A program made the position numbers and the translations under genes. A DNA stretch of 64,000 bases from Pseudomonadales bacterium (lineage in GTDB: Bacteria; Pseudomonadota; Gammaproteobacteria; Pseudomonadales; Azotimanducaceae). Below are positions 1 to 64,000 of the stretch, piece after piece (within the stretch, counting starts at the first letter, position 1; every line of letters begins with the position of its first letter). The notes below the pieces were generated by a model. That model ran no database searches. It saw only the letters and a program-made list of their open reading frames with translations, and was not told the origin of the DNA. The stretch covers positions 1 to 64,000 of the forward strand of contig JAFMIA010000009.1 of NCBI GenBank assembly GCA_017854255.1, in the 5' to 3' direction.

Positions 1-513
1 GCGCGCCATGAATGGGCACCCCATCAGACCGAGCAGCGCCAAGGCAAGCGCGCCCGGTCTTTACTGCAAAGATCTAGTGGGATAGGCGCTCAATGTGGTC
101 CGATGATGCCAAGACTCAAGGTTTTGCCTTAAGCGCCGGGCATCATGCGCCAAAAACAGCAGACTCATGATGGATCTTTACGACTTGAAGGACTCAAAGA
201 GTCTTGTAGGCAGCGGCTTCGCGTCTGCCACAAGAAAACTGCTGAATAAAGCCAGAATCGAAATGGGGTTGCATCTGGGTACCCGACTGCGTCCGAGCCC
301 GACGTTTTAGGGCGTCTCGATGATCAGCCGAAGGATTTTCGATTGCAGGCATTGCAGCATGCTTTGGGGCGCCGGCGTCAGCAACTCGCCGCTTTCAAAG
401 ACCTCTTGCTGCAAGGCTTTGCGGTAGGCCCCTCAAAGACTCTGATGAGTACGTCGAGCGCGCCCATTAGGGCAACCGCTGCAACGCTGCGTTCAAAAGA
501 CCTTGAAGTGCGC
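1..513. other. Stretch without an intact gene; possible decayed frame
   Basis: No full-length gene is visible here. On the minus strand, just downstream of the MBL hydrolase gene, one frame reads from an ATG at 467 and looks protein-like for about 16 codons; the neighbouring frame is open from 432 to a stop at 307 and also looks protein-like (about 41 codons). A single frameshift near 435 would join them, so this may be the remnant of a short gene, or of the end of a longer one. I do not recognise the product. A 47-codon plus-strand frame (167-310) is also open but has no ribosome binding site worth naming. Low confidence throughout. Confidence 0.3.
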
Positions 514-1278
514 CTAAGAGGATAAATCGATCCAACCAAAACCATCCGCTTGACTTGCCAGGGTCAAGACCCCTTCCCAGTCACACAGCACGCGGGTCAG
601 CGCAGATTTCGCCAGCGCTGGCTGATTGTTTTTTTCGCTGACATGAGAGATGACGAGATTCTGTAACCGAGGCAGATTCAGCGTTCCAACCAGTTCCGCG
701 GCCTGCTCGTTGGATAGGTGACCAAAATCACCAGCGACTCTGCGCTTTAAGGCGACGGGATAAGGCCCTGACGCCAACATTTCTTTGTCGTAATTACATT
801 CCAACATCAGCAGGTCACAGTCGTGATAGCGGTCTCGAACGTGTGCGGAAATGTGCCCCAAGTCCGTTAAAACGCCTACCCGGCTACTTTCTTCACTAAA
901 AATAAACTGGCAAGGCTCCCTAGCATCGTGCGGCACGACAACAGGCTCAACCTGAATCGAACCTATAGCAAAGGATTGTTCATATTGAATGGGCTTTAAC
1001 GCCGGAAGTGGGCCCGTTCGCTTAGCATCATAGGTACTCGGCGTCATATAAGCAGGGATATGAAATTTACGCGAGAACGCCGCAACCCCATTGATATGAT
1101 CAGCATGCTCATGGGTCACCAGAACCGCATCGATGTCCATCGGTGTTAAATCGAGCCGGGCCAGACGGCGAATGGTTTCTTTTAAGCCAAACCCAAGATC
1201 GAGTAGCAGTCGACCCTCGCGCCCTTCAATGACGGTGCTATTGCCCTTGCTACCACTGCCTAAGGATGCAACCCGCAT
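514..1278 (-). CDS. MBL-fold metallo-hydrolase (YycJ/VicX-like)
   Basis: A 254-residue metallo-beta-lactamase-fold hydrolase, the usual length for the YycJ/VicX group of putative phosphodiesterases or exonucleases. The N-terminus carries the GSGSKGNS signature typical of that group (residues 7-14), and the metal-binding motif HEHADH lies at residues 56-61; a further His lies in the C-terminal ISHVSEKN segment. No signal peptide or membrane segment is seen, so it is cytosolic. It starts three bases after the bamC stop, in the same direction, so it is probably the last gene of a dapA-bamC-MBL operon, an arrangement I know from pseudomonads and relatives. The family is certain from the motifs; the natural substrate is not known. 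Confidence 0.88.
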   Translation of the reverse strand: MRVASLGSGSKGNSTVIEGREGRLLLDLGFGLKETIRRLARLDLTPMDIDAVLVTHEHADHINGVAAFSRKFHIPAYMTPSTYDAKRTGPLPALKPIQYEQSFAIGSIQVEPVVVPHDAREPCQFIFSEESSRVGVLTDLGHISAHVRDRYHDCDLLMLECNYDKEMLASGPYPVALKRRVAGDFGHLSNEQAAELVGTLNLPRLQNLVISHVSEKNNQPALAKSALTRVLCDWEGVLTLASQADGFGWIDLSS

Positions 1279-1281
1279 GGA

Positions 1282-2358
1282 TTAAGTCGAGTACTCTTTA
1301 ATCACCTTGAGCAATCGCTCGGCAGCCAAGCCATCTGCAAAGCCGTCGCCTTGATAAACCGTGACCAGCACTTCGCCTTCGACATCTTCCAAACGGACCT
1401 CATAGAGGTCTGTTGCCGCTTGTGCCTGGTCACCACCGCTGAAAAGTCTTCGAAAAAAGGACGGCTTAGAGAGATGGCTCGGCGTGTAATAAACAAAATA
1501 CGTTTTCGTGCTGCGATTAATATCATTTACCGGAATATTCGCATTTTCCAATGCATCGCCAACGGTTGCCCATGCCCGGTTGAAATCAAGCTTATAACGA
1601 AGCTCCGGCTTAATTCGATCTGGGATTAGACGCGTCCGGCCTTCGGTCAAACCGGATGCCATCATGCTCATAGTACCCTGACTGATATTTTCGCCCAGAT
1701 AATAGGCCATAGCCTTTAGGACTTCGCGCTCCAATGCCAAATCATCGCTGCTGCCTTTCCAAACCATATTGTCCAATCGGTAAGGCGCATCAGCAGGCAC
1801 TTCGCGCTGCTCGATATACAATTCCGTACTACCGCTTCGAACCCCAGGCTCAAGCCTTAATTTAAACTGATACAGATTAATGTCCCGCGTATTTCGAAAG
1901 ACGTTGCCTTGCCGAATACTTTCAAAGACCGCTTCTGCCTCGCCCTGCCTCGCCGTCAACCATTTGCTCGTTAATATGCCTAGCGCTGGATCAGCAGCTG
2001 ATACTTCTAAATTATTCGCTTCCCAAAACTGCACGACTTTCGGCCAAACCACGGACGGGGGAATATCGAGGAACACCCATTGGGCATTATCCAGCTTTTT
2101 AATAACGATTTGGTCAACGCCATAACGCGTGCTGAGCGGTTCCGGCCGCCTCAGTTCGTATCGCGTACCGACGAGGCCCCGTGGATCCTGTATTTCTGGA
2201 ATCGGCATCATTTCCACATAGCTCGGCGTCTCAAGCCCGTCAGGCACCTGCGTCAATTTGGAACTGCCTGTTTCCAGCCGCCCCACCATCTCTTCGTTGC
2301 CAAACCAGCCGCAGCCAGTCACAGCAAATATGAATGCGCCTAAAAACCAGTTTCTCAT
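1282..2358 (-). CDS. bamC: Outer membrane assembly lipoprotein BamC
   Basis: BamC is an accessory lipoprotein of the BAM complex, which inserts beta-barrel proteins into the outer membrane. The chosen start at 2358 gives 358 residues with a short lipoprotein signal: hydrophobic stretch then VTGC, so the lipidated Cys is residue 16. A longer open frame upstream is ignored because it overlaps dapA and would bury the signal. The unstructured N-terminal arm (about residues 20-90) is followed by two helix-grip domains. The start codon overlaps the dapA stop in ATGA, so the two are translationally coupled, the classic gammaproteobacterial pair. Assignment rests on lipobox, length, domain pattern and the dapA context; sequence is divergent from E. 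coli. Confidence 0.85.
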   Translation of the reverse strand: MRNWFLGAFIFAVTGCGWFGNEEMVGRLETGSSKLTQVPDGLETPSYVEMMPIPEIQDPRGLVGTRYELRRPEPLSTRYGVDQIVIKKLDNAQWVFLDIPPSVVWPKVVQFWEANNLEVSAADPALGILTSKWLTARQGEAEAVFESIRQGNVFRNTRDINLYQFKLRLEPGVRSGSTELYIEQREVPADAPYRLDNMVWKGSSDDLALEREVLKAMAYYLGENISQGTMSMMASGLTEGRTRLIPDRIKPELRYKLDFNRAWATVGDALENANIPVNDINRSTKTYFVYYTPSHLSKPSFFRRLFSGGDQAQAATDLYEVRLEDVEGEVLVTVYQGDGFADGLAAERLLKVIKEYST

Positions 2359-3236
2359 GATGGGTTGATCCCCGCTGTCATCATCGCCTCTTTGACCCGC
2401 TTGTGATGGCGCTCGGTAAGTGGCGTTAATGGTAGTCGAATCTCCTTTGAAATGCGCCCCATTTCTGCAAGCGCCCACTTCACAGGGATCGGATTTGACT
2501 CGACAAAAAGACTTTGATGCAGCCCCATCAGAGGCTCATTTAAGGCCTCAGCACGGGCTCGATCACCCGCCGTCGCAGCTGCGGCCATGGCTGCCATTTG
2601 CGCTGGCACAAGGTTCGCGGTAACGCTGATGGTGCCGTGACCACCCTGCAACATCAATTCACAAGCCGTTTCATCATCACCTGAGAAAATCAGGAAGTCA
2701 TCGCCGCATAAAGCGCGAATGGATGCCGCCCGTTCAACCAACCCTGTCGCTTCTTTTATGCCAACCACCTGTGGCATGTCCGCAAGTCGTTTGACGGTTT
2801 CAGGCAATAAGTCACAAGCCGTTCGGCCCGGCACGTTATACAGGATCTGCGGCAAATCGACTGCTGCGGCAATGGCTTTATGATGGAGAAACAGCCCCTC
2901 CTGGGTGGGCTTATTGTAATAAGGCGTGACCAAAAGGCAGGCATCTGCACCGGAATCTTTTGCAGACGCCGTAAACTCAATTGCTTCGCGGGTTGAATTG
3001 GCCCCGGTCCCGGCCACGACCGGCACGCGCCCATTGGCGGCATTGACCACGGCGCGAATGATTTCGCAGTGCTCATGCGGCGTAACCGTTGGCGATTCCC
3101 CCGTGGTACCCACCGGAACAATGGCTTGCGTACCGCTTTGAATATGCCAATTCACCAGCGCCACGAGCCGGTCCCAATCGACAGATTCGTCGGATTGCAT
3201 CGGCGTAACCAGGGCGACAATACTGCCTCGGATCAT
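2355..3236 (-). CDS. dapA: 4-hydroxy-tetrahydrodipicolinate synthase DapA
   Basis: Condenses pyruvate with aspartate semialdehyde, the first committed step of lysine and diaminopimelate synthesis. The start at 3236 gives MIRGSIVALVTP, matching the family N-terminus; the open frame extends 19 codons further but that leader is not DapA-like. Length 293 residues is typical. The GTTGE motif binding pyruvate carboxylate is at about residue 44-48, the catalytic Tyr lies in LYNVPGRT (about 132-139), and the Schiff-base Lys in VGIKEATG (about 160-167). It overlaps bamC by four bases. Confident. Confidence 0.96.
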   Translation of the reverse strand: MIRGSIVALVTPMQSDESVDWDRLVALVNWHIQSGTQAIVPVGTTGESPTVTPHEHCEIIRAVVNAANGRVPVVAGTGANSTREAIEFTASAKDSGADACLLVTPYYNKPTQEGLFLHHKAIAAAVDLPQILYNVPGRTACDLLPETVKRLADMPQVVGIKEATGLVERAASIRALCGDDFLIFSGDDETACELMLQGGHGTISVTANLVPAQMAAMAAAATAGDRARAEALNEPLMGLHQSLFVESNPIPVKWALAEMGRISKEIRLPLTPLTERHHKRVKEAMMTAGINPS

Positions 3237-3312
3237 AAAGCATGATTCCATGAAAAACGGGAGCTCATAATAGCCATGCTGGTTTGCAGGCACAACTGCT
3301 CAGGGGCTAAAA

Positions 3313-4365
3313 CTAAACGGGTCGCCTAGGCCAAGCACTCAAAAGCGCTTTCATCAAAATCGCTAAGGGAATCGCAAAAAACACGCCGGCCAAACCAAAC
3401 CAAGCGCCAAAAATCAAAACCGCCAAAATAATCGCAAGTGGGTGCAAATTATTGGCCTCGGAAAACAGGATCGGCACCAAGACCAGCCCGTCTAAAGCCT
3501 GGATAACGAGATAACCCGCCATTAAGTAGAAAAAGTCACTCGATAGACCAAATTGCATTAACGCAACAATGGTGACCGGTACGGTCACCGCGGCAATTCC
3601 AAGATAGGGAATAATGACGGACAACCCGACCAAAAATCCCAGCAACGCGGCGTAGTTAAGGCCGAAAAATGCGAACAATCCGTAGGTCACCAAGCCCGCG
3701 ATGATCAGCTCCAGAAACTTCCCTCGAACATAGTTCTCCATTTGCCCGCTCAGCTCACTGCCGATTTGATGCATCAAAGGCCGCTCCTCGGGTAAAAAAC
3801 CCAAACAATACGACAGCAGCTGGTCTTTATCCTTGAGCAAGAAGAAAACCAAAATCGGCACGAGCAAGGTATAACCCAAGACGGTAATGAGCACGGGCAG
3901 TTGGGAGATCGATACCGTCAACAGCCATTGTCCGAGCGCCGTTGCTTCATCGCTGAGTAGATTTACCCAAACGCTAATCTGGCGTTCGGAAATCACCAAG
4001 GGAAAATGTGCTTGCAGCGAAACCAGTGTTGCCGACAACCGATCACTGAGCTCTGGCAGATCACGGTACAGACTTCCAAGCTGACGCCAAAATCGGGGCA
4101 ACAGGAACAACAAGAAACCAACAAAGCCCCCAAGGAACAACAAATACGTAATGGTTACCGAGAATGATCGGGGGACCCGCAAGCGCTGCAACTGATTAAT
4201 CACCCCCTGCATCACATAAGCCAGAACAATCCCAGTCAGAATTGGCACCAAAACAGAGCCCAGCATCACAAACAGCAAGCTCACGCCCAGCATGATTGCG
4301 AGCAGGATCAGCGCTTCTTCGTCAGAAAAATACCGACCCACCCATTTTTTAAGGATCGCTTTCAC
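3313..4365 (-). CDS. AI-2E/PerM-family permease
   Basis: A 350-residue integral membrane protein of the AI-2E transporter superfamily (PerM/YdiK/TqsA). It shows about seven to eight hydrophobic segments: a pair near residues 20-55, one near 70-90, a soluble loop at about 90-150, then a cluster from about 155 to 340 that contains the family's conserved LLGFLVGLSVIIPYLG region. In gammaproteobacteria PerM is commonly found beside bepA and dapA, as here. It overlaps tusA by four bases (ATGA), so the two are co-transcribed. Substrate is not determined; export of a signal molecule is only a family-level possibility. Confidence 0.85.
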   Translation of the reverse strand: MKAILKKWVGRYFSDEEALILLAIMLGVSLLFVMLGSVLVPILTGIVLAYVMQGVINQLQRLRVPRSFSVTITYLLFLGGFVGFLLFLLPRFWRQLGSLYRDLPELSDRLSATLVSLQAHFPLVISERQISVWVNLLSDEATALGQWLLTVSISQLPVLITVLGYTLLVPILVFFLLKDKDQLLSYCLGFLPEERPLMHQIGSELSGQMENYVRGKFLELIIAGLVTYGLFAFFGLNYAALLGFLVGLSVIIPYLGIAAVTVPVTIVALMQFGLSSDFFYLMAGYLVIQALDGLVLVPILFSEANNLHPLAIILAVLIFGAWFGLAGVFFAIPLAILMKALLSAWPRRPV

Positions 4366-4613
4366 GTCACGCGATCACTTTTTTTCAACCAATGCTTGTA
4401 AACCCCTGCCTCGTCGGTCTGATTTAACAGCACATGGCCACTTTGGGTCGCAAACACCTGAAAATCTCTAACAGAACCCGCGTCAGTTGATTCAACCAAA
4501 AGCACTTGGCCTGCAACCAGCTTATTGAGCATCTGTTTGGCTTTTAATAAAGGCATCGGACAATTCAATCCTTTCGTATCTAACGGCACAGGATCATCAC
4601 ACTCTAAATTCAC
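4362..4613 (-). CDS. tusA: TusA-family sulfurtransferase
   Basis: Small sulfur-carrier protein of the TusA/SirA family, which passes persulfide sulfur to the Tus relay for tRNA 2-thiolation or to other acceptors. The CPMP motif with the active Cys is in LDTKGLNCPMPLLKAK near residue 17. I place the start at a GTG at 4613, preceded by AAGGA at a 7-base spacing; this gives 83 residues, the family length. A longer frame from 4715 adds a hydrophobic leader that overlaps the divergent bepA start and is not expected in this family. Co-transcribed with perM downstream. Confidence 0.85.
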   Translation of the reverse strand: MNLECDDPVPLDTKGLNCPMPLLKAKQMLNKLVAGQVLLVESTDAGSVRDFQVFATQSGHVLLNQTDEAGVYKHWLKKSDRVT

Positions 4614-4708
4614 AACGACATCCTTTGGAGACTGACTCAAAAAGTATATCAGGCCAAAGCCAATGATACAGGTTGAACTCAAGGGCTTACCCCTGCGAAC
4701 ATAGCGGT

Positions 4709-6172
4709 ATGACATCGCGTGACCTCATCAACTTCCTCTTGCGTGCCGGATGCGCCGGGCTTGTGCTGTTTGCGATGACGGCTAAGTCCGCGAACAACGA
4801 CTTAAACCTGCCTGAACTTGGCGGGAGCAGTCCAGCAACCACCTCACTTGCCTTTGAGCATGATCTTGGTCAGCGATTTTTAAGAGCTGTCCGAGCGCAA
4901 ACCCCTGGCTATCAGGATCCTCTGGTCATCGACTATCTCGAACACCTCATATTCGCATTAGCGGAACATAGTGATCTTGAGGACCGCCGTTTGTACATCA
5001 CACTGATCGACAACGCGTCGATTAATGCATTTGCTGCACCCGGCGGCGTGCTGGGAATCAATCACGGTTTGTTTCTCCACGCGGAGACCCAGCATGAATT
5101 CTCAGCCATTCTGGCGCACGAACTCGCACATCTTAGCCAACGTCATTTTGCAAGAGGTATCGAGGCCAGTAAAAAGGCAGGTGTTATTTCAATTGCAGGG
5201 CTGCTCGCCGGCGTGATCCTTGCCGCAACAGCAGGGTCCGAGGCTGGCATCGCGGCAGTCACAACCAGTCGAGGCATCGCGAGTACGCAGCAACTAAGCT
5301 ATAGCAGAACGCGAGAATCTGAAGCCGATCGAATTGGAATCAGCACAATGACCCGGGCAAACCTTGACCCCAGAGCAATGGCGTACATGTTTGAACGGCT
5401 TGATCGACTAAACCGAGGTAGCGGCGAACAAATCCCTGAGTTCCTTAGAACCCACCCTGTAACCCGAAGTCGAATCAGCGACGCCTATAACCAAACTGAA
5501 AGCCTGGCCAAGAAAAAATGGGAACCGGACTTTGATTACCAACTGATCCGGGCTCGGGTCATGGTGTCGGATGCGGACCTGATCCAAAACATCATCAAAC
5601 GCTTTGAAAAGCATGCCCAGGTCAGACAAGGCGCCGCTTTGAGTGCGACTCAATATGGATTAGCGCTGGCTTATACCAAGGCAAAACGATTCAAGGAAGC
5701 GAAGCGCTTACTCGATGGCCTGCTGACGCAGTATCCAAACCACATCGCGCTGGAATTGGCGCAAATAGAGCGTTTAGCAGACAGTCGGCAGTTGCCCGAG
5801 GCCCTCAAAACTGCGCGCCGCGTGCTTGCGATTAATCCGAACAATTATCCCGTCTCGGTGATCTACGCCAGACTGCTCGACCAGTCAGAGCGACCGGATC
5901 TTGCGAGCGACGTGCTAAACGAACTGGTTCTGGCGCGCACCCAAGATGATCAAGTTTGGTATCAGCTGGCAGAGAGCCTGGGCTTGGCCAACGACATTCC
6001 CGGCGTTCACCAAGCCCGTGCAGAATATTTCCTGCTCAACGGCGACTTGGATGGCGCGGCGAAACAACTAGGTTACGCGCTGCCGCTTGTCCGGCAGAAT
6101 TTTCAACTGAGCGCGAAGATAAAACAGCGTATTGATGAAATTTGGGCATTACAGGACCAATCCTCTCAGTAG
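4709..6172 (+). CDS. bepA: M48 metalloprotease / chaperone BepA (YfgC)
   Basis: Periplasmic zinc protease that assists or degrades outer membrane proteins such as LptD. The start at 4709 gives 487 residues opening with a signal peptide (hydrophobic core about residues 8-24). The zinc site HELAH is at residues 137-141, with the third ligand expected in RESEADRIG about 60 residues later. The C-terminal half (about 280-480) consists of TPR-like helices. Length matches E. coli BepA (487 residues). An upstream in-frame ATG at 4673 would add 12 residues before the signal and is less likely. Divergent from tusA across about 95 bases. Confidence 0.93.
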   Translation: MTSRDLINFLLRAGCAGLVLFAMTAKSANNDLNLPELGGSSPATTSLAFEHDLGQRFLRAVRAQTPGYQDPLVIDYLEHLIFALAEHSDLEDRRLYITLIDNASINAFAAPGGVLGINHGLFLHAETQHEFSAILAHELAHLSQRHFARGIEASKKAGVISIAGLLAGVILAATAGSEAGIAAVTTSRGIASTQQLSYSRTRESEADRIGISTMTRANLDPRAMAYMFERLDRLNRGSGEQIPEFLRTHPVTRSRISDAYNQTESLAKKKWEPDFDYQLIRARVMVSDADLIQNIIKRFEKHAQVRQGAALSATQYGLALAYTKAKRFKEAKRLLDGLLTQYPNHIALELAQIERLADSRQLPEALKTARRVLAINPNNYPVSVIYARLLDQSERPDLASDVLNELVLARTQDDQVWYQLAESLGLANDIPGVHQARAEYFLLNGDLDGAAKQLGYALPLVRQNFQLSAKIKQRIDEIWALQDQSSQ

Positions 6173-6207
6173 CCTTTGGTCAAGATTATCGGCACCTAGT
6201 GTCGCGT

Positions 6208-7224
6208 TTAAAGCTTGAAATCCAGCATGCGTTGCAACGGCACCAAAGCCTTTGCAGCCAATTCAGCCGGAACAAAAATCTCTTGATCTTGGGTCAGTAA
6301 GGCGCGCTCAACCTGCTCAAGACTATTCATGGCCATCCAGGGACAGTGCGCGCAACTTTTACAGGTCGCGCCACTGCCTGCTGTCGGCGCCTCTAGGAAG
6401 CGCTTGCCTGGCGCTTGCTGCTGCATCTTGTAGAAGATTCCGCGATCCGTTGCCACAATAAAGGTCTCGGCGTCTGTCTCAACAGCGGCTTTAATCAGTT
6501 GCGAAGTCGAGCCCACAACGTCTGCCATCGCAACAACACTTTCAGGAGATTCTGGATGGACTAAGACCACAGCGTCAGGATAAACCTTCAGCAAATCAGC
6601 AATACCGCGGGCTTTAAATTCCTCATGAACAACACATGCGCCCTGCCATAGCAACATGTCAGCACCCGTTTGTTGCTGCACGTAGGCGCCCAAATACCGA
6701 TCAGGCGCCCACAGTATTTTCTCACCCTGAGCGCTCAAATGTTCAACGACGTCGAGCGCGATACTCGAGGTCACCACCCAATCCGCGCGCGCCTTGACCG
6801 CAGCCGACGTATTGGCGTACACCACGACCGTTCGATCATTATGTTCATCGCAAAAGGCCTCAAAGGCATCGATCGGGCACCCCAAATCCAAGGAACAGGT
6901 CGCCTCCAAGGTTGGCATCAAAACGGTTTTATCCGGACTCAGAATCTTTGCGGTCTCCCCCATGAAGCGAACCCCTGCAACAACAATCCGCTGCGCCGAA
7001 CTCATCGCACCGAATCGCGCCATTTCTAGAGAATCGGCAACGCAACCGCCTGTCTCATCGGCTAAGGCCTGCAGGTCTGGATCAGTATAGTAATGAGCCA
7101 CGAGCGTCGCATTATGCTCCTTGAGCAAGCCTTTAATTCGGGTCACCAAGGCCGCTTTTTCGACGCTGCTGAGTCCATGCGGCGCGGGATGCTGTGGAAT
7201 AGTGATATTCATATCGATGTCCAA
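6208..7224 (-). CDS. nadA: Quinolinate synthase NadA
   Basis: Condenses iminoaspartate with dihydroxyacetone phosphate to quinolinate in de novo NAD synthesis; carries an oxygen-sensitive [4Fe-4S] cluster. The 338 residues match the family. Signature pieces are [17 protein letters not shown] near residue 44, MGETAKIL near 108, conserved Cys in [12 protein letters not shown], and the C-terminal [13 protein letters not shown] region near residue 290-302 with the third cluster Cys. The gene is divergent from the glutathione-synthetase-like gene across 94 bases. A second in-frame ATG four codons in is possible as the start. Confidence 0.96.
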
Positions 7225-7318
7225 TACCTTATATTGCGTCAGAGAAGTGGCCCCTTAATCTTTGGCACCAAACGCTTCCTTGGTAGTAATTATACGAGGG
7301 TTATCCGACAATGCGCCT

Positions 7319-8239
7319 ATGAAGCTATTGTTTCTTACCCAACCGCTTGATGTCAAAGAAGACGGCAATTTAGCATTGCTAACGACCGCGGCGATAGCGG
7401 CAGGCACGCACGTCGCCTGGGGGCACATAGACCAGCTCAGTCTCGTTGCCGGTCAGATCATCACCCGTGGTCAAAGGCTTACCCCGCATCAAGGTTTTCA
7501 AAGCGATCCAAACATTGATCAAGCATTAGCCTGCGGCGACTTCGATCTGGTTTGGGTACTGTCCCTCGGCAAACGCAACAGCTTTCTCGATAAGATTCAG
7601 CTCCTGAAAATACTGGAAACCCAAACGCGCGTTATTAACAGCACCGAGGCGCTTCTTTACCTCCGAAGTAAATACGGTCTGACGCAGTTAGGTGATCTGT
7701 TTCAACACCCCAAAACATTTGCCAGCAACCGAGCTGAGCCCTTCATCGAAATCATTGAAGGCGGCGGAGAGTGGATTTTAAAGCCAGCGGCCGGCAGCCT
7801 TGGTCAGGGCATATTTTTGCTCAACAAGACGACGCACAGTTATCCAAGCCTCATTCGCTACCTGCTAGGCCAGAACGCAGATCACTATTTGATTCTGCAG
7901 GAACACATTCCGGATATAGACCGCGGTGAAAAACGCGTCTTGATGGCGGCCGGGCATCTGATCGGCGCCTACCTTCGGCGTCAAGACACTGATCACCGGA
8001 CCAACTTAATGCAGGGCGGTCAAGCCGAACCAACCACCTTATCCGAAGCTGAGCAGACACTCGCTCTAAAGCTCGGCGCCTATTGTTCAGAGCTCGGGGC
8101 TGAGTTCATTGGAATTGATCTGGTCTACCCGTATGTCATCGAGATCAACGTGATCAACCCAGGCGGACTGGGCACCCTCATGTCACTCGGCGAGGCGAAT
8201 CAAGCTGGCGCGGTCATCAAGGCAATCCTTCAGACATAG
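7319..8239 (+). CDS. gshB: Glutathione-synthetase-like ATP-grasp protein
   Basis: ATP-grasp ligase resembling GshB, which adds glycine to gamma-glutamylcysteine. The start at 7319 gives MKLLFLTQPLD and 306 residues, close to the 315 of E. coli GshB. Supporting motifs are INSTEAL near residue 106, the ATP-binding WILKPAAGSLGQGIF near 150-165, HRTNLMQGG near 226, and the metal-binding EINVINPGGL near 279. The C-terminal motif differs from the usual EIN-V-TSPT, so this may be a divergent GshB or a sister ligase; no gshA is in the window to decide. Stops 45 bases before tRNA-Lys. Confidence 0.75.
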   Translation: MKLLFLTQPLDVKEDGNLALLTTAAIAAGTHVAWGHIDQLSLVAGQIITRGQRLTPHQGFQSDPNIDQALACGDFDLVWVLSLGKRNSFLDKIQLLKILETQTRVINSTEALLYLRSKYGLTQLGDLFQHPKTFASNRAEPFIEIIEGGGEWILKPAAGSLGQGIFLLNKTTHSYPSLIRYLLGQNADHYLILQEHIPDIDRGEKRVLMAAGHLIGAYLRRQDTDHRTNLMQGGQAEPTTLSEAEQTLALKLGAYCSELGAEFIGIDLVYPYVIEINVINPGGLGTLMSLGEANQAGAVIKAILQT

Positions 8240-8284
8240 ATCTTGAGTTTTCAGTACGAATCGGTATCATGGGCGCCTTTACGA

Positions 8285-8360
8285 GGGCCGTTAGCTCAGT
8301 TGGTAGAGCAGTTGGCTTTTAACCAATTGGTCCCGCGTTCGAGTCGCGGACGGCCCACCA
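8285..8360 (+). tRNA. tRNA-Lys (anticodon TTT)
   Basis: A 76-base cloverleaf: acceptor GGGCCGT pairs with ACGGCCC, D-stem GCTC/GAGC, anticodon stem GTTGG/CCAAT with loop CTTTTAA (anticodon TTT at positions 34-36), T-arm GCGTTCGAGTCGC region, discriminator A and an encoded CCA end at 8358-8360. In pseudomonads tRNA-Lys also lies beside queC/nadA, so the position is conserved. Confidence 0.97.
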
Positions 8361-8366
8361 AGCGAG

Positions 8367-8408
8367 AAGGGGTTGAGTAGTGTTTACTGCTCAACCCCTT
8401 ATTTTTTT
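8367..8408 (+). terminator. Rho-independent terminator of tRNA-Lys
   Basis: Fourteen-base-pair stem, 8367-8380 (AAGGGGTTGAGTAG) with 8387-8400, one G-T wobble, six-base loop, followed by a run of seven T (8402-8408). It lies six bases past the tRNA 3' end. Confidence 0.93.
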
Positions 8409-8757
8409 CCGAAGCCCTTCGAACCCAACCCCAACGTAGCCCAATACCCTTTTGCACAACCGAACCCAACGGGTGGTCATTGTCTTCGGCTACTGATTGC
8501 GCGTGGGTTGGCGTTAAGCACCAGGTCCACGGACCCAATTCGGCACGTTTCCCACAATCGGTCGTTGAACAAAATGATGGCATTCCGGCAGATCGCCGTC
8601 GCGGCCTTTAAAAAACAGCGGCTGAACCAATAGGCTGATCAGTGCCGGTCTTGATGCGTATTCTTGAAATTTTTCAAACCTAAAACCAAATTTAAAGGCT
8701 AGGCCCGCAGACGACTCAATCAATACCCATCAAATGCATCCTTCACAGAGACCCCGA
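8409..8757. other. Intergenic stretch after tRNA-Lys, nothing recognised
   Basis: About 350 bases with no recognisable gene. A minus-strand frame of 69 codons (8514-8723) is open but has no family resemblance. I looked for a second copy of the tRNA 3' end (an integration scar) and saw none. Confidence 0.5.
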
Positions 8758-9270
8758 CTAACCAAACAAAGCCTCTGCGCCGAGCACTAAGCCAGCAAGC
8801 CCCGCGCCCCAAATGCTGCAGGCCAATAGATCCAACCACAAAAAGGTCCAAGGCGAGAATCCGCTCACACCCATTAGCATCGGCACTAAACTTCGGATCA
8901 TGGTGAGGAGTCTTCCCAAAAGAACCGCATAGGCGCCAAAACGAATCAGGAAATTCTGAGCCCGCGAGACCGCAACAGCCTTTGTTTGAGCCCAACGCGA
9001 TTGCAGTAAGCGATCACCAAACGAGCGGCCCAGATGGAACCCAAATTGGTCCGCCAGAAACGCACCCACCATGGCGGCTAAAACGATTTCCGGTAAGGTT
9101 AGTAAACCTTGAACATAGATCACACTTGCCAACGACAAAAGGACTGCGCCACTGACAAACAAGCCGATCCCTGGGCAGGCCTCTGCAAACCCAAGGAGTG
9201 CTAACCCAACGAGCGCATAATCCGGGTTCTTAGACGCCCAAGCAGCAAACTCCTGGGCATAGGACATCAT
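8758..9270 (-). CDS. DedA-family membrane protein (VTT domain)
   Basis: A 170-residue inner membrane protein of the DedA/SNARE-associated family, members of which act in membrane homeostasis and undecaprenyl-phosphate or lipid flipping. The family signatures are visible: an acidic/glycine turn [12 protein letters not shown] near residue 26-37, [12 protein letters not shown] near 73-84, and [20 protein letters not shown] near 118-137, each flanked by hydrophobic segments. It is slightly shorter than the usual 200. The start overlaps the queC stop in ATGA, so it is translated from the queE-queC transcript. Which substrate it moves cannot be told. Confidence 0.88.
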
Positions 9271-9965
9271 CCGGAGTCGGTTACCTGATACCGTGTCGGA
9301 TCGGGCCGTCCAGCCTCAACGAATCCGGCCCGTCTCAAAACACAACTATCGCAAGCCCCGCAGGCTGCACCCTGCTCATCAAGCTGATAACAGGAGACCG
9401 TTTGGCCATAGTCAACGCCAAGCGCATGACCCTTTAAGATAATTTCGCCTTTCGATAAAGCGATTAACGGCGCGTGAATACTCAGAAACTCTCCTTCAAC
9501 GCCCCGCCGGGTTGCAAGGTTTGCCATCGCCTCGAAGGCCTCAATATATTCCGGCCGACAATCTGGATAGCCTGAATAATCCACAGCGTTTACGCCAACA
9601 AACACGTCTAGGGCGCCAAGCACTTCTGCCCACGCCAACGCATAGGATAAAAAAATGGTATTCCTGGCAGGGACATAGGTAATCGGTATAGCCAAATCGC
9701 TCTCATCGAACGCGGGCACTGAAAGGCGCGCGTCCGTCAGTGCAGAGCCACCAAAAGCCGTCAAGTCGATGGTCGTCACACGATGCTCGGCCGCACCGAG
9801 ACGACTGGCAATCCCAGCAGCAAACGCCAATTCGGTCTTGTGTCGCTGCCCATAATCAAAGCTCATGCAATAGCATTGAAAACCATCCGCAATGGCGCCA
9901 GCAAGCACCGTTGCCGAATCAAGTCCACCGGACAACAGAATGACGGCTTTTTTTTGATCAGACAC
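9267..9965 (-). CDS. queC: 7-cyano-7-deazaguanine synthase QueC
   Basis: Converts 7-carboxy-7-deazaguanine to preQ0 with ATP and ammonia in the queuosine pathway. The PP-loop SGGLDSAT is at residues 12-19 and the zinc-binding cysteines CGACDSC plus an upstream Cys lie near residues 191-205. I choose the GTG at 9965, which gives 232 residues and has a GGGGGG ribosome-binding-like run seven bases upstream; the open frame goes on 17 codons but overlaps queE. Start and queE stop overlap by eight bases. Confident. Confidence 0.95.
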
Positions 9966-10605
9966 CAGGCTTGTCCCCCCAAAGCACTTTATGCAATTGA
10001 ATTTGCATCCGAACATTCAGACCGTCGGCCAACACCCAGTCTGCAAGGACCAAAGGTTCAAGGACTTCGTAAACGGGCGAGAATAAGACGTCACCAACCC
10101 GTTCGTTCAATTGAAGGGTATCGATTTTAAACCGAGACCATTCATAGTCAGCGCGGTCTGTGATCACAAACTTGACCTGATCTTCGAACTTCAACTTGGG
10201 TATATTATCCTCGAGGTTGCGATGCGCCTCGCCCGAACCCGGCGTTTTCAAATCGAGTACGATCGAAACCGATGGATCAACACCATCGATGGATAAGGCG
10301 CCACTGGTCTCAAGCGACACAAGATAGCCCTTTGCAACCAGCGCTTCCAGCAACACCAAGCATTGAGGCTGGGCTAAGGGCTCACCTCCGGTCACGGTGA
10401 CATACTGCGTGGGAAAGGCATCTGCCTGGGCCAAAATCTCGGGTATGGATAACGAGTCGCCACCCTGAAAGGCATAAGCGGTGTCACAGTAAACACAGCG
10501 CAAAGGACAACCGGTCAATCGAATGAAGATCGTTGGCCTACCAGCGGTCCTAGCTTCGCCTTGCAAAGAATAAAATATTTCCGTTACGCGCAATCGTTCG
10601 GCCAT
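9958..10605 (-). CDS. queE: 7-carboxy-7-deazaguanine synthase QueE
   Basis: Radical SAM enzyme forming the 7-deazapurine ring of queuosine from 6-carboxytetrahydropterin. The 215-residue protein has the N-terminal motif [18 protein letters not shown] and the radical SAM cluster motif CPLRCVYC (CX3CX2C) near residues 33-40, followed by the GGEPL element near 93-97. It lies directly upstream of queC, 23 bases after cpoB, as in pseudomonads. Confidence 0.95.
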
Positions 10606-10627
10606 GAATCATCTCGTCCGATTACAA

Positions 10628-11500
10628 CTAACAGTCAATTTGATCGAGCAGATACCGTTCTGCAAGCTTGCCCGCAGACTTCGTTGGATAAGTCTCTGCA
10701 ACATCACTGAGGGCCGATTTGGCGCGCGGGCAATCTCCCATGAGATGGTAGACCTTGCCTACCTTGAACGCAGCGTCCGGCACTTTATTACTGGCAGGAT
10801 AACTTTTAATAACCTGCACCAACGCTTGCCGGGCAGCCTCATAATCAGGCTCAGGCTTGGCGGCATGCACTTCTCCAATCCAATAATAGGCGTTCGGTGC
10901 ATACACCCCAATGGGATAATGCTCAATGACCGACCTCAATGACGCAATGGCTTGATCATAATCACGCGCTCGAATCGAGGTTAGCCCCTCATCGTAATAG
11001 GACTGCTCTGACTTAAGCTCATCGGCCACGGTTGGCGCTTGCGTATCCTCAGACGACGTGAGGTCAGCAGGAACACTTGCTATGTTAGGAACAACAGCCG
11101 CTGCTTGACGCGACGCAGGCTGGTTCTGCAACCTGCGATCGAGCTCTAAATAGCGATCTTCCTGAATACTTTTAGATTTTTGAATGTCATGACTTAATTG
11201 TTCAACCAAACCACGAAGGCTCATCACTTCTTGCTGAAGCACTTGCATTTGGTAGGTCAAATCGATGGGAGACAAAGATGCCGCACCCCCCTCGATTGCC
11301 ATGGGCTCAATTTCGATCGGCAAGGTGTCGACCGGCACCTCGACGGCGCCCTGACCTGCTCCAACCCGCTCTTGGAAACGATCTTTGAGCTCTGTCGAAC
11401 GAGATTCAACGACAATGGGTGCCGACAAACTCAAAGCCGACCCACTCAGCAAACCTATCATTGCAAAAACAACAACACTGGCTCGATAGAACCTAATCAT
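10628..11500 (-). CDS. cpoB: Tol-Pal cell division coordinator CpoB (YbgF)
   Basis: Periplasmic partner of TolA that couples Tol function with PBP1B-dependent peptidoglycan synthesis during division. Start at 11500 gives 290 residues with a signal peptide ending near SLSA (residue 27). Residues about 70-110 form a coiled-coil trimerisation segment (QMQVLQQEVMSLRGLVEQL). The C-terminal 120 residues are three TPR repeats, including YAPNAYYWIGEVH and KVPDAAFKVGKVYHLMGD. Its position as the last Tol gene after pal is the standard arrangement. Confidence 0.93.
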   Translation of the reverse strand: MIRFYRASVVVFAMIGLLSGSALSLSAPIVVESRSTELKDRFQERVGAGQGAVEVPVDTLPIEIEPMAIEGGAASLSPIDLTYQMQVLQQEVMSLRGLVEQLSHDIQKSKSIQEDRYLELDRRLQNQPASRQAAAVVPNIASVPADLTSSEDTQAPTVADELKSEQSYYDEGLTSIRARDYDQAIASLRSVIEHYPIGVYAPNAYYWIGEVHAAKPEPDYEAARQALVQVIKSYPASNKVPDAAFKVGKVYHLMGDCPRAKSALSDVAETYPTKSAGKLAERYLLDQIDC

Positions 11501-11629
11501 TGAGTGTCGGGGCTCATCACACATAAGCTCTGTGCTGATCATTTTGTTTTCACCTGCCATCATCAAAAGCACAGAGGTTGTCTAAGAGCCACTGATTCCC
11601 AATGTTCTCATCGACAACCCGCAAAATTA

Positions 11630-12184
11630 TTATCGGTAAACGATCTCAACCCGACGATTCTTTTCCCAAGACATTTGATCATGTCCGTTCATCGCAGGCT
11701 TTTCTTCACCATAGCTCACCACTTCGATTTGGCTTCTGGACGCACCTTGAGACAGTAAATAAGATTGCACGGCATTGGCTCGACGCTCGCCCAGTGCCAA
11801 ATTGTACTCTCTGGTACCCCGCTCATCCGCATGACCTTCAAGCCGAACCATCAGCCGCGGATTATTGGCCAATACCCCAGCATGCTGATCAAGTTCCGCA
11901 TGTCCATCCCGACGAACGATCGCCTGGTCAAAATCAAAGTAAAAGACGCCTTGCAACGCACTGGCGCCAGCTGACGCATCCATAGGGTCATTCGGCAGGA
12001 CGATCTTTCCGCCCTGAACCATGGGTTGGATAGGTTCAACTTCTACCACTTCCGCAACCGCTTGGGTTTCTACCGGTGCTTCAACAACGGCTTCAGCCGC
12101 TGGCTGACTCGTACTGGCGCATCCTCCCACGACAAGCAGTAAGGATATCGCTACCAAGCTCAAGCCTTTATTTATCATTGACAT
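11630..12184 (-). CDS. pal: Peptidoglycan-associated lipoprotein Pal
   Basis: Outer membrane lipoprotein that binds peptidoglycan and TolB. The start at 12184 follows an AGGAG ribosome binding site and gives 184 residues. Lipobox VVGGC places the lipidated Cys at residue 22. An Ala/Val/Glu-rich linker (25-60) leads to the OmpA-like domain with YFDFDQAIVR near residue 80 and the diaminopimelate-binding motif GHADERGTREYN near 117-128. Confident. Confidence 0.96.
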   Translation of the reverse strand: MSMINKGLSLVAISLLLVVGGCASTSQPAAEAVVEAPVETQAVAEVVEVEPIQPMVQGGKIVLPNDPMDASAGASALQGVFYFDFDQAIVRRDGHAELDQHAGVLANNPRLMVRLEGHADERGTREYNLALGERRANAVQSYLLSQGASRSQIEVVSYGEEKPAMNGHDQMSWEKNRRVEIVYR

Positions 12185-12674
12185 ATTCCACTCCTGTTTT
12201 TGAAGATCGACCCTACCAAACTTTATTAGAAGGCCGCGTACTCTTGCTCTTGAGAGGCTGTGCCGCATTTCACTTTCACGAAGACAGCGCCTCAACCCAG
12301 TTCATTCCAACCTGTTTAGCAATCGATTGACGCCTCAACCGCTCGCTGTGGCTAGAGGCGCAGCCCCATAACCCATTCACTCTAATCTGCCGCATCCTTT
12401 GGCCTTAAGGCCTTTTTTGCAACAATCCTAAATCACCACGATCTCATTCTATCACTGCGCAGGGACCCGTTACACAAGACTTCTTGTCCAACGGCATGAT
12501 TTAACCTGGCCAACCTACAAGAGCCTTTGAGTCCGACGCCTTGACCCCATCCCCCTAGGCTGATCGTCTTTAAAGTGCGGTCAGCGCATCTACGAGACCG
12601 GTTCAAGCGGCCTGCCGCCGACAAAAGCGCCCAAAGTGATCATTTAAGCCAATTTTTTGACCTGCCCGCGGAGT
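12185..12674. other. Intergenic stretch between tolB and pal
   Basis: About 490 bases separate the tolB stop from pal, long for a Tol operon, so pal may have its own promoter here. I see no gene. The perfect palindrome GGCCTTAAGGCC at 12401-12412 is followed on the plus strand by six T, which resembles a short terminator although no plus-strand gene precedes it. Confidence 0.45.
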
Positions 12675-14027
12675 TTACTCCATTTTGTCAGCCGATTTTA
12701 AGTCGGTTTCTACAATCGGGTTAAATATTTTCTTTTTGCGAGGCGACCAAGCCGGCTCTCGAACATCGCCTTCCGTCGCCGGCAAATTAAATCGCACACC
12801 GCCATCGATCGACACACCCGCTAAAATCCCCCGACCATCAACCTGCGTTGCGTAAATCAAAAGGCTATCGTTCGGTGCAATCGTCGGCGACTCATCCAGT
12901 GACGTCTCGGTTAAAACGCGCAAGAATCCGCGATTTAAATCCAGATACGCAATATGAAAAACACCCCGCAAGCGGTGCACCATGATCAGGCCATCACCCC
13001 GATTGGCCAAGACGGCCCGCGCGTTGTAATCGCCTTCAAACGTTAATCGCTCAACCTCCAAGTCCTCTAGGCGCATCGAATAGATCTGAGGTTGTCCACC
13101 TCGATTGGAGGTGAAAATAATGGACTCACCGTCGGCGCTCCAGGATGGTTCGGTGTCAATGCCATAATGTCGGGTTAGCCGGCGTAACTTTCTTGGCTGG
13201 GACGCCAGATCCAAAACATAAATTTCTGGATTACCATCTTTTGACAAGACCATCGCAAGTTTCGTCCCATCTGGCGAAAAGGCCGGCGCACTATTTAAGC
13301 CTTTGAAATTGGTTACTTGCTGACGCTTTCGAGTCCGGATGTTATGAATGTAAATTGCAGGCCGAGCATCACGCTCGAACGAGACATAGGCAATTTGATC
13401 GCCATCTGGCGCCCAGGATCCAGAGAGTATTGGCTCACGAGATTGCAATACTGTGCGGACACGATGTCCATCCGCATCGGCAACATTAAGTCTAAAGACC
13501 CGACCGTTTTCAGATTCTACGACCGTGATGTACAAGATTTCGGTTGAAAAAGCACCCGGGACGCCCGTGAGCGCTTCGTACACGGCATCGCTGACATGAT
13601 GCCCCATATCTCTTAGGTCTAGATCGCGACCGATGATGGTTTGCTGGAAAACCACGGCACCCTTAAAAACATCATACAATTCAAACCTCAACGAGAGGTC
13701 TGCACCAGATTCTTCGATCTGACCTAACACCAAATATTCCGTATTCAACAGTTCCCAGTCGCGGACATAGACGTCGCTGGACACACTGGGCAATGACAAC
13801 ATTTGATTTACCGGAAGCGCTTGAAATCGACCGCTCAGCTGTAAATCTGAGGCAATCACCTGATGTAACTCTTCAGGCAGTTCACCTCGGCCAAGCCAGC
13901 CAAAGGGCACCACCGCAATATTCACCGCATCATCTGCACCTTGAGTGACCTCAATCTGCAATTCAGCACCTGCTGGCAGCGCCAGCATCAACCCCATAAC
14001 CCAACCCACAACGCTCAGTAATTTCAC
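12675..14027 (-). CDS. tolB: Tol-Pal periplasmic protein TolB
   Basis: Periplasmic six-bladed beta-propeller that contacts Pal and is pulled by TolA. The 450 residues open with a signal peptide that probably ends at AGA (about residue 21). The N-terminal domain (about 25-160) has INIAVVPFGW-like and YLVLGQIEESG segments. The propeller blades show the repeating WSPDG / SPDGTKLA / SADGESI motifs between residues 200 and 430. The start overlaps the tolA stop by four bases. C-terminus has an extra charged tail of about 20 residues. Confidence 0.95.
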   Translation of the reverse strand: MKLLSVVGWVMGLMLALPAGAELQIEVTQGADDAVNIAVVPFGWLGRGELPEELHQVIASDLQLSGRFQALPVNQMLSLPSVSSDVYVRDWELLNTEYLVLGQIEESGADLSLRFELYDVFKGAVVFQQTIIGRDLDLRDMGHHVSDAVYEALTGVPGAFSTEILYITVVESENGRVFRLNVADADGHRVRTVLQSREPILSGSWAPDGDQIAYVSFERDARPAIYIHNIRTRKRQQVTNFKGLNSAPAFSPDGTKLAMVLSKDGNPEIYVLDLASQPRKLRRLTRHYGIDTEPSWSADGESIIFTSNRGGQPQIYSMRLEDLEVERLTFEGDYNARAVLANRGDGLIMVHRLRGVFHIAYLDLNRGFLRVLTETSLDESPTIAPNDSLLIYATQVDGRGILAGVSIDGGVRFNLPATEGDVREPAWSPRKKKIFNPIVETDLKSADKME

Positions 14028-14734
14028 AACAATAAATCCTCGGGACGAAACAGGACGGTAAACGACCTGAAGTTTTTTTCAAAGAGATTCGGGTCTGAGG
14101 GCACCTGAAATCGTGCTGAACGCTCAACGGCCAGCAGCGCAGACCGATCAAATGCCTCATTACCACTGCTTTGCTCTACGCCGACATCAACGACCTCACC
14201 GGTTGGGACCAATCGAACCCGCAAGACCGCCTGCATGCCATTGCGCGCACTCGGCGGCCGAGACCAGCGACTGACAATATCCCGCTGAACCTGACCAATA
14301 TACGCCAAAATTTGCTCGTCGTTGGTCACTGCTTGGCGCCCAATCTCCTCAGTAACAGCGGCCATCAGCGCAGCCATCGCTTCATCCTGCGCCAAGGATT
14401 CACGCTTGACCGAGTCGACTGGCGCAGGCAGCGGCGCCGGCTCAACTAAAATCGGCACAACCGGCTTAACCACCTTTTTTTCTTGGTCTGCTTTCGGCTT
14501 AGGTTTTATTTTAGGCGGCGCAACAACCGGTTTTGACGTCACTGGTTTTGGTGTCTTTTGTTGGCCAACCTTTTTTTCAGGCGCATCCGGCATAACCAAT
14601 GCCGCTGAGATGTACAAAGGCGCCTCGGCTACCCGAAGGACCTCATCGTCTGGCCACTCAATTAAAAACAAACCAATAATCAAGGCATGAAAGCCAACAG
14701 CGAGCAATAACGGGGCTAAGAATTGCTTCAGCAT
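14024..14734 (-). CDS. tolA: Cell envelope protein TolA
   Basis: Inner membrane protein that spans the periplasm and transmits proton-motive force from TolQR to TolB-Pal. One N-terminal membrane helix (about residues 8-24), a Pro/Lys-rich central region (about 55-95, with PKPVTSKPVVAPPKIKPKPK), and a C-terminal TonB/TolA-like domain (about 140-236, with VSRWSRPPSARNGMQAVLRV). At 236 residues it is much shorter than E. coli TolA (421) because the long helical domain is reduced, as in many non-enteric gammaproteobacteria. Ten bases after tolR. Confidence 0.92.
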   Translation of the reverse strand: MLKQFLAPLLLAVGFHALIIGLFLIEWPDDEVLRVAEAPLYISAALVMPDAPEKKVGQQKTPKPVTSKPVVAPPKIKPKPKADQEKKVVKPVVPILVEPAPLPAPVDSVKRESLAQDEAMAALMAAVTEEIGRQAVTNDEQILAYIGQVQRDIVSRWSRPPSARNGMQAVLRVRLVPTGEVVDVGVEQSSGNEAFDRSALLAVERSARFQVPSDPNLFEKNFRSFTVLFRPEDLLL

Positions 14735-14744
14735 CGGTCTGAAA

Positions 14745-15170
14745 TCAACCGCTGGGCGGTTGCGTGATCAGCCCAACATCTTGCACGCCCACCCGCTGTA
14801 ATCGATCCATCAAGTCAATGACACGTCCATAGGCAATTGTTGCATCACCTTCAACCAAGACTTTTAGACCTGGGTTTGCACGCGTGATTTTAGAGACCCG
14901 CTCGGCAACCAAAGCAAGCTCAATGACCGCTGCATCGTCGCCACCCATATCCATAAAATACTGCCCTTGATCATTAATACTAATCACCAGCATTTGATTC
15001 GGATCGTCAATTGCAATGGCCTCACTATTGGCCTCGGGCAAGACGACCTTTATACCTTGGGTCATCAAAGGTGCGGTCACCATAAAGATAACCAACAGGA
15101 CCAACATCACATCAATATAGGGGACCACATTGATCTCGGACATCGGACGACGGCGGGAAGTTTTAGCCAT
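14745..15170 (-). CDS. tolR: Biopolymer transport protein TolR
   Basis: ExbD/TolR-family protein, 141 residues. A short cytoplasmic arm is followed by one membrane helix containing the proton-path Asp in INVVPYIDVMLVLLVIFM (Asp20), then a periplasmic domain. It forms the TolQ5R2 motor. It starts two bases after the tolQ stop. Confidence 0.95.
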   Translation of the reverse strand: MAKTSRRRPMSEINVVPYIDVMLVLLVIFMVTAPLMTQGIKVVLPEANSEAIAIDDPNQMLVISINDQGQYFMDMGGDDAAVIELALVAERVSKITRANPGLKVLVEGDATIAYGRVIDLMDRLQRVGVQDVGLITQPPSG

Positions 15171-15172
15171 GG

Positions 15173-15850
15173 TTAAGAATCCGCAATAGAGCGATTGAGG
15201 ATGGCACTAAACTCATCAGAAAAGGTTTCAAATCGATTCATCATCACCTCCACCTGCGCGGAATATCGGTTGTAGGCAATGACTGCTGGAATGGCCGCAA
15301 ATAAACCAATCGCTGTTGCAATGAGCGCTTCAGATATTCCAGGCGCGACCACGGACAGGCTCGCTTGATTCGACATGGCAAGCCCGCGGAACGAATTCAT
15401 AATGCCCCAGACCGTACCAAAAAGACCAATATACGGACTCGTCGAACCAACCGTTGCCAAAAAGGCCAGCGCACCTTCTAAGCGTTCTTCTTCTCTTGCG
15501 AGCGCCACCCGCATCGCACGCTGCACGTTTTGCATAATGCGTTCAGCTTGATTGCCATATTGTTGTTTGGATCGCGTAAACTCTTTGAATCCTGCCTGAA
15601 ACAAATGCTCAATGCCGATGATTTCGGTCTCCGAGTTTTCAATTTCAAGGAATATGGCTCTTAGATCTTGACCAGACCAAAACTCATTTTCGAAGTTCGT
15701 TGCAAGACGCTTGACGGAAGACAGCAAAAACGCACGTTGAAAAATCAAAACCCACGAAACCAGTGACGCCATCACTAAGATCGCCATCACCAACTGCACG
15801 ACAATCGATGCATTTAAAACCAACTCTAAAATCGATATGGGCTCATTCAT
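15173..15850 (-). CDS. tolQ: Biopolymer transport protein TolQ
   Basis: MotA/TolQ/ExbB-family subunit of the Tol motor, 225 residues. Three membrane segments at about 14-36, 133-155 and 168-190; the conserved ATVGSTSPYIGLFGTVWGIM and ISEALIATAIGLFAAIPA stretches are family signatures. The usual upstream ybgC thioesterase gene is missing: the 104 bases between tolQ and ruvB hold no gene. Confidence 0.95.
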   Translation of the reverse strand: MNEPISILELVLNASIVVQLVMAILVMASLVSWVLIFQRAFLLSSVKRLATNFENEFWSGQDLRAIFLEIENSETEIIGIEHLFQAGFKEFTRSKQQYGNQAERIMQNVQRAMRVALAREEERLEGALAFLATVGSTSPYIGLFGTVWGIMNSFRGLAMSNQASLSVVAPGISEALIATAIGLFAAIPAVIAYNRYSAQVEVMMNRFETFSDEFSAILNRSIADS

Positions 15851-15954
15851 TGGGATGTCCTTAATTTACGCACATGCCGATCTGGTCCAGCATCAGATGC
15901 TTTGATTTATGCCACGTCCCTAAATACCGACCCTTTTCGGTCGCAGGACCCCTC

Positions 15955-17019
15955 CTAATCCGACAAGGCCTGACCCGCGCCTGAATCCGCGCCTGAATCC
16001 GCGCCTGAATCCGCGGCAGATTTCGGCTGCAGGCCAAAATGTAAATAGGCGCGATTGGTTGCAACCCGGCCTCTCGGCGTCCGCATGATAAAACCTTGTT
16101 GAATCAAGTACGGTTCATAAACATCTTCGATGGTGTCGCGCTCTTCACCGATCGCCGCGGCCATACTGTCGATTCCGACCGGTCCACCTTCAAACTTCTC
16201 AATCATTGCCATCATCAATCGTCGGTCCATTGCATCGAATCCTGAGGCATCGACCTTGAGCAGATTCAGCGCCTCATCAGCACTGTCTTTGCGAATCACG
16301 CCGTCTCCGCGCACCTCGGCAAAATCTCGGACCCGGCGCAACAACCGATTGGCAATTCTTGGCGTTCCCCGTGAGCGAACAGCAATCTCTCGGGCGCCGG
16401 CTTCATCACAAGGAACCTCTAAGAGACGCGCCGAGCGCATCAAAATTTGCGTCAGGTCATTGACTTGATAAAACTCAAGCCGTTGGACAATGCCGAACCG
16501 GTCTCGTAAAGGAGAGGTTAAAAGACCTGTCCGAGTTGTTGCACCCACTAGGGTAAATCTTGGCAGGTCTAATTTGATGGATCGGGCCGAGGGACCTTCG
16601 CCGATCGTCAGGTCAATCTGGTAGTCTTCCATTGCCGGGTAGAGCACCTCTTCAACCGCTGGACTCAACCGGTGGATTTCGTCAATAAAGAGGACATCAC
16701 CTGCTTCCAGGTTCGTAAGGGCCGCAACTAAATCGCCTTTTTTCTCAATCACTGGGCCCGCCGTTGACTTAATTGCAACGCCCATCTCACTGGCTATGAT
16801 ATTGGCTAAGGTCGTTTTCCCCAGACCCGGCGGACCAAATATCAGCGTATGATCTAACGGTTCTTTGCGCTGTTTCGCCGCCTCAATGAACAACCCCATT
16901 TGCTCGCTGACAGCGGGCTGGCCAACATACTCTCGCAGCGTTTTGGGTCGAATAGCCCAATCCTGCTGAGGCTCCCGGGCCACGGCCTGGGGCGCAATTA
17001 ATCGATCGGTTTCGATCAT
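15955..17019 (-). CDS. ruvB: Holliday junction branch migration helicase RuvB
   Basis: AAA+ motor that drives branch migration with RuvA. The 354 residues contain Walker [10 protein letters not shown] near residue 63, Walker B DEIHR near 112, sensor 1 GATTR near 155 and the C-terminal winged helix ending YLHFGLQP. After the normal end the protein carries an unusual tail, [15 protein letters not shown], encoded by a 12-base tandem repeat. Ten bases follow ruvA. Confidence 0.96.
15977..16012. repeat. Three 12-base tandem repeats in the ruvB 3' end
   Basis: GCGCCTGAATCC is repeated three times head to tail without a mismatch, followed by a partial fourth copy. Being a multiple of three it adds Ser-Gly-Ala-Asp units to the RuvB tail without shifting frame, so copy number could vary without inactivating the gene. 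Confidence 0.9.
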
Positions 17020-17029
17020 AGTTCGGTCT

Positions 17030-17617
17030 TCATCCCAATAGTTTCAACGCTTGCCGAATCAGGCCTTCGATATTATCGGCTGGATCTTGAATTTGAGCCA
17101 GCACTCTTGTCACTTCCTGCGGCTTATAGCCAAGCCCAATCAACGCAGCTTCAGCGTCATCCGTTTGAGAGCGCGTGCCTGCAGCCAAAGGCTGAGCCCC
17201 ACCCGCATCCTGCCATTCTTCCACTTTATCGCGCATTTCCATAATCAAGCGCTCCGCCATGACCCGTCCAACGCCAGGAATGCCATTGAGCGTCTTGATA
17301 TCATTTAATTGGATCAATCGCGCAAAGCCTTTTGCATCCAGCGCAGACAAAATGGACAGCGCCAACCTAGGCCCAACTTTATTCACTTTAATCAATGCTC
17401 GAAACAGATCTCGATCGGATCTGTTGAGAAACCCAAAAAGCGTGTGGGACTCTTCCCGTACAACAAAGTGGGTAAAAAGCTGGACGAGTTCTTTGCGGTT
17501 ATGGAGCGTCAAAGCCGTGGCCAGCGGCACCTCGACTTCATATCCGATTCCGCCCACATCCAACACCAATTGTTGGTCTTGGATTTCAAGTAACCAACCT
17601 TTTATTTGAGAAATCAT
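17030..17617 (-). CDS. ruvA: Holliday junction DNA-binding protein RuvA
   Basis: Tetrameric Holliday-junction recognition subunit, 195 residues. N-terminal OB fold (1-64), helix-hairpin-helix region (about 70-135, with [15 protein letters not shown] and [16 protein letters not shown]), and a C-terminal RuvB-binding domain (about 148-195, [12 protein letters not shown]). The start overlaps the ruvC stop by four bases. Confidence 0.95.
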
Positions 17618-18150
17618 GTGTCCGGCTCCACCAATCGACCTTTACGAAAACGGCCCTTGGTCGCCCCGAGCCGATGTAAGTTACCCATCGTTTGCGTGTG
17701 ACAGAGCGCAATCGCCAGGGCGTCAGCCGCATCTTCTTGCGGCATCCCCGCAAGCGATAGTAGAACTTGAACCATGTGCTGAACTTGCGCCTTCGTGGCG
17801 GCACCACTACCCACCACGGCTTGCTTTACTTTCTTCGCCTCGTACTCAAATATTGGAATGCTGTGCCTTGCAGCTGCCAGCAACGCGACCCCCCTGGCTT
17901 GCCCAAGCTTCAGGGCCGATTCTGCGCTGCGCGCCATAAAAATCCGCTCTATTGCAATGTGGTCTGGTTGATACTGGCCAATGAGTTCCGTTAACCCGGA
18001 GTAGATTTCGTTTAACCGGTTCTCGGCTGTTTCCGACAGGGTGGCGCGAATACAGCCACTGGTGACATAAGCGGTCGTTGCCGCGGCATGATCGATCACC
18101 CCAAAACCCGTAACACGAGAGCCGGGGTCTATTCCTAAAACCACCGCCAT
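17614..18150 (-). CDS. ruvC: Crossover junction endodeoxyribonuclease RuvC
   Basis: Resolves Holliday junctions by paired nicks. The 178 residues show the acidic catalytic residues in LGIDPGSR (Asp8), IAIERIFM (Glu near 68) and EDAADALAIALCH (Asp residues near 139-142). First gene of the ruvCAB group; yebC lies about 100 bases upstream. The C-terminus is somewhat basic, as usual. Confidence 0.95.
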   Translation of the reverse strand: MAVVLGIDPGSRVTGFGVIDHAAATTAYVTSGCIRATLSETAENRLNEIYSGLTELIGQYQPDHIAIERIFMARSAESALKLGQARGVALLAAARHSIPIFEYEAKKVKQAVVGSGAATKAQVQHMVQVLLSLAGMPQEDAADALAIALCHTQTMGNLHRLGATKGRFRKGRLVEPDT

Positions 18151-18256
18151 AGCGATATCCTGTTTTCCGACTTAAAGTCTAGCATAGGCAATGGCTTGCC
18201 TTAATAAGCCAGTCAAACGACCTGAAATAATAGCGGTTATATGCCTAACCCGAAAA

Positions 18257-18997
18257 TCAGGCAGACACCTCCTCATCTGGGAAATTGGCATTGGTATACA
18301 GGTTGGTCACATCATCGAGATCTTCCAGCAGGTCGAGCAACCGCAATACTTTTTCCGCCTGCTCGCCATCCAAATCAGTGTAGGTTTGCGGAATCATGGC
18401 GACCTCGGCCGCTTCCGCCTCAAACCCTGCTACCGCAAGCGCATCCTTGACGCGTGCGAAGTCCTCAGGCGGCGTTGTGACTTCAACGGTACCGTCGTCT
18501 GCAACATCGACGTCTTCAGCACCGGCGTCAATCGCGGCTTCTAAAACGGCCTCTTCAAGGCCCGCTGCCGCAAAAACAATCTGCCCTTTCTTTTCGAACA
18601 AATACGCGACCGACCCATCGGTTCCAAGATTGCCACCGGCTTTACTAAACGCGTGACGGACTTCAGCAACCGTTCGGTTTTTGTTATCCGTCATGGTTTC
18701 AACCATCACGGCCACGCCGCCAGGGCCATAACCTTCATAAACCAGCGACGCCAGATCTGCGCCATCTTGACCACCGGCACCTCGGACAATCGCGCGCTCC
18801 ATCGTGTCTTTCGGCATCTGCACCGCTTTGGCCTTATCGACCAAATTGCGCAAGCCCGGGTTATCTTCAACGCTGCCGCCGCCATCCCGGGCAGAAACCG
18901 TTAACTCTCGGATGAGCTTCGTAAACACCTTGGCCTTCTTCGCATCCTGACCTGCTTTACGGTGCTTTATATTGCTCCACTTGCTGTGACCTGCCAT
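18257..18997 (-). CDS. yebC: YebC/PmpR-family protein
   Basis: A 246-residue member of the YebC/TACO1 family, opening with the signature [21 protein letters not shown]. Members have been described as transcriptional regulators (PmpR) and more recently as factors that relieve ribosome stalling at proline stretches. Three-domain acidic protein without membrane segments. Between aspS and ruvC in the standard order aspS-yebC-ruvCAB. Start 16 bases after the aspS stop. Confidence 0.95.
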
Positions 18998-19013
18998 GTC
19001 GTCCCCACCCGAA

Positions 19014-20771
19014 TCAAAGGTTTGTTTTGATACTCAGTTCACGTAGCTGCTTGTCTTCCACCTGACCCGGTGCGGCCGTTAGCAAACAGGTCGCCGTTTG
19101 CGTTTTGGGAAACGCAATAACATCCCTAATCGCCTTGGTACCAGACAACAGCATCACCAACCGATCCAGCCCAAAGGCAATGCCGCCATGGGGCGGGGCC
19201 CCTAATTCAAGCGCTTCAAGCAAAAAACCAAATTTCGACTGTGCTTCTTCATCTGACAGCGCCAAAACATTAAAAATCGCACGCTGACGATCGGGGTCAT
19301 GAACCCGGATCGACCCGCCACCGACCTCGTAACCGTTGATCACCATATCATAGGCTCGTGACCCAACAGCGCCGGGGTCCGCCAACATTTCCTCGACAGA
19401 ACCTGTCGGGTGAGTAAAAGGATGATGAACCGCGGTCCAGGCCTTTGAGTCAGTTTGCTCGAACATTGGGAAATCAATCACCCAACAGGCGGCCCACGCT
19501 TTCTCATACAGGTTGAGATCTTCCGCCAATCGGCACCGCAGGGCACCCAAAGCATCATTGACGACAGAGGCTTTGTCTGCGCCGAAAAAAATCAGATCGT
19601 TGTCTTCGGCATCGAGTCGATCCAATACCTGATGAACCACCCCCTCGGGTAAAAACTTTAAGATCGGGGATTGCAAACCCGCCAAACCTGCAGCCCGATC
19701 ATTGACCTTGATATAAGCCAGCCCTTTGGCACCATAAATTGCCACGAACTTGGTCAGGTCATCGATATTCTTTCGGCTTAAGCGATCGCCCCGGGGTAAT
19801 TTTAGCGCAGCGACTCGACTGCCTGGATCATTGGCCGGACCACTGAAGACCTTGAATTCAACATCGGCCATTAAATCCTCAATATCAACAATTTCCAAAC
19901 CAAAACGAAGATCAGGTCGATCACTCCCAAACCGACGAATTGACTCCTTGTAGGTTAATATTGGGAACGTTGGTAACGTCACCTGAATTAATGCTTCAAA
20001 CAGGCCCGTCACCATTTTCTCAGCAAGATCCATAATGTCTTGCTCGGAAACAAACGCAGCCTCAATATCGATTTGCGTAAACTCTGGTTGCCGATCGGCC
20101 CTCAAATCCTCATCCCGAAAGCATCGTGCAATCTGATAATAACGATCAAACCCCGACACCATCAGCAACTGTTTAAAGATTTGGGGCGATTGTGGCAACG
20201 CATAAAAGCTGCCTGGATGAACCCGTGATGGCACTAGGTAATCCCGAGCGCCTTCTGGCGTCGCTTTGGTTAAAATGGGCGTTTCGAGATCGACGAAGCG
20301 TTGGTCGTTGAGATAATTTCGGACAAAATGCGTCGCCGCTGACCGTAACCGCATGCGGTACTGCATGTCGGGCCGTCTAAGATCGATATACCGGTACCGC
20401 AACCGCACATCTTCGCCGGCCTCGGAATACTCATCCAATTGAAACGGCGGCGTTTTACTTCGATTGAGAATCGTTAACGTTTGACCCAAAACCTCAATCT
20501 CGCCGGTGCTCATTTTTGGGTTTACCGCCGCTGCATCTCTGGCCCGAACTCGGCCCTGAATTGCGACAACAAATTCGTTCCGAACCTGATCCGCCAAGGC
20601 AAAGCTCTCAACGGTATCTGGGTCGAACACAACTTGGACAATGCCGGCATGATCCCGAACATCGAGGAAAATCACGCCGCCGTGATCCCGCCGTCGGTGG
20701 ACCCAACCGCACAAGCTGATCGTTTCATCGATGTGATCAGAACGTACATCGCCGCAATAATGACTTCTCAT
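19014..20771 (-). CDS. aspS: Aspartyl-tRNA synthetase AspS
   Basis: Class II synthetase, 585 residues. N-terminal OB anticodon-binding domain (about 1-105), motif 2 [20 protein letters not shown] near residue 214-233, bacterial insertion (GAD) domain at about 290-410, and motif 3 [12 protein letters not shown] near 527-538. It begins the aspS-yebC-ruvCAB run. Confidence 0.97.
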
Positions 20772-20851
20772 AATCTCTTCCCAATACGTTCTAATCTAAA
20801 CTCTTCAAGCACAAGTCGCGCTTGGGTCTTGTTATTGTAGCAATCCAATCG

Positions 20852-21139
20852 CTAATCCGCCGAACTGGATGACGACCCAGAGGACGAGTCAGAGCTGCCT
20901 GAACCGCTTGAGGAACCGCTGGGTGAATCGCCCGAAGCTGAAACGTTTTTCTTCGCCCCAGTTTTGAAATCCGTTTCGTACCACCCACCCCCTTTCAATC
21001 GAAAAGCGGCGGCAGAAATCAGTTTTTTTAACCCTGGATTGTCACAAGCAGGACAATCCACAAGCGGGCTATCCGAAAATTTCTGAATCTTTTCCAGACG
21101 AAATTGACAATTGCTACACAGATATTCGTAGATTGGCAT
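20852..21139 (-). CDS. FmdB-type zinc ribbon protein
   Basis: A 95-residue protein with the putative regulatory (FmdB) zinc-ribbon: MPIYEYLCSNC at residues 1-11 and CPACDNPGLKKLIS near 33-46 supply four Cys. The C-terminal third is a low-complexity Gly/Ser tail ending in Asp. The start at 21139 is the conserved MPIYEY; upstream extension to 21193 is discarded. The family is often found just upstream of aspS, as here; function is unknown. Confidence 0.88.
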   Translation of the reverse strand: MPIYEYLCSNCQFRLEKIQKFSDSPLVDCPACDNPGLKKLISAAAFRLKGGGWYETDFKTGAKKNVSASGDSPSGSSSGSGSSDSSSGSSSSSAD

Positions 21140-21270
21140 CAAGGCACTCCCAACGTGACCCAGGTCACTTCCTGGGCCGCGAATTATACCCAAACCAGCC
21201 CCGACACAACACTACCGAGCGCTCAAACTATAAAAATAGGAAAAAACAATTACCCAACGACTTAAAACAC

Positions 21271-21299
21271 TTGCCCAGAAGGGTTTCATCCGTTATAAA
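21271..21299 (+). promoter_or_regulatory. Sigma-70-like promoter for the HU-like gene
   Basis: TTGCCC at 21271-21276 and TATAAA at 21294-21299 are 17 bases apart, pointing at the gene that starts at 21410. Untranslated leader would be about 100 bases. Confidence 0.5.
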
Positions 21300-21353
21300 A
21301 GCTTCCATGGTCGATCAGGGGGTCAGATCTTGATTTTTTGATTTGTCATATCG

Positions 21354-21367
21354 GTTCACGCGTGAAC
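21354..21367. promoter_or_regulatory. Perfect 14-base palindrome in the HU-like leader
   Basis: GTTCACGCGTGAAC reads the same on both strands and lies between the candidate promoter and the start codon at 21410. Its position fits an operator, but no regulator can be named. Confidence 0.4.
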
Positions 21368-21409
21368 GCTTGGCCCAAACAATTAAATTCAATTAAAAGG
21401 ATGGTTTCC

Positions 21410-21745
21410 ATGGCAGCAAAAAAAGCGACTGCAATCAAAACGAAGTACACAAAAAGCGCCATCATTGATTCCGTTGCCGGAAGCACTGAGCTTAGCAAGA
21501 AGCAAGTCAACGCCGTATTGGACGAACTGACAAGCCTCATTGAGAGACACATCAAGAAAGGCGGCGCAGGTGAGTTCACGCTTCCTGGCCTTATGAAAAT
21601 CAAAACGGTTAAGAAGCCAGCCCGAAAAGCGAAGAAAGGTGTTCCCAATCCTTTCAAGCCAGGCGAAACGATGGATGTTGCAGCAAAGCCTGCTAGCACA
21701 GCCGTTAAGATCCTCCCACTCAAAGGGATGAAAGATTTCGTTTAA
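21410..21745 (+). CDS. HU-family DNA-binding protein
   Basis: A 111-residue basic protein of the HU/IHF fold. After a Lys/Ala-rich arm (MAAKKATAIKTKYTKS) the family core begins with SAIIDSVAGSTELSKKQVN and the GEFTLPGLMKIKTV saddle segment. It is longer and more basic than true HU (90 residues) and lacks the classic RNPQTG arm, carrying ARKAKKGVPNPFKPGET instead, so it belongs to the HU-like nucleoid group rather than hupA/hupB. The start at 21410 has AAGGA eight bases upstream; upstream in-frame ATGs are less suitable. Confidence 0.88.
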   Translation: MAAKKATAIKTKYTKSAIIDSVAGSTELSKKQVNAVLDELTSLIERHIKKGGAGEFTLPGLMKIKTVKKPARKAKKGVPNPFKPGETMDVAAKPASTAVKILPLKGMKDFV

Positions 21746-21762
21746 TCGAAATGCTTTCGAAA

Positions 21763-21788
21763 AAGGCCGCTCCTGCGGCCTTTTTTTT
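21763..21788 (+). terminator. Rho-independent terminator after HU-like gene
   Basis: AAAAGGCCGC TCCT GCGGCC stem-loop followed by eight T (21781-21788). Eighteen bases after the stop codon. Confidence 0.93.
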
Positions 21789-22184
21789 GTCCGATGCTGA
21801 CTAAAAAAGATCCTTAAGCCCCTAAAAACGGCTGCTCGGCAAAAGACGCGCATCAAACCGATCGGTTTTGAGCCCGCGTTATACCAAATCTTCAAAGCAT
21901 AAAGACGCCCCGCCTTTTTCAATATCTTGAATCTGAAAAGCCGAAGCTTATCGACTTCAGTTGTTTCAAAGCGATCCAACCGGCGCTCGTGCGATCCTTA
22001 TCTGAAGACCCGGCAGACAAGGCGTTGCCCTGGAGACCGTCCAATCAAAGAAACGCCTCCACACTTGTTTGGATCTGGCATAAACTGCCCCCCAATCGCA
22101 AGAAAAGACCGCCAAATCGTGTTCTGAAATAGTTCAAACGAACAGATGCGCGTCGGTCTCAAACCAGCAAGGAACTCAAAGGCC
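21789..22184. other. Intergenic stretch upstream of proS
   Basis: About 395 bases with no gene. The only structure I see is a perfect 14-base palindrome AAACCGATCGGTTT at 21855-21868, about 320 bases upstream of proS. The proS promoter must lie in this stretch but no clear pair of boxes stands out. Confidence 0.45.
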
Positions 22185-23903
22185 ATGAAAGCCACGCAAT
22201 TTACGCTTACGACGCTCAAAGAAATGCCCTCGGACGCAGAAATTATTTCCCACCAACTTCTTATAAAAGGCGGCTTCATCCGAAAACTGGCGTCAGGCAT
22301 TTACTCTTGGATGCCGCTCGGTCTTCGGGTGCTTCGTAAAGTAGAAAACATTGTACGGGAAGAAATGGATCGATCCGGCGCTCAGGAATTATTGATGCCG
22401 GTCACGCAACCCGGTGAGCTTTGGGAAGAATCCGGGCGTTGGAAACTGTATGACGAGGGCTTGTTACTCAAATTTAAGGACCGACATGATCGTGATTTTT
22501 GTCTTGGCCCCACTCACGAAGAGGTCATTACCGATATTGCGCGTGCTGAGTTACGCAGTCATAAACAACTTCCGGTTAATTACTACCAAATCCAAACCAA
22601 GTTCAGAGATGAAACGCGGCCCAGGTTTGGGGTGCTTAGGGCCCGCGAATTCATTATGAAAGATGCTTACTCGTTCCATGCCTCCAGTGCCTGCCTTCAA
22701 GACACCTTCGACGTCATGCATGCAACCTATGAACGCATTTTAAACCGTTTGACCCTCGACTTCCGTGCAGTCGATGCCGACAGCGGTAGCATAGGCGGAT
22801 CGGCCTCAACAGAATTTCATGTTTTAGCGGACAGTGGCGAAGATCTCATCGCATTTGGCGCCAAGGGCAACTATGCGGCAAATGTTGAGCTGGCTGAAGC
22901 CCTTATGCCCGCCGAGCAAGACGAACCCTTGCAGCCAATGCACGAGGCGCCGACTCCGGACCAAAAAACCATTGCAGACGTCGTCTCTTTTCTCAACGTC
23001 GATATTACCAAGACCGTTAAAACCCTCATTGTGCGCGGTAAAGACACGCCCCTGGTCGCGCTCATTCTCCGTGGCGATCACACGCTCAACCCATTGAAAG
23101 CCGTAAAAACAGGGCTTATTGACGCGCCAATGACCTTTGCGAGTGAAGACGATATTGCCTCCGAACTGGGCTGCAAACCGGGCTCCATTGGCCCTATTGG
23201 ACTCAAGTGCCCAGTCATTGTTGACCGGGCAGCAAGTGTCATTAAGAACTTCACGTGTGGCGCGAATCAAGACCACCTGCATTTGGCCAACGTGAATTGG
23301 ATCCGAGATGCTGCCCTTGGCAGTGTTGCCGATCTACGAAATATAGAAATTGGAGATCCGGCACCGAACGATGACGGTACAATCGAGATCCGCCGAGGCA
23401 TCGAGGTGGGTCACATCTTTCAACTGGGCAATAAATACAGCGCCCCCATGAAAGCCACTGTCCTGGATGCTGAAGGCAAGTCCCTCACCATGCTGATGGG
23501 CTGTTATGGCATTGGTGTGTCACGCCTTGTTGGCGCGGCAATTGAGCAAAATCATGATGACAAGGGGATTATCTGGCCAGCGAGCATTGCACCCTACGAA
23601 GTCGTTCTCATTCCCATCAATGCCCACAAGTCTGAGGCCGTCCAAACCACCGCGGACGCGCTCTACACCCAACTAAGTACCGCCGGTATTGAAGTGCTCT
23701 TGGATGATCGAGACCAATTGCGACCCGGCGCAAAATTTGCCGACGCAGAACTTTTGGGGTTTCCGCACAGAATCGTCATTGGCGATAGAGCCTTAGCCGA
23801 CGGCGCAGTTGAATACACAGATCGGGCAACGGGCGCAACCGAGGCTTGGCCAATAGAAACCGTTGTACAACGCCTTGTCGCTAATTTGAAAACCGTGCCC
23901 TGA
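22185..23903 (+). CDS. proS: Prolyl-tRNA synthetase ProS (bacterial type)
   Basis: Class IIa synthetase, 572 residues from the start at 22185 ([13 protein letters not shown], matching the family). Motif 2 region contains [21 protein letters not shown] near residues 139-158; the YbaK-like editing insertion occupies about 225-385; motif 3 [10 protein letters not shown] near 437 and the anticodon-binding domain (about 465-572) follow. The 13-codon upstream extension is not family-like. Cytosolic, essential. Confidence 0.97.
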
Positions 23904-23928
23904 GCCTCTGCCGCGGTCAACCCAGCGG

Positions 23929-24384
23929 CTATCCAGAGACCAAAGGCGCACTAATAACCTGCATCACACTGGCCTTCGTTTGAGGTCCAACCAACTGCGC
24001 GGCGATGGTGCCATCCGGTCTGACAATCACGGTCGTGGGCAGGACCGATGGCACCTCATAACCAAATCGCACGGCCGGGTCTTGAATCACAACGGGGAAT
24101 TCAATCTTCATCTTTTCAAGGTCAGCCTGCTGCGTCGAACGCTCGCTGGGCGCATCAAAATTAACCCCGAGCACAATTAAATCAGACCGCGGGTTATGGT
24201 GAATCTCGTTAAACTCAGGAATCTCAGTAATACATGGCCCGCACCAAGTCGCCCAATAATTGATCACCAGCCATCGATCTTTAAGATCTGAATCCGAGAA
24301 CCCGCTGCCGCCAACAACCTCAAAGACCGGTCGCTCGCAACCGACTAATACAACCCAAGCCAAAATCAAAAAACATCGTTTCAT
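23929..24384 (-). CDS. TlpA/ResA-like thioredoxin lipoprotein
   Basis: A 151-residue envelope thiol-disulfide protein. The start at 24384 gives a lipoprotein signal with lipobox VLVGC (Cys16). The thioredoxin fold carries the active site WATWCGPC (Cys48 and Cys51) and the cis-Pro region PSVLPTTVIVRPDG. Probably keeps cytochrome c or other envelope thiols reduced. Convergent with proS, with 25 bases between stops. Specific partner unknown. Confidence 0.9.
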   Translation of the reverse strand: MKRCFLILAWVVLVGCERPVFEVVGGSGFSDSDLKDRWLVINYWATWCGPCITEIPEFNEIHHNPRSDLIVLGVNFDAPSERSTQQADLEKMKIEFPVVIQDPAVRFGYEVPSVLPTTVIVRPDGTIAAQLVGPQTKASVMQVISAPLVSG

Positions 24385-24595
24385 GGACACGATTCCCGTT
24401 TCATTCAAAATGTTATTTTACGTCAGCGCACATCTTTGGCTTGCTGACCGTTTCCTTTACGACGTAACCCCAGCAAATTTACTCAAGCGACGTCCCGGTG
24501 AGATGAAGGCGCCTTCTGATGAGGATATTACCCCAAAACCCGTACCGATCAGACTGCCCAAAATTACGGAACGACGCTGGGTTACAGGCAAGTAA
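24383..24595 (+). CDS. Possible small protein, unknown
   Basis: An open frame of 70 codons divergent from the TlpA-like gene, overlapping its start codon by two bases. The predicted protein begins with a weakly hydrophobic stretch (SFKMLFYVSAHLWLADRFLY) and continues as a charged, Pro-rich tail ending KITERRWVTGK. No ribosome binding site is obvious and I know no homologue. It is listed because the 320-base gap otherwise holds nothing. Confidence 0.3.
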   Translation: MDTIPVSFKMLFYVSAHLWLADRFLYDVTPANLLKRRPGEMKAPSDEDITPKPVPIRLPKITERRWVTGK

Positions 24596-24705
24596 AACCT
24601 TGACCCCCGCATCCAACACGCGTTGGACAAGACGCTATTTTTATTGACGAGCAGGTCTCTCAGCCATTGATCCAGCCTTACATCAACCTCCGCCCCTCGA
24701 CATGC

Positions 24706-25548
24706 TCATTCACGGCCACCGATTTCGGCGACCAACTCCGCGCCCGCTAAAATAATAAGCCAAGAGATATAAATCCAAAGCAGCAACCCAGGCAATACAG
24801 CGAAGGCGCCGTAAACCACCGCCATATCCGAATAGGTCATCACCAGCGCAAAACCAAACCGAGCGACCTCAAAGATCACCGCAACGCCAAGCCCGCCGAG
24901 CAATGCATGCCGCCAGTTCACTAAGGCATTGGGAATGACCCAATAGGCCAGGGTGTACATAGCCGCACTGGTTAAGAACGGCAATATCCAAAGCCCCCAT
25001 TGGGAACCCGCAAGATTAGAAAGATACGGTAATGAAAAAACATAAATCGTAATCGACAATCCCAAGACCAACAGCAGTGGCCCGAGGGTTAGCAGGGCGA
25101 TGTAGACCGCCAACCTGCGCAAACCGGTTCGCGGCGCTGTGACTCGCCAAATTTGATTGAAGGTCTGCTCGATCGTGTTCAGCATTAAAATGGCCGTAAT
25201 GCCCAGCAGGACCGCGCTTGGAATGCTCAAAGTTTGGGCTTGATCTGAGAACTGCCTTAGATATTCTTGGGCCTTGCCGACGCTTTCGGGAACAACATAC
25301 GAGAAAATAACGTTCTCCATCGAACGACTTAAAGCCAGGGACGCCTCAAACGTCGATAGCGACAGATACGCAATCGTCAGCCCAGGCACCAAGGCAAACA
25401 ATGTCTGAAGGGTTAGCGCCCCCGCAATCATCTGACAACGATCTGCCTGACAGTTTTTCGCAAAGCGGCGCACCTTTTCAACTGCGCGCCCGACGCGCGC
25501 TGTTAAAACCACCTCTTTTTGGGCAAAATCTTCGCCTGACTCGTCCAA
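24706..25548 (-). CDS. YihY/virulence factor BrkB-family membrane protein
   Basis: Inner membrane protein of the YihY/BrkB family (once misnamed ribonuclease BN), about 280 residues. A basic N-terminal segment (about 15-40) leads to six hydrophobic segments; family signatures include MIAGALTLQTLFALVPG, LNTIEQTFNQIWRV and the C-terminal VYGAFAVLPGLLLWIYISW. No ATG is available: I use a TTG at 25548; another TTG at 25590 would overlap the divergent arsC-like gene by 26 bases, and a GTG lies further in. Function of the family is unsettled. Confidence 0.82.
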   Translation of the reverse strand: MDESGEDFAQKEVVLTARVGRAVEKVRRFAKNCQADRCQMIAGALTLQTLFALVPGLTIAYLSLSTFEASLALSRSMENVIFSYVVPESVGKAQEYLRQFSDQAQTLSIPSAVLLGITAILMLNTIEQTFNQIWRVTAPRTGLRRLAVYIALLTLGPLLLVLGLSITIYVFSLPYLSNLAGSQWGLWILPFLTSAAMYTLAYWVIPNALVNWRHALLGGLGVAVIFEVARFGFALVMTYSDMAVVYGAFAVLPGLLLWIYISWLIILAGAELVAEIGGRE

Positions 25549-25564
25549 GATCTGCTCGATACCT

Positions 25565-25948
25565 ATGACCCAAACCGTACTGTACCACAATCCAAATTGC
25601 TCAAAATCCCGCGCAGCCCTTGCCCTGTTACAGGCCGAAAATATCCCTTTTTTGATTCGAGAATATCTTCAGGACCCACTTAATCCTGCTGAAATTGCGC
25701 AGCTTCTTGGCTTACTCAAACTCGCGCCGAGCGCCTTGATTCGAATGAACGAGCCTATATTAAAAACAAAGGGCATAAACCTTTCCGATCTCAACGATGA
25801 GGCCTTAATTGATCTCTGCGCGACCTATCCGGTCCTAATTGAGCGCCCAATCCTTTTGCATCACGGATCAGCCTGCATTGGACGCCCTATCGAGAATATC
25901 GTGCGGCTTCTGTCGTCTAGCCTGGACCTTGATGCCGTCGATCCTTAA
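25565..25948 (+). CDS. ArsC-type arsenate reductase
   Basis: A 127-residue thioredoxin-fold reductase of the ArsC/YfgD family, glutaredoxin-dependent. The active-site loop HNPNCSKSR puts the catalytic Cys at residue 12, and Arg60, Arg94 and Arg107 fall at the same positions as the substrate-binding arginines of plasmid R773 ArsC. This favours arsenate reduction over the related Spx function. No ars regulator or efflux gene is nearby, so it stands alone. Divergent from yihY with 16 bases between starts. Confidence 0.88.
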   Translation: MTQTVLYHNPNCSKSRAALALLQAENIPFLIREYLQDPLNPAEIAQLLGLLKLAPSALIRMNEPILKTKGINLSDLNDEALIDLCATYPVLIERPILLHHGSACIGRPIENIVRLLSSSLDLDAVDP

Positions 25949-26155
25949 GCGCTTTGCATGAAATGCGCGCCACAAAAAAACGCGCTGCAGTCAAAGCACA
26001 TTGGCCACTTTGAAGTTACGGTGTATCCAATGATCGGCCCTGACGTCACGAGGCCATCATATCAGCCTGTGGCAGTAGGCTAGGCGGCCTTACCCCAAAG
26101 ACCACAGCTTCAGATTGCGGCCGTCAAGTCCAGAAGGTGTTCGATCACTCGAACA

Positions 26156-26536
26156 TCAATGAATAATTTTCGGAACAGACATCTCGGGGGCACTCGGGGA
26201 CCGTTCAGGTTCAGCATCGACCTCACCCAATGCTTGTGAGCGCCCTTGCTGTTGTCGGACTTCATACCGCCGAGTCACAATCTCACCGTCTAAAATATCC
26301 GGCAATTGCTCAAGAAAAATTTCCATATGTGCGGTCTGAAAGTGATCTTGCAGCGCCTCTACCGACGCCCATTCTTGGAACAATAGGAATTGACGGGGGT
26401 TGGTTAACGACGCGTAAAACTCATAGCTTATGCAACCCGCTTCAAGCCGGCTCGCCGTCGCCATTTCCTGCATCAAGACCTGCGCACGAGACCGCTGATC
26501 TTTAACAACCAGCAAAACACCATGAACAATTATCAT
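26156..26536 (-). CDS. ABM-domain (antibiotic biosynthesis monooxygenase) protein
   Basis: A 126-residue protein whose first 95 residues form an ABM/YgiN-like ferredoxin-like dimer: IIVHGVLLVV, CISYEFYASLTNP, FLLFQEWASVEALQDHFQT and HMEIFLEQLPDIL are the family strands and helices. A 30-residue Glu/Pro/Ser-rich tail follows. The start overlaps the SDR stop by four bases, so it is the last gene of the acyl-CoA operon. Members act on quinones or other small carbonyl compounds; which one here is unknown. Confidence 0.85.
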   Translation of the reverse strand: MIIVHGVLLVVKDQRSRAQVLMQEMATASRLEAGCISYEFYASLTNPRQFLLFQEWASVEALQDHFQTAHMEIFLEQLPDILDGEIVTRRYEVRQQQGRSQALGEVDAEPERSPSAPEMSVPKIIH

Positions 26537-27300
26537 CCCCCTGCTCCATCTTCACGATGAACCGAAAAGCCAGACCAGGCCTGAGAGACCGGCATCAGCT
26601 CGAGCTGATTAACATTGACGTGAGGCGGGCGCATAGCGACCCACAAGATAACTTCAGCAACATCTTCCGCTGACAAGGGCTGCATACCTTGATAGACCGC
26701 GGCAGCTTGCACCTCATCACCACCAAATCGCACTTTGGAGAATTCCGTCTCACACATTCCGGGCTCAATATTGGTGACTCGAATTCCTTTTCCCAAAAGA
26801 TCGGCTCGAAGGTTTCGACTAAATTGCTGAACAAACGCTTTGGTACCCCCATAGACATTACCACCAGGGTAAGGCCAGCTGCCGGCGACCGAGCCTAGAT
26901 TGATAATCTGACCAGCGCCTCGAGTAACCATCCCTGGCAAAATCGCGCGCGTGCAATACATCAAACCTTTGATATTGGTATCCACCATGGCGTCCCAATC
27001 ATCCAGGTCCGCATCATTTGCACCGCCCAATCCCAAGGCCAGTCCAGCACTATTAATTAAGACTGAGACCTCTGCCATTTGATCCGGCAGTGCGGTCAAA
27101 GACGCTAGGACATCGTCCTTATCGCGAACATCGAGTGCAATCGTTAAAACATCGACCTTGCTTGAAAGCGCAGCTTTCACCTCAGCAAGCCGGTCTGCAC
27201 GGCGCGCCACCAGCACCAAATCGAAGCCCGCCTCGGAAAAGCACTTCGCCGCCGCGCGACCAAACCCGGAACTTGCACCTGTAATGACGACACTACCCAT
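26533..27300 (-). CDS. SDR-family NAD(P)-dependent oxidoreductase
   Basis: Short-chain dehydrogenase of the YdfG-like type, 255 residues from the start at 27300. Nucleotide-binding TGASSGFG at residues 7-14, NSAGLALG near 86, catalytic Ser in INLGSVAGSWPY and YGGTK with Tyr and Lys near 150-154, PGMCETEF near 185. YdfG acts on 3-hydroxy acids and malonic semialdehyde, which would suit a propionate-related operon. The ATG lies inside the end of prpE (8-base overlap); a 32-codon upstream extension is discarded. Confidence 0.9.
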   Translation of the reverse strand: MGSVVITGASSGFGRAAAKCFSEAGFDLVLVARRADRLAEVKAALSSKVDVLTIALDVRDKDDVLASLTALPDQMAEVSVLINSAGLALGLGGANDADLDDWDAMVDTNIKGLMYCTRAILPGMVTRGAGQIINLGSVAGSWPYPGGNVYGGTKAFVQQFSRNLRADLLGKGIRVTNIEPGMCETEFSKVRFGGDEVQAAAVYQGMQPLSAEDVAEVILWVAMRPPHVNVNQLELMPVSQAWSGFSVHREDGAGG

Positions 27301-29215
27301 CAGATCGCCTTGCAATTTCCCCAATGCCGGAAAGAATGAAGCCCGCGGCAATTTCGTCCAGAATTTTGGGGTCATCAATGGTAGCCGGCGCTTCAACCGT
27401 CAAGCCATCTGCAATTTGGCGAAGCGTCTTACGCAGAATCTTACCCGAGCGCGTCTTGGGTAATCGCGCCACCTCAATCACCAATTTAAAATTTGCAAAG
27501 GCCCCGATTTCTTTTCTGACCCGTTGGATTAGTTCTTTTTGAATTTCTGAAAATGCGGCGGCGCTGTTGTCCTTGAGAATCACGAGGCCAACCGGAACTT
27601 GTCCTTTATCCCTGTCTTGCACACCAACCACCGCACACTCAGCAACGGCCGGGTGTGCCGCAACGATGGCCTCCATCTCGCCGGTTGAAAGGCGGTGCCC
27701 CGCGACATTGATCACATCATCGGTTCGGCCCATGATGAACAGATAACCCGCATCATCAATATACCCACCATCACCCGTGTGGTAGTACCCGGGATATTCT
27801 TCTAGATAGGCTGCAACCAATCGCGCATGATCATTCCAAACCGTCGGCAAACAGCCGGGCGGTAGGGGTAATTTCAGCACCACGGCACCGGTTTCATTCG
27901 CAGCACAAGGCTGGTTGTGCTCATCGACTATAACAACCTCAAATCCAGGCAAAACAACCCCTGCGGATCCTTCGATGATGGCCAGGTCATCGGCATAACC
28001 CTGGGGCACCCCCGCCACCGGCCAACCCGTTTCGGTCTGCCACCAATGATCGATAATGGGACGCTTCAACAAACTGCTCAGCCATTGGAACGTTGACGGG
28101 TCGGTCCGCTCGCCCGCCACAAACACCTGCCGCAAGCTGCTCAAATCATAGTTTTTAAGCCGATCTCCCGCTGGATCCTCTTTGCGAATGGCTCGAAATG
28201 CGGTCGGTGCGGTGAAAAACACGTTGACTCGGTGCGCCTCAATGACCCGCCAAAAAGTGCCCGCATCCGGTGTTCTAACGGGCTTGCCTTCAAATAAGAT
28301 CGTCGTGCACCCTGCCAGCAGCGGCGCGTATACAATGTAAGAATGGCCTACTACCCACCCCACATCCGAGGCCGCCCAAAACACGTCGCCAGCCGCCGCG
28401 CCATAGGTTTCCGCCATACTTTGTAGTAATGCAACCGCGTGGCCACCGTGATCACGCACCACCCCTTTTGGTTTCCCCGTTGTACCAGAGGTATAAAGAA
28501 TATAAAGCGGATGACTCGCGGGAACTTCGACAAACCCGACCGGCTCTGCGCGAGCAATGGCCGTTTGCCAATCAAGATCGCCGTGCTGCAAGGTTGCGTG
28601 CAGTTGCTTTCGCTGCAGGACGATTCGGGTGGCAACCGTGTGGCGAGCCAACTGACAGGCCTCATCAACCAACGGCAGATAGGGGATCACTTGATCAAAT
28701 TCAAGGCCGCAACTGGCCGTTAGCAGCACCTTTGGCGTCGCATCGTCAATTCGGGTTGCCAATTCTTTTGCGGCAAACCCCCCAAAAACCACCGAATGGA
28801 TTGCCCCAATTCTGGCGCAGGCCAACATGGCAAACACGGCCTCTGGCACCATCGGCAAATAAATGATCACCCGGTCACCCAACGAGACCCCTTCACTCGT
28901 CAACAGTCCTGCGAGTCGGGCAACCTCAGCAAGCAACTCGGCGAAAGTCCATTGTTGAATCTCACCCGAGGCGGGGGAGTCATAAATCAAGGCAATTTGA
29001 TCCCCTCGGCCCTGCTCGATGTGCAAATCCAACGCAAGGTGACAGGTATTCAGCGTGCCGCCTTCATACCAGTCGGCCAAGCCATCACCTCGGGTCTTCA
29101 GCGTCGTGACCGGCGGCTTAATCCAAGCCACTCGCTCGGCTGCTTCCGTCCAGAAGCCTTGAGGATTGCTCACCGCGGACTCAAAAGCCGCTGCATAATG
29201 CACAGAATCAGCCAA
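27293..29215 (-). CDS. prpE: Propionyl-CoA synthetase PrpE
   Basis: AMP-forming acyl-CoA synthetase, 640 residues, activating propionate (or acetate) to its CoA ester. Adenylate motifs are YILYTSGTTGKPKGVV near residue 240, WWQTETGWP near 395, YYHTGDGGY near 480, GRTDDVINVAGHR near 497 and the catalytic Lys in KTRSGKILRKTLR near 590. The N-terminal YAAAFESAVSNPQGFW and the WQTETGWP variant fit PrpE better than acetyl-CoA synthetase. No methylcitrate genes lie in the window. Three bases after the racemase gene. Confidence 0.92.
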   Translation of the reverse strand: MADSVHYAAAFESAVSNPQGFWTEAAERVAWIKPPVTTLKTRGDGLADWYEGGTLNTCHLALDLHIEQGRGDQIALIYDSPASGEIQQWTFAELLAEVARLAGLLTSEGVSLGDRVIIYLPMVPEAVFAMLACARIGAIHSVVFGGFAAKELATRIDDATPKVLLTASCGLEFDQVIPYLPLVDEACQLARHTVATRIVLQRKQLHATLQHGDLDWQTAIARAEPVGFVEVPASHPLYILYTSGTTGKPKGVVRDHGGHAVALLQSMAETYGAAAGDVFWAASDVGWVVGHSYIVYAPLLAGCTTILFEGKPVRTPDAGTFWRVIEAHRVNVFFTAPTAFRAIRKEDPAGDRLKNYDLSSLRQVFVAGERTDPSTFQWLSSLLKRPIIDHWWQTETGWPVAGVPQGYADDLAIIEGSAGVVLPGFEVVIVDEHNQPCAANETGAVVLKLPLPPGCLPTVWNDHARLVAAYLEEYPGYYHTGDGGYIDDAGYLFIMGRTDDVINVAGHRLSTGEMEAIVAAHPAVAECAVVGVQDRDKGQVPVGLVILKDNSAAAFSEIQKELIQRVRKEIGAFANFKLVIEVARLPKTRSGKILRKTLRQIADGLTVEAPATIDDPKILDEIAAGFILSGIGEIARRSDG

Positions 29216-29218
29216 GAC

Positions 29219-30352
29219 TTACTCCGGAATACTCACAGCGCCCGTTCGAATCATTTCAGCCACGGCCTCGGCGTCATAACCCGCATCAAGTAAGACCTGT
29301 TGGCTATCCTGACCCGGCGCGCGTGAAGCATGGCTTAGACTCACCCCCGTTCGGCTAAAGCGCGGCGCTGGCGCCGGTTGCGTCAAACCATCCAGCTCCT
29401 GAAAGGTGCCACGTGCTTTATTATGGGGATGCTCAGCCACTTCACTGAGCGCGAGGACTGGCGCGAAACACACATCCGAGCCTTCCATGATGGCGGTCCA
29501 TTCATCCCGAGTTTTGGTTTTAAACACGCGCGTTAACTTTTCTTGGTATTCAGGCCAGCGGCTTTGATCCATCTGAGCACTAAAATCTTCCGCATCTAAT
29601 CCGGCCTTTTCAATGAGCAAGGCATAAAACTGAGGCTCAATAGAGCCGAGCGCGATGTGTTTTGCATCTTTGGTTTCATAGGTACCATAAAAGTGAGCGC
29701 CGCCGTCTAACATATTGCTCGCTCTTGATTCCTGAAACATCCCCCCCGCTTTCATCGTAAAAAACATCGCCATGAGGGCTGCCGCACCATCCACCATCGC
29801 CGCATCAACGACTTGTCCCTCTCCGGAGCGCCCCGCCTCTAACAACGCGCAAACCAACCCAAAAGCCAACAACATACCACCGCCGCCAAAGTCACCAACC
29901 AAATTCAAAGGCGGAACCGGTTTACCGCCTTTCGGACCAATCGCATGCAGCGCGCCTGTCAGCGCAATGTAATTGATATCATGCCCGGCGGCCTGTGCCA
30001 TCGGGCCATCTTGTCCCCAGCCCGTCATTCGCCCATAAACTAGGCGCTTATTGCGGGCGCGGCAATCATCCGGCCCGAGCCCTAACCGTTCGGTAACACC
30101 CGGTCGAAATCCCTCAAAAATAGCATCTGCAGACTCACACAGCTTCAGCACGACTTCGCGGCCTGCATCCGACTTCAAGTCAACTGCGATCGATTTGCGA
30201 CCTCGGTTCAATACATCTTGTCCACGCGCTCTACTCCCCAAGCGATCCACGCGGATCACTTCGGCGCCCATGTCTGATAACATCATTCCGCAGAAGGGCC
30301 CCGGGCCAATGCCGGCCAATTCAATGATTTTAATTCCTGTTAATGGTCCCAT
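29219..30352 (-). CDS. Alpha-methylacyl-CoA racemase (CaiB/BaiF family)
   Basis: Class III CoA-transferase-fold protein, 377 residues. The catalytic residues of the bacterial racemase MCR (His126, Asp156, Glu241) are matched at His124 in AAGHDINY, Asp154 in LVGDFGGGG and Glu239 in GSIEPQFY, so racemisation of 2-methylacyl-CoA esters is more likely than CoA transfer. This step is needed to degrade branched fatty acids and isoprenoid chains, which release propionyl-CoA; the next gene, prpE, handles propionate. First gene of the operon. Confidence 0.9.
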
Positions 30353-30486
30353 TTGCGTCTCCTATAGGTCTGCCGATATTTAGGCACAATCACTCGCCGT
30401 GAGCAAATCTGGCCGCGGGCAGATGATATAGAGGATCAACCTGATCCGCGTTATGCTCTGCCCATTTAAGTCACGAGGGAACAACC

Positions 30487-31134
30487 ATGCTTGAGCACAT
30501 CACAATTGAACCGGAAACACCTGCTGATGCGAGCTTAATTTGGTTGCACGGCCTGGGCGCCGACGGGCACGACTTTGAACCCATTGTGCCTGAACTCGGC
30601 CTGTCTGATATTGCCATTCGCTACATCTTTCCGCATGCGCCAATTCGCCCAGTCTCCATTAACAATGGCGACGAGATGCGCGCTTGGTATGACTTTCAAT
30701 TTCATTCAGAGCGCGGCAGCTCGGATGATGTCCAAGCATCCGCCGATCAAATTCGACTGATTATCGATCAACAACTTGACGCTGGGATCCAAAGTCACCG
30801 GATCATCCTAGCGGGATTTTCACAAGGCGGCGTCATTGCCTTACACACAGCGCTCCGGCTTCAACACCGCCTGGCCGGCGTGATTGCGATCTCCACTTAC
30901 CTGCACGACCCCCAGGGCCTCGAGACTGAACGTCACGACGAAAACCTCGCGCTTCCGATTTTCATGGGGCATGGCCAGGGCGATCCAATGATACCGATCA
31001 TGAGAGCCGCCACCGCCAGAGAGAATCTGATCCGGTTGGGCTATGACGTCACCTGGCAGGACTACCCGATGGCACACCAAGTGTGCCTCGAGGAGATTGA
31101 AGACATCGCGATCTTTATTCGGCGGATACTGTGA
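30487..31134 (+). CDS. Carboxylesterase / phospholipase (alpha/beta hydrolase)
   Basis: A 215-residue alpha/beta hydrolase of the carboxylesterase/acyl-protein-thioesterase-like family. WLHGLGADGHDFEP (oxyanion region, about 19-32), nucleophile Ser in GFSQGGVIALH near residue 112, catalytic Asp in GHGQGDPMIP near 164 and His in YPMAHQVCLEE near 198. Length and motifs match the pseudomonad EstB type. Start ATG follows ACGAGGG. The stop overlaps the miaE GTG start by four bases. Confidence 0.93.
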   Translation: MLEHITIEPETPADASLIWLHGLGADGHDFEPIVPELGLSDIAIRYIFPHAPIRPVSINNGDEMRAWYDFQFHSERGSSDDVQASADQIRLIIDQQLDAGIQSHRIILAGFSQGGVIALHTALRLQHRLAGVIAISTYLHDPQGLETERHDENLALPIFMGHGQGDPMIPIMRAATARENLIRLGYDVTWQDYPMAHQVCLEEIEDIAIFIRRIL

Positions 31135-31700
31135 AATTAAAAGTTCAATCTTCCAAGGATTGGTTGCAATGCGTACTCGCAGATTTTGAAACCTTCCTGC
31201 AAGATCATGCTGCCAATGAACGTAAAGCCTCTTCTATGGCCATGTCGATGGTGACTCATTATCCAGACCGCACGCAATTGACTCGGGCAATGATCGACTT
31301 AGCGCTCGAAGAGTTAAACCACTTCAGGCAAGTCTATCGACTCATCGAGGCGCGAGGGTCCAACCTTACGGCCGACGTTAAAGACCACTACGTCAATGCT
31401 CTTAGGCAACACCTACGCAAGCCCAGCCATGAGTACTTTCTCGATCGGCTGCTCTCTGCTGCGGTGATAGAAGCCCGGGGGGCTGAGCGGTTCGAGATGA
31501 TCGGCAATGCGCTGGATGACACAAAACTTGCGAACTTCTACCAAACCCTTGCGCGCAGCGAATCTCAGCATCATCAGATGTTTCTAGATCTTGCCCTGAC
31601 CTACTTTGACCCAAGCGAGGTTGAGACGCGATTAGAATTCTGGTTAACCGAAGAAGCCGCGGTGCTTACCGCACTTCCGATTAGACCGCGCTTGCATTAG
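31131..31700 (+). CDS. miaE: tRNA-(ms2io6A37) hydroxylase MiaE
   Basis: Non-haem di-iron monooxygenase that hydroxylates the isopentenyl group of ms2i6A at tRNA position 37. The 189 residues show the ferritin-like four-helix pattern with metal ligands in DHAANERKAS, LEELNHFRQVYRL, VIEARGAERF and SESQHHQMFLDL. A GTG start overlaps the esterase stop. MiaE is confined largely to gammaproteobacteria and supports that placement. Confidence 0.93.
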   Translation: MKLKVQSSKDWLQCVLADFETFLQDHAANERKASSMAMSMVTHYPDRTQLTRAMIDLALEELNHFRQVYRLIEARGSNLTADVKDHYVNALRQHLRKPSHEYFLDRLLSAAVIEARGAERFEMIGNALDDTKLANFYQTLARSESQHHQMFLDLALTYFDPSEVETRLEFWLTEEAAVLTALPIRPRLH

Positions 31701-31706
31701 TTCTGC

Positions 31707-32945
31707 GTGTTCAGTCACCGACAACAATCAACCATTGACCAATACCTGGCTCAGTATTCGGAACCTGATGGGGTTGAAATCACGCTACACCGCCAATTCT
31801 CTCAGGTCCTCGTGATTCCGGCCTATTCGGAACGGCCCGCAACCCTCACCCGGCTATGGGCTGAAATGCCAACCGATAGCTTACTGATTCTTGTGATTAA
31901 TGCCCCAGCCCTGCATCCAAAAACCCTTGCATTGCTGGCGCATTTTGACGGCTATTGCACACGGCCAGGCCCCCAAGCGCTCTGGCAAACCAGCCTTCAC
32001 AAAGACAAAGCTGGCTTACTCGTGATTAACCGGTGTTATCCTTGTGCGCTCATCCCCGAGCAACAGGGCGTCGGTTTAGCGCGCAAGATCGGCGCTGATA
32101 TTGCTTTGAAACTGATCAATGACGGCACTGTTCAAAGTCCGATTATTCACTCAACCGATGCCGATGCGCGCTTGCCCAAAGATTACTTTACCCAAATCCA
32201 ACCCAGTGATGCGGCCGGCTGGGTTTACGCCTACCGGCACCGGTTACCGGCGCCCGAGCATCTCAAAACCGCGATGCGCTTGTACGAATTGAAATTGAGT
32301 CACTTCACAGGTGGGCTGAGATGGGCCGGTTCCCGTTTTGGTCATGCCAGCCTCGGCTCAATCATTGCCATTAACGCCGTCGCCTATGCCCAGGTGCGCG
32401 GCTTTCCAAAACGTGCCACGGGCGAGGATTTTTACTTACTCAATAAATTGGCGAAAATTGGCCCCATTATCCGGCTTCAAGGCGGCCGGGTCGTGTTGTC
32501 GCCCCGACTTTCTCAACGCGTGCCCATCGGCACCGGCACGGGGGTTCGCGCGCTCATTGATCAAAATTTAGAAAAAACCGCCCTATTTTATAATCCAGAG
32601 ACATTTGCACATCTACAATTACTGCTCACCACCTTAACCACCGCCGAAACAACGGCCGCAATTGAGGCTGTTTCGGACCCCAAAATTCAAAGTTACTTTA
32701 CCAACAGTAACTGCCTAAGCACCTTTCGAAAACTCGAAGCCAACGCCGGACGAAAAACCCACTTTCAACGCGCCTTACTGAATTGGTTTGATGGGTTTCA
32801 GCAGCTCAAGTTCATCCACCATCTACGAGATCTTGACCTGCCCGATGTCACCCTAGCCCGGGTCCTGCAGGCGCCTTGGTTTCAATCGCCCCATGCATTG
32901 GACATCCGCCGCGACCGGCTCGAGAAGATCCGGGATCTCGCGTAA
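31707..32945 (+). CDS. Glycosyltransferase-A-fold-like protein, unknown
   Basis: A 412-residue protein with features of a family-2-like glycosyltransferase: VLVIPAYSERP near residue 33-43 as the first nucleotide-sugar strand, a Asp-rich HSTDADARLPKDYF near 147-160 in place of the DXD motif, and RATGEDFYLLNKLA near 232-245 resembling the acceptor-binding ED motif. No membrane helix is seen, so it would be soluble or peripheral. The GTG start is six bases after miaE, so co-transcribed. I do not know its acceptor, and the resemblance is by motif only. Confidence 0.65.
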   Translation: MFSHRQQSTIDQYLAQYSEPDGVEITLHRQFSQVLVIPAYSERPATLTRLWAEMPTDSLLILVINAPALHPKTLALLAHFDGYCTRPGPQALWQTSLHKDKAGLLVINRCYPCALIPEQQGVGLARKIGADIALKLINDGTVQSPIIHSTDADARLPKDYFTQIQPSDAAGWVYAYRHRLPAPEHLKTAMRLYELKLSHFTGGLRWAGSRFGHASLGSIIAINAVAYAQVRGFPKRATGEDFYLLNKLAKIGPIIRLQGGRVVLSPRLSQRVPIGTGTGVRALIDQNLEKTALFYNPETFAHLQLLLTTLTTAETTAAIEAVSDPKIQSYFTNSNCLSTFRKLEANAGRKTHFQRALLNWFDGFQQLKFIHHLRDLDLPDVTLARVLQAPWFQSPHALDIRRDRLEKIRDLA

Positions 32946-33032
32946 ACCCCTAGTTTCAACGCATTTCTCAAGATAAGGCTTCTATTGCCGGCCATCCGTC
33001 GTGATATCATTAGATCTCGACAGGACAGCCTT

Positions 33033-33989
33033 ATGTTTAAAATTTTCATCGATGGTCAAAACGGCACCACGGGCCTGCAAATCAAGGACCGCTTGGCCGA
33101 GCGCGGCGATATCGAGCTCATCGAGCTGTTGGATGCTGAGCGCAAAACCGATGCAGCAAAACGGGCAGCCCTGGATGCTGCAGACGTTGCGATTTTATGT
33201 TTACCCGATGACGCGGCACGTCAAACGGCAGCGCTTGCAAAAAAAACGCGCTTAATTGACGCCAGCACCGCTCATCGAACCCATCCAGACTGGACCTATG
33301 GCCTGCCAGAACTATGCCCTGAGCAACGTCGCAAAATTCAAACTGCACAGCGCGTCAGCAACCCGGGCTGCTATCCTACGGGGTTCATCTTGCTCGTGCG
33401 GCCCCTGATTGCACTGGGCCTATTAAAACCTGAACAGGCGATATTCGTCAGCGCGTTGAGCGGGTACTCTGGCGGCGGTAAGGCCATGATCAAAGATTAC
33501 CAAGATCAATCCCAGACAGCGTGCAGACCCTATGGCCTGACACTCAAGCACAAACACTTGGCTGAGATGACGCAATTTGCAAGCCTTCAGAATGATCCGG
33601 TCTTCCTGCCTCATGTCGGTGACTTTTACCAAGGGATGTTGGTCGAAATTGGTTTGACGTCAAATCACTTCGCAAAACCCATCAGCGCCGCAAGCATTAC
33701 GGAACATTGGCAGCGCTTCTATCACAATGAGCCCAACATCCAGGTGCAAGAACCCAATCACACCGCCGGTTTAGACGGGAATTTTCTAGAACCCCAGGCC
33801 TGCAATGGCACCAACCGAGTCGATCTCTTCGCCTTTGGTGATGAGCAGCAAAGCTTGCTCATAGCCCGCTTGGATAATCTTGGCAAAGGGGCTGCCGGTG
33901 CCGCCGTTCAAAACTTAAACCTCATGCTGGGCATCGACGAGCAAACTGGCTTGTCAGCTCAAGATACGCACCCAAGGATTAACCCATGA
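33033..33989 (+). CDS. argC: N-acetyl-gamma-glutamyl-phosphate reductase ArgC (short form)
   Basis: Reduces N-acetylglutamyl phosphate to the semialdehyde in arginine synthesis. The start at 33033 gives MFKIFIDGQNGTTG and 318 residues, matching the short, uncommon ArgC type rather than the 340-residue classic form. The catalytic Cys is in SNPGCYPTGF near residue 112. Nucleotide-binding GQNGTTGLQI lies at 8-17. The next gene overlaps in ATGA. No other arg gene is adjacent. Confidence 0.93.
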   Translation: MFKIFIDGQNGTTGLQIKDRLAERGDIELIELLDAERKTDAAKRAALDAADVAILCLPDDAARQTAALAKKTRLIDASTAHRTHPDWTYGLPELCPEQRRKIQTAQRVSNPGCYPTGFILLVRPLIALGLLKPEQAIFVSALSGYSGGGKAMIKDYQDQSQTACRPYGLTLKHKHLAEMTQFASLQNDPVFLPHVGDFYQGMLVEIGLTSNHFAKPISAASITEHWQRFYHNEPNIQVQEPNHTAGLDGNFLEPQACNGTNRVDLFAFGDEQQSLLIARLDNLGKGAAGAAVQNLNLMLGIDEQTGLSAQDTHPRINP

Positions 33990-35197
33990 CCACGTCGATC
34001 GACGCGCAATACGAACAATATTTAAACGCTGGCCTCACGCTGGATTTGACCCGAGGCAAGCCCTGCTCCGATCAGCTTGATCTCAGCTGCGCCTTGGAGG
34101 ATATGATCGGTGGTAACTTTAAGACAACCGATGGCATCGATGCCCGCAATTATGGCGGCCTGCTGGGGATACCCGAGGCACGTGCCCTGGGCGGCACATT
34201 GCTTGACGTTGATCCCAAGTACATCATGGCCGGCGGCAACAGCAGCCTCACACTCATGTATCAATTCCTGGTTTGGCGACTCAAGGCCTGGCAGGCAAAT
34301 AACCCGTCGCAGACATTCAAATTTATTTGCGTGGTGCCGGGCTATGATCGTCACTTTACGATCTGTGAGCACTTGGGCATTGAAATGCTCTCGGTGGGCT
34401 TCGACAATGCAGGCCCCAACATGACCGAAATCGAGGCGCTCGTCCGCCAAGATCAAAATATCAAAGGCATCTGGTGCGTGCCAAAGCACAGCAACCCAAC
34501 TGGACACACTTATAGCGAGGCAACCGTCAAGCGGCTCGCAAACTTGCCAAATCTTGCAAGCAAAGACTTTGTCCTAATGTGGGATAACGCTTATGCGGCA
34601 CACGATTTAGACCCCCAAACGATGCCCCTTAGCAACATCATGGCGCACGCTCAAGACGCTGAAACAGCAGATCAAATTGCCCTCTTTGCATCAACATCCA
34701 AGATTACCTTTGCCGGTGCTGGGCTCGCATTTTGCGGCTTAAGCGAGCCGATGTTAAAGGGATTCGAGACCTTTCTCACGCCGCAAATGATTGGTTTTGA
34801 TAAGGTGAATCAACTGAGACATGCCCGTCTGCTGAAAGATCCAAACGACATTGCAAGGCATATGACGGCGCACCGAGCGATCCTGGCGCCAAAATTCAAG
34901 CGGGTCCAGGAAAAATTGACGCCACTGGCCGAGACAGACTTAGCCACTTGGAGTCAACCCGGCGGCGGTTACTTCGTTTCCTTAGATTTGAAAACCGCCA
35001 GCGCGACGGCCGTTATCGCGTTAGCCAATGCCGCGGGTGTAAAGCTTACCCCCGCTGGTGCAACCTTTCCTTATGGGCGCGACCCGGAGGATAAGAATAT
35101 CCGAATTGCGCCCAGCTTTCCTGATATGATGGAGCTCGATCAAGCGCTTGATGTCCTAGTTTGTTGCATCGTCAAAGCCAGTGAAAGTGGTCACTAA
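33986..35197 (+). CDS. PLP aminotransferase (aspartate aminotransferase, PF12897-like)
   Basis: A 403-residue fold-type I aminotransferase. DLTRGKPCSDQLDLS near the N-terminus is characteristic of the AspT-type (PF12897, formerly named for MocR) aspartate aminotransferases such as the corynebacterial enzyme. The PLP Lys is in FASTSKITFAGAG near residue 238; the Asn/Asp/Tyr region is MWDNAYAAHDL near 195; C-terminal RIAPSF holds the carboxylate-binding Arg. Translationally coupled to argC (ATGA); a role in feeding glutamate or in acetylornithine transamination is only inference from that coupling. Confidence 0.85.
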   Translation: MTTSIDAQYEQYLNAGLTLDLTRGKPCSDQLDLSCALEDMIGGNFKTTDGIDARNYGGLLGIPEARALGGTLLDVDPKYIMAGGNSSLTLMYQFLVWRLKAWQANNPSQTFKFICVVPGYDRHFTICEHLGIEMLSVGFDNAGPNMTEIEALVRQDQNIKGIWCVPKHSNPTGHTYSEATVKRLANLPNLASKDFVLMWDNAYAAHDLDPQTMPLSNIMAHAQDAETADQIALFASTSKITFAGAGLAFCGLSEPMLKGFETFLTPQMIGFDKVNQLRHARLLKDPNDIARHMTAHRAILAPKFKRVQEKLTPLAETDLATWSQPGGGYFVSLDLKTASATAVIALANAAGVKLTPAGATFPYGRDPEDKNIRIAPSFPDMMELDQALDVLVCCIVKASESGH

Positions 35198-35285
35198 GCG
35201 CGCAAATTCCTAAAGCAATAAGATAAAACCTTATGAGATTACAGCAGCCCCAGCATGGCGTCGCCTTCAGTACAGCTTGTCGAGT

Positions 35286-36755
35286 ATGAGTATTTTTTCA
35301 AACCTATTCAAAACCAAGAAGTCGCCCGCTAAACCTGTCAAGCCATCAGCGTCCACCCTAAAAACCGCTCAGAAGAAGGCCACTCAGAAGAAGCCTGCCA
35401 CAAAGCAGCGCCCAGCACCCAAACCGGCAGCGACGCAACAGGCCGCCTTGCAACCTTCTCATCAGGCCGGCAAATCCCGCGCAAAACAACCGCCCGCGGA
35501 CCTACCCTTGCTAGGTCAAGATTTCATAGATCTTGATCTGCCTGAACCGTTGAACCTGGCTATCCGAAAGCTTAATTTCTCGAACTGCACACCGATCCAG
35601 AAAGAAGTTTTACCCCACAGCTTAGATGGCGAAGATGTGATCGCCCAGGCGCAAACGGGCACAGGCAAAACTGCGGCCTTTTTAATTTCTATTATCACCT
35701 ACCATTTAGAAAATCCTGAGCGGCAACCCCGCAAAGCCGGCACCCCCTTCGCGCTCATCATTGCACCGACCCGAGAGTTGGTCATGCAAATCGCATCGGA
35801 TGCCGAACTGCTGACAGCGTTCACTGATTTGCACGTGATGGCTGTGGTCGGCGGCATTGATTATGAAAAACAAAAACGAGAACTTGAAAGACCCGTTGAG
35901 GTCATTGTCGCAACCCCCGGTAGATTGCTTGATTTCTGCCGTTCTGGGGTCATCAATCTAGGCCAAGTCGAAACCCTCGTGATTGATGAGGCCGACAGAA
36001 TGTTGAATATGGGCTTCATCCCAGACGTGAAAGCCATCGTTCAGCGAACACCTAAGAAAGATAAGCGGCAAACTCAGCTATACAGCGCGACTTTTAGTGA
36101 GGATATCAAGCGACTAGCAAAAACTTGGACCCTAGACCCCGTCAAAATCGAAATTGCGCCCGAACAGGTTGCCGTTAGCAGTGTCGAACAATTGATTTAT
36201 TTCACGTCGGAATCAGAAAAATTCACAGTCTTGTGTAACCTCATTGCCCAACAAACCGAAAGTAAAGTGATCGTGTTTGTGAATCGCCGAGACGAAACCC
36301 GGCGACTTGAGGAAAAGCTCTATCGACAAGGGTTCAAAACAGGATTGCTCACCGGCGAAGTCGCGCAACGCAAGCGCATCAAGACGCTAGACGAGTTTAA
36401 GGATGGCGATATTCAAGTTATGGTGGCCACCGATGTTGCTGGGCGTGGCATTCACGTCGACAACATCAGCCACGTCGTCAATTATAATTTGCCAGAAGAC
36501 CCGGAAGATTACGTGCATCGGATTGGCCGAACCGGCCGCGCCGGCGCCAAAGGCATCTCGATCAGCTTGGTCTGTGAAAGCGATGCCTTCATGATGCCGA
36601 GCATCGAAGCGCTTCTTGGCGAGTCATTGAGCTTCACCTATCCGCCGGATGACCTCTTGATTCAACTTGGCTCGCCCGTTCGGGCGCGGCGGGTGAATAA
36701 CGATCTCATTCCGAAAGACAAAGATACCCGGAAACCACCCCGAAGAAGAGGCTAG
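35286..36755 (+). CDS. DEAD-box RNA helicase (RhlB-like)
   Basis: ATP-dependent RNA helicase, 489 residues. A Lys/Pro/Ala-rich, probably disordered arm of about 75 residues precedes the core: Q motif NCTPIQKEVLP, motif I AQTGTGKTAAF, Ia PTRELVMQI, motif II DEADRM, motif III SATF, motif V ATDVAGRGIH, motif VI HRIGRTGRAG. The long basic arm and short tail suggest an RhlB-like degradosome or ribosome-assembly helicase, but the exact role is open. A TTG three codons upstream is an alternative start. Ends two bases before the cupin gene. Confidence 0.93.
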   Translation: MSIFSNLFKTKKSPAKPVKPSASTLKTAQKKATQKKPATKQRPAPKPAATQQAALQPSHQAGKSRAKQPPADLPLLGQDFIDLDLPEPLNLAIRKLNFSNCTPIQKEVLPHSLDGEDVIAQAQTGTGKTAAFLISIITYHLENPERQPRKAGTPFALIIAPTRELVMQIASDAELLTAFTDLHVMAVVGGIDYEKQKRELERPVEVIVATPGRLLDFCRSGVINLGQVETLVIDEADRMLNMGFIPDVKAIVQRTPKKDKRQTQLYSATFSEDIKRLAKTWTLDPVKIEIAPEQVAVSSVEQLIYFTSESEKFTVLCNLIAQQTESKVIVFVNRRDETRRLEEKLYRQGFKTGLLTGEVAQRKRIKTLDEFKDGDIQVMVATDVAGRGIHVDNISHVVNYNLPEDPEDYVHRIGRTGRAGAKGISISLVCESDAFMMPSIEALLGESLSFTYPPDDLLIQLGSPVRARRVNNDLIPKDKDTRKPPRRRG

Positions 36756-36757
36756 CC

Positions 36758-37297
36758 ATGGCCCAACCAAAAGCGCGTCCGGTCGACGCCCTACTACGTC
36801 GATCGGATATCGACGCCTTAGAACCTGTCCGACACGTGCACCAGCATAATGCCAATGCCATCCGCCTCACACGGTCTTTATCAAACCTTACTGGCCTTGA
36901 GACCTTAGGCGTTCACCTCGTGACCTTGACCCAAGGGCATTTCTCAACGGAATATCACCGTCATCATGAAGATGAAGAATTCATCTATATTTTGTCTGGT
37001 TGCGGCCTTGCCCGAATTGGTGAGCATCAACATGACGTCGCGCCAGGGGATTTTATGGGCTTTAATACGCGCTCTGAAGCCCATAGTTTATACAATCCAA
37101 ACCCTGAAGATCTTATTTACCTTATGGGCGGCACTCGATGCGCCATCGATATTTGTGATTATCCTGACTTGGACCTCCGCCAGTTTAGAGTTCACGGTGA
37201 CCGAACAGCGGTTCAGCGTAAATACCTAACCGGCGCCAATCCGTTAACAGACCGAGCAGACCCCATTCCTGAATTTGAGCAAAAACCCAATGAATAA
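36758..37297 (+). CDS. Cupin-domain protein
   Basis: A 179-residue protein with one cupin barrel. Motif 1 is YHRHHEDEEFIYILSGCGL near residues 67-85 with His, His and Glu metal ligands, and motif 2 is GDFMGFNTRSEAHSLYNP near 96-113 with the distal His. A C-terminal 45-residue extension has no recognisable feature. Substrate is not known; the tight spacing with DUF2237 and the helicase suggests one transcript. Confidence 0.85.
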   Translation: MAQPKARPVDALLRRSDIDALEPVRHVHQHNANAIRLTRSLSNLTGLETLGVHLVTLTQGHFSTEYHRHHEDEEFIYILSGCGLARIGEHQHDVAPGDFMGFNTRSEAHSLYNPNPEDLIYLMGGTRCAIDICDYPDLDLRQFRVHGDRTAVQRKYLTGANPLTDRADPIPEFEQKPNE

Positions 37298-37679
37298 CCC
37301 CCTTGTCCTTGCGCCTTCTATTAACGTTCTCGGCAGTGAACTGTCACCTTGCAGCAATAAGCCATTAACCGGATTCCTTCGCGATGGCCTGTGTAATACC
37401 TGCGCGGAAGATGCAGGCTCACACACGGTTTGTGTCGAAATTAGCGAGGCGTTTTTATTGTTTTCGAAAGCAAGGGGCAACGACCTCATGACGCCCCATC
37501 CTGAATTTGGCTTTGATGGCCTCAAACCCGGCGACAGTTGGTGCTTGTGTGCGGGACGATGGCTCGAAGCCTATGAGGCGGGCATTGCCCCAAAAGTCAT
37601 TCTCACCAGTACGCACCAAGAAGCGCTTAAAATTGTGCCTCTGGAGCATCTCTTAGAGAACGCCGTCACCATTAATTGA
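37290..37679 (+). CDS. DUF2237-family protein
   Basis: A 129-residue protein matching the DUF2237 family: VLGSELSPCSNKPLTGF near the start, a conserved DGLCNTCAEDAGSHTVC with several Cys, GNDLMTPHPEFGFDGLKPGDSWCLC, and W-EA at the end. The family is widespread, cysteine-rich and of unknown function. The ATG at 37290 lies inside the cupin stop region (8-base overlap); a TTG 15 bases upstream is the alternative. Confidence 0.88.
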   Translation: MNNPLVLAPSINVLGSELSPCSNKPLTGFLRDGLCNTCAEDAGSHTVCVEISEAFLLFSKARGNDLMTPHPEFGFDGLKPGDSWCLCAGRWLEAYEAGIAPKVILTSTHQEALKIVPLEHLLENAVTIN

Positions 37680-37737
37680 GTGGGCATTGATAGGGCCCGA
37701 CTCAGACCCTCCAGCAAAGCTTAGGGAATCAAGATTC

Positions 37738-38418
37738 ATGACCCGACTCGAACACAAAAAGGTTTTAATCACCCAGTCTGACGATTACATGGGGCCAGCG
37801 ATTGCAGACTTGTTTGCCGCAGAAGCGGCACACGTCACGGCGCGCCCTGGATTGGTTCCGTTCGGTAACCAGTTCGCAAGGTATGTTCAGGATTTACCAG
37901 ACTTCGATGTTGTCATTGCCAACCTCGCCCATGATCCCTGTAACGGTCCCATTGAAACCTTAGCGGATGAAAGCTGGGAGAAGCTGTTTGACACGATGGT
38001 GCATCCACTGATGGCCTTGGTGAGACACTTTGCCCCACGAATGGCCGATCAAGGTCACGGAAAAATTATTGCGATCACCAGCGCCGCACCCTTAAAAGGT
38101 TTGCCGGGATCCGCCGCCTATTGCGCGGCTCGGGGTGCTCAAAATGCGTTTATCAAAGCCGTCGGTCTCGAATTTGCGGCCAAGAACGTACAGATCAATG
38201 CCATTGCCCAAAACTATGTGAGCAACCCCGTTTACTACCCGGATGAACTGGTTCAGAGTGAGCGGTTTCAAAAGCACCTCGCGCGCAACGTTCCGATTCG
38301 GCGGGTTGCTCGGCCTGAGGAACAAGCAGAATTCGCACTCTTTCTGGCCTCAAACAACAGTGATTTCTTTGTAGGCCAAATCTTTCCATTCTCGGGAGGG
38401 TGGGCCATTAACGCCTAA
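37738..38418 (+). CDS. Halohydrin-dehalogenase-like SDR protein
   Basis: A 226-residue SDR-fold protein that has lost the dinucleotide-binding glycine pattern. Instead it carries both motifs used to define halohydrin dehalogenases: T-X4-F/Y-X-G at residues 12-19 (TQSDDYMG) in the anion-binding loop, and S-X12-Y-X3-R at Ser115, Tyr128 and Arg132, where ordinary SDRs have Lys. The segment IAQNYVSNPVYYPDE (157-170) also resembles HheC closely. These enzymes close vicinal halohydrins to epoxides and release halide, and can open epoxides with azide, cyanide or nitrite. In operon with cupin, DUF2237 and an acetyltransferase. Activity is inferred. Confidence 0.8.
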   Translation: MTRLEHKKVLITQSDDYMGPAIADLFAAEAAHVTARPGLVPFGNQFARYVQDLPDFDVVIANLAHDPCNGPIETLADESWEKLFDTMVHPLMALVRHFAPRMADQGHGKIIAITSAAPLKGLPGSAAYCAARGAQNAFIKAVGLEFAAKNVQINAIAQNYVSNPVYYPDELVQSERFQKHLARNVPIRRVARPEEQAEFALFLASNNSDFFVGQIFPFSGGWAINA

Positions 38419-38423
38419 GTACG

Positions 38424-38972
38424 ATGCATTGGGAACTAAAGGACATCACCGTTTGGCACCTAGAGCGATTAACGCCCTTGCCAGCACCCCCGCCGCCTCA
38501 CGCCTACGAGCTTGTGAACCTTGTCGACCCAGATCCCGGTTTTTGTCGATACCTCTATGCAACGGTGGGTGCGCCTTGGCTTTGGTATGAAAAAATCGGT
38601 TGGTCCTTGTCTGAGTGGCAGCATCACGTTAACCAACCCAACGTTGCGTTTTGGGTTGCTTATGTTTCGGGCAATCCGATCGGTTATTTTGAGATCAAGC
38701 ACGGCCATGACAGCGCCTCTGAAATTTGTTTGTTTGGGCTTATGCCTAATTGGGTTGGCAGGGGCCTCGGCAGCGATCTGCTACAAGATGCAATTCATCA
38801 AGCGTTTAAGCCCAGTCAGCGCCGCGTTTGGCTCCATACCTGTTCACTCGACCATCCCAATGCACTTCCAAACTATACAAAACATGGCTTTAATCTTTTT
38901 AAAGAAGAACGCTTCATGGCCAAGGTCCCAGCTGAACCGTTAGAACCCTTTCCCGGGGCCTATTCACCATAA
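38424..38972 (+). CDS. GNAT-family N-acetyltransferase
   Basis: A 182-residue acetyltransferase of the GNAT fold. The acetyl-CoA pyrophosphate loop is in NWVGRGLGSDLLQDAI near residue 108-123, preceded by the beta strand SEICLFGLMP. HTCSLDHPNALPNYTKHGF near 137-155 is the typical last part. Acceptor unknown. Starts six bases after the dehalogenase-like gene and ends about two bases from the terminator it faces. Confidence 0.88.
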   Translation: MHWELKDITVWHLERLTPLPAPPPPHAYELVNLVDPDPGFCRYLYATVGAPWLWYEKIGWSLSEWQHHVNQPNVAFWVAYVSGNPIGYFEIKHGHDSASEICLFGLMPNWVGRGLGSDLLQDAIHQAFKPSQRRVWLHTCSLDHPNALPNYTKHGFNLFKEERFMAKVPAEPLEPFPGAYSP

Positions 38973-38999
38973 AAAAAGGCGCTCACACTGTGAGCGCCT
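38971..38999 (-). terminator. Rho-independent terminator of amt
   Basis: AGGCGCTCACA C TGTGAGCGCCT is a perfect 11-base inverted repeat (38977-38999). On the minus strand it is followed by a run of seven T (38977-38971), so it ends the amt transcript; it may also act on the convergent acetyltransferase transcript, with a weaker T-rich tail. Confidence 0.85.
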
Positions 39000-39074
39000 A
39001 AAGAGTCTTTTGTGAGACTCGGGGGGGGAAATAAAGGCAGAAGGCGCCGTCCCTGGCACCCCCCACCAAACTGA

Positions 39075-40316
39075 TTAACGAGTGAATTCGGGGTAAGCTT
39101 CGATGCCAATCTCCGAGATGTCAGAGCCTGCAATCTCTTCTTCTTCAGAAATTCTAAGTCCCATTACCAACTTAATAACCATCCAAGCGATGCCGCCGAC
39201 CACAAAGGTCCAGAGGAAGATTGCGCTAATACCCATCAACTGCGCCGAAAGCGTGGCATCCGAATTTGTGAAACACACTGCCAGCAAGCCCCATATTCCG
39301 CAGGTACCGTGAACCGAAATCGCGCCGACCGGATCATCGATTCGAAGCTTGTCGAGCAAAACGATCGAGCCGACCACTAAGATCCCGCCCGCCAGGCCAA
39401 TGAGTGCTGCTTCGCCAGGCATCGGCGTCAAAGGTTCGGCTGTAATCGAAACCAATCCGGCCAAAGCACCATTTAGCGCCATGGTAAGATCCGCTTTGCC
39501 AAATAGCACTTTAGCCGTTAGAAGCGCGCCAATCAGGCCAGCCGCAGCCGCGGTATTGGTGTTGACGAAGATCAGTGCAACCGCATTGGCTTCCTCAATA
39601 TTGCTGATGACTAATTCTGAGCCACCATTGAACCCAAACCAACCAAACCAGAGTATGAACATGCCCAGCGTTGCGAGCGGCATGTTTGCGCCTGGCAGGG
39701 GATTCACTTGTCCATTGGGACCGTACTTGCCTTTTCTTGCGCCGAGCAAGATAACGCCAGCGAGTGCCGCGGCAGCGCCACACATATGCACCACGCCAGA
39801 ACCTGCGAAATCTAGAAAGCCTGCTTCATCTAAAGCACCGCCGCCCCATTTCCAGAAACCTTGCACCGGATAAATAAAACCAGTCATCACAACTGCGAAA
39901 GCCAGGAACGCGAATAGCTTCATTCGCTCTGCAACCGCGCCTGAGATGATCGACATCGCGGTGGCGACAAACACAACCTGGAAAAAGAAGTCTGATGCCC
40001 CGGAGTAGTAGATATCGCCATCGGACGCTAAAACCTCACTCACTGAGTTATCACCACCACCCAGGTAGGTGCCGATCCCTGGAATCCATCCGGAACCGTC
40101 GCTATACATAATGCTATAGCCCACAATCAGATACATCAGGGACGCGATCGCAAACAACGCCACATTCTTGGTTAAAATTTCACTGGTATTTTTAGCTCGA
40201 ACCATTCCGGCTTCGAGCATGGCGAATCCGGGCGCCATAAACATGACCAATGCCCCCATCACTAAAAAGTAGAGCGTATCTACCGAATAACTAAGTTGTA
40301 TTAATGACTCTTCCAC
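39075..40316 (-). CDS. amt: Ammonium transporter Amt
   Basis: Inner membrane ammonium channel, 413 residues, with eleven expected membrane helices. Signatures include YFLVMGALVMFMAPGFAMLEAGMVRAKN-type opening helix (about 15-43), the conserved DFAGSGVVHMCGAAAALAG with the pore His near residue 171-189, and SVHGTCGIWGLLAV near 328-341 with the second His. GTG start at 40316 has GAGG seven bases upstream. No glnK gene is adjacent, unlike most gammaproteobacteria. A sigma-54 promoter lies upstream, so it should respond to nitrogen limitation through NtrC. Confidence 0.96.
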   Translation of the reverse strand: MEESLIQLSYSVDTLYFLVMGALVMFMAPGFAMLEAGMVRAKNTSEILTKNVALFAIASLMYLIVGYSIMYSDGSGWIPGIGTYLGGGDNSVSEVLASDGDIYYSGASDFFFQVVFVATAMSIISGAVAERMKLFAFLAFAVVMTGFIYPVQGFWKWGGGALDEAGFLDFAGSGVVHMCGAAAALAGVILLGARKGKYGPNGQVNPLPGANMPLATLGMFILWFGWFGFNGGSELVISNIEEANAVALIFVNTNTAAAAGLIGALLTAKVLFGKADLTMALNGALAGLVSITAEPLTPMPGEAALIGLAGGILVVGSIVLLDKLRIDDPVGAISVHGTCGIWGLLAVCFTNSDATLSAQLMGISAIFLWTFVVGGIAWMVIKLVMGLRISEEEEIAGSDISEIGIEAYPEFTR

Positions 40317-40431
40317 AATTTTCCTCCTCGGATAACGTCGTGACGCTTTTCGCTCCTGAATATGTGCTGACCTAACTCCTGCGAGCTTAGTCGGCTCATT
40401 CCCTGGACTGGTTTTGTCCTACCTCAGTAAA

Positions 40432-40447
40432 AGCAAAGATGGTGCCA
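40432..40447 (-). promoter_or_regulatory. Sigma-54 (RpoN) promoter for amt
   Basis: On the minus strand TGGCAC-CATCT-TTGCT matches the sigma-54 consensus TGGCAC-N5-TTGCW at every position (-24 box 40447-40442, -12 box 40436-40432). Transcription would start near 40420, leaving a leader of about 105 bases. I did not find a convincing NtrC palindrome upstream. Confidence 0.85.
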
Positions 40448-40803
40448 AGATCAAAATCCCGACAAAAATAGGCATCAGGGTTCAATTCATAGGGTTAGGG
40501 GTTCCGTGCGGGTCGGATCAGCTTTTGATACTGCGGAATTCATGCACGAAGCTGGGGCGGTTGCCCTTAATTGGGGCGAGGCCGCGGCATGGCGCCGAGG
40601 GCCGCGCCTTCTAGTTTGCTCGCGCCTTATGCCGCGAGACATTCGCCAGGTGTCCGTGTGGACTTTGCCCCTGATTCTAAATCGGATCCGACCGGAACTG
40701 TTGAGTCTGTTAGCCGATGCCCGCTTTCGGCAGGGCGCGGGGGCGCGCTGCCCCCCTCAATGCCTGGGTGCATCCGGGCAACCGCAAAGGCGCCTCAACC
40801 GAT
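40448..40803. other. Intergenic stretch between amt promoter and dctM
   Basis: About 355 bases, GC-rich in its middle, with no gene I can support. Several plus-strand frames of 66-116 codons are open, but they lack ribosome binding sites and show Arg/Pro/Ala-rich composition typical of chance frames in GC-rich DNA. This stretch should hold enhancer sites for the sigma-54 promoter. Confidence 0.45.
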
Positions 40804-42153
40804 CTATTGCAGACGACTGGGAAGGTACAGCACCAAATCGGAAAAACAATAAATGAGCACCAACCCAAGAAGTTGTAGCGCAATAAACGGGACGACACCG
40901 CGATAAATGACAGGCACCGTCACCGCATCTGGCACCACCCCTTTGAGATAAAAAATCGCAAAACCAACGGGCGGTGTCAGGAATGCGGTTTGCAAGCAGA
41001 CCGCAAACAAAACGGTAAACCAAATCAAATCAAACCCGAGCCCCGTCACCACCGGGGCAACCAGTGGCAGCACAATCAAGGTGATCTCAATCCAATCCAG
41101 GACAAATCCCAATAAAAAAACCACCAGCAAGATGGTGATCAATATCCCATCCGGCCCAAAGGGCAAACCCAAAAGGCCTTTCTCGATCAAATGATCACCC
41201 CCAAGCCCGCGCAGCACCAACGAAAATGCTGTGGCCCCCAAGAATATTGCAAAGATATAACTGGTTGTTTTGGTGGTTTCAAGCAAGGCCTGCCTCAAGA
41301 CCTGGGGCGTCAAATTGGCATACCACGCCGTTAAGATCAGAGCGCCGGCGGCACCAACACCTGCCGCTTCGGTCGGCGTTGCGATCCCAGTAAAGATGGA
41401 TCCCAACACCGCAAAAATAAGCATCAGGGGCGGCAACATGGCCTGAACAACCGCCATTAACACGCCAAGGGTTAAGGGCTCGGGATTTAGAACCCTCGGC
41501 GCAAGCTTTGGTTTCAAAATCGCAACCATCACGATGTAGACCGCGTACAAACCAGCCAACATCAACCCCGGGATCAGCGCGCCCAAAAACAACGGTCCGA
41601 CAGGCAACGCCAAGCGATCCGCCATCATAACCAGCATGATTGAAGGCGGCACCAATATGCCTAAAGACCCGACCGCCGCTATGGTACCAGCCGCTAATTC
41701 AGCCTGATAACCGCGCGCCAGCATCGGCGGCATCGCCAAGAGCCCCAGCAGCACGACAGAAGCACCGATGATGCCCGTCGATGCCGATAACAAGACGCCA
41801 ATTCCAACAACTGACAATGCCATGCCCCCGGGAACCGCATTTAATAACGTTGATAGATTTCGTAACAATCGCTCCGCCAATCCAGACTTTTCAAGCATCA
41901 CCCCCATAAAAATAAACATCGGTAACGCCACCAAGACCCAGTTGTTCATCACGTCCCAAATGCGATCCACCACAAGCCCTGAATAATCCCAGCTGATTGC
42001 GATATCCCAACCAAAATCAATGCCGGCGATCATCCCCACAGCGGTAAAGATCACGGCGAGTCCCCCAAGGACCCAGGCCACAGGAAAACCAGAAAAAATT
42101 AAGAGGATAAAACTGACGAACATCCACAGACTGAGCCAATCGCCATCGGTCAT
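40804..42153 (-). CDS. TRAP transporter large permease DctM
   Basis: Membrane subunit of a tripartite ATP-independent periplasmic transporter, 449 residues, with about twelve to thirteen membrane helices. Start at 42153 overlaps the dctQ stop in ATGA; longer upstream frame is not used. Family segments: FVLVALPMFIFMGVMLEKSG near 75, ASTGIIGASVVLLGLLAMP near 115, LGILVPPSIMLVMMAD near 160, and GVGAAGALILT near 285. Works with the small permease and binding protein encoded upstream. Confidence 0.93.
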   Translation of the reverse strand: MTDGDWLSLWMFVSFILLIFSGFPVAWVLGGLAVIFTAVGMIAGIDFGWDIAISWDYSGLVVDRIWDVMNNWVLVALPMFIFMGVMLEKSGLAERLLRNLSTLLNAVPGGMALSVVGIGVLLSASTGIIGASVVLLGLLAMPPMLARGYQAELAAGTIAAVGSLGILVPPSIMLVMMADRLALPVGPLFLGALIPGLMLAGLYAVYIVMVAILKPKLAPRVLNPEPLTLGVLMAVVQAMLPPLMLIFAVLGSIFTGIATPTEAAGVGAAGALILTAWYANLTPQVLRQALLETTKTTSYIFAIFLGATAFSLVLRGLGGDHLIEKGLLGLPFGPDGILITILLVVFLLGFVLDWIEITLIVLPLVAPVVTGLGFDLIWFTVLFAVCLQTAFLTPPVGFAIFYLKGVVPDAVTVPVIYRGVVPFIALQLLGLVLIYCFSDLVLYLPSRLQ

Positions 42154-42689
42154 TGCGCAGCCCTCGGCTTTGGCCAGCCGAACAACAGGCACAACACCCG
42201 AGACAGACGGGACAGCGTTGCCAGCAACAGTAAAACAAACCCGATTGGAAGCATCGCTTTAATCACCCAACGAAAAGGCAAACCGCCCGGCGCCTGCGAG
42301 ACTTCCGACGTTTCAAACGCGTACAGCACGAACGGGCCAGCCGCGATCAGGACCAACATCACAAAGGGTAAAAGCAGCAGCAATAGCCCGTAGCCTTCGA
42401 CCCAAGCTCGGGTCTGCTCGGACCATCTGGACCGAAAGACATCCACTCGAACATGGGCATCTTGTACTAAGGCGTAGGATAGCCCTAGAAGAAAGCCGGT
42501 GGCATACAAGTGCCATTGCAATTCTTCCAGTTCAATAAAGCCTTCAGAGAAGAGGTAGCGAGAAATAACGTTCACAACAATGACACCGATCAGCAGTAGC
42601 CAAATCCATCCTAACGCTGAGCCGAGCTTGATCACCACGCCATCAATCAATTGAGATAGGCTCGTCACCGGCAACAACTGATCGCTCAT
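42150..42689 (-). CDS. TRAP transporter small permease DctQ
   Basis: Small membrane subunit, 179 residues with four predicted helices (about 24-46, 62-80, 96-118, 138-160). The conserved motif region RYLFSEGFIELEELQWHLY near residue 45-62 and the HVRVDVFRSRW turn near 78-90 are typical. Overlaps dctM and dctP by four bases each, so the three subunits are coupled in the order P-Q-M. Confidence 0.92.
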   Translation of the reverse strand: MSDQLLPVTSLSQLIDGVVIKLGSALGWIWLLLIGVIVVNVISRYLFSEGFIELEELQWHLYATGFLLGLSYALVQDAHVRVDVFRSRWSEQTRAWVEGYGLLLLLLPFVMLVLIAAGPFVLYAFETSEVSQAPGGLPFRWVIKAMLPIGFVLLLLATLSRLSRVLCLLFGWPKPRAAQ

Positions 42690-43810
42690 TCCTCGGCCAT
42701 CTCATCAAAATCCCGAGGCAAGTACGCTAAGGCTTTCCACTTCTTATAGCTGCGCATAAATTTTCTTTGGGATGCCAAAATCTCCGCGAATTGCGGATCT
42801 TTCTCAGCTTCAACCTGAAGCACGGACTCAGTGACGGCCTGAAGCGACTTTAAAACCGTTCGATCAAACCGAATGGGGGTCACGCCTTTTGCCTCGAAGC
42901 TTTCGATCACAGCGCCTTGCAAGGCCTCACCCTTCGCCAGGTTTCGAATGACGCCGGCCGTACAAGCCATCTCGATGAGGCTCTGATCACCCGTACTGAG
43001 CGCATCCCAACGGGCTTGATTGACCACGAGATGCGCCGCGGTAAAGGTTTGATGCCAGCCCGGAAAGTAATTGAACTTCGCAACTTGATCGAACCCCAGC
43101 ATCGCATCCACAACGGGTAAGGAGTACTCGGTCGCATCGATCGCCCCTTTTTCAAGCGCTTGATAGATTTCCCCGCCGGGTATTAAGGTCACGGACGCAC
43201 CCAGTGCTTGCAAAACGCGCCCACCGAGCCCGGCGAATCGTATTTTCAGACCTTCAAATTGGGTGAGGTCGGTAATGGGAAATCGAAACCAGCCGGCGGT
43301 TTCTGGGCCAATGATGCCGCACAGAATTGGATGAATATTGTGGGGCGCATAGAGCGCTTCGGCCAAGGCCTTACCCCCTGCCTCGTAATACCAAGCGGTG
43401 TATTCCCAAGGTTCAAGTCCGAAGGGTACGGCTGATATGAGCGGCGTCGCGGGGATCCTGCCCTGATCATAGCCAAGCCAGGTGTAACCCGCTTCTAACT
43501 TCCCCGCCTTCACGCTCTCAGTGATACTAAAGGCTGGGACCAGCATGCCCGGCTCATAGATATCCAACAGTACCCGCCCGCCTGAGGCCCGACTCAGTTG
43601 CTCTGAAACATATAGGATATTGTCGCCCAATGCGGGCAAGTGGGTGCCGAACGCCACCGGCGTGCGCCACTTAATCTGCGGGGCCTCTGAGGCGGTGATG
43701 GTGTTCTGTAAGGGCCCTGTTGAGCGAAGACTCAGGGCGCCGACAAGACCCACCAGAAATGCCACAACAATGGCAATCAGCGCGGTTTGATTTGTCCAAG
43801 GATTCTTAAT
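42686..43810 (-). CDS. TRAP transporter substrate-binding protein DctP
   Basis: Periplasmic solute receptor. The DctP domain starts near WRTPVAFGTHLPALG; the ligand-binding region has LKIRFAGLGGRVLQALGA (Arg contacting a carboxylate) and PGGEIYQALEKGAIDATE, then PGWHQTFTAAH. These resemble the receptors of the alpha-keto-acid (TakP) type. The first GTG (43765) would cut the signal segment, whereas an ATT codon at 43810 gives a complete signal anchor (MKNPWTNQTALIAIVVAFLV) and has GGGG seven bases upstream, so I propose a rare ATT start (374 residues). Ligand unknown; organic acid likely. Confidence 0.85.
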   Translation of the reverse strand: MKNPWTNQTALIAIVVAFLVGLVGALSLRSTGPLQNTITASEAPQIKWRTPVAFGTHLPALGDNILYVSEQLSRASGGRVLLDIYEPGMLVPAFSITESVKAGKLEAGYTWLGYDQGRIPATPLISAVPFGLEPWEYTAWYYEAGGKALAEALYAPHNIHPILCGIIGPETAGWFRFPITDLTQFEGLKIRFAGLGGRVLQALGASVTLIPGGEIYQALEKGAIDATEYSLPVVDAMLGFDQVAKFNYFPGWHQTFTAAHLVVNQARWDALSTGDQSLIEMACTAGVIRNLAKGEALQGAVIESFEAKGVTPIRFDRTVLKSLQAVTESVLQVEAEKDPQFAEILASQRKFMRSYKKWKALAYLPRDFDEMAEE

Positions 43811-43860
43811 CGCGTTGCCCCTTTTTGCCCATAAGAATGCTCTATACTAACGCAACGCGA
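43810..43860. promoter_or_regulatory. Inverted repeat spanning both divergent starts
   Basis: TCGCGTTGC at 43810-43818 is the exact inverse of GCAACGCGA at 43852-43860, with 33 bases between. Each arm abuts a start: GCAACGCG-ATT for dctP (minus) and GCAACGCG-ATG for the hydrolase (plus). A TATACT box at 43843-43848 would place the plus transcript start within a few bases of the ATG. An operator for a shared regulator is likely. Confidence 0.5.
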
Positions 43861-44801
43861 TGACGCTGCCATCTATGACACCAGAACAATTTACACAGGC
43901 ACTCAGCCATCCACCCGAAGCGTATTCGGTGATGGTCAAGGACGTTCGAATTCAGTATCGGCGCTGGCCAAAGCCCCATGCGCCTGGCGTCTTACTGGTT
44001 CATGGTCACGCCGCGCACGCTCGCTGGTGGGACCATATTGGCCCATCATTGCATCATCAATTCGATGTCTCCGCGATTGACCTGTCTGGCGCTGGCGATA
44101 GCGCGCACAGAACAACCTACTCATCTCGCTTATTTGCCGAAGAAATGATGGCCGTCACACACCATGCAGGTTATGCGTCGCCGATCATCATCGCCCACAG
44201 TTTTGGCGGCACCCTTGCTCGGGTTGCCTGTTATCTAAACCCCCATTGGGCACAACAGCTGATCTTGATGGATTCGGTGATCCCGTCCAGGCAGCCCGCC
44301 GGGCCGCGCAACTCGAAAGAGGTCAAAGGGCCGACAAAACCAACGCGGCAAACCCAGCGCCCAGAACGGGTGTATCCAACACGGCTCATTGCGATGAAAC
44401 GCTTTAGACTAACGCCTCGACAGCCTTTGACGCACCCTCATATTCTCACCCACATCGCCCACCATTCTTTTCGGGAATCTGAGGCGGGTTTTGTATTCAA
44501 ATTTGATCGCGGAGTCTTTAACAAGATGATGCCGGCGTCAGACTTACCCACCGGATCCGAGATGATGGCGAGTCTGCAAACCAAAACCAGCTTGGTGATC
44601 GGCCGCAAGAGTGTGTTTTTTGACCCCGAAACCCCGGTTGGGGAGCGCAATTTATCGACCGCAACAAAACAGCTTGCAAACCATGACGTCAAGATCATCG
44701 ACGACGCCGGTCATCACTTAATGATCGATCAGCCCTTGTCTACGATCGAGACGCTTTTAACGCTTACCGCTGGCTCGGCCGAAGGCCCTGATCAACGGTA
44801 A
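43860..44801 (+). CDS. Alpha/beta hydrolase
   Basis: A 313-residue alpha/beta-fold hydrolase: oxyanion LLVHGHAAHARWWDHIG near residue 45-61, nucleophile Ser in IIAHSFGGTLAR near 118-129, cap region rich in Arg/Pro about 145-215, and the catalytic His in DDAGHHLMIDQP near 284-295. Because the nucleophile is Ser it is an esterase or C-C hydrolase rather than an epoxide hydrolase. Divergent from the TRAP operon. The stop region overlaps the convergent tauD-like gene by 38 bases. A second ATG at 43875 is an alternative start. Confidence 0.85.
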   Translation: MTLPSMTPEQFTQALSHPPEAYSVMVKDVRIQYRRWPKPHAPGVLLVHGHAAHARWWDHIGPSLHHQFDVSAIDLSGAGDSAHRTTYSSRLFAEEMMAVTHHAGYASPIIIAHSFGGTLARVACYLNPHWAQQLILMDSVIPSRQPAGPRNSKEVKGPTKPTRQTQRPERVYPTRLIAMKRFRLTPRQPLTHPHILTHIAHHSFRESEAGFVFKFDRGVFNKMMPASDLPTGSEMMASLQTKTSLVIGRKSVFFDPETPVGERNLSTATKQLANHDVKIIDDAGHHLMIDQPLSTIETLLTLTAGSAEGPDQR

Positions 44802-45594
44802 TCCGCTGCATTTTTCGTGACTGTGGCCAATAATCATTGACGGGTTTGTGCTGGGTAATTCGATTGTCCCAAAAAGCGATCGAGTCTTTTTCCCAGGTAA
44901 ACCGGCAGGTATGCTCCGGCAAAATCATATGGGCAAACAAAAAGTTAAGTAACGCGTCGCTTTCCGTTTTTTGGAGCCCCTTGATCCGAGCCGTAAAAAG
45001 CGGATTAACGTATATTCCGCGCGCACCACTTTCAGGGTGGGTTATCACAACGGGATGCTCAACCGGCGGATTATCGATCACCATCTGTGCGAGTCGATCC
45101 CGCCCGCCAGGCTCTGCCAAAGACTCTTTAAACCCAAAACTGAAATCATGAATCGCAACCAAATTCTCGAGCAGGTCTTTCATGATCTGAGACAAACTCT
45201 CGTAAGCCGCCGATAGACTCGCGAACAGGGTATCGCCGCCCCGTTCGGGGATCGACTGGCCGTGCAGAATAGAACCCAAGGGCGGGCAAGCCCGAAACGT
45301 CATATCGGTATGCCACACTTCAATTTTTGAAGGATTATCTCGATCATTTTCAAGGATTGTGATCGCAGGGAACCCCGCTGCATGCGGGTAAGCCTCATGG
45401 TACTGCGGCTCCCCAAAAGCCGTCGCGAGCGCCATATGCTGCTCAGGCGACAATGCTTGGTTTCGGAAGAATAGGACTTGGTGCTCTAAAAGCGCTTGCT
45501 TGAGATCACCCAATACTGCCGCCGATAGTGGCGCCGTGAGATCAACTCCTGTAATCAGCCCGCCCAGGGCACCCGACACGCGTTTGCATTCCAT
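44764..45594 (-). CDS. TauD/TfdA-family 2-oxoglutarate dioxygenase
   Basis: Iron(II)/2-oxoglutarate-dependent dioxygenase, 276 residues from the start at 45594, which has AAAGGA nine bases upstream. The facial triad is His95-Thr-Asp97 (WHTDMTF) and His249 (NRITQHKPV), and Arg264 (MQRITV) binds 2-oxoglutarate. The family cleaves sulfonates, aryloxyacids and hydroxylates others; the substrate cannot be read from sequence. Convergent with the alpha/beta hydrolase (38-base overlap). Neighbouring TRAP transporter and hydrolase could supply or process its substrate. Confidence 0.9.
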   Translation of the reverse strand: MECKRVSGALGGLITGVDLTAPLSAAVLGDLKQALLEHQVLFFRNQALSPEQHMALATAFGEPQYHEAYPHAAGFPAITILENDRDNPSKIEVWHTDMTFRACPPLGSILHGQSIPERGGDTLFASLSAAYESLSQIMKDLLENLVAIHDFSFGFKESLAEPGGRDRLAQMVIDNPPVEHPVVITHPESGARGIYVNPLFTARIKGLQKTESDALLNFLFAHMILPEHTCRFTWEKDSIAFWDNRITQHKPVNDYWPQSRKMQRITVDQGLRPSQR

Positions 45595-45698
45595 GAAGAC
45601 TGATTTCCTTTCGGCTTCAACACCCCGATTATTGGTCAATCCAGATCAATCAATTTGGCACCCGGATCACTCGCGTTGCAGGCTCCGAACGCTCGCGA

Positions 45699-45869
45699 CT
45701 AGCTCTCTGACGCCAGTTGCTCGACCAGCGCTTCCGCTTTCGCCTCGAGTTCAGCCAACAACTCTTTGCTTTTATGGGTCGACAGCGCAACCACTCGATT
45801 GGGTCCTAACTTCCGCAAACCGGCTAAGATTTCAGAAGCATTTGCTTTGGCTTGCCCAATTTGACTCAT
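45699..45869 (-). CDS. Small coiled-coil protein, unknown
   Basis: A gene of 56 codons that is easy to miss. The start at 45867-45869 lies just after an AGGGTGAGCAGG stretch. The product is helical and charged: MSQIGQAKANASEILAGLRK, then a short turn with Gly-Pro-Asn, then ALSTHKSKELLAELEAKAEA with a heptad-like pattern and an acidic end. It lies about 104 bases upstream of the tauD-like gene and is transcribed in the same direction. I know no homologue with an assigned role. Confidence 0.6.
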   Translation of the reverse strand: MSQIGQAKANASEILAGLRKLGPNRVVALSTHKSKELLAELEAKAEALVEQLASES

Positions 45870-45918
45870 CCTGCTCACCCTGTATATTCATGCACTTGGC
45901 GCGCATGATAACGGATTT

Positions 45919-46245
45919 GTGCGTTGCAATCATCAAGACAAATGGCAATTCAATGGAGAAAAGCGCTTGGCACCAACAACCTTGCAGAGCGAGCATCGCG
46001 GCGCAAAACTTGCCCTCATCTATCGAGCTGATGGTCATGCCCAGCTCATCATCAATGGCCTGGTTCGAGACGAAGGCCGAAGCTTGACCCGACTCAAACT
46101 ACAGAGCGTCGTTCAAACAGACTATGAATGGCATGAGCAAATTAGCGGAACCTTCGAGCGCAAAGATCAATCGGTTCGACTCACGTTAATGATGAGCGAG
46201 GTAGAAATCGCATCCGGCGACTTCGATTTGGGATCAGAGGCCTGA
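45919..46245 (+). CDS. Hypothetical protein upstream of PNPOx-like gene
   Basis: A 108-residue predicted protein with alternating strands (for example KLALIYRADGHAQLIINGL and SVRLTLMMSEVEIASGDFDL) suggesting a small beta-sandwich or barrel. GTG start at 45919. The stop and the next ATG overlap in TGATG, so it is coupled to the flavoprotein gene. No recognised family. Divergent from the small coiled-coil gene with 49 bases between starts. Confidence 0.55.
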   Translation: MRCNHQDKWQFNGEKRLAPTTLQSEHRGAKLALIYRADGHAQLIINGLVRDEGRSLTRLKLQSVVQTDYEWHEQISGTFERKDQSVRLTLMMSEVEIASGDFDLGSEA

Positions 46246-46832
46246 TGCACATTATCGAGCAGCTGCAATCTGACCAGATGGCCGCCAATGGGCAACAAGA
46301 TCCAAACGCCAACGTCTGTTTTTTCTCGACGGTGGATGCCACCGGCTCACCCCAGGTGCGGACGCTGGTTTTACGTCAAATTGCCGAGACAACCATCACC
46401 CTATTCATTAATACCAGCAGCCCGAAATGGCAACAGCTCGTAAAGCAACCGCGCTGCCAGGCACTGCTTTGGTATCCCAGCCTCCAAATCCAATATCGCT
46501 TGAGCGGAATCGCAGAAGCCTTGGCCAGCGACGCGATCCAAGACAATTGGCAGAAACGCCCCCTGCGCGCGAAGCTTTTGGACTATTTTTATGACAGGAC
46601 GGCCCCGCAAAGCAGTCCTATGACCTCCCGAGCTGGACTGCTCGAGCAATTTGAGGCTTTGTCACAACGCGTTGCGCCGGAGGACTTAAAACCGAGCAGC
46701 GCCGCCATTGGACTGTCTGTTCAGCTTGATCAAATTGAACGCCTGGACCTGTCTCAAAACGATTTACCCCACGAGCGCACTTTGTTTGAGCGATCCGAAA
46801 ACGGCTGGATTGCGACGGCGCTCGTCCCGTAA
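46245..46832 (+). CDS. FMN-binding pyridoxamine-phosphate-oxidase-like protein
   Basis: A 195-residue split-barrel flavoprotein resembling the Alr4036-type PNPOx group. The barrel has VCFFSTVDATGSPQVRTLVLR (about 24-44), TLFINTSSPKWQQLVKQP (about 52-69) and ALLWYPSLQIQYRLSG (about 73-88); the C-terminus is not the classic R-x-H of PdxH, although LSQNDLPHERTLFERS gives a partial match. So it may oxidise pyridoxamine phosphate or a similar substrate. Length is shorter than E. coli PdxH (218). Confidence 0.72.
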   Translation: MHIIEQLQSDQMAANGQQDPNANVCFFSTVDATGSPQVRTLVLRQIAETTITLFINTSSPKWQQLVKQPRCQALLWYPSLQIQYRLSGIAEALASDAIQDNWQKRPLRAKLLDYFYDRTAPQSSPMTSRAGLLEQFEALSQRVAPEDLKPSSAAIGLSVQLDQIERLDLSQNDLPHERTLFERSENGWIATALVP

Positions 46833-46854
46833 GACGCAAAAATGACAAAATCCT

Positions 46855-46883
46855 TTGACTCCGGGCTTGATTGGACTTACATT
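46855..46883 (+). promoter_or_regulatory. Sigma-70 promoter of the 46.9 kb RNA
   Basis: TTGACT (46855-46860) and TACATT (46878-46883) are 17 bases apart, close to consensus. The -35 box begins 23 bases past the stop codon of the flavoprotein gene, so it is a new transcription start. Confidence 0.7.
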
Positions 46884-46889
46884 TTTACC

Positions 46890-47076
46890 CGAGTTTAAAG
46901 CGCAGACGTTCTAACCAGGGGGAACCTCCAGCGCGCCTTTTAATCCCCTGACCGCAAAGGAGGTGATCCCATCAATAGTCAGTCTATGAGGGGCGCCTCC
47001 GAGTTAAATTAACTCGGAGTCCGCTCCCAAACGTTAAGACAGAGCCCCAAAGTGCCTTGGCATTTTGGGGCTTTTT
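46890..47076 (+). ncRNA. Candidate structured RNA with 16S-tail complement
   Basis: About 187 bases between a promoter and a strong terminator, with no usable gene. It contains AAGGAGGTGATCC (46957-46969), the exact complement of the 13-base tail region of 16S rRNA. Upstream ACCTCC (46924-46929) can pair with GGAGGT (46959-46964); CAGGGG (46916-46921) can instead pair with CCCCTG (46945-46950), so two mutually exclusive folds are possible. A third hairpin is CTCCGAGTTA/TAACTCGGAG (46997-47019). Downstream of the complement the only ATG is 20 bases on and opens an 8-codon frame. I match it to no known RNA family. Confidence 0.55.
47043..47076 (+). terminator. Rho-independent terminator of the 46.9 kb RNA
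   Basis: AGCCCCAAAGTGCC TT GGCATTTTGGGGCT is a fourteen-base-pair stem (one G-T) with a tight loop, followed by TTTTT (47072-47076). It ends the candidate RNA and any read-through from the flavoprotein gene. Confidence 0.93.
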
Positions 47077-47223
47077 AATGTCCGGGGTTTCGCAGACACC
47101 ATGCTATTGCGGCGATAAACCGACGCGCGCCCCGTGCAATGCCCCTCGTCACACTGTGTCGTGATTCAGTGAATCCCAGCGAGCATTCTAAACATCAGGT
47201 CGCTCAGCGCAGCGCCGACTGCC

Positions 47224-48147
47224 TTAAAGGGCCTCAATTCTTTTGATGCCAGCCAGATGATTGAAGCAAGTTGATATCGCAGTACTCAAGAACTCTTGCA
47301 TAAAAGGATCCTCGAGTTGCTCGCGACGGACGGCGGCGTAAAGTCGTCCCCAAAGGCCGTTTTCCGACAATCGTTTCGCGGTGAGTAACTCGTTTGCCAA
47401 GTACTCGGTCAAAGCCCAATTGGGCAGACAGGCAACACCTCGACCGCTTGCGACCAATTGCACCATCATTGGCGTGAGTTCGGCATTTCGAATTGAAGCT
47501 GGGTCGACCCCGGCCGGGTCTAGAAACTGGGTAAAAACATCCAACCGGTCTCGATCAACGGGATAGGTGATCAAGGTTTGATCCGCCAAATCCGATGGAT
47601 CGATAAAGGGCTTCTGGCTCAATGCGTGGCGATTCGACACAGCCAGCATTGCTTCGTATTCGAACAGAGGCTCGTAATGAATATCGGGTAGGTCAATCGG
47701 GTCCGAGGTGATCACGAGGTCAAGATCCCCCCGCGCCAAAGCCGGCAGCGGCGTAAAACTAAATCCGCCGATCAAATCCAATTCCACTTCAGGCCAATTT
47801 AGACGATAGGCTTCGATACAGGGCACCAGCCACTGAAAGCAAGAATGGCACTCAATACAAATATGCAGCCGACCGGTCTCGCCCAGTGTTAATCTTGCGA
47901 TGTCTCGTTCAGCCGCTTTAAATTCGGGCGCGACCAGATCCGCGAGCGCCAGTAACCGGCGACCGGCACTCGTGAACCGAGGCGGCTTAGTTTTACGAAC
48001 AAACAGCGTACAATTTAATCGATCTTCAAGATCCTTAATTTGGTGTGATAAGGCTGATTGCGTTAAGTGCAGGACCTCCGCGGCCTCAACCAAGCTACCC
48101 GTTTCCCGGAGCGCCATTAACGTTTTTAAATGTCTCAGTTCAAGCAT
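47224..48147 (-). CDS. metR: LysR-family methionine regulator MetR
   Basis: Activator of methionine genes that senses homocysteine. The start at 48147 gives MLELRHLKTLMALRETGSL, closely like E. coli MetR; 307 residues. Helix-turn-helix spans about 5-65 (EVLHLTQSALSHQIKDLE). The ligand-binding half shares IECHSCFQWLVPCIE, GDLDLVITSDP, TYPVDRDRLDVF and GLWGRLYAAVR with MetR, which makes the assignment strong. Likely controls methionine synthesis genes elsewhere; the riboswitch-regulated metZ is 10 kb away. Confidence 0.93.
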   Translation of the reverse strand: MLELRHLKTLMALRETGSLVEAAEVLHLTQSALSHQIKDLEDRLNCTLFVRKTKPPRFTSAGRRLLALADLVAPEFKAAERDIARLTLGETGRLHICIECHSCFQWLVPCIEAYRLNWPEVELDLIGGFSFTPLPALARGDLDLVITSDPIDLPDIHYEPLFEYEAMLAVSNRHALSQKPFIDPSDLADQTLITYPVDRDRLDVFTQFLDPAGVDPASIRNAELTPMMVQLVASGRGVACLPNWALTEYLANELLTAKRLSENGLWGRLYAAVRREQLEDPFMQEFLSTAISTCFNHLAGIKRIEAL

Positions 48148-48247
48148 GTTTTGCAGATGATTAAAGTTCATGTAAATACTACTAGATCAAGAAGAAAATT
48201 CAATTACCTGCCTCGATTTCCTCAATACACCCATCCTATGCCGACTG

Positions 48248-48278
48248 TTGGTCGCATTTTGGGTCCAAAATTTATACT
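48248..48278 (+). promoter_or_regulatory. Possible promoter and operator for the GT operon
   Basis: TTGGTC (48248-48253) and TATACT (48273-48278) face the glycosyltransferase gene with a long 19-base spacer. Between them TTTTGG GT CCAAAA (48257-48270) is a perfect inverted repeat that overlaps where polymerase would bind. Candidate only. Confidence 0.3.
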
Positions 48279-48383
48279 ATTGCGCGGAAATTCTTAACGC
48301 TGTGTGGACCGTTATTGCACTGATTAGTCTTTGATAGACTCAAATAACGACAGACACTGCGTCCAAGCGGGATCGCGCGAAAC

Positions 48384-49619
48384 ATGAAAATTTGTCTGCT
48401 GGGTTATCGCAGCAATCCTTACAGCGGCGGCCAGGGGATCTATCTTCGCCATCTCGGACTTGCGCTCATCGACGCCGGTCACGACGTCGACGTCATTTCG
48501 GGACCGCCCTACCCTGATCTGGACCCTCGCATTAACCTGATCAAGCTCCCAAGTCTTGACCTCTATGCCACCCCGGACCATATCCGCGCTTTTAAGTGGG
48601 GCTACTTAGGATCGATAACCGATTTAATCGAATATGTAGATACCGTCTTCGGGGGCTTTCCTGAACCTTATACCTTCGGCCGCAGGCTCATTCGCTATTT
48701 TGATCACCATCAGCCTCAATACGATATCATTCATGACAACCAGAGCTTGTGTTACGGCGTTCTCGCACTTCAAGAAAAAGGCTACCCGGTCATCACAACG
48801 GTCCATCACCCCATCACCCGAGACTTAGAGATTGCACTCTCCGAAACCACCGATTGGGGGATGCGATTACTCATTAAACGCTGGCATTCATTCCTTTCAA
48901 TGCAGACCAAAGTGATTCGCAAGCTAACGCATCTGGTTAGCGTGTCAGATGCGGCCAGACAGGATATTGCCAGTGCCTTTAAGGTGGACGCCCAACGCAT
49001 TCATGTCGTGCACAATGGCATCGATCTCAACCGATTCAGACCCATGCCTGAGATCATCCGAGCACCCCATCGGCTGATGACAACAGCCAGCGCGGATGCG
49101 CCGCTCAAAGGCGTGCAGTACCTGCTCAAGGCGCTCGCTGAAGTCGCGACGGTTGTTCCCGATATCACTCTTTGTTTACTTGGAAAACTGAAACCAGGCG
49201 GAGAAACCGAAGCCCTCATCGACGCCTTGAATCTTCGCAATCGGATCGAATTCCACGTCGACATTTCCGATGAAGCAATGGTTGCCCTTTATGCGCGCGC
49301 AACGATCGCCATTGTACCGTCGGTTTACGAGGGATTTGGCTTCCCCGCAGGCGAAGCGATGGCCTGCGGCGTACCGGTTATTTCAACCCGGGGTGGCGCG
49401 CTCCCTGAAGTTGTTGGCGATTGCGGGGTTTTAGTTGAACCAAAGGACAGTCAGGGTCTTGCTGCGGCAATCCTTGATCTTTTAAACCGCCCAGATGAAC
49501 TCGAACGACTCGCAAGCATCGGCCGCAAGCGCATTGAGCAGCAGTTTCAATGGTCACGAGCCGCGGCAGAATTTCTAGCCCTGTATCAAACCGTCAACGG
49601 ATCAACCCATGTCACTTGA
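48384..49619 (+). CDS. Glycosyltransferase family 4 protein
   Basis: A GT-B-fold retaining glycosyltransferase, 411 residues. N-terminal LGYRSNPYSGGQGIYLRHLG carries the glycine-rich acceptor-side loop; the donor-binding half has VSVSDAAR, DAPLKGVQYLLKALAEV and the characteristic EGFGFPAGEAMACGVPVI near residue 315 with the catalytic Glu pair. No membrane helix. The stop overlaps the next gene by 11 bases. Donor and acceptor cannot be read from sequence. Confidence 0.9.
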   Translation: MKICLLGYRSNPYSGGQGIYLRHLGLALIDAGHDVDVISGPPYPDLDPRINLIKLPSLDLYATPDHIRAFKWGYLGSITDLIEYVDTVFGGFPEPYTFGRRLIRYFDHHQPQYDIIHDNQSLCYGVLALQEKGYPVITTVHHPITRDLEIALSETTDWGMRLLIKRWHSFLSMQTKVIRKLTHLVSVSDAARQDIASAFKVDAQRIHVVHNGIDLNRFRPMPEIIRAPHRLMTTASADAPLKGVQYLLKALAEVATVVPDITLCLLGKLKPGGETEALIDALNLRNRIEFHVDISDEAMVALYARATIAIVPSVYEGFGFPAGEAMACGVPVISTRGGALPEVVGDCGVLVEPKDSQGLAAAILDLLNRPDELERLASIGRKRIEQQFQWSRAAAEFLALYQTVNGSTHVT

Positions 49620-50352
49620 AACCATTAATGCCGCCTTACTCGATCTAACCCCTGGGGATCTTTTGCTGGACCTAGGCAGCGGTGAGGGTCGCCACACGAT
49701 TTCCTTTGGTCTCAGTCAGCAAATCACTGCCGTGGGTCTCGATTTATCCCATGCAGACTTAAAGACCGCGACCGAAAGACTGTCGGACTTTCAAGATCTG
49801 AGCGGCGCTGAATCACCCAGAGTGTGCTTCACGCAAGGCTCTGGCAATCAACTGCCGTTCAAAGACCAACAATTTAACAAAGTCGTCTGCTCTGAAGTGC
49901 TCGAACACATACATGACTACCAAGCGTTCTTGCGGGAAATTAAGAGAGTGATCCAGCCTGGTGGTGTGTTTGCTGTGAGCGTACCGGCCGCATTTCCTGA
50001 GTGGGTTTGCTGGAAACTGAGCGATGCTTACCACGCGATGGAAGGCGGTCACATCAGAATTTTTTCAGCAAGCACCTTGCATCGAAACATCGAGCAATTA
50101 GGATTCAAACGCTATCGATCCCATAGAGCCCACGCCCTACATGTCCCCTACTGGTGGCTTAAATGTCTGTTATGGCGCGCGGACCCACAACACCCTGTGG
50201 TCACAACCTACCATCGCTTTTTAGTTTGGGATCTTATGAAAAAGCCTTGGATCTCGCGTACCCTTGAACGAATTTTAAACCCAATCTTGGGCAAATCGAT
50301 TGTCATGTACTACGTTGCCACAGCGTCACACAGCCCCGAGCCAGAGCGTTAA
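49609..50352 (+). CDS. Class I SAM-dependent methyltransferase
   Basis: A 247-residue methyltransferase: SAM motif I LLLDLGSGEGRHT near residue 18-30, acidic motif LDLSHADL near 44, motif VVCSEVLEHIHDY near 91-103 and IKRVIQPGGVFAVSVP near 107-125. Coupled to the preceding glycosyltransferase (11-base overlap) and three bases before the toroid gene, so one transcript. A C-terminal WWLKCLLWRAD stretch and the last 40 residues may contact a lipid or membrane surface. Confidence 0.9.
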   Translation: MSLETINAALLDLTPGDLLLDLGSGEGRHTISFGLSQQITAVGLDLSHADLKTATERLSDFQDLSGAESPRVCFTQGSGNQLPFKDQQFNKVVCSEVLEHIHDYQAFLREIKRVIQPGGVFAVSVPAAFPEWVCWKLSDAYHAMEGGHIRIFSASTLHRNIEQLGFKRYRSHRAHALHVPYWWLKCLLWRADPQHPVVTTYHRFLVWDLMKKPWISRTLERILNPILGKSIVMYYVATASHSPEPER

Positions 50353-50354
50353 AA

Positions 50355-51380
50355 ATGAACCAAGCGCCTTTAAAAAATGATCTAACGCCTTCCAAAATGC
50401 TCGATGAAACCGCAGCCTACATCGCTTCAGTTCAAAGCCTTGATGGCAGCATAGCCTGGTTTATTGATGGCAGCGCAGACCCTTGGGATCACATCGAAGC
50501 GGCAATGGGTTTGGCAACCCGCGGTCAAATTGATGCGGCAAAAAACGCTTACAATTTTCTTGCCGAACAACAGCTTGCCAATGGCGGTTGGTTCGTTAGT
50601 TACGAGCAGGGCAAACCCAAGGACACCAGTCGCATTGAATCAAATTTCGTCGCCTACATCGCAACCGGCATCTGGCACCTTTATCTGGTAACCGATGACA
50701 AAACTGTCCTCGCAACCTATTGGCCTATGGTGTCCAGGGCAATGCAATTGGTGGTTAGCCTGCAAGGCACCTATGGCGAAATCTATTGGGCCATTGATTC
50801 AGAAACTGGCGTTCAAGAAGATGCGCTCGTCACCGGATGTAGCTCGATCTTCCACAGTCTTGGATGCGCCATTGCAATTGCCGATACCCTCCAAGCACCG
50901 AGCGCGATGCTCAAACAAACGCGACAAAAACTAAAAACGGCGCTGACCGCTCACCCTGACGCGTTTGATCGAACCTGGGACAGTAAAGCGCGGTATTCCA
51001 TGGATTGGTTCTACCCCGTTCTAACCGGCGTTTTAACTGGCCCGGCGGCGCTTGCACATATTGATCAGCGCTGGGATGAATTTGTCGTCGACCAACTGGG
51101 TTGCCGTTGTGTGAATGATCAGCCTTGGGTGACGGTGGCCGAGACTTGCGAGCTGGTCATGGCATTGGCGGTTGCGGGCGATACCGCTCGAGGGGCTACC
51201 GTGTTTAGCTGGATTCATCAGTTCCGAGATGACGTCGGCGCCTATTGGACGGGCTATGTGTTCCCGGATCAAGCCATTTGGCCCGAAGAACGGACCACTT
51301 GGACGGCCGGGGCGGTGTTGCTGGCAGCCGATGTTTTGTCAAAACGCACCGCCGGCCATCGATTGTTTTTACAGCCTTAA
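50355..51380 (+). CDS. Alpha/alpha-toroid (prenyltransferase-like) protein
   Basis: A 341-residue protein of the six-hairpin, terpenoid-cyclase/prenyltransferase-like toroid type. It has repeating helix pairs such as AAYIASVQSLDGSIAWF, AYNFLAEQQLANGGWF and ARYSMDWFYPVLTGVL, and the Q-x-G-x-W-like QQLANGGWFVSYE. No DXDD or class II cyclase acid pair is evident, so catalytic prenyltransfer is not shown; it may be a sugar- or polyprenol-binding or hydrolysing enzyme. The last gene of the GT-MT-toroid operon. Confidence 0.75.
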   Translation: MNQAPLKNDLTPSKMLDETAAYIASVQSLDGSIAWFIDGSADPWDHIEAAMGLATRGQIDAAKNAYNFLAEQQLANGGWFVSYEQGKPKDTSRIESNFVAYIATGIWHLYLVTDDKTVLATYWPMVSRAMQLVVSLQGTYGEIYWAIDSETGVQEDALVTGCSSIFHSLGCAIAIADTLQAPSAMLKQTRQKLKTALTAHPDAFDRTWDSKARYSMDWFYPVLTGVLTGPAALAHIDQRWDEFVVDQLGCRCVNDQPWVTVAETCELVMALAVAGDTARGATVFSWIHQFRDDVGAYWTGYVFPDQAIWPEERTTWTAGAVLLAADVLSKRTAGHRLFLQP

Positions 51381-51565
51381 AGCGCTTAAGGCCTTAAGAC
51401 AAACGGCCCGCCTTCAGCCCTAACGTCAACGCCTTGCGATGCCGCCAGCCCAACCTCAGTCAGTAGGGCGCAGGCTACCCATTGCGCCGAATAAAATGGC
51501 CCGCGTGCGCCAAGGGCCGCGACAACATGGGCGCATCACAATCCGTCTGCAGCCGATTTGGCGCG

Positions 51566-52186
51566 CTACTGATGCATGCGCCGCCTCAGAATGCCCAGCG
51601 TCTTCACCATTCTTATCAATTCGAACTTTCCAGATGCCAAGGCCATTTGGTAGATTTCAAATGGCGGTCTACCACCATCTTTGGGGTCTGGAAAAATGTC
51701 GTGGATCAACAACAGACCGCCCGGGACAACCCACGGCGACCAGACCTCATAGTCGATTGTGGCGGCCTGGCTACTATGACCGCCATCGATGAACAAAAGC
51801 CCCAATGGCGTCTGCCAATTCCGGCCCGCCACCCGTGAGGCCGCAACAATGGGAATCACCGTATCCTCTAACTGAGCTGCCAATATATTCGATCGAAACA
51901 CTGGAAAAGAATCAAACAACCCGGTTTTCGCGTCATAGAGTTCGGCATCATGATAGGCCTCACCCACTTGATGCTCTTCGGAGCCGCGATGATGATCAAT
52001 CGCGAACAAACTGTTTTGACCTTCCTGACAGGCAGCGCCCAAATAAACAGTCGATTTGCCACAATAACTGCCAATTTCTAGGCACGGCCCCAGTGCCGCA
52101 ACCGAGCACGCGGATTCATACAGGGCTTGGCCCTCATCAGGATCCATAAAGCCTTTGACCGTATCGATATCAACTGGAAGTTTCAT
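51566..52186 (-). CDS. Class I SAM-dependent methyltransferase (Methyltransf_24 type)
   Basis: A 206-residue methyltransferase-fold protein. SAM motif I is CLEIGSYCGKSTVYLGAA near residue 35-52; DHHRGSEEHQVGEAYHDAELYD near 63-84 is a distinctive conserved block; LLFIDGGHSSQAATIDYEVW and GGLLLIHDIFPDPKDGGRPP complete the pattern. I know close relatives of this protein from actinobacterial loci that also carry a GT4, another methyltransferase and a toroid protein, the same set as here although now convergent. Preceded by a small membrane gene. Confidence 0.85.
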   Translation of the reverse strand: MKLPVDIDTVKGFMDPDEGQALYESACSVAALGPCLEIGSYCGKSTVYLGAACQEGQNSLFAIDHHRGSEEHQVGEAYHDAELYDAKTGLFDSFPVFRSNILAAQLEDTVIPIVAASRVAGRNWQTPLGLLFIDGGHSSQAATIDYEVWSPWVVPGGLLLIHDIFPDPKDGGRPPFEIYQMALASGKFELIRMVKTLGILRRRMHQ

Positions 52187-52190
52187 TTCA

Positions 52191-52370
52191 TCAAACCCAA
52201 AAAAAGATGCCCATGTAAATAACGAACATCGAAGCCCCAGTGTAGATCAGCAGGTTCGTGACAGTAGGCCACTTTTCTGGTCTTTGAATTGGAAGCCGGT
52301 CACCAACGCCCAACCAAATCAAACACCCCAGCAGGCCGCCAAACACAATACTGATGATTAATAATCCCAT
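52191..52370 (-). CDS. Small two-helix membrane protein, unknown
   Basis: A gene of 59 codons (stop at 52191) that is easy to miss. Its product has two hydrophobic segments, MGLLIISIVFGGLLGCLIWL at the start and LLIYTGASMFVIYMGIFFWV at the end, joined by a charged loop with RLPIQRPEKWPT. It starts 13 bases after moeA and stops four bases before the methyltransferase gene, so it belongs to that transcript. No homologue recognised. Confidence 0.65.
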   Translation of the reverse strand: MGLLIISIVFGGLLGCLIWLGVGDRLPIQRPEKWPTVTNLLIYTGASMFVIYMGIFFWV

Positions 52371-52383
52371 GCCACCGCTCCGG

Positions 52384-53580
52384 TTATAGCCCGTTCATCA
52401 AAAGGTAGGGCAAGGTATCCCCCACCTGGACCCATTGGTTTGGCGCAACAACCGCTAAGGCATTGGCCCAAGAAAGACTCGACATGACCCCAGAGCCTTG
52501 CGCTTTAAACGCGATCAACTGCACCGATGATCCATTGGGCACTGCGCGCACTCGAAGGTACTCCTGACGCGCGCCGGCCTTGAACTCGAACGCCGCTTGG
52601 CCGGGCCAGGTGACCGACTCTGTCTCAAGCCGACCTTGCAAGCAGGCAAGATAGGGTCGCGCGAGCACTTCAAAGGTCACAAAGGTTGAAACCGGGTTGC
52701 CGGGTAGACCGAAAAAGGGTTTGTTCTGTACATGACCAAACGCCATTGGTTTACCGGGTTTAATCGCCAGTTTCCAGACGTCTAAGGCACCCAATTGCGT
52801 CACCGCTTCTTTAACAAAATCCCGATCACCCACCGAGACACCGCCCGAGCAGATGATGACATCGGCTTGCTGGGCTGCCCGAGTAAGCGCGACACGCGTC
52901 TCCTCCAGGTCATCTGAAACAATGCCCATATCGACAACGCTAATCCCCATCTGCGTCAGCAATGCAGCGAGCGCGTAGCGATTAGAGTTGTAAATCTGAC
53001 CGGGTTTCAGCGCTTTGGGCGGCTGAACCAGCTCATCACCGGTTGATAAAATGGCAACCGTGAGCGTTCGATAGACCAGCGCTTTATCCTTTCCGATACT
53101 GGCCAAAAGACTTAGATCAGCGGGCCGCAGTTGTTGCCCGCGAGCCAGCACTTGGGCGCCTTCCTCGATGTCTTGCCCCTTTGGGCGGACATTCTCACCA
53201 ACAACAACCGTCGCCTTTGGCACCAGGCGCACTGCATCGAATTCAGCATCCTCTTGGATTAGCACCGCGTCCGCCCCAATGGGCATTTCACCACCGGTAA
53301 AGATTCTCGCAGCGCCGCCCGCGTTGAGCGGCTGGCCAGGGCTTCCCGCCGGAATGATTTGATGAATCGCTAACGGCTGTCCAACCACAACATCGTTCGA
53401 GCGAACCGCGAAACCGTCCATTGCGCTATTGTCCGCCGGCGGCACGGCCCGCGTTGCAATGACATCGTCCCCTAGGATTCGGCCAAGCGCTTGGTCCAGC
53501 GCGATGGTTTCACAAGCTACAACCGGCGCCGCCTGCGACAACAACCGCTGGCGAGCATTTTCTACTGACAGTAACGTCAT
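52384..53580 (-). CDS. moeA: Molybdopterin molybdenumtransferase MoeA
   Basis: Inserts molybdate into adenylylated molybdopterin. The 398 residues follow the four-domain plan: PPADNSAMDGFAVR near residue 48-61, the ARIFTGGEMPIGADAVL segment near 88-104, the MPT-binding domain with STGDELV near 184, ICSGGVSVGDRDF near 244-256, and PGKPMAFGHVQNKPFFGLPGNPVSTFV near 280-306. Seventeen bases after moaB, so co-transcribed. Confidence 0.96.
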   Translation of the reverse strand: MTLLSVENARQRLLSQAAPVVACETIALDQALGRILGDDVIATRAVPPADNSAMDGFAVRSNDVVVGQPLAIHQIIPAGSPGQPLNAGGAARIFTGGEMPIGADAVLIQEDAEFDAVRLVPKATVVVGENVRPKGQDIEEGAQVLARGQQLRPADLSLLASIGKDKALVYRTLTVAILSTGDELVQPPKALKPGQIYNSNRYALAALLTQMGISVVDMGIVSDDLEETRVALTRAAQQADVIICSGGVSVGDRDFVKEAVTQLGALDVWKLAIKPGKPMAFGHVQNKPFFGLPGNPVSTFVTFEVLARPYLACLQGRLETESVTWPGQAAFEFKAGARQEYLRVRAVPNGSSVQLIAFKAQGSGVMSSLSWANALAVVAPNQWVQVGDTLPYLLMNGL

Positions 53581-53597
53581 GCCAACTTGCCTCTATG

Positions 53598-54101
53598 TCA
53601 GTGATGGCCTCTCAGGATCAACTCTGCAAAATTACAAGGTCGATGCGTGCTGTCTAACTGGGAAAGCAGAATGCCGTCCCAAGCGGTTTTACACGCACCG
53701 GTTGAGCCCGGCACGCAAAAGATCAAAGTATTGTTCGCAAGCCCGCCCAGGGCCCTGGACTGGACCGTTGAGGTGCCAATCTCAGCAAAAGACAACTGCC
53801 GAAACAGCTCACCAAAGCCATCGATACGCGTATCGAGCAGCGGGCCGATGGCTTCTGGCGTCGAGTCCCGACCCGTAAAACCGGTCCCGCCCGTCATGAG
53901 CACGACCTGAACCATTGGGTCAGCGATATAACTCGAAACCCTCGCGCGCAACAGATAACAATCATCAATCACAATGACGCGATCAACCAGCTCATGCCCT
54001 ACGCCGCTCAAGGCGTCAGCCAGGTAATCGCCGGAAGTATCGTTTTCTGCTGTGCGAGTATCTGACACTGTTACCAGCGCGATCTTTAACGCGTCGCCCA
54101 T
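53598..54101 (-). CDS. moaB: Molybdenum cofactor protein MoaB
   Basis: Adenylates molybdopterin or acts in its place in bacteria lacking MogA; 167 residues. Core motifs [22 protein letters not shown] near residue 11-32, [18 protein letters not shown] near 68-85, and [18 protein letters not shown] near 128-145. Forms a pair with moeA. Confidence 0.94.
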
Positions 54102-54184
54102 TCCGGGACTCCTCTGTTACCCCATTCATTCGAAAAGCAAACACCCGCCAGATCAAAGCCGCCGCAAAAAAGCCCCGGCTTGAA

Positions 54185-54322
54185 CTAACGCAGATGGATA
54201 GATTCATGACCCATGACCCGGCGATACGCGCCGACCAAGATCATCACAGCGGCGATGCCCAAGGTGGCATTCACCATCCTAATACCCCCGCAACTGGCTA
54301 CACGGGCAAACCCATCCTTCAT
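54185..54322 (-). CDS. Small single-helix membrane protein, candidate
   Basis: A 45-codon frame with a very good ribosome binding site (GGAGG six bases before the ATG). The product is MKDGFARVASCGGIR followed by a hydrophobic segment NATLGIAAVMILVGAY and a short basic tail. It lies between the crotonase gene and moaB, in the same direction. No homologue recognised; it could equally be chance, but site strength and membrane segment favour a gene. Confidence 0.45.
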   Translation of the reverse strand: MKDGFARVASCGGIRMVNATLGIAAVMILVGAYRRVMGHESIHLR

Positions 54323-54408
54323 TTGGGTCCTCCGCCGCAGCCCGAGTCTCCGCCGGACCCATTTTGTCACAGTTGACCTATCTCTTGTTGGAATTGCGAT
54401 TGCTAGCG

Positions 54409-55182
54409 CTACTTGCCTTTCCAATTGGGCGGGCGTTTTTCCGAAAAGGCCCGAGGCCCTTCAATAAAATCCTCGCTCGCATAGAGCGCCGCAATCTGAT
54501 CATACCGACCTTTGATCGCGGCCTCGAGGGATTCCGCCGCCAGGCCTTGCATTGCGGCCTCCTTGCTGGCGCGAACCGAAATCGGTGCACATTCCAAAAT
54601 TTGCGCGGCCCACTGCTTAGCAGCCGTTAGTGCTTGCCCTTTCGGCACCACTTCATTGACAAACCCCAGCTGCTGGCCTTCTGCAGCAGGCACTCGGCGA
54701 CCGGTTAAGAGCATGCCCATCGCTTGTTTCATACCAATTTCACGCGGCAGCCGATGGATTCCCCCGGCTAATGCGGCCAAACCCACTCTGGGCTCCGGTA
54801 ACGCAAAGATCGCGTTTTCGGACGCAATAATCAAATCACAAGCCAATGCGATTTCAAATCCCCCGCCCATGGCCAAGCCGTTAACCGCCGCAATCACCGG
54901 TTTCGAATTATCAAAGCGTGCGGTTAAACCCGCAAATCCAGACTTTGGCCCACCCATTTTACCGCCCGAGGCCTGATACTTTAGATCGTTGCCGGCACTG
55001 AAGGCCCGATCACCTGCGCCCGTAATAATCGCAACCCATTGCTCTGGATCTGCAGCAAAGTCATCAAAGGCTTCCGCAAGTTCAAAATTGCCTGGCGGAT
55101 GCAGCGCATTCATGACATCAGGGCGCTCGATCGTCACGATCGTTAATCGACCTTCTTTTTCAACCCGACAAAATTCTCCCAT
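54409..55182 (-). CDS. Enoyl-CoA hydratase/isomerase (crotonase)
   Basis: A 257-residue crotonase-superfamily protein. The CoA-binding and oxyanion-hole motifs are AFSAGNDLKYQ near residue 61-71 and GLAMGGGFEIALACD near 101-115; EPRVGLAALAGGIHRLPREIG near 129-149 carries the acidic residue position (Glu and Gly pattern). C-terminal FSEKRPPNWKGK is typical of the EchA/CaiD-like group. Substrate not determined; may belong to beta-oxidation or to a carnitine-type pathway. Confidence 0.9.
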   Translation of the reverse strand: MGEFCRVEKEGRLTIVTIERPDVMNALHPPGNFELAEAFDDFAADPEQWVAIITGAGDRAFSAGNDLKYQASGGKMGGPKSGFAGLTARFDNSKPVIAAVNGLAMGGGFEIALACDLIIASENAIFALPEPRVGLAALAGGIHRLPREIGMKQAMGMLLTGRRVPAAEGQQLGFVNEVVPKGQALTAAKQWAAQILECAPISVRASKEAAMQGLAAESLEAAIKGRYDQIAALYASEDFIEGPRAFSEKRPPNWKGK

Positions 55183-55284
55183 AACCCGTCTCCCAACGCT
55201 TCTAGTCTCAATAAAATAGCTTCAGGTGCGCCGGCTTAGCTCGCCCACGCCCACCCATTTCGAATCAAGCCCGCAAGATCCCGA

Positions 55285-56436
55285 TCACACTCGCATCCGA
55301 GCATCGCAAGCCTTTCGCATCCGCGCCAGTCCCATCTCCAGTACGCGGCGCGGACAACCGAAGTTCAACCGAATGTAGCCGTCTCCATTAAATTGCGCAC
55401 CATCTGACAAGCCTACCCCAGCTGACTCAAAAAAGCCTTTTGGATCCGTCAAACCAAGCTCAGTTACCTTCAGCCAGCCGAGGTAGGTGGCCTCGGTCAA
55501 CCCAACGCTGACCCCGGGCATTTCCGCGACCTGCTGAATCAACAGATCGCGATTAGCGGCTAAGTAACGCAGCAAGGATTCGTGCCAGGCGTCGCACTCG
55601 GACCACGCGGCCTCGGTTGCGACATAACCCAAGGTATTGACGTGGGCCATAATCCCCGCGCCACCCGCCTTAAATTGCGCCATCAGCGCAGGATTTTGCG
55701 CAATCGCCACCGCACAGCCGAGACCCGCTAAGTTAAATGTTTTCGAGGCGGCTTGCAGGGTAATCGTTTGATTGGCTGCAAGCGGGCTTAGGGATGCCAT
55801 GGGGGTATGAACTCGTCCATCTAGCAACAGCTCACAGTGAATCTCATCCGAACAGATCACAATGTTATGTGCCAAACAGATCTCTAAAATCTCTGCCAAG
55901 ACCGTCGGCGGGATGACCCGCCCAACGGGATTCATTGGATGGCACAACAATAATAATTCAATCTCGGGCCGTTCTTTGGCCAGAGCTCGAAACTCGGCAA
56001 CCGGGAAATCCCAACCTTCCGCCTCAGTCATCTCAAGGGTAAACAATTGCCGCCCCATGAACTCGGCGGCCTGCAAAAAAGGTTGGTAAACAGGAACCGC
56101 CGTCACGACCGCCCCACCCGGACGCACGACGCCGCGGATAATCTGATTAATGGCGGGGACAACACCGGGCACGAGCTCAAGGTCGCTGGGTGAAACAGAC
56201 CAATCATAGCGCCTGCGGAGACGGGTCTGGATCACCGCAATCAAGGAGTCAGGCACAATGGTGTAACCATAGATTGGATGCTCGAGACGGGCACGAAGCG
56301 CTTGGGTCACCGCATCGGGGGCCGCAAAATCCATATCGGCAACCCACATCGGGAGCACGTCTTGCCCTCGATATTTATCCCACTTGGAACTCCAAGTCCC
56401 TTGGCGATTAATAACCGTATCAAAATCAGGCGTCAC
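55285..56436 (-). CDS. PatB/MalY-family C-S lyase (cystathionine beta-lyase)
   Basis: PLP-dependent fold-type I enzyme, 383 residues, of the PatB/MalY group that acts as a cysteine-S-conjugate beta-lyase. VLPMWVADMDFAAPDAV near residue 27-43 is typical, with YTIVPDSL and the loop CSDEIHCELLLDGRVH near 195-210; the PLP Lys is in QAASKTFNLAGLGCA near 232-246, and RLNFGCPR near 362 holds the carboxylate-binding Arg. Supplies homocysteine from cystathionine, or degrades other cysteine conjugates. Confidence 0.9.
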   Translation of the reverse strand: MTPDFDTVINRQGTWSSKWDKYRGQDVLPMWVADMDFAAPDAVTQALRARLEHPIYGYTIVPDSLIAVIQTRLRRRYDWSVSPSDLELVPGVVPAINQIIRGVVRPGGAVVTAVPVYQPFLQAAEFMGRQLFTLEMTEAEGWDFPVAEFRALAKERPEIELLLLCHPMNPVGRVIPPTVLAEILEICLAHNIVICSDEIHCELLLDGRVHTPMASLSPLAANQTITLQAASKTFNLAGLGCAVAIAQNPALMAQFKAGGAGIMAHVNTLGYVATEAAWSECDAWHESLLRYLAANRDLLIQQVAEMPGVSVGLTEATYLGWLKVTELGLTDPKGFFESAGVGLSDGAQFNGDGYIRLNFGCPRRVLEMGLARMRKACDARMRV

Positions 56437-56582
56437 GGTTTGTACCTCTTTCTAGCGATACCTCGAGCGATTAAGTCTACATCAAATCGAGCATTAGGCG
56501 GGTTCCGTAGGCTGTCGAGATCATTCGAAAGCGCTTATACTCAGCGCATCGTCGCAAACAACGTTATCAGGAGTACAACAAG

Positions 56583-57212
56583 ATGGGATTATTCTCTAAA
56601 GCCATTTCACTACCGAGCGCCGCGACCGCCTTACCCGGGCGCAGTGACCCCATGCCTGTGCCGAGTCAGCACTTTGTAAACGGCAATCCTCTCATCGGCC
56701 CCTTCCCTGAAGGCTATAACCAGATTTTGTTAGGCATGGGCTGCTTTTGGGGCGCTGAGCGAAAATTTTGGCAACTAGAAGGCGTTTACACCACGGCCGC
56801 GGGTTACGCCGGCGGGCACACGCCCAATCCTACCTATGAAGAGGTCTGCTCAGGCGGCACCGGCCATACCGAGGTGGTTTTAGTGGTTTGGGACCCGAGT
56901 CAATTGCCCTTAGAAACACTGCTAGCAACCTTCTGGGAAAGTCATGATCCAACCCAGGGCATGCGGCAGGGGAATGATCTTGGCACCCAATATCGATCCT
57001 GTCTCTACCTGCAAAACGAGTCCGACCTTGATCAGGCACAACAAACCGCGATGACGTTTCAGACCAAGCTGAGCGCTGCGAACTACCCAGCAATCACAAC
57101 GGAACTTGCTGTCGATCAACACTTTTATTACGCCGAGCACTACCATCAGCAATATCTAGCGAAGGTCCCGAACGGCTATTGCGGCATTGGTGGCACCGGC
57201 GTGTGCTATTGA
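56583..57212 (+). CDS. msrA: Peptide methionine sulfoxide reductase MsrA
   Basis: Reduces methionine-S-sulfoxide. The 209 residues carry the catalytic Cys54 in [13 protein letters not shown], the [23 protein letters not shown] stretch near residue 78-100, and the C-terminal Cys pair region [13 protein letters not shown]. The ~45-residue N-terminal extension ([17 protein letters not shown]) is the usual one in proteobacterial MsrA. ATG at 56583 follows AGGAG in ATCAGGAGTACAACAAG. Confidence 0.95.
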
Positions 57213-57279
57213 GATAGGCGTCTTTCAGGATTCAAAAAGCGCCTATTTAAATGCTTCTGCTTTGAACAGAGGTTTCTAA

Positions 57280-57315
57280 CGCCAAAAATGCCTGTCACTA
57301 GGACAGGAGTTTTTG
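57280..57315. terminator. Bidirectional terminator between msrA and purC
   Basis: CCTGTC (57291-57296), loop ACTAG, GACAGG (57302-57307). On the plus strand AGTTTTT follows (57308-57314), and on the minus strand CATTTTTGG (57290-57282), so both convergent transcripts can end here. The hairpin lies across the purC stop codon. Confidence 0.6.
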
Positions 57316-58203
57316 GTAGGCCTGATCATAGCGCTCAAGCGTCTGCTCGATCACCTCATTTGGCAGTGCCGGGCCCGGGGCTTCTTTATCCCACAACCCT
57401 TTGGCAACCAACGATTCCGTATAGTTTCTGACGAATTGTTTGTCATAACTATTCTGCTCTTCGCCTGGACGCCAAGCATCAGCTGGCCAAAACCGTGAGC
57501 TGTCTGGGGTTAAAACCTCATCGATCAGCACAGGCTCACTGGATCCCGGCTCGAGCCCGAACTCAAATTTGGTATCCGCGATTAAGATCCCTCGCTGACC
57601 GGCGTAGGCTCGACCCTCATTATAAATTGCAATCGAGGTGTCCCGAATCGACAACATGAGGTCCTTCCCAGCAATATCGCAACTCTCTTCAAAGCTAATA
57701 TTTTCATCATGCCCTGATTCTGCCTTGGTGCTGGGCGTGAACACGGGTGACTCAATCCGGTCGCTGTTGACCATCCCGGCCGGTAACGCAATACCACAAA
57801 CGTGACCAGATCTGAGGTAATCTTTATAGCCGCTGCCCGTTAAATACCCTCGAACAATACACTCAACCGGCACCACCTCGTTCTTACGGCAGATCATAAT
57901 CCGGCCGTCCAGCGCCGCGTAATCCTGTTCAGACAACCCGCTAATATCCCGAATATTGGTGCTCACCAAATGGTGGCGGTAACGTCCCGAAAAATAGTCA
58001 AACCAAAACTTTGAAATCTTCGTCAGCATCGCGCCCTTACCGGGGATACCGTTTTCGAGCACCACGTCAAAAACACTCACGCGATCCGAGGCGATAATCA
58101 AAAGGCCCGCATCACCATTTGGCAAGGTCACGTCATAAAGGTCTCGAACTTTACCGGTTCTTTTGTTGGGGAGGGGGAGGTTGGTTTCTAGTAATGCCTG
58201 CAC
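57298..58203 (-). CDS. purC: SAICAR synthase PurC
   Basis: Ligates aspartate to CAIR in purine synthesis. The 301 residues follow the longer (yeast Ade1-like) form with KRTGKVRDLYDV at about 15-26, ASDRVSVFDVVLENGIPGKG near 39-58, VECIVRGYLTGSG near 113-125, STKAESGHDENIS near 158-170 and LIDEVLTPDSSRFWPAD near 227-243. In many relatives purC is next to bamC; here it is about 55 kb away. Confidence 0.95.
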   Translation of the reverse strand: MQALLETNLPLPNKRTGKVRDLYDVTLPNGDAGLLIIASDRVSVFDVVLENGIPGKGAMLTKISKFWFDYFSGRYRHHLVSTNIRDISGLSEQDYAALDGRIMICRKNEVVPVECIVRGYLTGSGYKDYLRSGHVCGIALPAGMVNSDRIESPVFTPSTKAESGHDENISFEESCDIAGKDLMLSIRDTSIAIYNEGRAYAGQRGILIADTKFEFGLEPGSSEPVLIDEVLTPDSSRFWPADAWRPGEEQNSYDKQFVRNYTESLVAKGLWDKEAPGPALPNEVIEQTLERYDQAYQKLLS

Positions 58204-58238
58204 AATGCCACCTTTTTACTCAAGTTAAGAATATTCAA

Positions 58239-59468
58239 TTACCGTACCGAAGACAGTGCTTGCTCGAAGTCATCAAGCAAGTCGCCAATGTCTTCAATGC
58301 CCACAGAAAACCGGATCAGATTGTCCTTGATGTCCATTTCCGCGCGACGAGCAGGCCCAATTTCATAAAATATCGAATGGGCAACCGGTATGGCAAGGGT
58401 TCTGACATCGCCCAAATGGGTGGCCTTAATCACCGTCTGCAACTGATTCAGAAACCTAAAACAATCGATTTCCGGTCGCAACTCGATACTCAAAATGGCG
58501 CCTGGGCGACCGAACAGATCAACCGTTCGTTGATGTTGCGGATGATCGGGCAACCCAGGGTAGTAAACCGCGTCGATTAGATCATGACCTTGAAAGAACT
58601 CAGCGAGCGCGGCAGCATTATCGCAAGCCCGCGCCATACGCAACGCAAGCGTATCGGCCCCAGTCGACAACCGATGTGCCGAGTCCGCAGCCAAACTTGC
58701 GCCAAAGTCGCGTAGCCCTTTTTTCTTGATTTGGTTCAAGCCCCACATGGACGGCTCGCCAACTCGATAGCCGTCATAGATATTGGGAAACGTCGTCCAA
58801 TCGAACAGGCCCATTTCCGTCACACTGCCCCCGAGCGCATTGCCATGCCCACCGATGTACTTGGTGAGCGAGTTAATGACCAAAGACGCATCCACCGATT
58901 TCGGCTGAAAGAGATAGGGCGTCGTGAGGGTATTATCAACCACATAAATTAATCCCTGCGCTTTGCAGACAGCGCCGATCCCCACCAGATCTGAAACTTG
59001 CGTTCTTGGATTCGCAATGGTTTCGACAAAGACCAATTTGGTATTGGGCTGAACCGCCGCGGCAACCGCATCAGCACTGGTTGCATCAACAAAGGTTAGC
59101 TCGATGCCATGGGTGCCAAACGATTCGAACAAACTCGCGGTGTTACCAAACAAGTATTTTGAGGCGATAACGTGATCACCCGATCGCAAAAGTGCAAACA
59201 GGGTCGTGCCAATTGCCGCCATACCCGTACTAAAGGCAATCGTCGCTCGGCCATTCTCCATTTGGGTGACTTTTTGCTCTAGCGCCTCGACCGTTGGATT
59301 AATCTGTCGACCGTAGGTATAACCCTTTTGCTTACCCTGGAACACTCGCGCCAAATCATGCGCGTCTTCGTAACCATAGGTTACACCCGGATGAATCGGC
59401 TTCAGTAGATTACCGTGTTCGACGCCAAATCGGCGATCCGAATGCAAAAGCTGTGTGGTAAATCCCAT
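58239..59468 (-). CDS. metZ: O-succinylhomoserine sulfhydrylase MetZ-like
   Basis: PLP enzyme of the Cys/Met metabolism family, 409 residues from the start at 59468. PLP-phosphate YTYGRQINPTVEALE near residue 46-60, FSTGMAAIGTTLF near 82-94, VDNTLTTPYLFQP near 183-195, and the Schiff-base Lys in VINSLTKYIGGHGNALGG near 203-220. It makes homocysteine from O-succinyl- or O-acetylhomoserine and sulfide. The SAM-II riboswitch directly upstream supports a place in methionine synthesis. Cystathionine gamma-synthase is an alternative by sequence alone. ATG follows GGAGA. Confidence 0.88.
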   Translation of the reverse strand: MGFTTQLLHSDRRFGVEHGNLLKPIHPGVTYGYEDAHDLARVFQGKQKGYTYGRQINPTVEALEQKVTQMENGRATIAFSTGMAAIGTTLFALLRSGDHVIASKYLFGNTASLFESFGTHGIELTFVDATSADAVAAAVQPNTKLVFVETIANPRTQVSDLVGIGAVCKAQGLIYVVDNTLTTPYLFQPKSVDASLVINSLTKYIGGHGNALGGSVTEMGLFDWTTFPNIYDGYRVGEPSMWGLNQIKKKGLRDFGASLAADSAHRLSTGADTLALRMARACDNAAALAEFFQGHDLIDAVYYPGLPDHPQHQRTVDLFGRPGAILSIELRPEIDCFRFLNQLQTVIKATHLGDVRTLAIPVAHSIFYEIGPARRAEMDIKDNLIRFSVGIEDIGDLLDDFEQALSSVR

Positions 59469-59480
59469 AATGGGTCTCCA

Positions 59481-59509
59481 GAAATAGAAAACCCGCAAAG
59501 GTACGCGGG
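59481..59509 (-). terminator. Riboswitch-controlled terminator before metZ
   Basis: On the minus strand CCCGC-GTACCTTT-GCGGG (59509-59492) followed by TTTTCTATTTC. It sits between the SAM-II aptamer and the metZ start, so control could be by transcription attenuation. Confidence 0.75.
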
Positions 59510-59511
59510 CC

Positions 59512-59568
59512 GTGCCCCTTAGCGGTACTTGTTACGCGCCCGCAAGTTGGTTACAAATCGGCGCGCCA
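59512..59568 (-). promoter_or_regulatory. SAM-II riboswitch upstream of metZ
   Basis: The minus-strand leader matches the SAM-II (62_ALPHA) aptamer: P1 CGCGCC/GGCGCG (59565-59560 with 59540-59535), the pseudoknot ACTTG/CAAGT (59547-59543 with 59531-59527), and the conserved GATTT..AACC, TTGC and GCTAAGGGG positions. The helices differ in sequence from the known ones I recall but keep pairing. The class binds S-adenosylmethionine and turns off metZ, metA or metX genes. It is best known from alphaproteobacteria. Confident in the class. Confidence 0.88.
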
Positions 59569-59682
59569 TAATTTTATTACGCACGTCAAGACTATTCAAT
59601 GTCTCACCGAACGCGCCCCATGACTTCAGGAACGGGAATGGAGCCTGCTACAATAGACGCTCCTCAATCGCACATGACGCTC

Positions 59683-60981
59683 ATGACTGATTCTTTAAAT
59701 CCGCGTTTACTTCAATTTATCCAAGATTCCCCAACACCGTACCATGCGACGCAGCAGGTTATGACAAGACTTGATGCCGCGGGGTTTCAAGCGCTGTCTG
59801 AAACCGATGTCTGGGCCCTTAAAGCCGGCCGGTACTACGTTACCCGGAACGATTCGTCGATCATTGCCTTTTGCTGGGATCCCAGCACGCTAACGGAGTC
59901 TGGGCTCAAGATGGTCGGCGCCCATACCGATAGCCCCTGCCTCAAAGTCAAGCCCAACCCGGTGACCCTCGAACAAGACTATCAGCAGCTCGGTGTCGAG
60001 GTGTACGGCGGCGTCCTAATGAACCCTTGGTTTGATCGCGACCTGAGCCTTGCCGGGAAGGTCACCTATCGTCTACAAAATGGTCAGCTTCGCAATGGCT
60101 TGATCAATTTTCAGCAGGCCATTGCCGTGATTCCAAGCCTTGCCATCCATCTTGACCGAGAGGCCAACTCGCAGCGTAGTATCAACGCGCAAACTGATTT
60201 GCCCCCGATCATTTCTCAAACCACTGAGCCATTTGACGTCTTGTTAAAAAACGAAGTGCTCAGAACCTATCCAGAGAGCCAGATTGACACCATCCTCGCG
60301 TGGGATCTGTGTTTTTATGACGTCAACCCGCCGGCTTTAATCGGCCTTAACGACGCCTTCATCGCAAGCGCCCGTTTAGACAACCTACTATCGTGCTTCA
60401 TCGCCCTAGAGGCTTTAATTCAAAGCGAGGCGGCAACCAACACCTTGATTGTGCTCAATGATCATGAGGAGGTTGGTAGCAGCTCGATTGCAGGCGCTGA
60501 CGGCTCCTTTTTGGTGGACGTACTGAACCGTTTAACCACCAATTCTGAGGACAAAACCCGCATACTGGCCCAGTCCTTATTAATCTCAACGGATAACGCT
60601 CATGGCGTGCATCCTAATTTTGCTGGCAAACATGATCCGAGGCACAGCCCAAAGCTGAACAAAGGGCCTGTGATCAAGGTTAACGCCAATCAGCGTTACG
60701 CGACCAATTCCGATACCCACGGTTATTTTAGGGCGCTTTGCGAGGCGCAGGACATCCCGCATCAGGTTTTCGTCACACGATCAGACATGGGGTGCGGCAG
60801 CACTATCGGTCCGATCACCGCGAGCAAACTTGGGGTTAAAACCCTCGATATCGGCCTGCCAACTTTTGGCATGCACTCTATTCGAGAGTTAGCAGGGGCA
60901 AAAGATCCTGAATACCTGCTGCGAGCACTAAGGGCTTTTTTCAGTCAATCACAAGGCGTGCTAATCACCGCTGAGCATTAA
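59683..60981 (+). CDS. M18-family aminopeptidase (ApeB)
   Basis: Dinuclear zinc aminopeptidase, 432 residues from ATG at 59683 (MTDSLNPRLLQFIQDSPTPYHA). Metal ligands are in VGAHTDSPCLKVKP (His and Asp), NDHEEVGSSSIAGA (Glu pair), IASARLDNLLS (Asp), and TDNAHGVHPNFAGKHDP plus PTFGMHSIREL (His). An open frame reaches 28 codons further upstream; the chosen start matches the family N-terminus. Overlaps the convergent sbcB stop by four bases. Acidic amino acid preference is a family property. Confidence 0.93.
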   Translation: MTDSLNPRLLQFIQDSPTPYHATQQVMTRLDAAGFQALSETDVWALKAGRYYVTRNDSSIIAFCWDPSTLTESGLKMVGAHTDSPCLKVKPNPVTLEQDYQQLGVEVYGGVLMNPWFDRDLSLAGKVTYRLQNGQLRNGLINFQQAIAVIPSLAIHLDREANSQRSINAQTDLPPIISQTTEPFDVLLKNEVLRTYPESQIDTILAWDLCFYDVNPPALIGLNDAFIASARLDNLLSCFIALEALIQSEAATNTLIVLNDHEEVGSSSIAGADGSFLVDVLNRLTTNSEDKTRILAQSLLISTDNAHGVHPNFAGKHDPRHSPKLNKGPVIKVNANQRYATNSDTHGYFRALCEAQDIPHQVFVTRSDMGCGSTIGPITASKLGVKTLDIGLPTFGMHSIRELAGAKDPEYLLRALRAFFSQSQGVLITAEH

Positions 60982-62396
60982 TCAAGGGTGAGCGATATAA
61001 GACTCGCCTGCCACTGCAGACGACGCAGCAGCTTAAGCAACAAGACCGAATCGGGCTGCGCCGCAAGCCGCGCTTTGGTCGTCTCATAGAGCGTAATCAG
61101 ACGGGCGTCCTGCTGCCACCGAGCCGACAAAAAATCGCGCCATCGCTGGGCTTGCGCTGCGTCTAAGCTATCAGGGTAGTGCCTTGCTTTAAACGTGAAC
61201 AGCAATTCATTCAGGCGGGCGTCGGCGAATACTTCAGTTTGCCCCGGCGCACTCGCTATTTCGGGAACCTGTGCAAAGCGGCTGCGATCAACTTCTGAAA
61301 CAAACCCGCCGCTGTAAAGCTGAAACTCAGCATCCTTTACGGGGGCCTCCGGCACACGCCGCATTGCTTCAATCAGCGTGCCTTGAATGCCAGGATAACT
61401 TTGGATTTTCTTTACAAACCCGGTCAGCGCATCAAGCGACCAGCTCAAATCCGCCGCTAATGCCGGTGGTAAGGTATTCATCGGCGCGATCGGCGGACAA
61501 CGATTGATTTGAATCCGCTGAACAACAGAGGGCTTTGACCGAGCCCCGTCGACCCGTTTTGGCAACAAAAAGTCCGTTAGCGCATCGCCCTTCAGTGCAC
61601 AATACGCTTCTGGATCTTGGCGGAGATCCAAGCAGATGACCGAATTTTGATTTGAAGGATGTGCGATCAGCGGCAGGATCGGCGCGAGATATCGATCACT
61701 TGAGTCAAAAAACGGCTGAATCAGTAAGACCGGCGCTTTACCTAACGGGTAGAGCAGGTCCAAAACCGGCTGTTTCTTTCGCATTTGGAAGTGGTAATCA
61801 AAGAGTTTTGGTTGCGCCGTCTTAACCAGCTTGGCTAAAGAGATTGTCGCTTCAATATCTGACAGCGCATCGTGGGCATTTTCATGACTGAGTCCATTCG
61901 CCTCGGCCATCTTAACGAGGGTAAAAGACGGCTTACCATCTTCTCGTTTTGGCCACTTGATGCCCGCCGGACGAAGCGCAAAAGTCATCCGAAGCAGATT
62001 AATCAAGTCCCAACGCGAATTGCCGTTCTGCCATTCACGCGCATAAGGATCAAAGAAATTGCGATATAAAGATTGCCGAACAAACTCATCGTCAAAATTT
62101 AAATTGTTATACCCAACCACACAGGTGCCAGGCTCTGTAAAACACGCTAACATTTTGCGAAGCCCAGCTAATTCACTCAGGCCTTCAGCATCAATTTGAT
62201 CCGGGTCAATTCCCGTGATCAATGTGGCATCCGGATGAAACAGCGTGTCGACACTGGGTTTAATATAGAAGTTGACGGGCGAGCCGATCGGCCGAAGGTC
62301 CGAATCCGTTCGCTGGCCTGCAAACTGAACGATTCGATCCAGAATCGGGTCCGTACCCGTGGTCTCAAGGTCATACCAAAAAAAGGTGCTTTGCAT
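60978..62396 (-). CDS. sbcB: Exodeoxyribonuclease I SbcB
   Basis: A 3'-5' single-strand DNA exonuclease, 472 residues. N-terminal DEDDh domain with FWYDLETTGTDPILDRIVQFAG near residue 6-27, VGYNNLNFDDEFVRQSLY near 94-111, and ENAHDALSDIEATISLAK near 173-190 (Asp, Glu, Asp, Asp and His catalytic residues), then the SH3-like and C-terminal helical domains. Acts in recombination and mismatch repair. Confidence 0.95.
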   Translation of the reverse strand: MQSTFFWYDLETTGTDPILDRIVQFAGQRTDSDLRPIGSPVNFYIKPSVDTLFHPDATLITGIDPDQIDAEGLSELAGLRKMLACFTEPGTCVVGYNNLNFDDEFVRQSLYRNFFDPYAREWQNGNSRWDLINLLRMTFALRPAGIKWPKREDGKPSFTLVKMAEANGLSHENAHDALSDIEATISLAKLVKTAQPKLFDYHFQMRKKQPVLDLLYPLGKAPVLLIQPFFDSSDRYLAPILPLIAHPSNQNSVICLDLRQDPEAYCALKGDALTDFLLPKRVDGARSKPSVVQRIQINRCPPIAPMNTLPPALAADLSWSLDALTGFVKKIQSYPGIQGTLIEAMRRVPEAPVKDAEFQLYSGGFVSEVDRSRFAQVPEIASAPGQTEVFADARLNELLFTFKARHYPDSLDAAQAQRWRDFLSARWQQDARLITLYETTKARLAAQPDSVLLLKLLRRLQWQASLISLTLD

Positions 62397-62463
62397 ACGA
62401 TTGCATCTTCGAATCCAGCCCTACTGTACCCTATAATCAGGCAATCTGGTCTCGAGTCGCACC

Positions 62464-63837
62464 ATGGGTCATTCAAAAATTCTGTTTACCGCTTTAGGCC
62501 CGGTCGCTGGCTTCGCGCTCTTTTTTATGCTGACGGCCCAGGATCAACCCACAGTTATCGCCATTACCGCAGCAATCACTCTTTGGACCGGCCTGTGGTG
62601 GGTCTTTGAGCCGATTCCCATTCCTGCAACCTCATTGTTGCCGCTAGCACTGTTCCCGGCATTCAGCATTTTAACGCCGGCACAAGTTGGGGCCGCCTAC
62701 GGAAGCCCGCTTGTTTTATTACTGATGGGCGGCTTCATTTTATCAACGGCCATGGAACGCAGTGGCGCCCATCGACGCGTTGCACTCACCATGGTTAACC
62801 TTTTTGGGGGCAGCAGTAGTCGACGCTTAGTGTTTGGCTTTATGGCCGCCTCAGCGCTTTTGTCCATGTGGATTTCTAACACCGCAACGACCTTGATGCT
62901 GCTGCCGGTCGCCCTCGCGGTACTGGAAAAAGCCCCCGACAAACGATTGGCCGTGCCACTCTTGTTGGGCATCGCGTATGCCGCCAGTATCGGCGGTATC
63001 GGCACCCCAATCGGCACCCCACCGAACTTGGTTTTCAGAGAAGTTTACGCAACAACCACAGGCCAAGAGATTGGTTTTCTGACCTGGATGACCTGGGGCG
63101 TGCCGGTCGTGCTCCTCTTTGTACCCTTGACCGCCCTGTGGCTGACTCGGAATCTGAATTATCAAGGCACGTTTGATTTACCGCCTGTCGGCGCTTGGCA
63201 AACCGCAGAACGCCGGGTGCTCATCGTCTTTTCTTTAACCGCCCTAGCCTGGGTGACTCGTAGTCAACCTTTTGGCGGTTGGAGCCAATTATTGAATGTG
63301 CCCGGCATTAATGATGCAAGCATTGCAATGCTTGCAGTCGTCGTCATGTTTTTGGTGCCCAACGGCCGAGGTGAGCGTTTACTGACCTGGGATGCCGCAG
63401 AAAAAATTCCCTGGGGGATGCTGATCCTGTTCGGCGGCGGTATCGCCATTGCCAAAGCCTTTGTTACTTCCGGACTATCTCAAGAACTTGGCGGCATGCT
63501 TACCCAGCTGGCAGGGTTGGATCTATTCTTTTTAGTCCTGGTTATTTGCCTGGTCATCACCTTTATGACCGAAATCACCAGCAATACGGCGACGACCACT
63601 TTGATGTTACCGATCCTTGCGGCCGCCGCGGTCGCCTTTGAGATCCCACCCGAGCGGTTGATGGTGCCGGCTGCCATGAGTGCAAGTTGCGCGTTTATGC
63701 TACCCGTCGCCACAGCGCCCAATACCATTATGTTTAGTACAGGCGCCTTTCCAATTCGAACTATGATACGAGAGGGCTTAGCGCTCAATATTATTGGGGC
63801 ATTTTTGATTAGCTCGCTGAGCGTTTGGCTGATCTAA
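62464..63837 (+). CDS. SLC13/DASS-family carboxylate transporter
   Basis: Inner membrane secondary carrier of the divalent-anion:sodium symporter family, 457 residues with about eleven hydrophobic segments. The two family signatures are SNTATTLMLLPVALAVL near residue 139-155 and EITSNTATTTLMLPILAAAAV near 372-391 (SNT motifs that bind sodium and substrate). GTPIGTPPNLVF near 180 is also typical. Likely dicarboxylate or citrate uptake; sulfate is possible. Confidence 0.92.
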   Translation: MGHSKILFTALGPVAGFALFFMLTAQDQPTVIAITAAITLWTGLWWVFEPIPIPATSLLPLALFPAFSILTPAQVGAAYGSPLVLLLMGGFILSTAMERSGAHRRVALTMVNLFGGSSSRRLVFGFMAASALLSMWISNTATTLMLLPVALAVLEKAPDKRLAVPLLLGIAYAASIGGIGTPIGTPPNLVFREVYATTTGQEIGFLTWMTWGVPVVLLFVPLTALWLTRNLNYQGTFDLPPVGAWQTAERRVLIVFSLTALAWVTRSQPFGGWSQLLNVPGINDASIAMLAVVVMFLVPNGRGERLLTWDAAEKIPWGMLILFGGGIAIAKAFVTSGLSQELGGMLTQLAGLDLFFLVLVICLVITFMTEITSNTATTTLMLPILAAAAVAFEIPPERLMVPAAMSASCAFMLPVATAPNTIMFSTGAFPIRTMIREGLALNIIGAFLISSLSVWLI

Positions 63838-63944
63838 GGATTCAGGCGGGGCAAGCAGACCAAGATGAAAATGTTGAAAGGGGTGACGAGACGTCGTCAC
63901 AGGACTATTCTTAATCCTGACAAATCGATCCGTTAAGGCAGACC

Positions 63945-64000
63945 ATGCGATTCATTCGGGGCAGTCTCACGCTACTGCTCATGCTCATCAACACCTTGAT
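63945..64000 (+). CDS. Start of an acyltransferase gene (cut by window end)
   Basis: Eighteen codons are visible, opening MRFIRGSLTLLLMLINTL: a hydrophobic N-terminal segment like that of the YihG/PlsC-type lysophosphatidic acid acyltransferases of gammaproteobacteria. AAGG lies seven bases upstream of the ATG. The call is tentative because no catalytic motif is in view. Confidence 0.45.
   Translation, partial: MRFIRGSLTLLLMLINTL

Follow-up and report, generated by a model that had tools for sequence, protein, structure and literature searches.

The locus studied here raises the question of what a protein with the short-chain dehydrogenase/reductase (SDR) fold does when the dinucleotide-binding loop of that family is missing. 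It lies in a 64,000-nucleotide stretch of DNA (the window) from a Pseudomonadales bacterium of the Azotimanducaceae, and an initial annotation, made from the sequence, proposed that it specifies a halohydrin dehalogenase (HHDH). We find this proposal well supported, and the gene very probably encodes a cofactor-free HHDH (Table 1). This reading is based on motifs (including the missing glycine loop and catalytic Lys), fold match (to structures of HheB and HheD enzymes), phylogeny, purifying selection, wide conservation, and linkage to epoxide hydrolase genes in relatives, the last of these being independent support. Counted against it were the 38–41% identity to characterised enzymes, the lack of an EHN-family epoxide hydrolase gene nearby in the genus, the nature of the neighbouring genes, the loss of a motif glycine in one relative (L044), and SDR structures that match at Z of about 26.

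Table 1. Features of the HHDH locus, in window positions. Neighbour counts refer to 32 clade rows (65–100% identity), of which at least three are the same contig drawn from a different collection, and some of whose contigs end early.
Feature	Positions	Strand	Remarks
DEAD-box-helicase-like gene	35277..36755	+	DEAD motif read from sequence; upstream, co-directional; kept in most of the clade
Cupin_2 protein	36758..37297	+	co-directional neighbour
DUF2237 protein	37275..37679	+	directly upstream of HHDH gene; in 20/32 clade rows
Halohydrin-dehalogenase-type SDR-fold gene	37738..38418	+	226 aa; ORF, PDB sequence matches, trees, structural match
Motif 1, T12-QSDD-Y17-M-G19 (TQSDDYMG, residues 12–19)	37771..37794	+	nucleophile (halide) pocket by motif definition; replaces SDR TGxxxGxG loop
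Motif 2, catalytic triad S115-X12-Y128-X3-R132	38080..38133	+	sequence; common to 74/74 relatives
NYVSNPVYYPDE, residues 159–170	38212..38247	+	loop aligned with HHDH halide-site loop
GNAT acetyltransferase	38424..38972	+	5 bp downstream of HHDH gene; in 24/32 clade rows

The reading frame opens with an ATG at 37738, with AGGGA about 10 nt upstream, and reaches its stop at 38418 with no internal stops. An alternative in-frame start, TTG, lies 51 bp upstream at 37687, but the ATG is favoured because relatives begin at ATG. Purifying selection acts on the gene, with a dN/dS of 0.05–0.09 against four close relatives; dS was saturated for four more distant relatives in the same comparison.

Two motifs, T-X4-F/Y-X-G and S-X12-Y-X3-R, have been used to mine HHDHs from databases, as the initial annotation held and as PMC4989007 and PMC11976700 state; the SDR counterparts, given in PMC11976700, are T-G/A-X3-G/A-X-G and S-X10-14-Y-X3-K. 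Both HHDH motifs occur in the window protein at the residues originally assigned to them. The TGxxxGxG dinucleotide loop of classical NAD(P)-dependent SDRs is absent from it, TQSDDYMG standing instead, as is their catalytic Y-X3-K, replaced by Y128-X3-R132. We surveyed 100 distinct relatives, 74 at 43–100% identity and 26 more distant SDRs at 23–34%. The sequence S-X12-Y-X3-R is found in 74/74 of the former and 0/26 of the latter, S-X10-14-Y-X3-K in 0/74 and 26/26, and motif 1 near the N-terminus in 68/74 and 0/26. The clean split between Arg and Lys proteins is in line with the statement of the initial annotation that Arg in place of Lys sets HHDHs apart from dehydrogenases, and indicates that the motif set of the window protein is not due to chance.

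Motif 1 as defined was not found in six of the 74 relatives. Three carry Ser for Thr (L061, L062, L065) and one Asp for Gly (L044), while L083 and L125 were counted as misses since the ORF used began too far upstream; the deposited start of L083 also gives Ser for Thr. L061, L062, L065 and L083 are natural Ser-for-Thr variants that keep the S-Y-R triad. L044 (L044:2665-3336), a member of the window clade at 66% identity, has TQDNDFMD as motif 1 and no GNAT neighbour. Mutagenesis of HheC and HheG, as described in PMC11976700, found the motif-1 Gly nearly invariable and the Thr tolerant of similar residues only; L044 is thus unusual among natural sequences, and the Ser variants are to be expected.

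Pfam adh_short_C2 exceeds its cut-off, with a match starting only at residue 46, so the nucleotide-loop part of the protein is unlike that of SDRs. A full-length Pfam adh_short match is missing. Of the 25 NCBIfam SDR models shown, not one is matched above its threshold, the highest score being 113.6 against a required 312 bits. The segment NYVSNPVYYPDE is present and aligns with a loop which we take, from work on HheC, to form the halide site. It was at first likened to that of HheC, but is closer to NFVDNPTYFPEE of HheD2 and NFFNNPTYFPTS of HheA2 than to NYLHSEDSPYFYPTE of HheC, which is three residues longer.

The best PDB sequence matches of the window protein are 7b73, 8xxb, 5b12 and 4zd6 (E 2.4e-51 to 3.5e-42), entitled HheD2, HheD8 triple mutant and, for the last two, HheB; the next match has an E of 5.1e-25. 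The G-type HHDH structure 8h8y, outside the tree sample, matches residues 88–223 only (E 3.4e-16). Compared over the whole chain, an AlphaFold model (36-sequence alignment, mean pLDDT 86.9, pTM 0.87) has as its four top matches two HheB entries, HheD2 and HheD8 (Z 28.4–29.4, 1.8–2.1 Å, 220–221 residues). The remaining matches run from Z 26.8 downward, with many SDR structures at Z 25–26, a modest margin that reflects a fold common to both groups. Next after the HHDHs in the structural ranking is the T. thermophilus oxidoreductase 4yqz, and SDRs of Thermus thermophilus plasmids (plasmid hits H2-H15) are 33% identical to the window protein over the full length.

How close is the window protein to the known types? 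HheD2 (7b73) and HheD8 (8xxb), both type D, resemble it in both HHDH motifs, length class and fold (Z 29.1 and 28.4, respectively), and the halide loop of HheD2 resembles its own; yet they are 40% and 41% identical to it, as against 62% to each other. New type D members show 57–95% identity to verified D enzymes, according to a 2016 review (PMC4989007). HheB of Corynebacterium sp. N-1074 (4zd6) has the same two motifs and is the best structural match (Z 29.3–29.4 for two HheB entries), but is 38% identical and belongs to a different lineage in the tree. HheB and HheD2 are 48% identical, above the 38–41% that the window protein shows to HheB, HheD2 and HheD8. HheC and HheA2 share the motifs and fold class, but their identity is 28–29%, over the C-terminal two thirds, and they form a separate deep branch. 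Other work concerns the solution of the HheD2 structure (PMC5892878), the HheG loop (PMC11536340) and HHDHs in marine Pseudomonas (PMC6922532).

Phylogenetic analysis, proposed at the outset, places the protein outside the cofactor-binding SDRs. In a quick tree that had 16 SDRs for an outgroup, the HHDH sequences, including HheA2 and HheC as long branches, form a single branch (SH-aLRT 99). For a more careful tree, HheA2 and HheC were left out, some near-identical relatives were dropped and the SDRs were cut from 16 to four; here, the window protein, HheB, HheD2, HheD8 and 6a41 are split from these four SDRs (100/99). The window clade (13 rows) is supported at 100/100, and HheD2, HheD8, HheB and seven further rows lie on a different branch (100/99). 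Additional branches comprise a second large marine gamma-/betaproteobacterial clade (motif 1 TC...YMG) and a Chloroflexota pair, with a branching order that lacks resolution. Separate clades, together with identities of 40–41% and 38%, rule out membership in type D and type B, respectively, so that, judged by sequence, the window protein is neither. The window clade is a divergent clade of a known enzyme class, and may represent a new HHDH subtype, set apart from B and D in trees that covered types A to D. A possible origin of E-type HHDHs in marine gammaproteobacteria is a lead only.

The gene is widespread among relatives of the source organism. Within the genus, 12/15 genomes have an orthologue at 70% identity or more, and the three genomes that lack one are 62, 84 and 72% complete. 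Of 200 genomes sampled from the same family, 124 carry a homologue (E <= 1e-40), with one match each, representing 28/37 genera. Among named records, the closest are MAGs that bear the label Gammaproteobacteria or Pseudomonadales.

The helicase, cupin, DUF2237, HHDH and GNAT genes all point the same way, with overlaps of up to 23 bp and gaps of up to 58 bp, and for these reasons look like one transcription unit; a simple promoter scan was uninformative. The four neighbours give no pointer to halides or to a substrate. Farther downstream, in most of the genus, are genes for an ammonium transporter and for a TRAP transporter made up of three genes (DctM, DctQ, DctP; window 39075-43765, minus strand). 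A MiaE-like tRNA hydroxylase gene lies at window 31131-31700 (plus strand; above the Pfam cut-off, well below that of NCBIfam). Other settings are seen in more distant relatives. In the sister clade with motif 1 TC...YMG (L045-L047, L049, L050, L052, L054, L055, L061 and L068, with Ser for Thr in L061), a conserved cluster includes DsbA-like, CoA-transferase III, MaoC, acyl-CoA dehydrogenase and thiolase genes. In two Chloroflexota MAGs (L066:4160-5971, L048:4271-5971), the HHDH-like gene follows, on the same strand, 15–21 bp after the end of an acyl-CoA-dehydrogenase-like gene.

A clue to function comes from epoxide hydrolase genes. We placed 191 EHN-domain epoxide hydrolases in the 124 homologue-bearing family genomes; 31 of these genomes have one within 10 kb of the HHDH homologue, and in every case the two share a strand. 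If the genes were uniformly placed in 3.6 Mb genomes, about 0.56 would be expected. Such Poisson figures ignore kinship, and 31 related genomes are not 31 events, so we put weight instead on genera and arrangements: the linked genomes fall in 6 of 28 genera and show different gene arrangements, which makes chance linkage unlikely. In three genera (g32, g37, g7; 12 genomes), the EHN gene lies 71–1829 bp downstream of the HHDH gene; in g22 (14 genomes), 7–10 kb downstream; and in g2 and g25 (5 genomes), 5.4–7.4 kb upstream. The last two belong to the window's own clade, and their EHN gene sits in an array whose other members match those of the window; none of the six is the window's own genus. 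Where tested, homologues of the four genera with a downstream epoxide hydrolase fall with HheB/HheD rather than with the window protein. The EHN assignment was confirmed by Pfam for L104. Linkage is also seen on plasmid pSA2 of Novosphingobium resinovorum, where a homologue 43% identical to the window protein (WP_069709941.1, annotated as SDR family oxidoreductase) starts 11 bp downstream of a gene annotated as an epoxide hydrolase. This homologue groups with HheB (99/95), has Ser in place of the motif-1 Thr, and is plasmid-borne among other catabolic-looking genes.

No EHN gene was found near the HHDH gene in the window or in any of the 11 further genomes of the genus that have a homologue; in G014 the two are 145 kb apart. 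The source genome encodes one EHN epoxide hydrolase, on another contig, 60% identical to the adjacent enzyme of g32 and 43% to the array enzyme of g25. Two alpha/beta hydrolases of the window (30487-31134 and 43860-44801) were considered as epoxide hydrolases and rejected, their matches being to esterase/Abhydrolase models, not to EHN. Across the family sample, EHN is present in 118/124 HHDH-bearing genomes versus 57/76 others (Fisher p 4.6e-5), a comparison that is confounded by kinship and completeness and to which we give no weight. Overall, the linkage supports halohydrin to epoxide to diol as a natural pathway, and agrees with the scheme in PMC11976700. Literature searches, among them some on natural substrate or role, turned up none on this clade and none on the linkage among the papers listed; they were mostly without subscription papers and thus say little on what is in print overall.

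We infer catalysis by the window protein, along with its substrate, direction and physiological role. By homology with HheC, HheB and HheD2, Tyr128, held by Arg132, would deprotonate the hydroxyl group of a vicinal halohydrin, and Ser115 would bind this hydroxyl and position the substrate. The resulting alkoxide would displace the vicinal halide by intramolecular substitution, giving an epoxide, and the halide would exit into a pocket formed by motif 1 (Thr12, Tyr17, Gly19) and the 159–170 loop, in the place of nicotinamide in SDRs. The reverse reaction, epoxide opening by an anion, is also expected. In the cell, the enzyme would most likely detoxify or use naturally formed halohydrins, an epoxide hydrolase then converting the epoxide to a diol.

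It is also conceivable, if unlikely, that this cofactor-independent enzyme of the HHDH lineage has another natural reaction, for example epoxide opening by nitrite, cyanide or thiocyanate, or a lyase or isomerase step in acyl-CoA metabolism, with dehalogenation as a side activity. Chromosomal location and conservation across the family (124/200 genomes) would fit such a role, as would the acyl-CoA-related genes around the sister-clade homologues and those of L048 and L066. Against this, every motif residue of proven HHDHs is kept, the linkage to epoxide hydrolases is consistent with chemistry on halohydrins or epoxides, and no acyl-CoA gene is adjacent to the window gene.

That the protein is an ordinary NAD(P)-dependent SDR merely resembling HHDHs seems highly improbable. 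The fold, the adh_short_C2 score and the many SDR structures at Z 25–26 are what one would expect of such an enzyme, but the glycine loop and catalytic Lys are absent, the Pfam match covers the chain from residue 46 only, the NCBIfam scores fall far short, and the trees put the protein outside the SDRs; we reject this reading on motifs and trees. Slightly less probable still is a non-catalytic or decaying HHDH relative. The motif-1 glycine lost in L044, and the 3/15 genus genomes with no orthologue-level match (all less than 85% complete), could be taken as signs of decay; the low dN/dS, the intact motif residues of the window protein and the intact triad in 74/74 relatives speak against it.

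A dehalogenase in this setting bears on a wider issue. The first HHDHs to be cloned were from bacteria that had been enriched on epihalohydrins or haloalcohols (PMC4989007), an origin that tells little about their natural role. What is added here beyond the known enzyme class is a divergent clade, its conservation throughout the lineage and a hint at natural function from gene neighbourhoods. The clade is on offer for biocatalysis. Our tentative suggestion, somewhat less likely than its opposite, is that an HHDH subtype distinct from B and D, near-core and chromosomal in a marine Pseudomonadales family, forms with an EHN epoxide hydrolase a native halohydrin to epoxide to diol route for naturally formed bromo- and chlorohydrins, rather than for the industrial pollutants of the first HHDH-strain enrichments. 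With a whole bacterial family that has chromosomal HHDH homologues, repeatedly co-directional with epoxide hydrolases, the natural role becomes testable.

Follow-up and report, generated by a model that had tools for sequence, protein, structure and literature searches.

A stand-alone RNA with an extended Shine-Dalgarno sequence, a predicted pseudoknot and a putative AUC start codon in mostly marine Gammaproteobacteria

Introduction

What is a bacterial transcription unit for that holds a long complement of the 16S rRNA tail and no conventional gene? The question is raised by a locus in the window, that is, the 64,000-nucleotide stretch analysed here (Pseudomonadales bacterium, assembly GCA_017854255.1, contig JAFMIA010000009.1, positions 1 to 64,000). 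An initial annotation, made from the sequence alone, described a stand-alone RNA unit meeting the 16S tail and offered two readings, an RNA controlled by a fold switch or the decayed leader of a lost gene. In the following sections, we compare the element across genomes and weigh what it may do.

The Transcription Unit and Its Neighbours

The unit lies on the forward strand and is bounded as follows:

46855 to 46883, + strand: predicted sigma-70-type promoter, TTGACT-17-TACATT (9/12 consensus match; boxes aligned in same-genus relatives)
46890 to 47076, + strand: predicted transcript of about 187 nt (span from promoter to terminator, kept in relatives)
47041 to 47076, + strand: intrinsic terminator, a hairpin ending in T5 (hairpin and T-run; strong covariation)

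The near-consensus promoter of the initial annotation was found as described, with 0.4 sites of that grade (9/12) expected per 600 bases in shuffles, and alignment of the same-genus relatives keeps TTTGACA and TAAATT-like boxes in register. Its strong terminator was likewise recovered: in the hairpin, whose extent was set from the alignment, 8 of 15 pairs are altered on both sides among relatives. The element RNA has a folding energy of -76 kcal/mol as compared to -52.8 for shuffles (z = -5.3). Upstream, on the same strand, lies a pyridoxamine-phosphate-oxidase-like gene (46245-46832), and downstream a convergent LysR gene (47224-48171).

A 108-aa ORF without a Pfam match (45919-46245, + strand) has homologs close to the element in other genomes of the family; these form a cluster of 19 ORFs (c6), and it is 33-36 % identical to those at loci L016 and L018, so that by sequence it appears to be a conserved small protein to which Pfam assigns no function.

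Distribution and Relation to Known RNA Families

By BLASTN against 58 genomes, the element was found in 13 of 14 other genomes of the same genus as well as in four more genera of the window's family. Twelve homologs of this set served to build a covariance model (R1), which, together with a scan of public genome contigs for the 17-mer AAGGAGGTGATCCCATC, gave at least 67 true homologs above 42 bits, including records named Pseudohongiella, OM182, and K189A. Of the 207 genomes in the window's family, 62 match a broader model (R2, 49 sequences) above 43 bits; in a second family of the same order, 69 of 137 do so above 80 bits. A sample of 369 genomes of the class gave a few further matches in other families, and with the searches that extended it the element or relatives of it are counted in about eight genomes from four families beyond these two. 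The initial annotation had left room for a peculiarity of one strain, a doubt that the more than 130 genomes recovered by covariance search remove. A pattern scan of 398 genomes of the phylum gave only the window's copy and apparent chance matches, as judged by sequence. The sample is dominated by MAGs, and several matches (L172, L210-L212, L216, L255-L257, and a weak one in G1334) were left out as chance or too weak. As far as sampled, the element is patchy and confined to few gammaproteobacterial lineages, its carriers forming a group of mostly marine bacteria.

Rfam 15 covariance models gave no match at E<=1 between 46000 and 48000 and only sub-threshold chance matches on relatives, and none of the papers searched describes such an RNA family. 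The element appears to be an undescribed family, conserved and outside Rfam, which agrees with the initial annotation, whose author knew of no family with this plan. Two familiar RNAs were considered and rejected as the element's identity: neither 6S RNA (RF00013) nor tmRNA (RF00023) matches there, and the genome has its 6S RNA at C90:10185-10362 (71.6 bits) and its tmRNA at C22:17236-17597. Across the whole window, the sole Rfam match at the gathering threshold is a tRNA (8285-8357, + strand).

A Conserved Fold

Three structural features precede or follow the ribosome-binding site:

46900 to 46934, + strand: P1 hairpin, outer stem GCGC 46900-46903/46931-46934 and inner stem GTTC 46908-46911/GAAC 46922-46925 (covariation)
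46916 to 46950, + strand: pseudoknot helix, loop CAGGG 46916-46920 with CCCTG 46946-46950 (pairing in 99.2 % of cells)
46991 to 47028, + strand: 3' domain, closing stem 46991-46996/47023-47028 and hairpin CTCCGAG 46997-47003/CTCGGAG 47013-47019 (mostly invariant, two covarying pairs)

In the alignment of 49 sequences, all twelve pairs of the outer and inner stems of P1 covary, each being altered on both sides in some relatives, with a covariation score of 0.321 as compared to 0.197 in shuffles and at most 0.114 for slid versions. The outer stem reads GCGC/GCGC in the window, TGTTAG/CTAGCA in the second family, and CGTGC/GCACG elsewhere; the inner stem is GTTC/GAAC. Since the CAGGG loop and CCCTG, which is positioned a few bases 5' of the Shine-Dalgarno sequence, stay complementary in 99 % of cells, P1 and this helix are predicted to form an H-type pseudoknot. 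CAGGG/CCCTG is nearly invariant, so its support consists of pairing kept through A-U/G-U change, without two-sided covariation, and is weaker than that for P1's two stems. In the 3' domain, the closing stem GGGAGC/GCTCCC surrounds the hairpin CTCCGAG/CTCGGAG, in whose upper part the stop codon of a short reading frame sits (see below). The window's genus has one mismatched pair in the closing stem, and the second family bears one further hairpin inside the domain. An alternative helix proposed by RNAalifold (53-58/113-118) was discarded as weak, with a single covarying pair.

The fold switch put forward initially did not withstand this comparison. An ACCTCC that could mask GGAGGT is indeed present (46924-46929) and is shared by many relatives, but it is absent in many others, so masking was dropped as a conserved principle. 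CAGGGG/CCCCTG, described as an exclusive alternative fold, is there as well and its CAGGG/CCCTG core is kept, but as the conserved pseudoknot helix.

Ribosome-Binding Site, Start Codon, and Reading Frame

Downstream of the pseudoknot follow the parts that would meet the ribosome:

46957 to 46969, + strand: extended Shine-Dalgarno sequence AAGGAGGTGATCC, a 13-base complement of the 16S tail (sequence match; conserved 14-mer)
46971 to 46973, + strand: putative AUC start codon (codon tally in homologs; AUG in this position in related elements of three other families)
46971 to 47012, + strand: 13-codon frame ATC AAT AGT CAG TCT ATG AGG GGC GCC TCC GAG TTA AAT TAA (kept stop position)

The 13-base complement noted initially is confirmed as the only exact copy of AAGGAGGTGATCC in the 64 kb, the chance of such a copy being about 0.002 by simple counting, with 1.15 expected when two mismatches are allowed. 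The match was drawn against a 16S tail that we take to be GGATCACCTCCTT; in the window's family, the 16S 3' end is presumably GTAGCCGTAGGGGAACCTGCGGCTGGATCACCTCCTT. A tail pattern with GTAACC, as in E. coli, was found in 0 of 121 cases in the family, most likely because the order has GTAGCC instead, and this count is given no weight. The 14-mer AAGGAGGTGATCCC is present in 102 of 118 unique homologs (80 loci had been selected with that 14-mer). No other part of the element is as well conserved as the ribosome-binding site, and the core AAGGAGGTGATCCCATCAATAGTCA is near-invariant and looks single-stranded.

The initial annotation saw no start codon at working distance, which holds for ATG, GTG, and TTG but overlooks ATC 46971-46973, which follows GGAGG at a spacing of exactly 7 bases, as is usual for a start codon. 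GGAGG-N7-ATC/ATT recurs in nearly all homologs; a long 16S complement at working distance from AUU or AUC is the layout of a non-canonical start with an extended Shine-Dalgarno sequence. Among 106 loci of the two main families fetched without requiring a codon, the position holds ATC in 91 and ATT in 15, and ATG, GTG, TTG, or ATA in none; this tally leaves out the 80 loci listed from the 17-mer scan, which had been selected with ATC, and is drawn from models built on ATC-bearing sequences. One locus (L246) has GTT instead of ATY and a spacer shorter by one base. Genus g46 of the window's family (L171, L250-L254) carries a diverged form with an AUU start, an 8-base spacer, peptides of the type INSPxxIxGAS(R/S)VAS, and TAG or TGA as stop. 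A conventional in-frame start upstream was considered and rejected, being confined to 43 scattered homologs of the 118 and lacking in the other 75.

Among 38 divergent homologs (<60 % identity downstream of codon 10), 37 have their first stop after 13-15 codons, as compared to a mean of 5.1 and a maximum of 12 in 2000 shuffles. The other two frames have scattered stops and no comparable signal, and TAA, TAG, and TGA all occur as the frame-ending codon. The start position is kept, and so is a stop at 13-15 codons, whichever of the three stop codons is used; we conclude that translation very probably begins at AUC/AUU and ends at a controlled place.

Related elements in three other families have ATG at the start position (GGAGG-N7-ATG) and mostly a shorter 16S complement; they are remote (R2 E-values 2e-10 to 2e-5) and would encode MSNECINGASGGTC, MSNRCIIGAPGGTC, MSHRCIIGFSGGAC, MSNRCMYRTSGGTC, MSNDSMCAASGATC, and MSNGCIEVLTG. 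Peptides such as MSNRCIIGAPGGTC at L205-L208 and L213-L215 often have two cysteines and a GGTC-like end. A search for the AUG type in plasmids, phages, and E. coli gave no match. These relatives may represent the ancestral form, and it is on them and on the stop position that the case for probable translation rests. In a fourth other family, the 1.3-Mb genome with L209 (around 1501-1640) has an ATT start and ISIYLKSGSGGFAF with TTGGAGGTGGTCC; this AUU version suggests an old or a repeated origin of non-AUG starts.

Proposed Working and Alternatives

The comparison of genomes shows a conserved transcription unit together with its stems, Shine-Dalgarno sequence, start-codon position, and stop position; the function of the element we infer. 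In our preferred reading (probability about 0.6), it is a stand-alone structured mini-mRNA that engages the 30S subunit via an extended Shine-Dalgarno sequence and a weak, IF3-sensitive start codon. IF3 discriminates against start codons of the AUU/AUC class. The 5' H-type pseudoknot would keep the ribosome-binding site presented, and the 30S subunit would dock through up to 13 base pairs with the 16S tail. Initiation by fMet-tRNA at AUC/AUU, seven bases past GGAGG, would be poor (as at AUU in infC) and presumably sensitive to IF3 and to free 30S, upon which the ribosome would read 13-15 codons into the hairpin and terminate there. The output would be ribosome engagement and not the peptide: the RNA would hold 30S, report on IF3 or free 30S, or have its 3' hairpin opened by the terminating ribosome in a way that alters its fate. 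Such engagement appears to explain the element best, because apart from this site and a short peptide that is not conserved it contains nothing.

One alternative is a decoy, in which annealing over 13 bp holds the 30S subunit, the weak codon stalls the onward step, and the short frame releases leakers. A complement far beyond the usual Shine-Dalgarno length, kept in the 102 of 118 unique homologs given above, suits this idea, as do AUC/AUU but never AUG in 106 loci, a peptide not conserved as a protein, and a unit that stands alone. A decoy would, however, require abundant RNA, and the AUG and mostly shorter complement of the relatives in three families suit ordinary translation, so we regard it as possible but on balance unlikely. 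An RNA dedicated to gauging or holding free 30S or IF3 is put forward tentatively and with somewhat lower expectation: the 13-base catch and the IF3-disfavoured AUC/AUU would together report on or buffer the initiation machinery, without a functional peptide.

A micropeptide gene, with a 13-15 residue product (INSQSIKGASxxx; MSNRCIIGAPGGTC in relatives) whose level is set by the weak start codon, would account for an open frame of fixed length and for the comparable peptides encoded at this position in other families, which have GASG-like cores and a terminal Cys; it is kept alive mainly by the GASGGTC-like ends of the AUG relatives. The pattern of substitution points the other way. On a tree of 103 sequences, 26 of 104 changes in codons 2-10 are synonymous (0.250 as compared to 0.250 expected), hence no excess of synonymous change, and this frame does no better than the other frames. 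An apparent coding constraint in pairwise counts, which had counted shared ancestry repeatedly, vanished in the tree-based count and was discarded. Codons 6 and 7 are the most variable, codons 8-10 (GGA GCC TCC) are also held by the 3' stem, and the residues right before the stop are almost random. The kept features are the start position, the extended Shine-Dalgarno sequence, the folds, and the stop position. Because synonymous change in codons 2-10 is at chance level, the peptide is unlikely to be the selected product, and the micropeptide gene is a doubtful candidate.

Less probable still is a trans-acting small RNA, in which the exposed GGAGGTGATCCC, or GCCTCC of the 3' stem, pairs with other RNAs and the frame is incidental. 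The stand-alone unit with promoter and terminator and the near-invariant, single-stranded-looking core would fit, but one would expect neither a stop position that stays in frame while the stop codon itself changes among three nor a start position common to the AUG relatives.

With its order of pseudoknot, Shine-Dalgarno sequence, short ORF, and terminator, the element is reminiscent of a leader-peptide attenuator. The gene that follows it in the window's family is mostly a convergent LysR gene, with 64-72 % identity in a comparison of four relatives. A different gene is the most frequent one downstream in the second family, also convergent in most genomes, and the AUG-type elements adjoin other genes again, those downstream being convergent or distant. 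A co-directional gene downstream was found neither in the window nor at most other loci, whose neighbours are convergent or distant and unrelated. The initial annotation would have taken a conserved short ORF past the complement as the mark of a leader; such an ORF exists, but there is nothing downstream to lead into. Since the downstream neighbours are convergent or distant and differ between families, a transcriptional or translational leader is for practical purposes excluded, and so is the decayed leader of a lost gene suggested at the outset, since conservation extends to more than 130 genomes and includes stems that covary and stops that are kept; we consider either very improbable.

Comparison with Known Systems

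If ribosomes do initiate on the element, it would offer a compact natural test bed for the handling of AUC and AUU by IF3 and for the benefit that a cell draws from an mRNA with an unselected peptide. Gene finders that require ATG, GTG, or TTG will miss such units.

The closest parallel to the start site is found in S. aureus, where an extended Shine-Dalgarno sequence accompanies conserved non-canonical starts in cvfC1 (AUU), ccpN (AUA), and infC (AUA) (PMC13009471). These AUU/AUA starts give about 10 % of the AUG yield (PMC13009471, 2026), and E. coli infC and pcnB are cited there as starting at AUU. The S. aureus genes share with the element a long start-proximal Shine-Dalgarno sequence and a conserved weak class of start codon. 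However, the S. aureus and E. coli cases are ordinary proteins inside mRNAs, whereas the element is a pseudoknotted stand-alone RNA of ~190 nt with 13-15 codons and mostly AUC.

SgrS, RNAIII, and Spot 42 are dual-function small RNAs that carry a short frame. Like them, the element is a small RNA with its own promoter, covarying terminator, and short frame, translation of the latter being deduced from the stop position; unlike them, its peptide seems unselected, its conservation is highest at the ribosome-binding site, and its start is not AUG. Pseudoknots at ribosome-binding sites of long regulated genes are known from rpsO/S15 entrapment and from the preQ1 and SAM-II riboswitches. These, too, have an H-type pseudoknot next to or over the Shine-Dalgarno sequence but precede a long regulated gene, whereas the gene of the element would be the mini-frame itself.

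Minigenes that trap ribosomes or tRNA are reported, e. g., in axe-txe (PMC8708949). Minigenes resemble the element in a very short frame and a strong Shine-Dalgarno sequence. Minigenes are usually shorter than the element's frame and AUG-started, and a pseudoknot or conserved fold is not part of their definition. Finally, tmRNA (RF00023) also has a short frame that follows a pseudoknot and closes within a hairpin; the element, unlike tmRNA, is without a tRNA-like domain. What the element brings together, in one gene with nothing else, is a conserved non-AUG start, an extended Shine-Dalgarno sequence, and a predicted pseudoknot.
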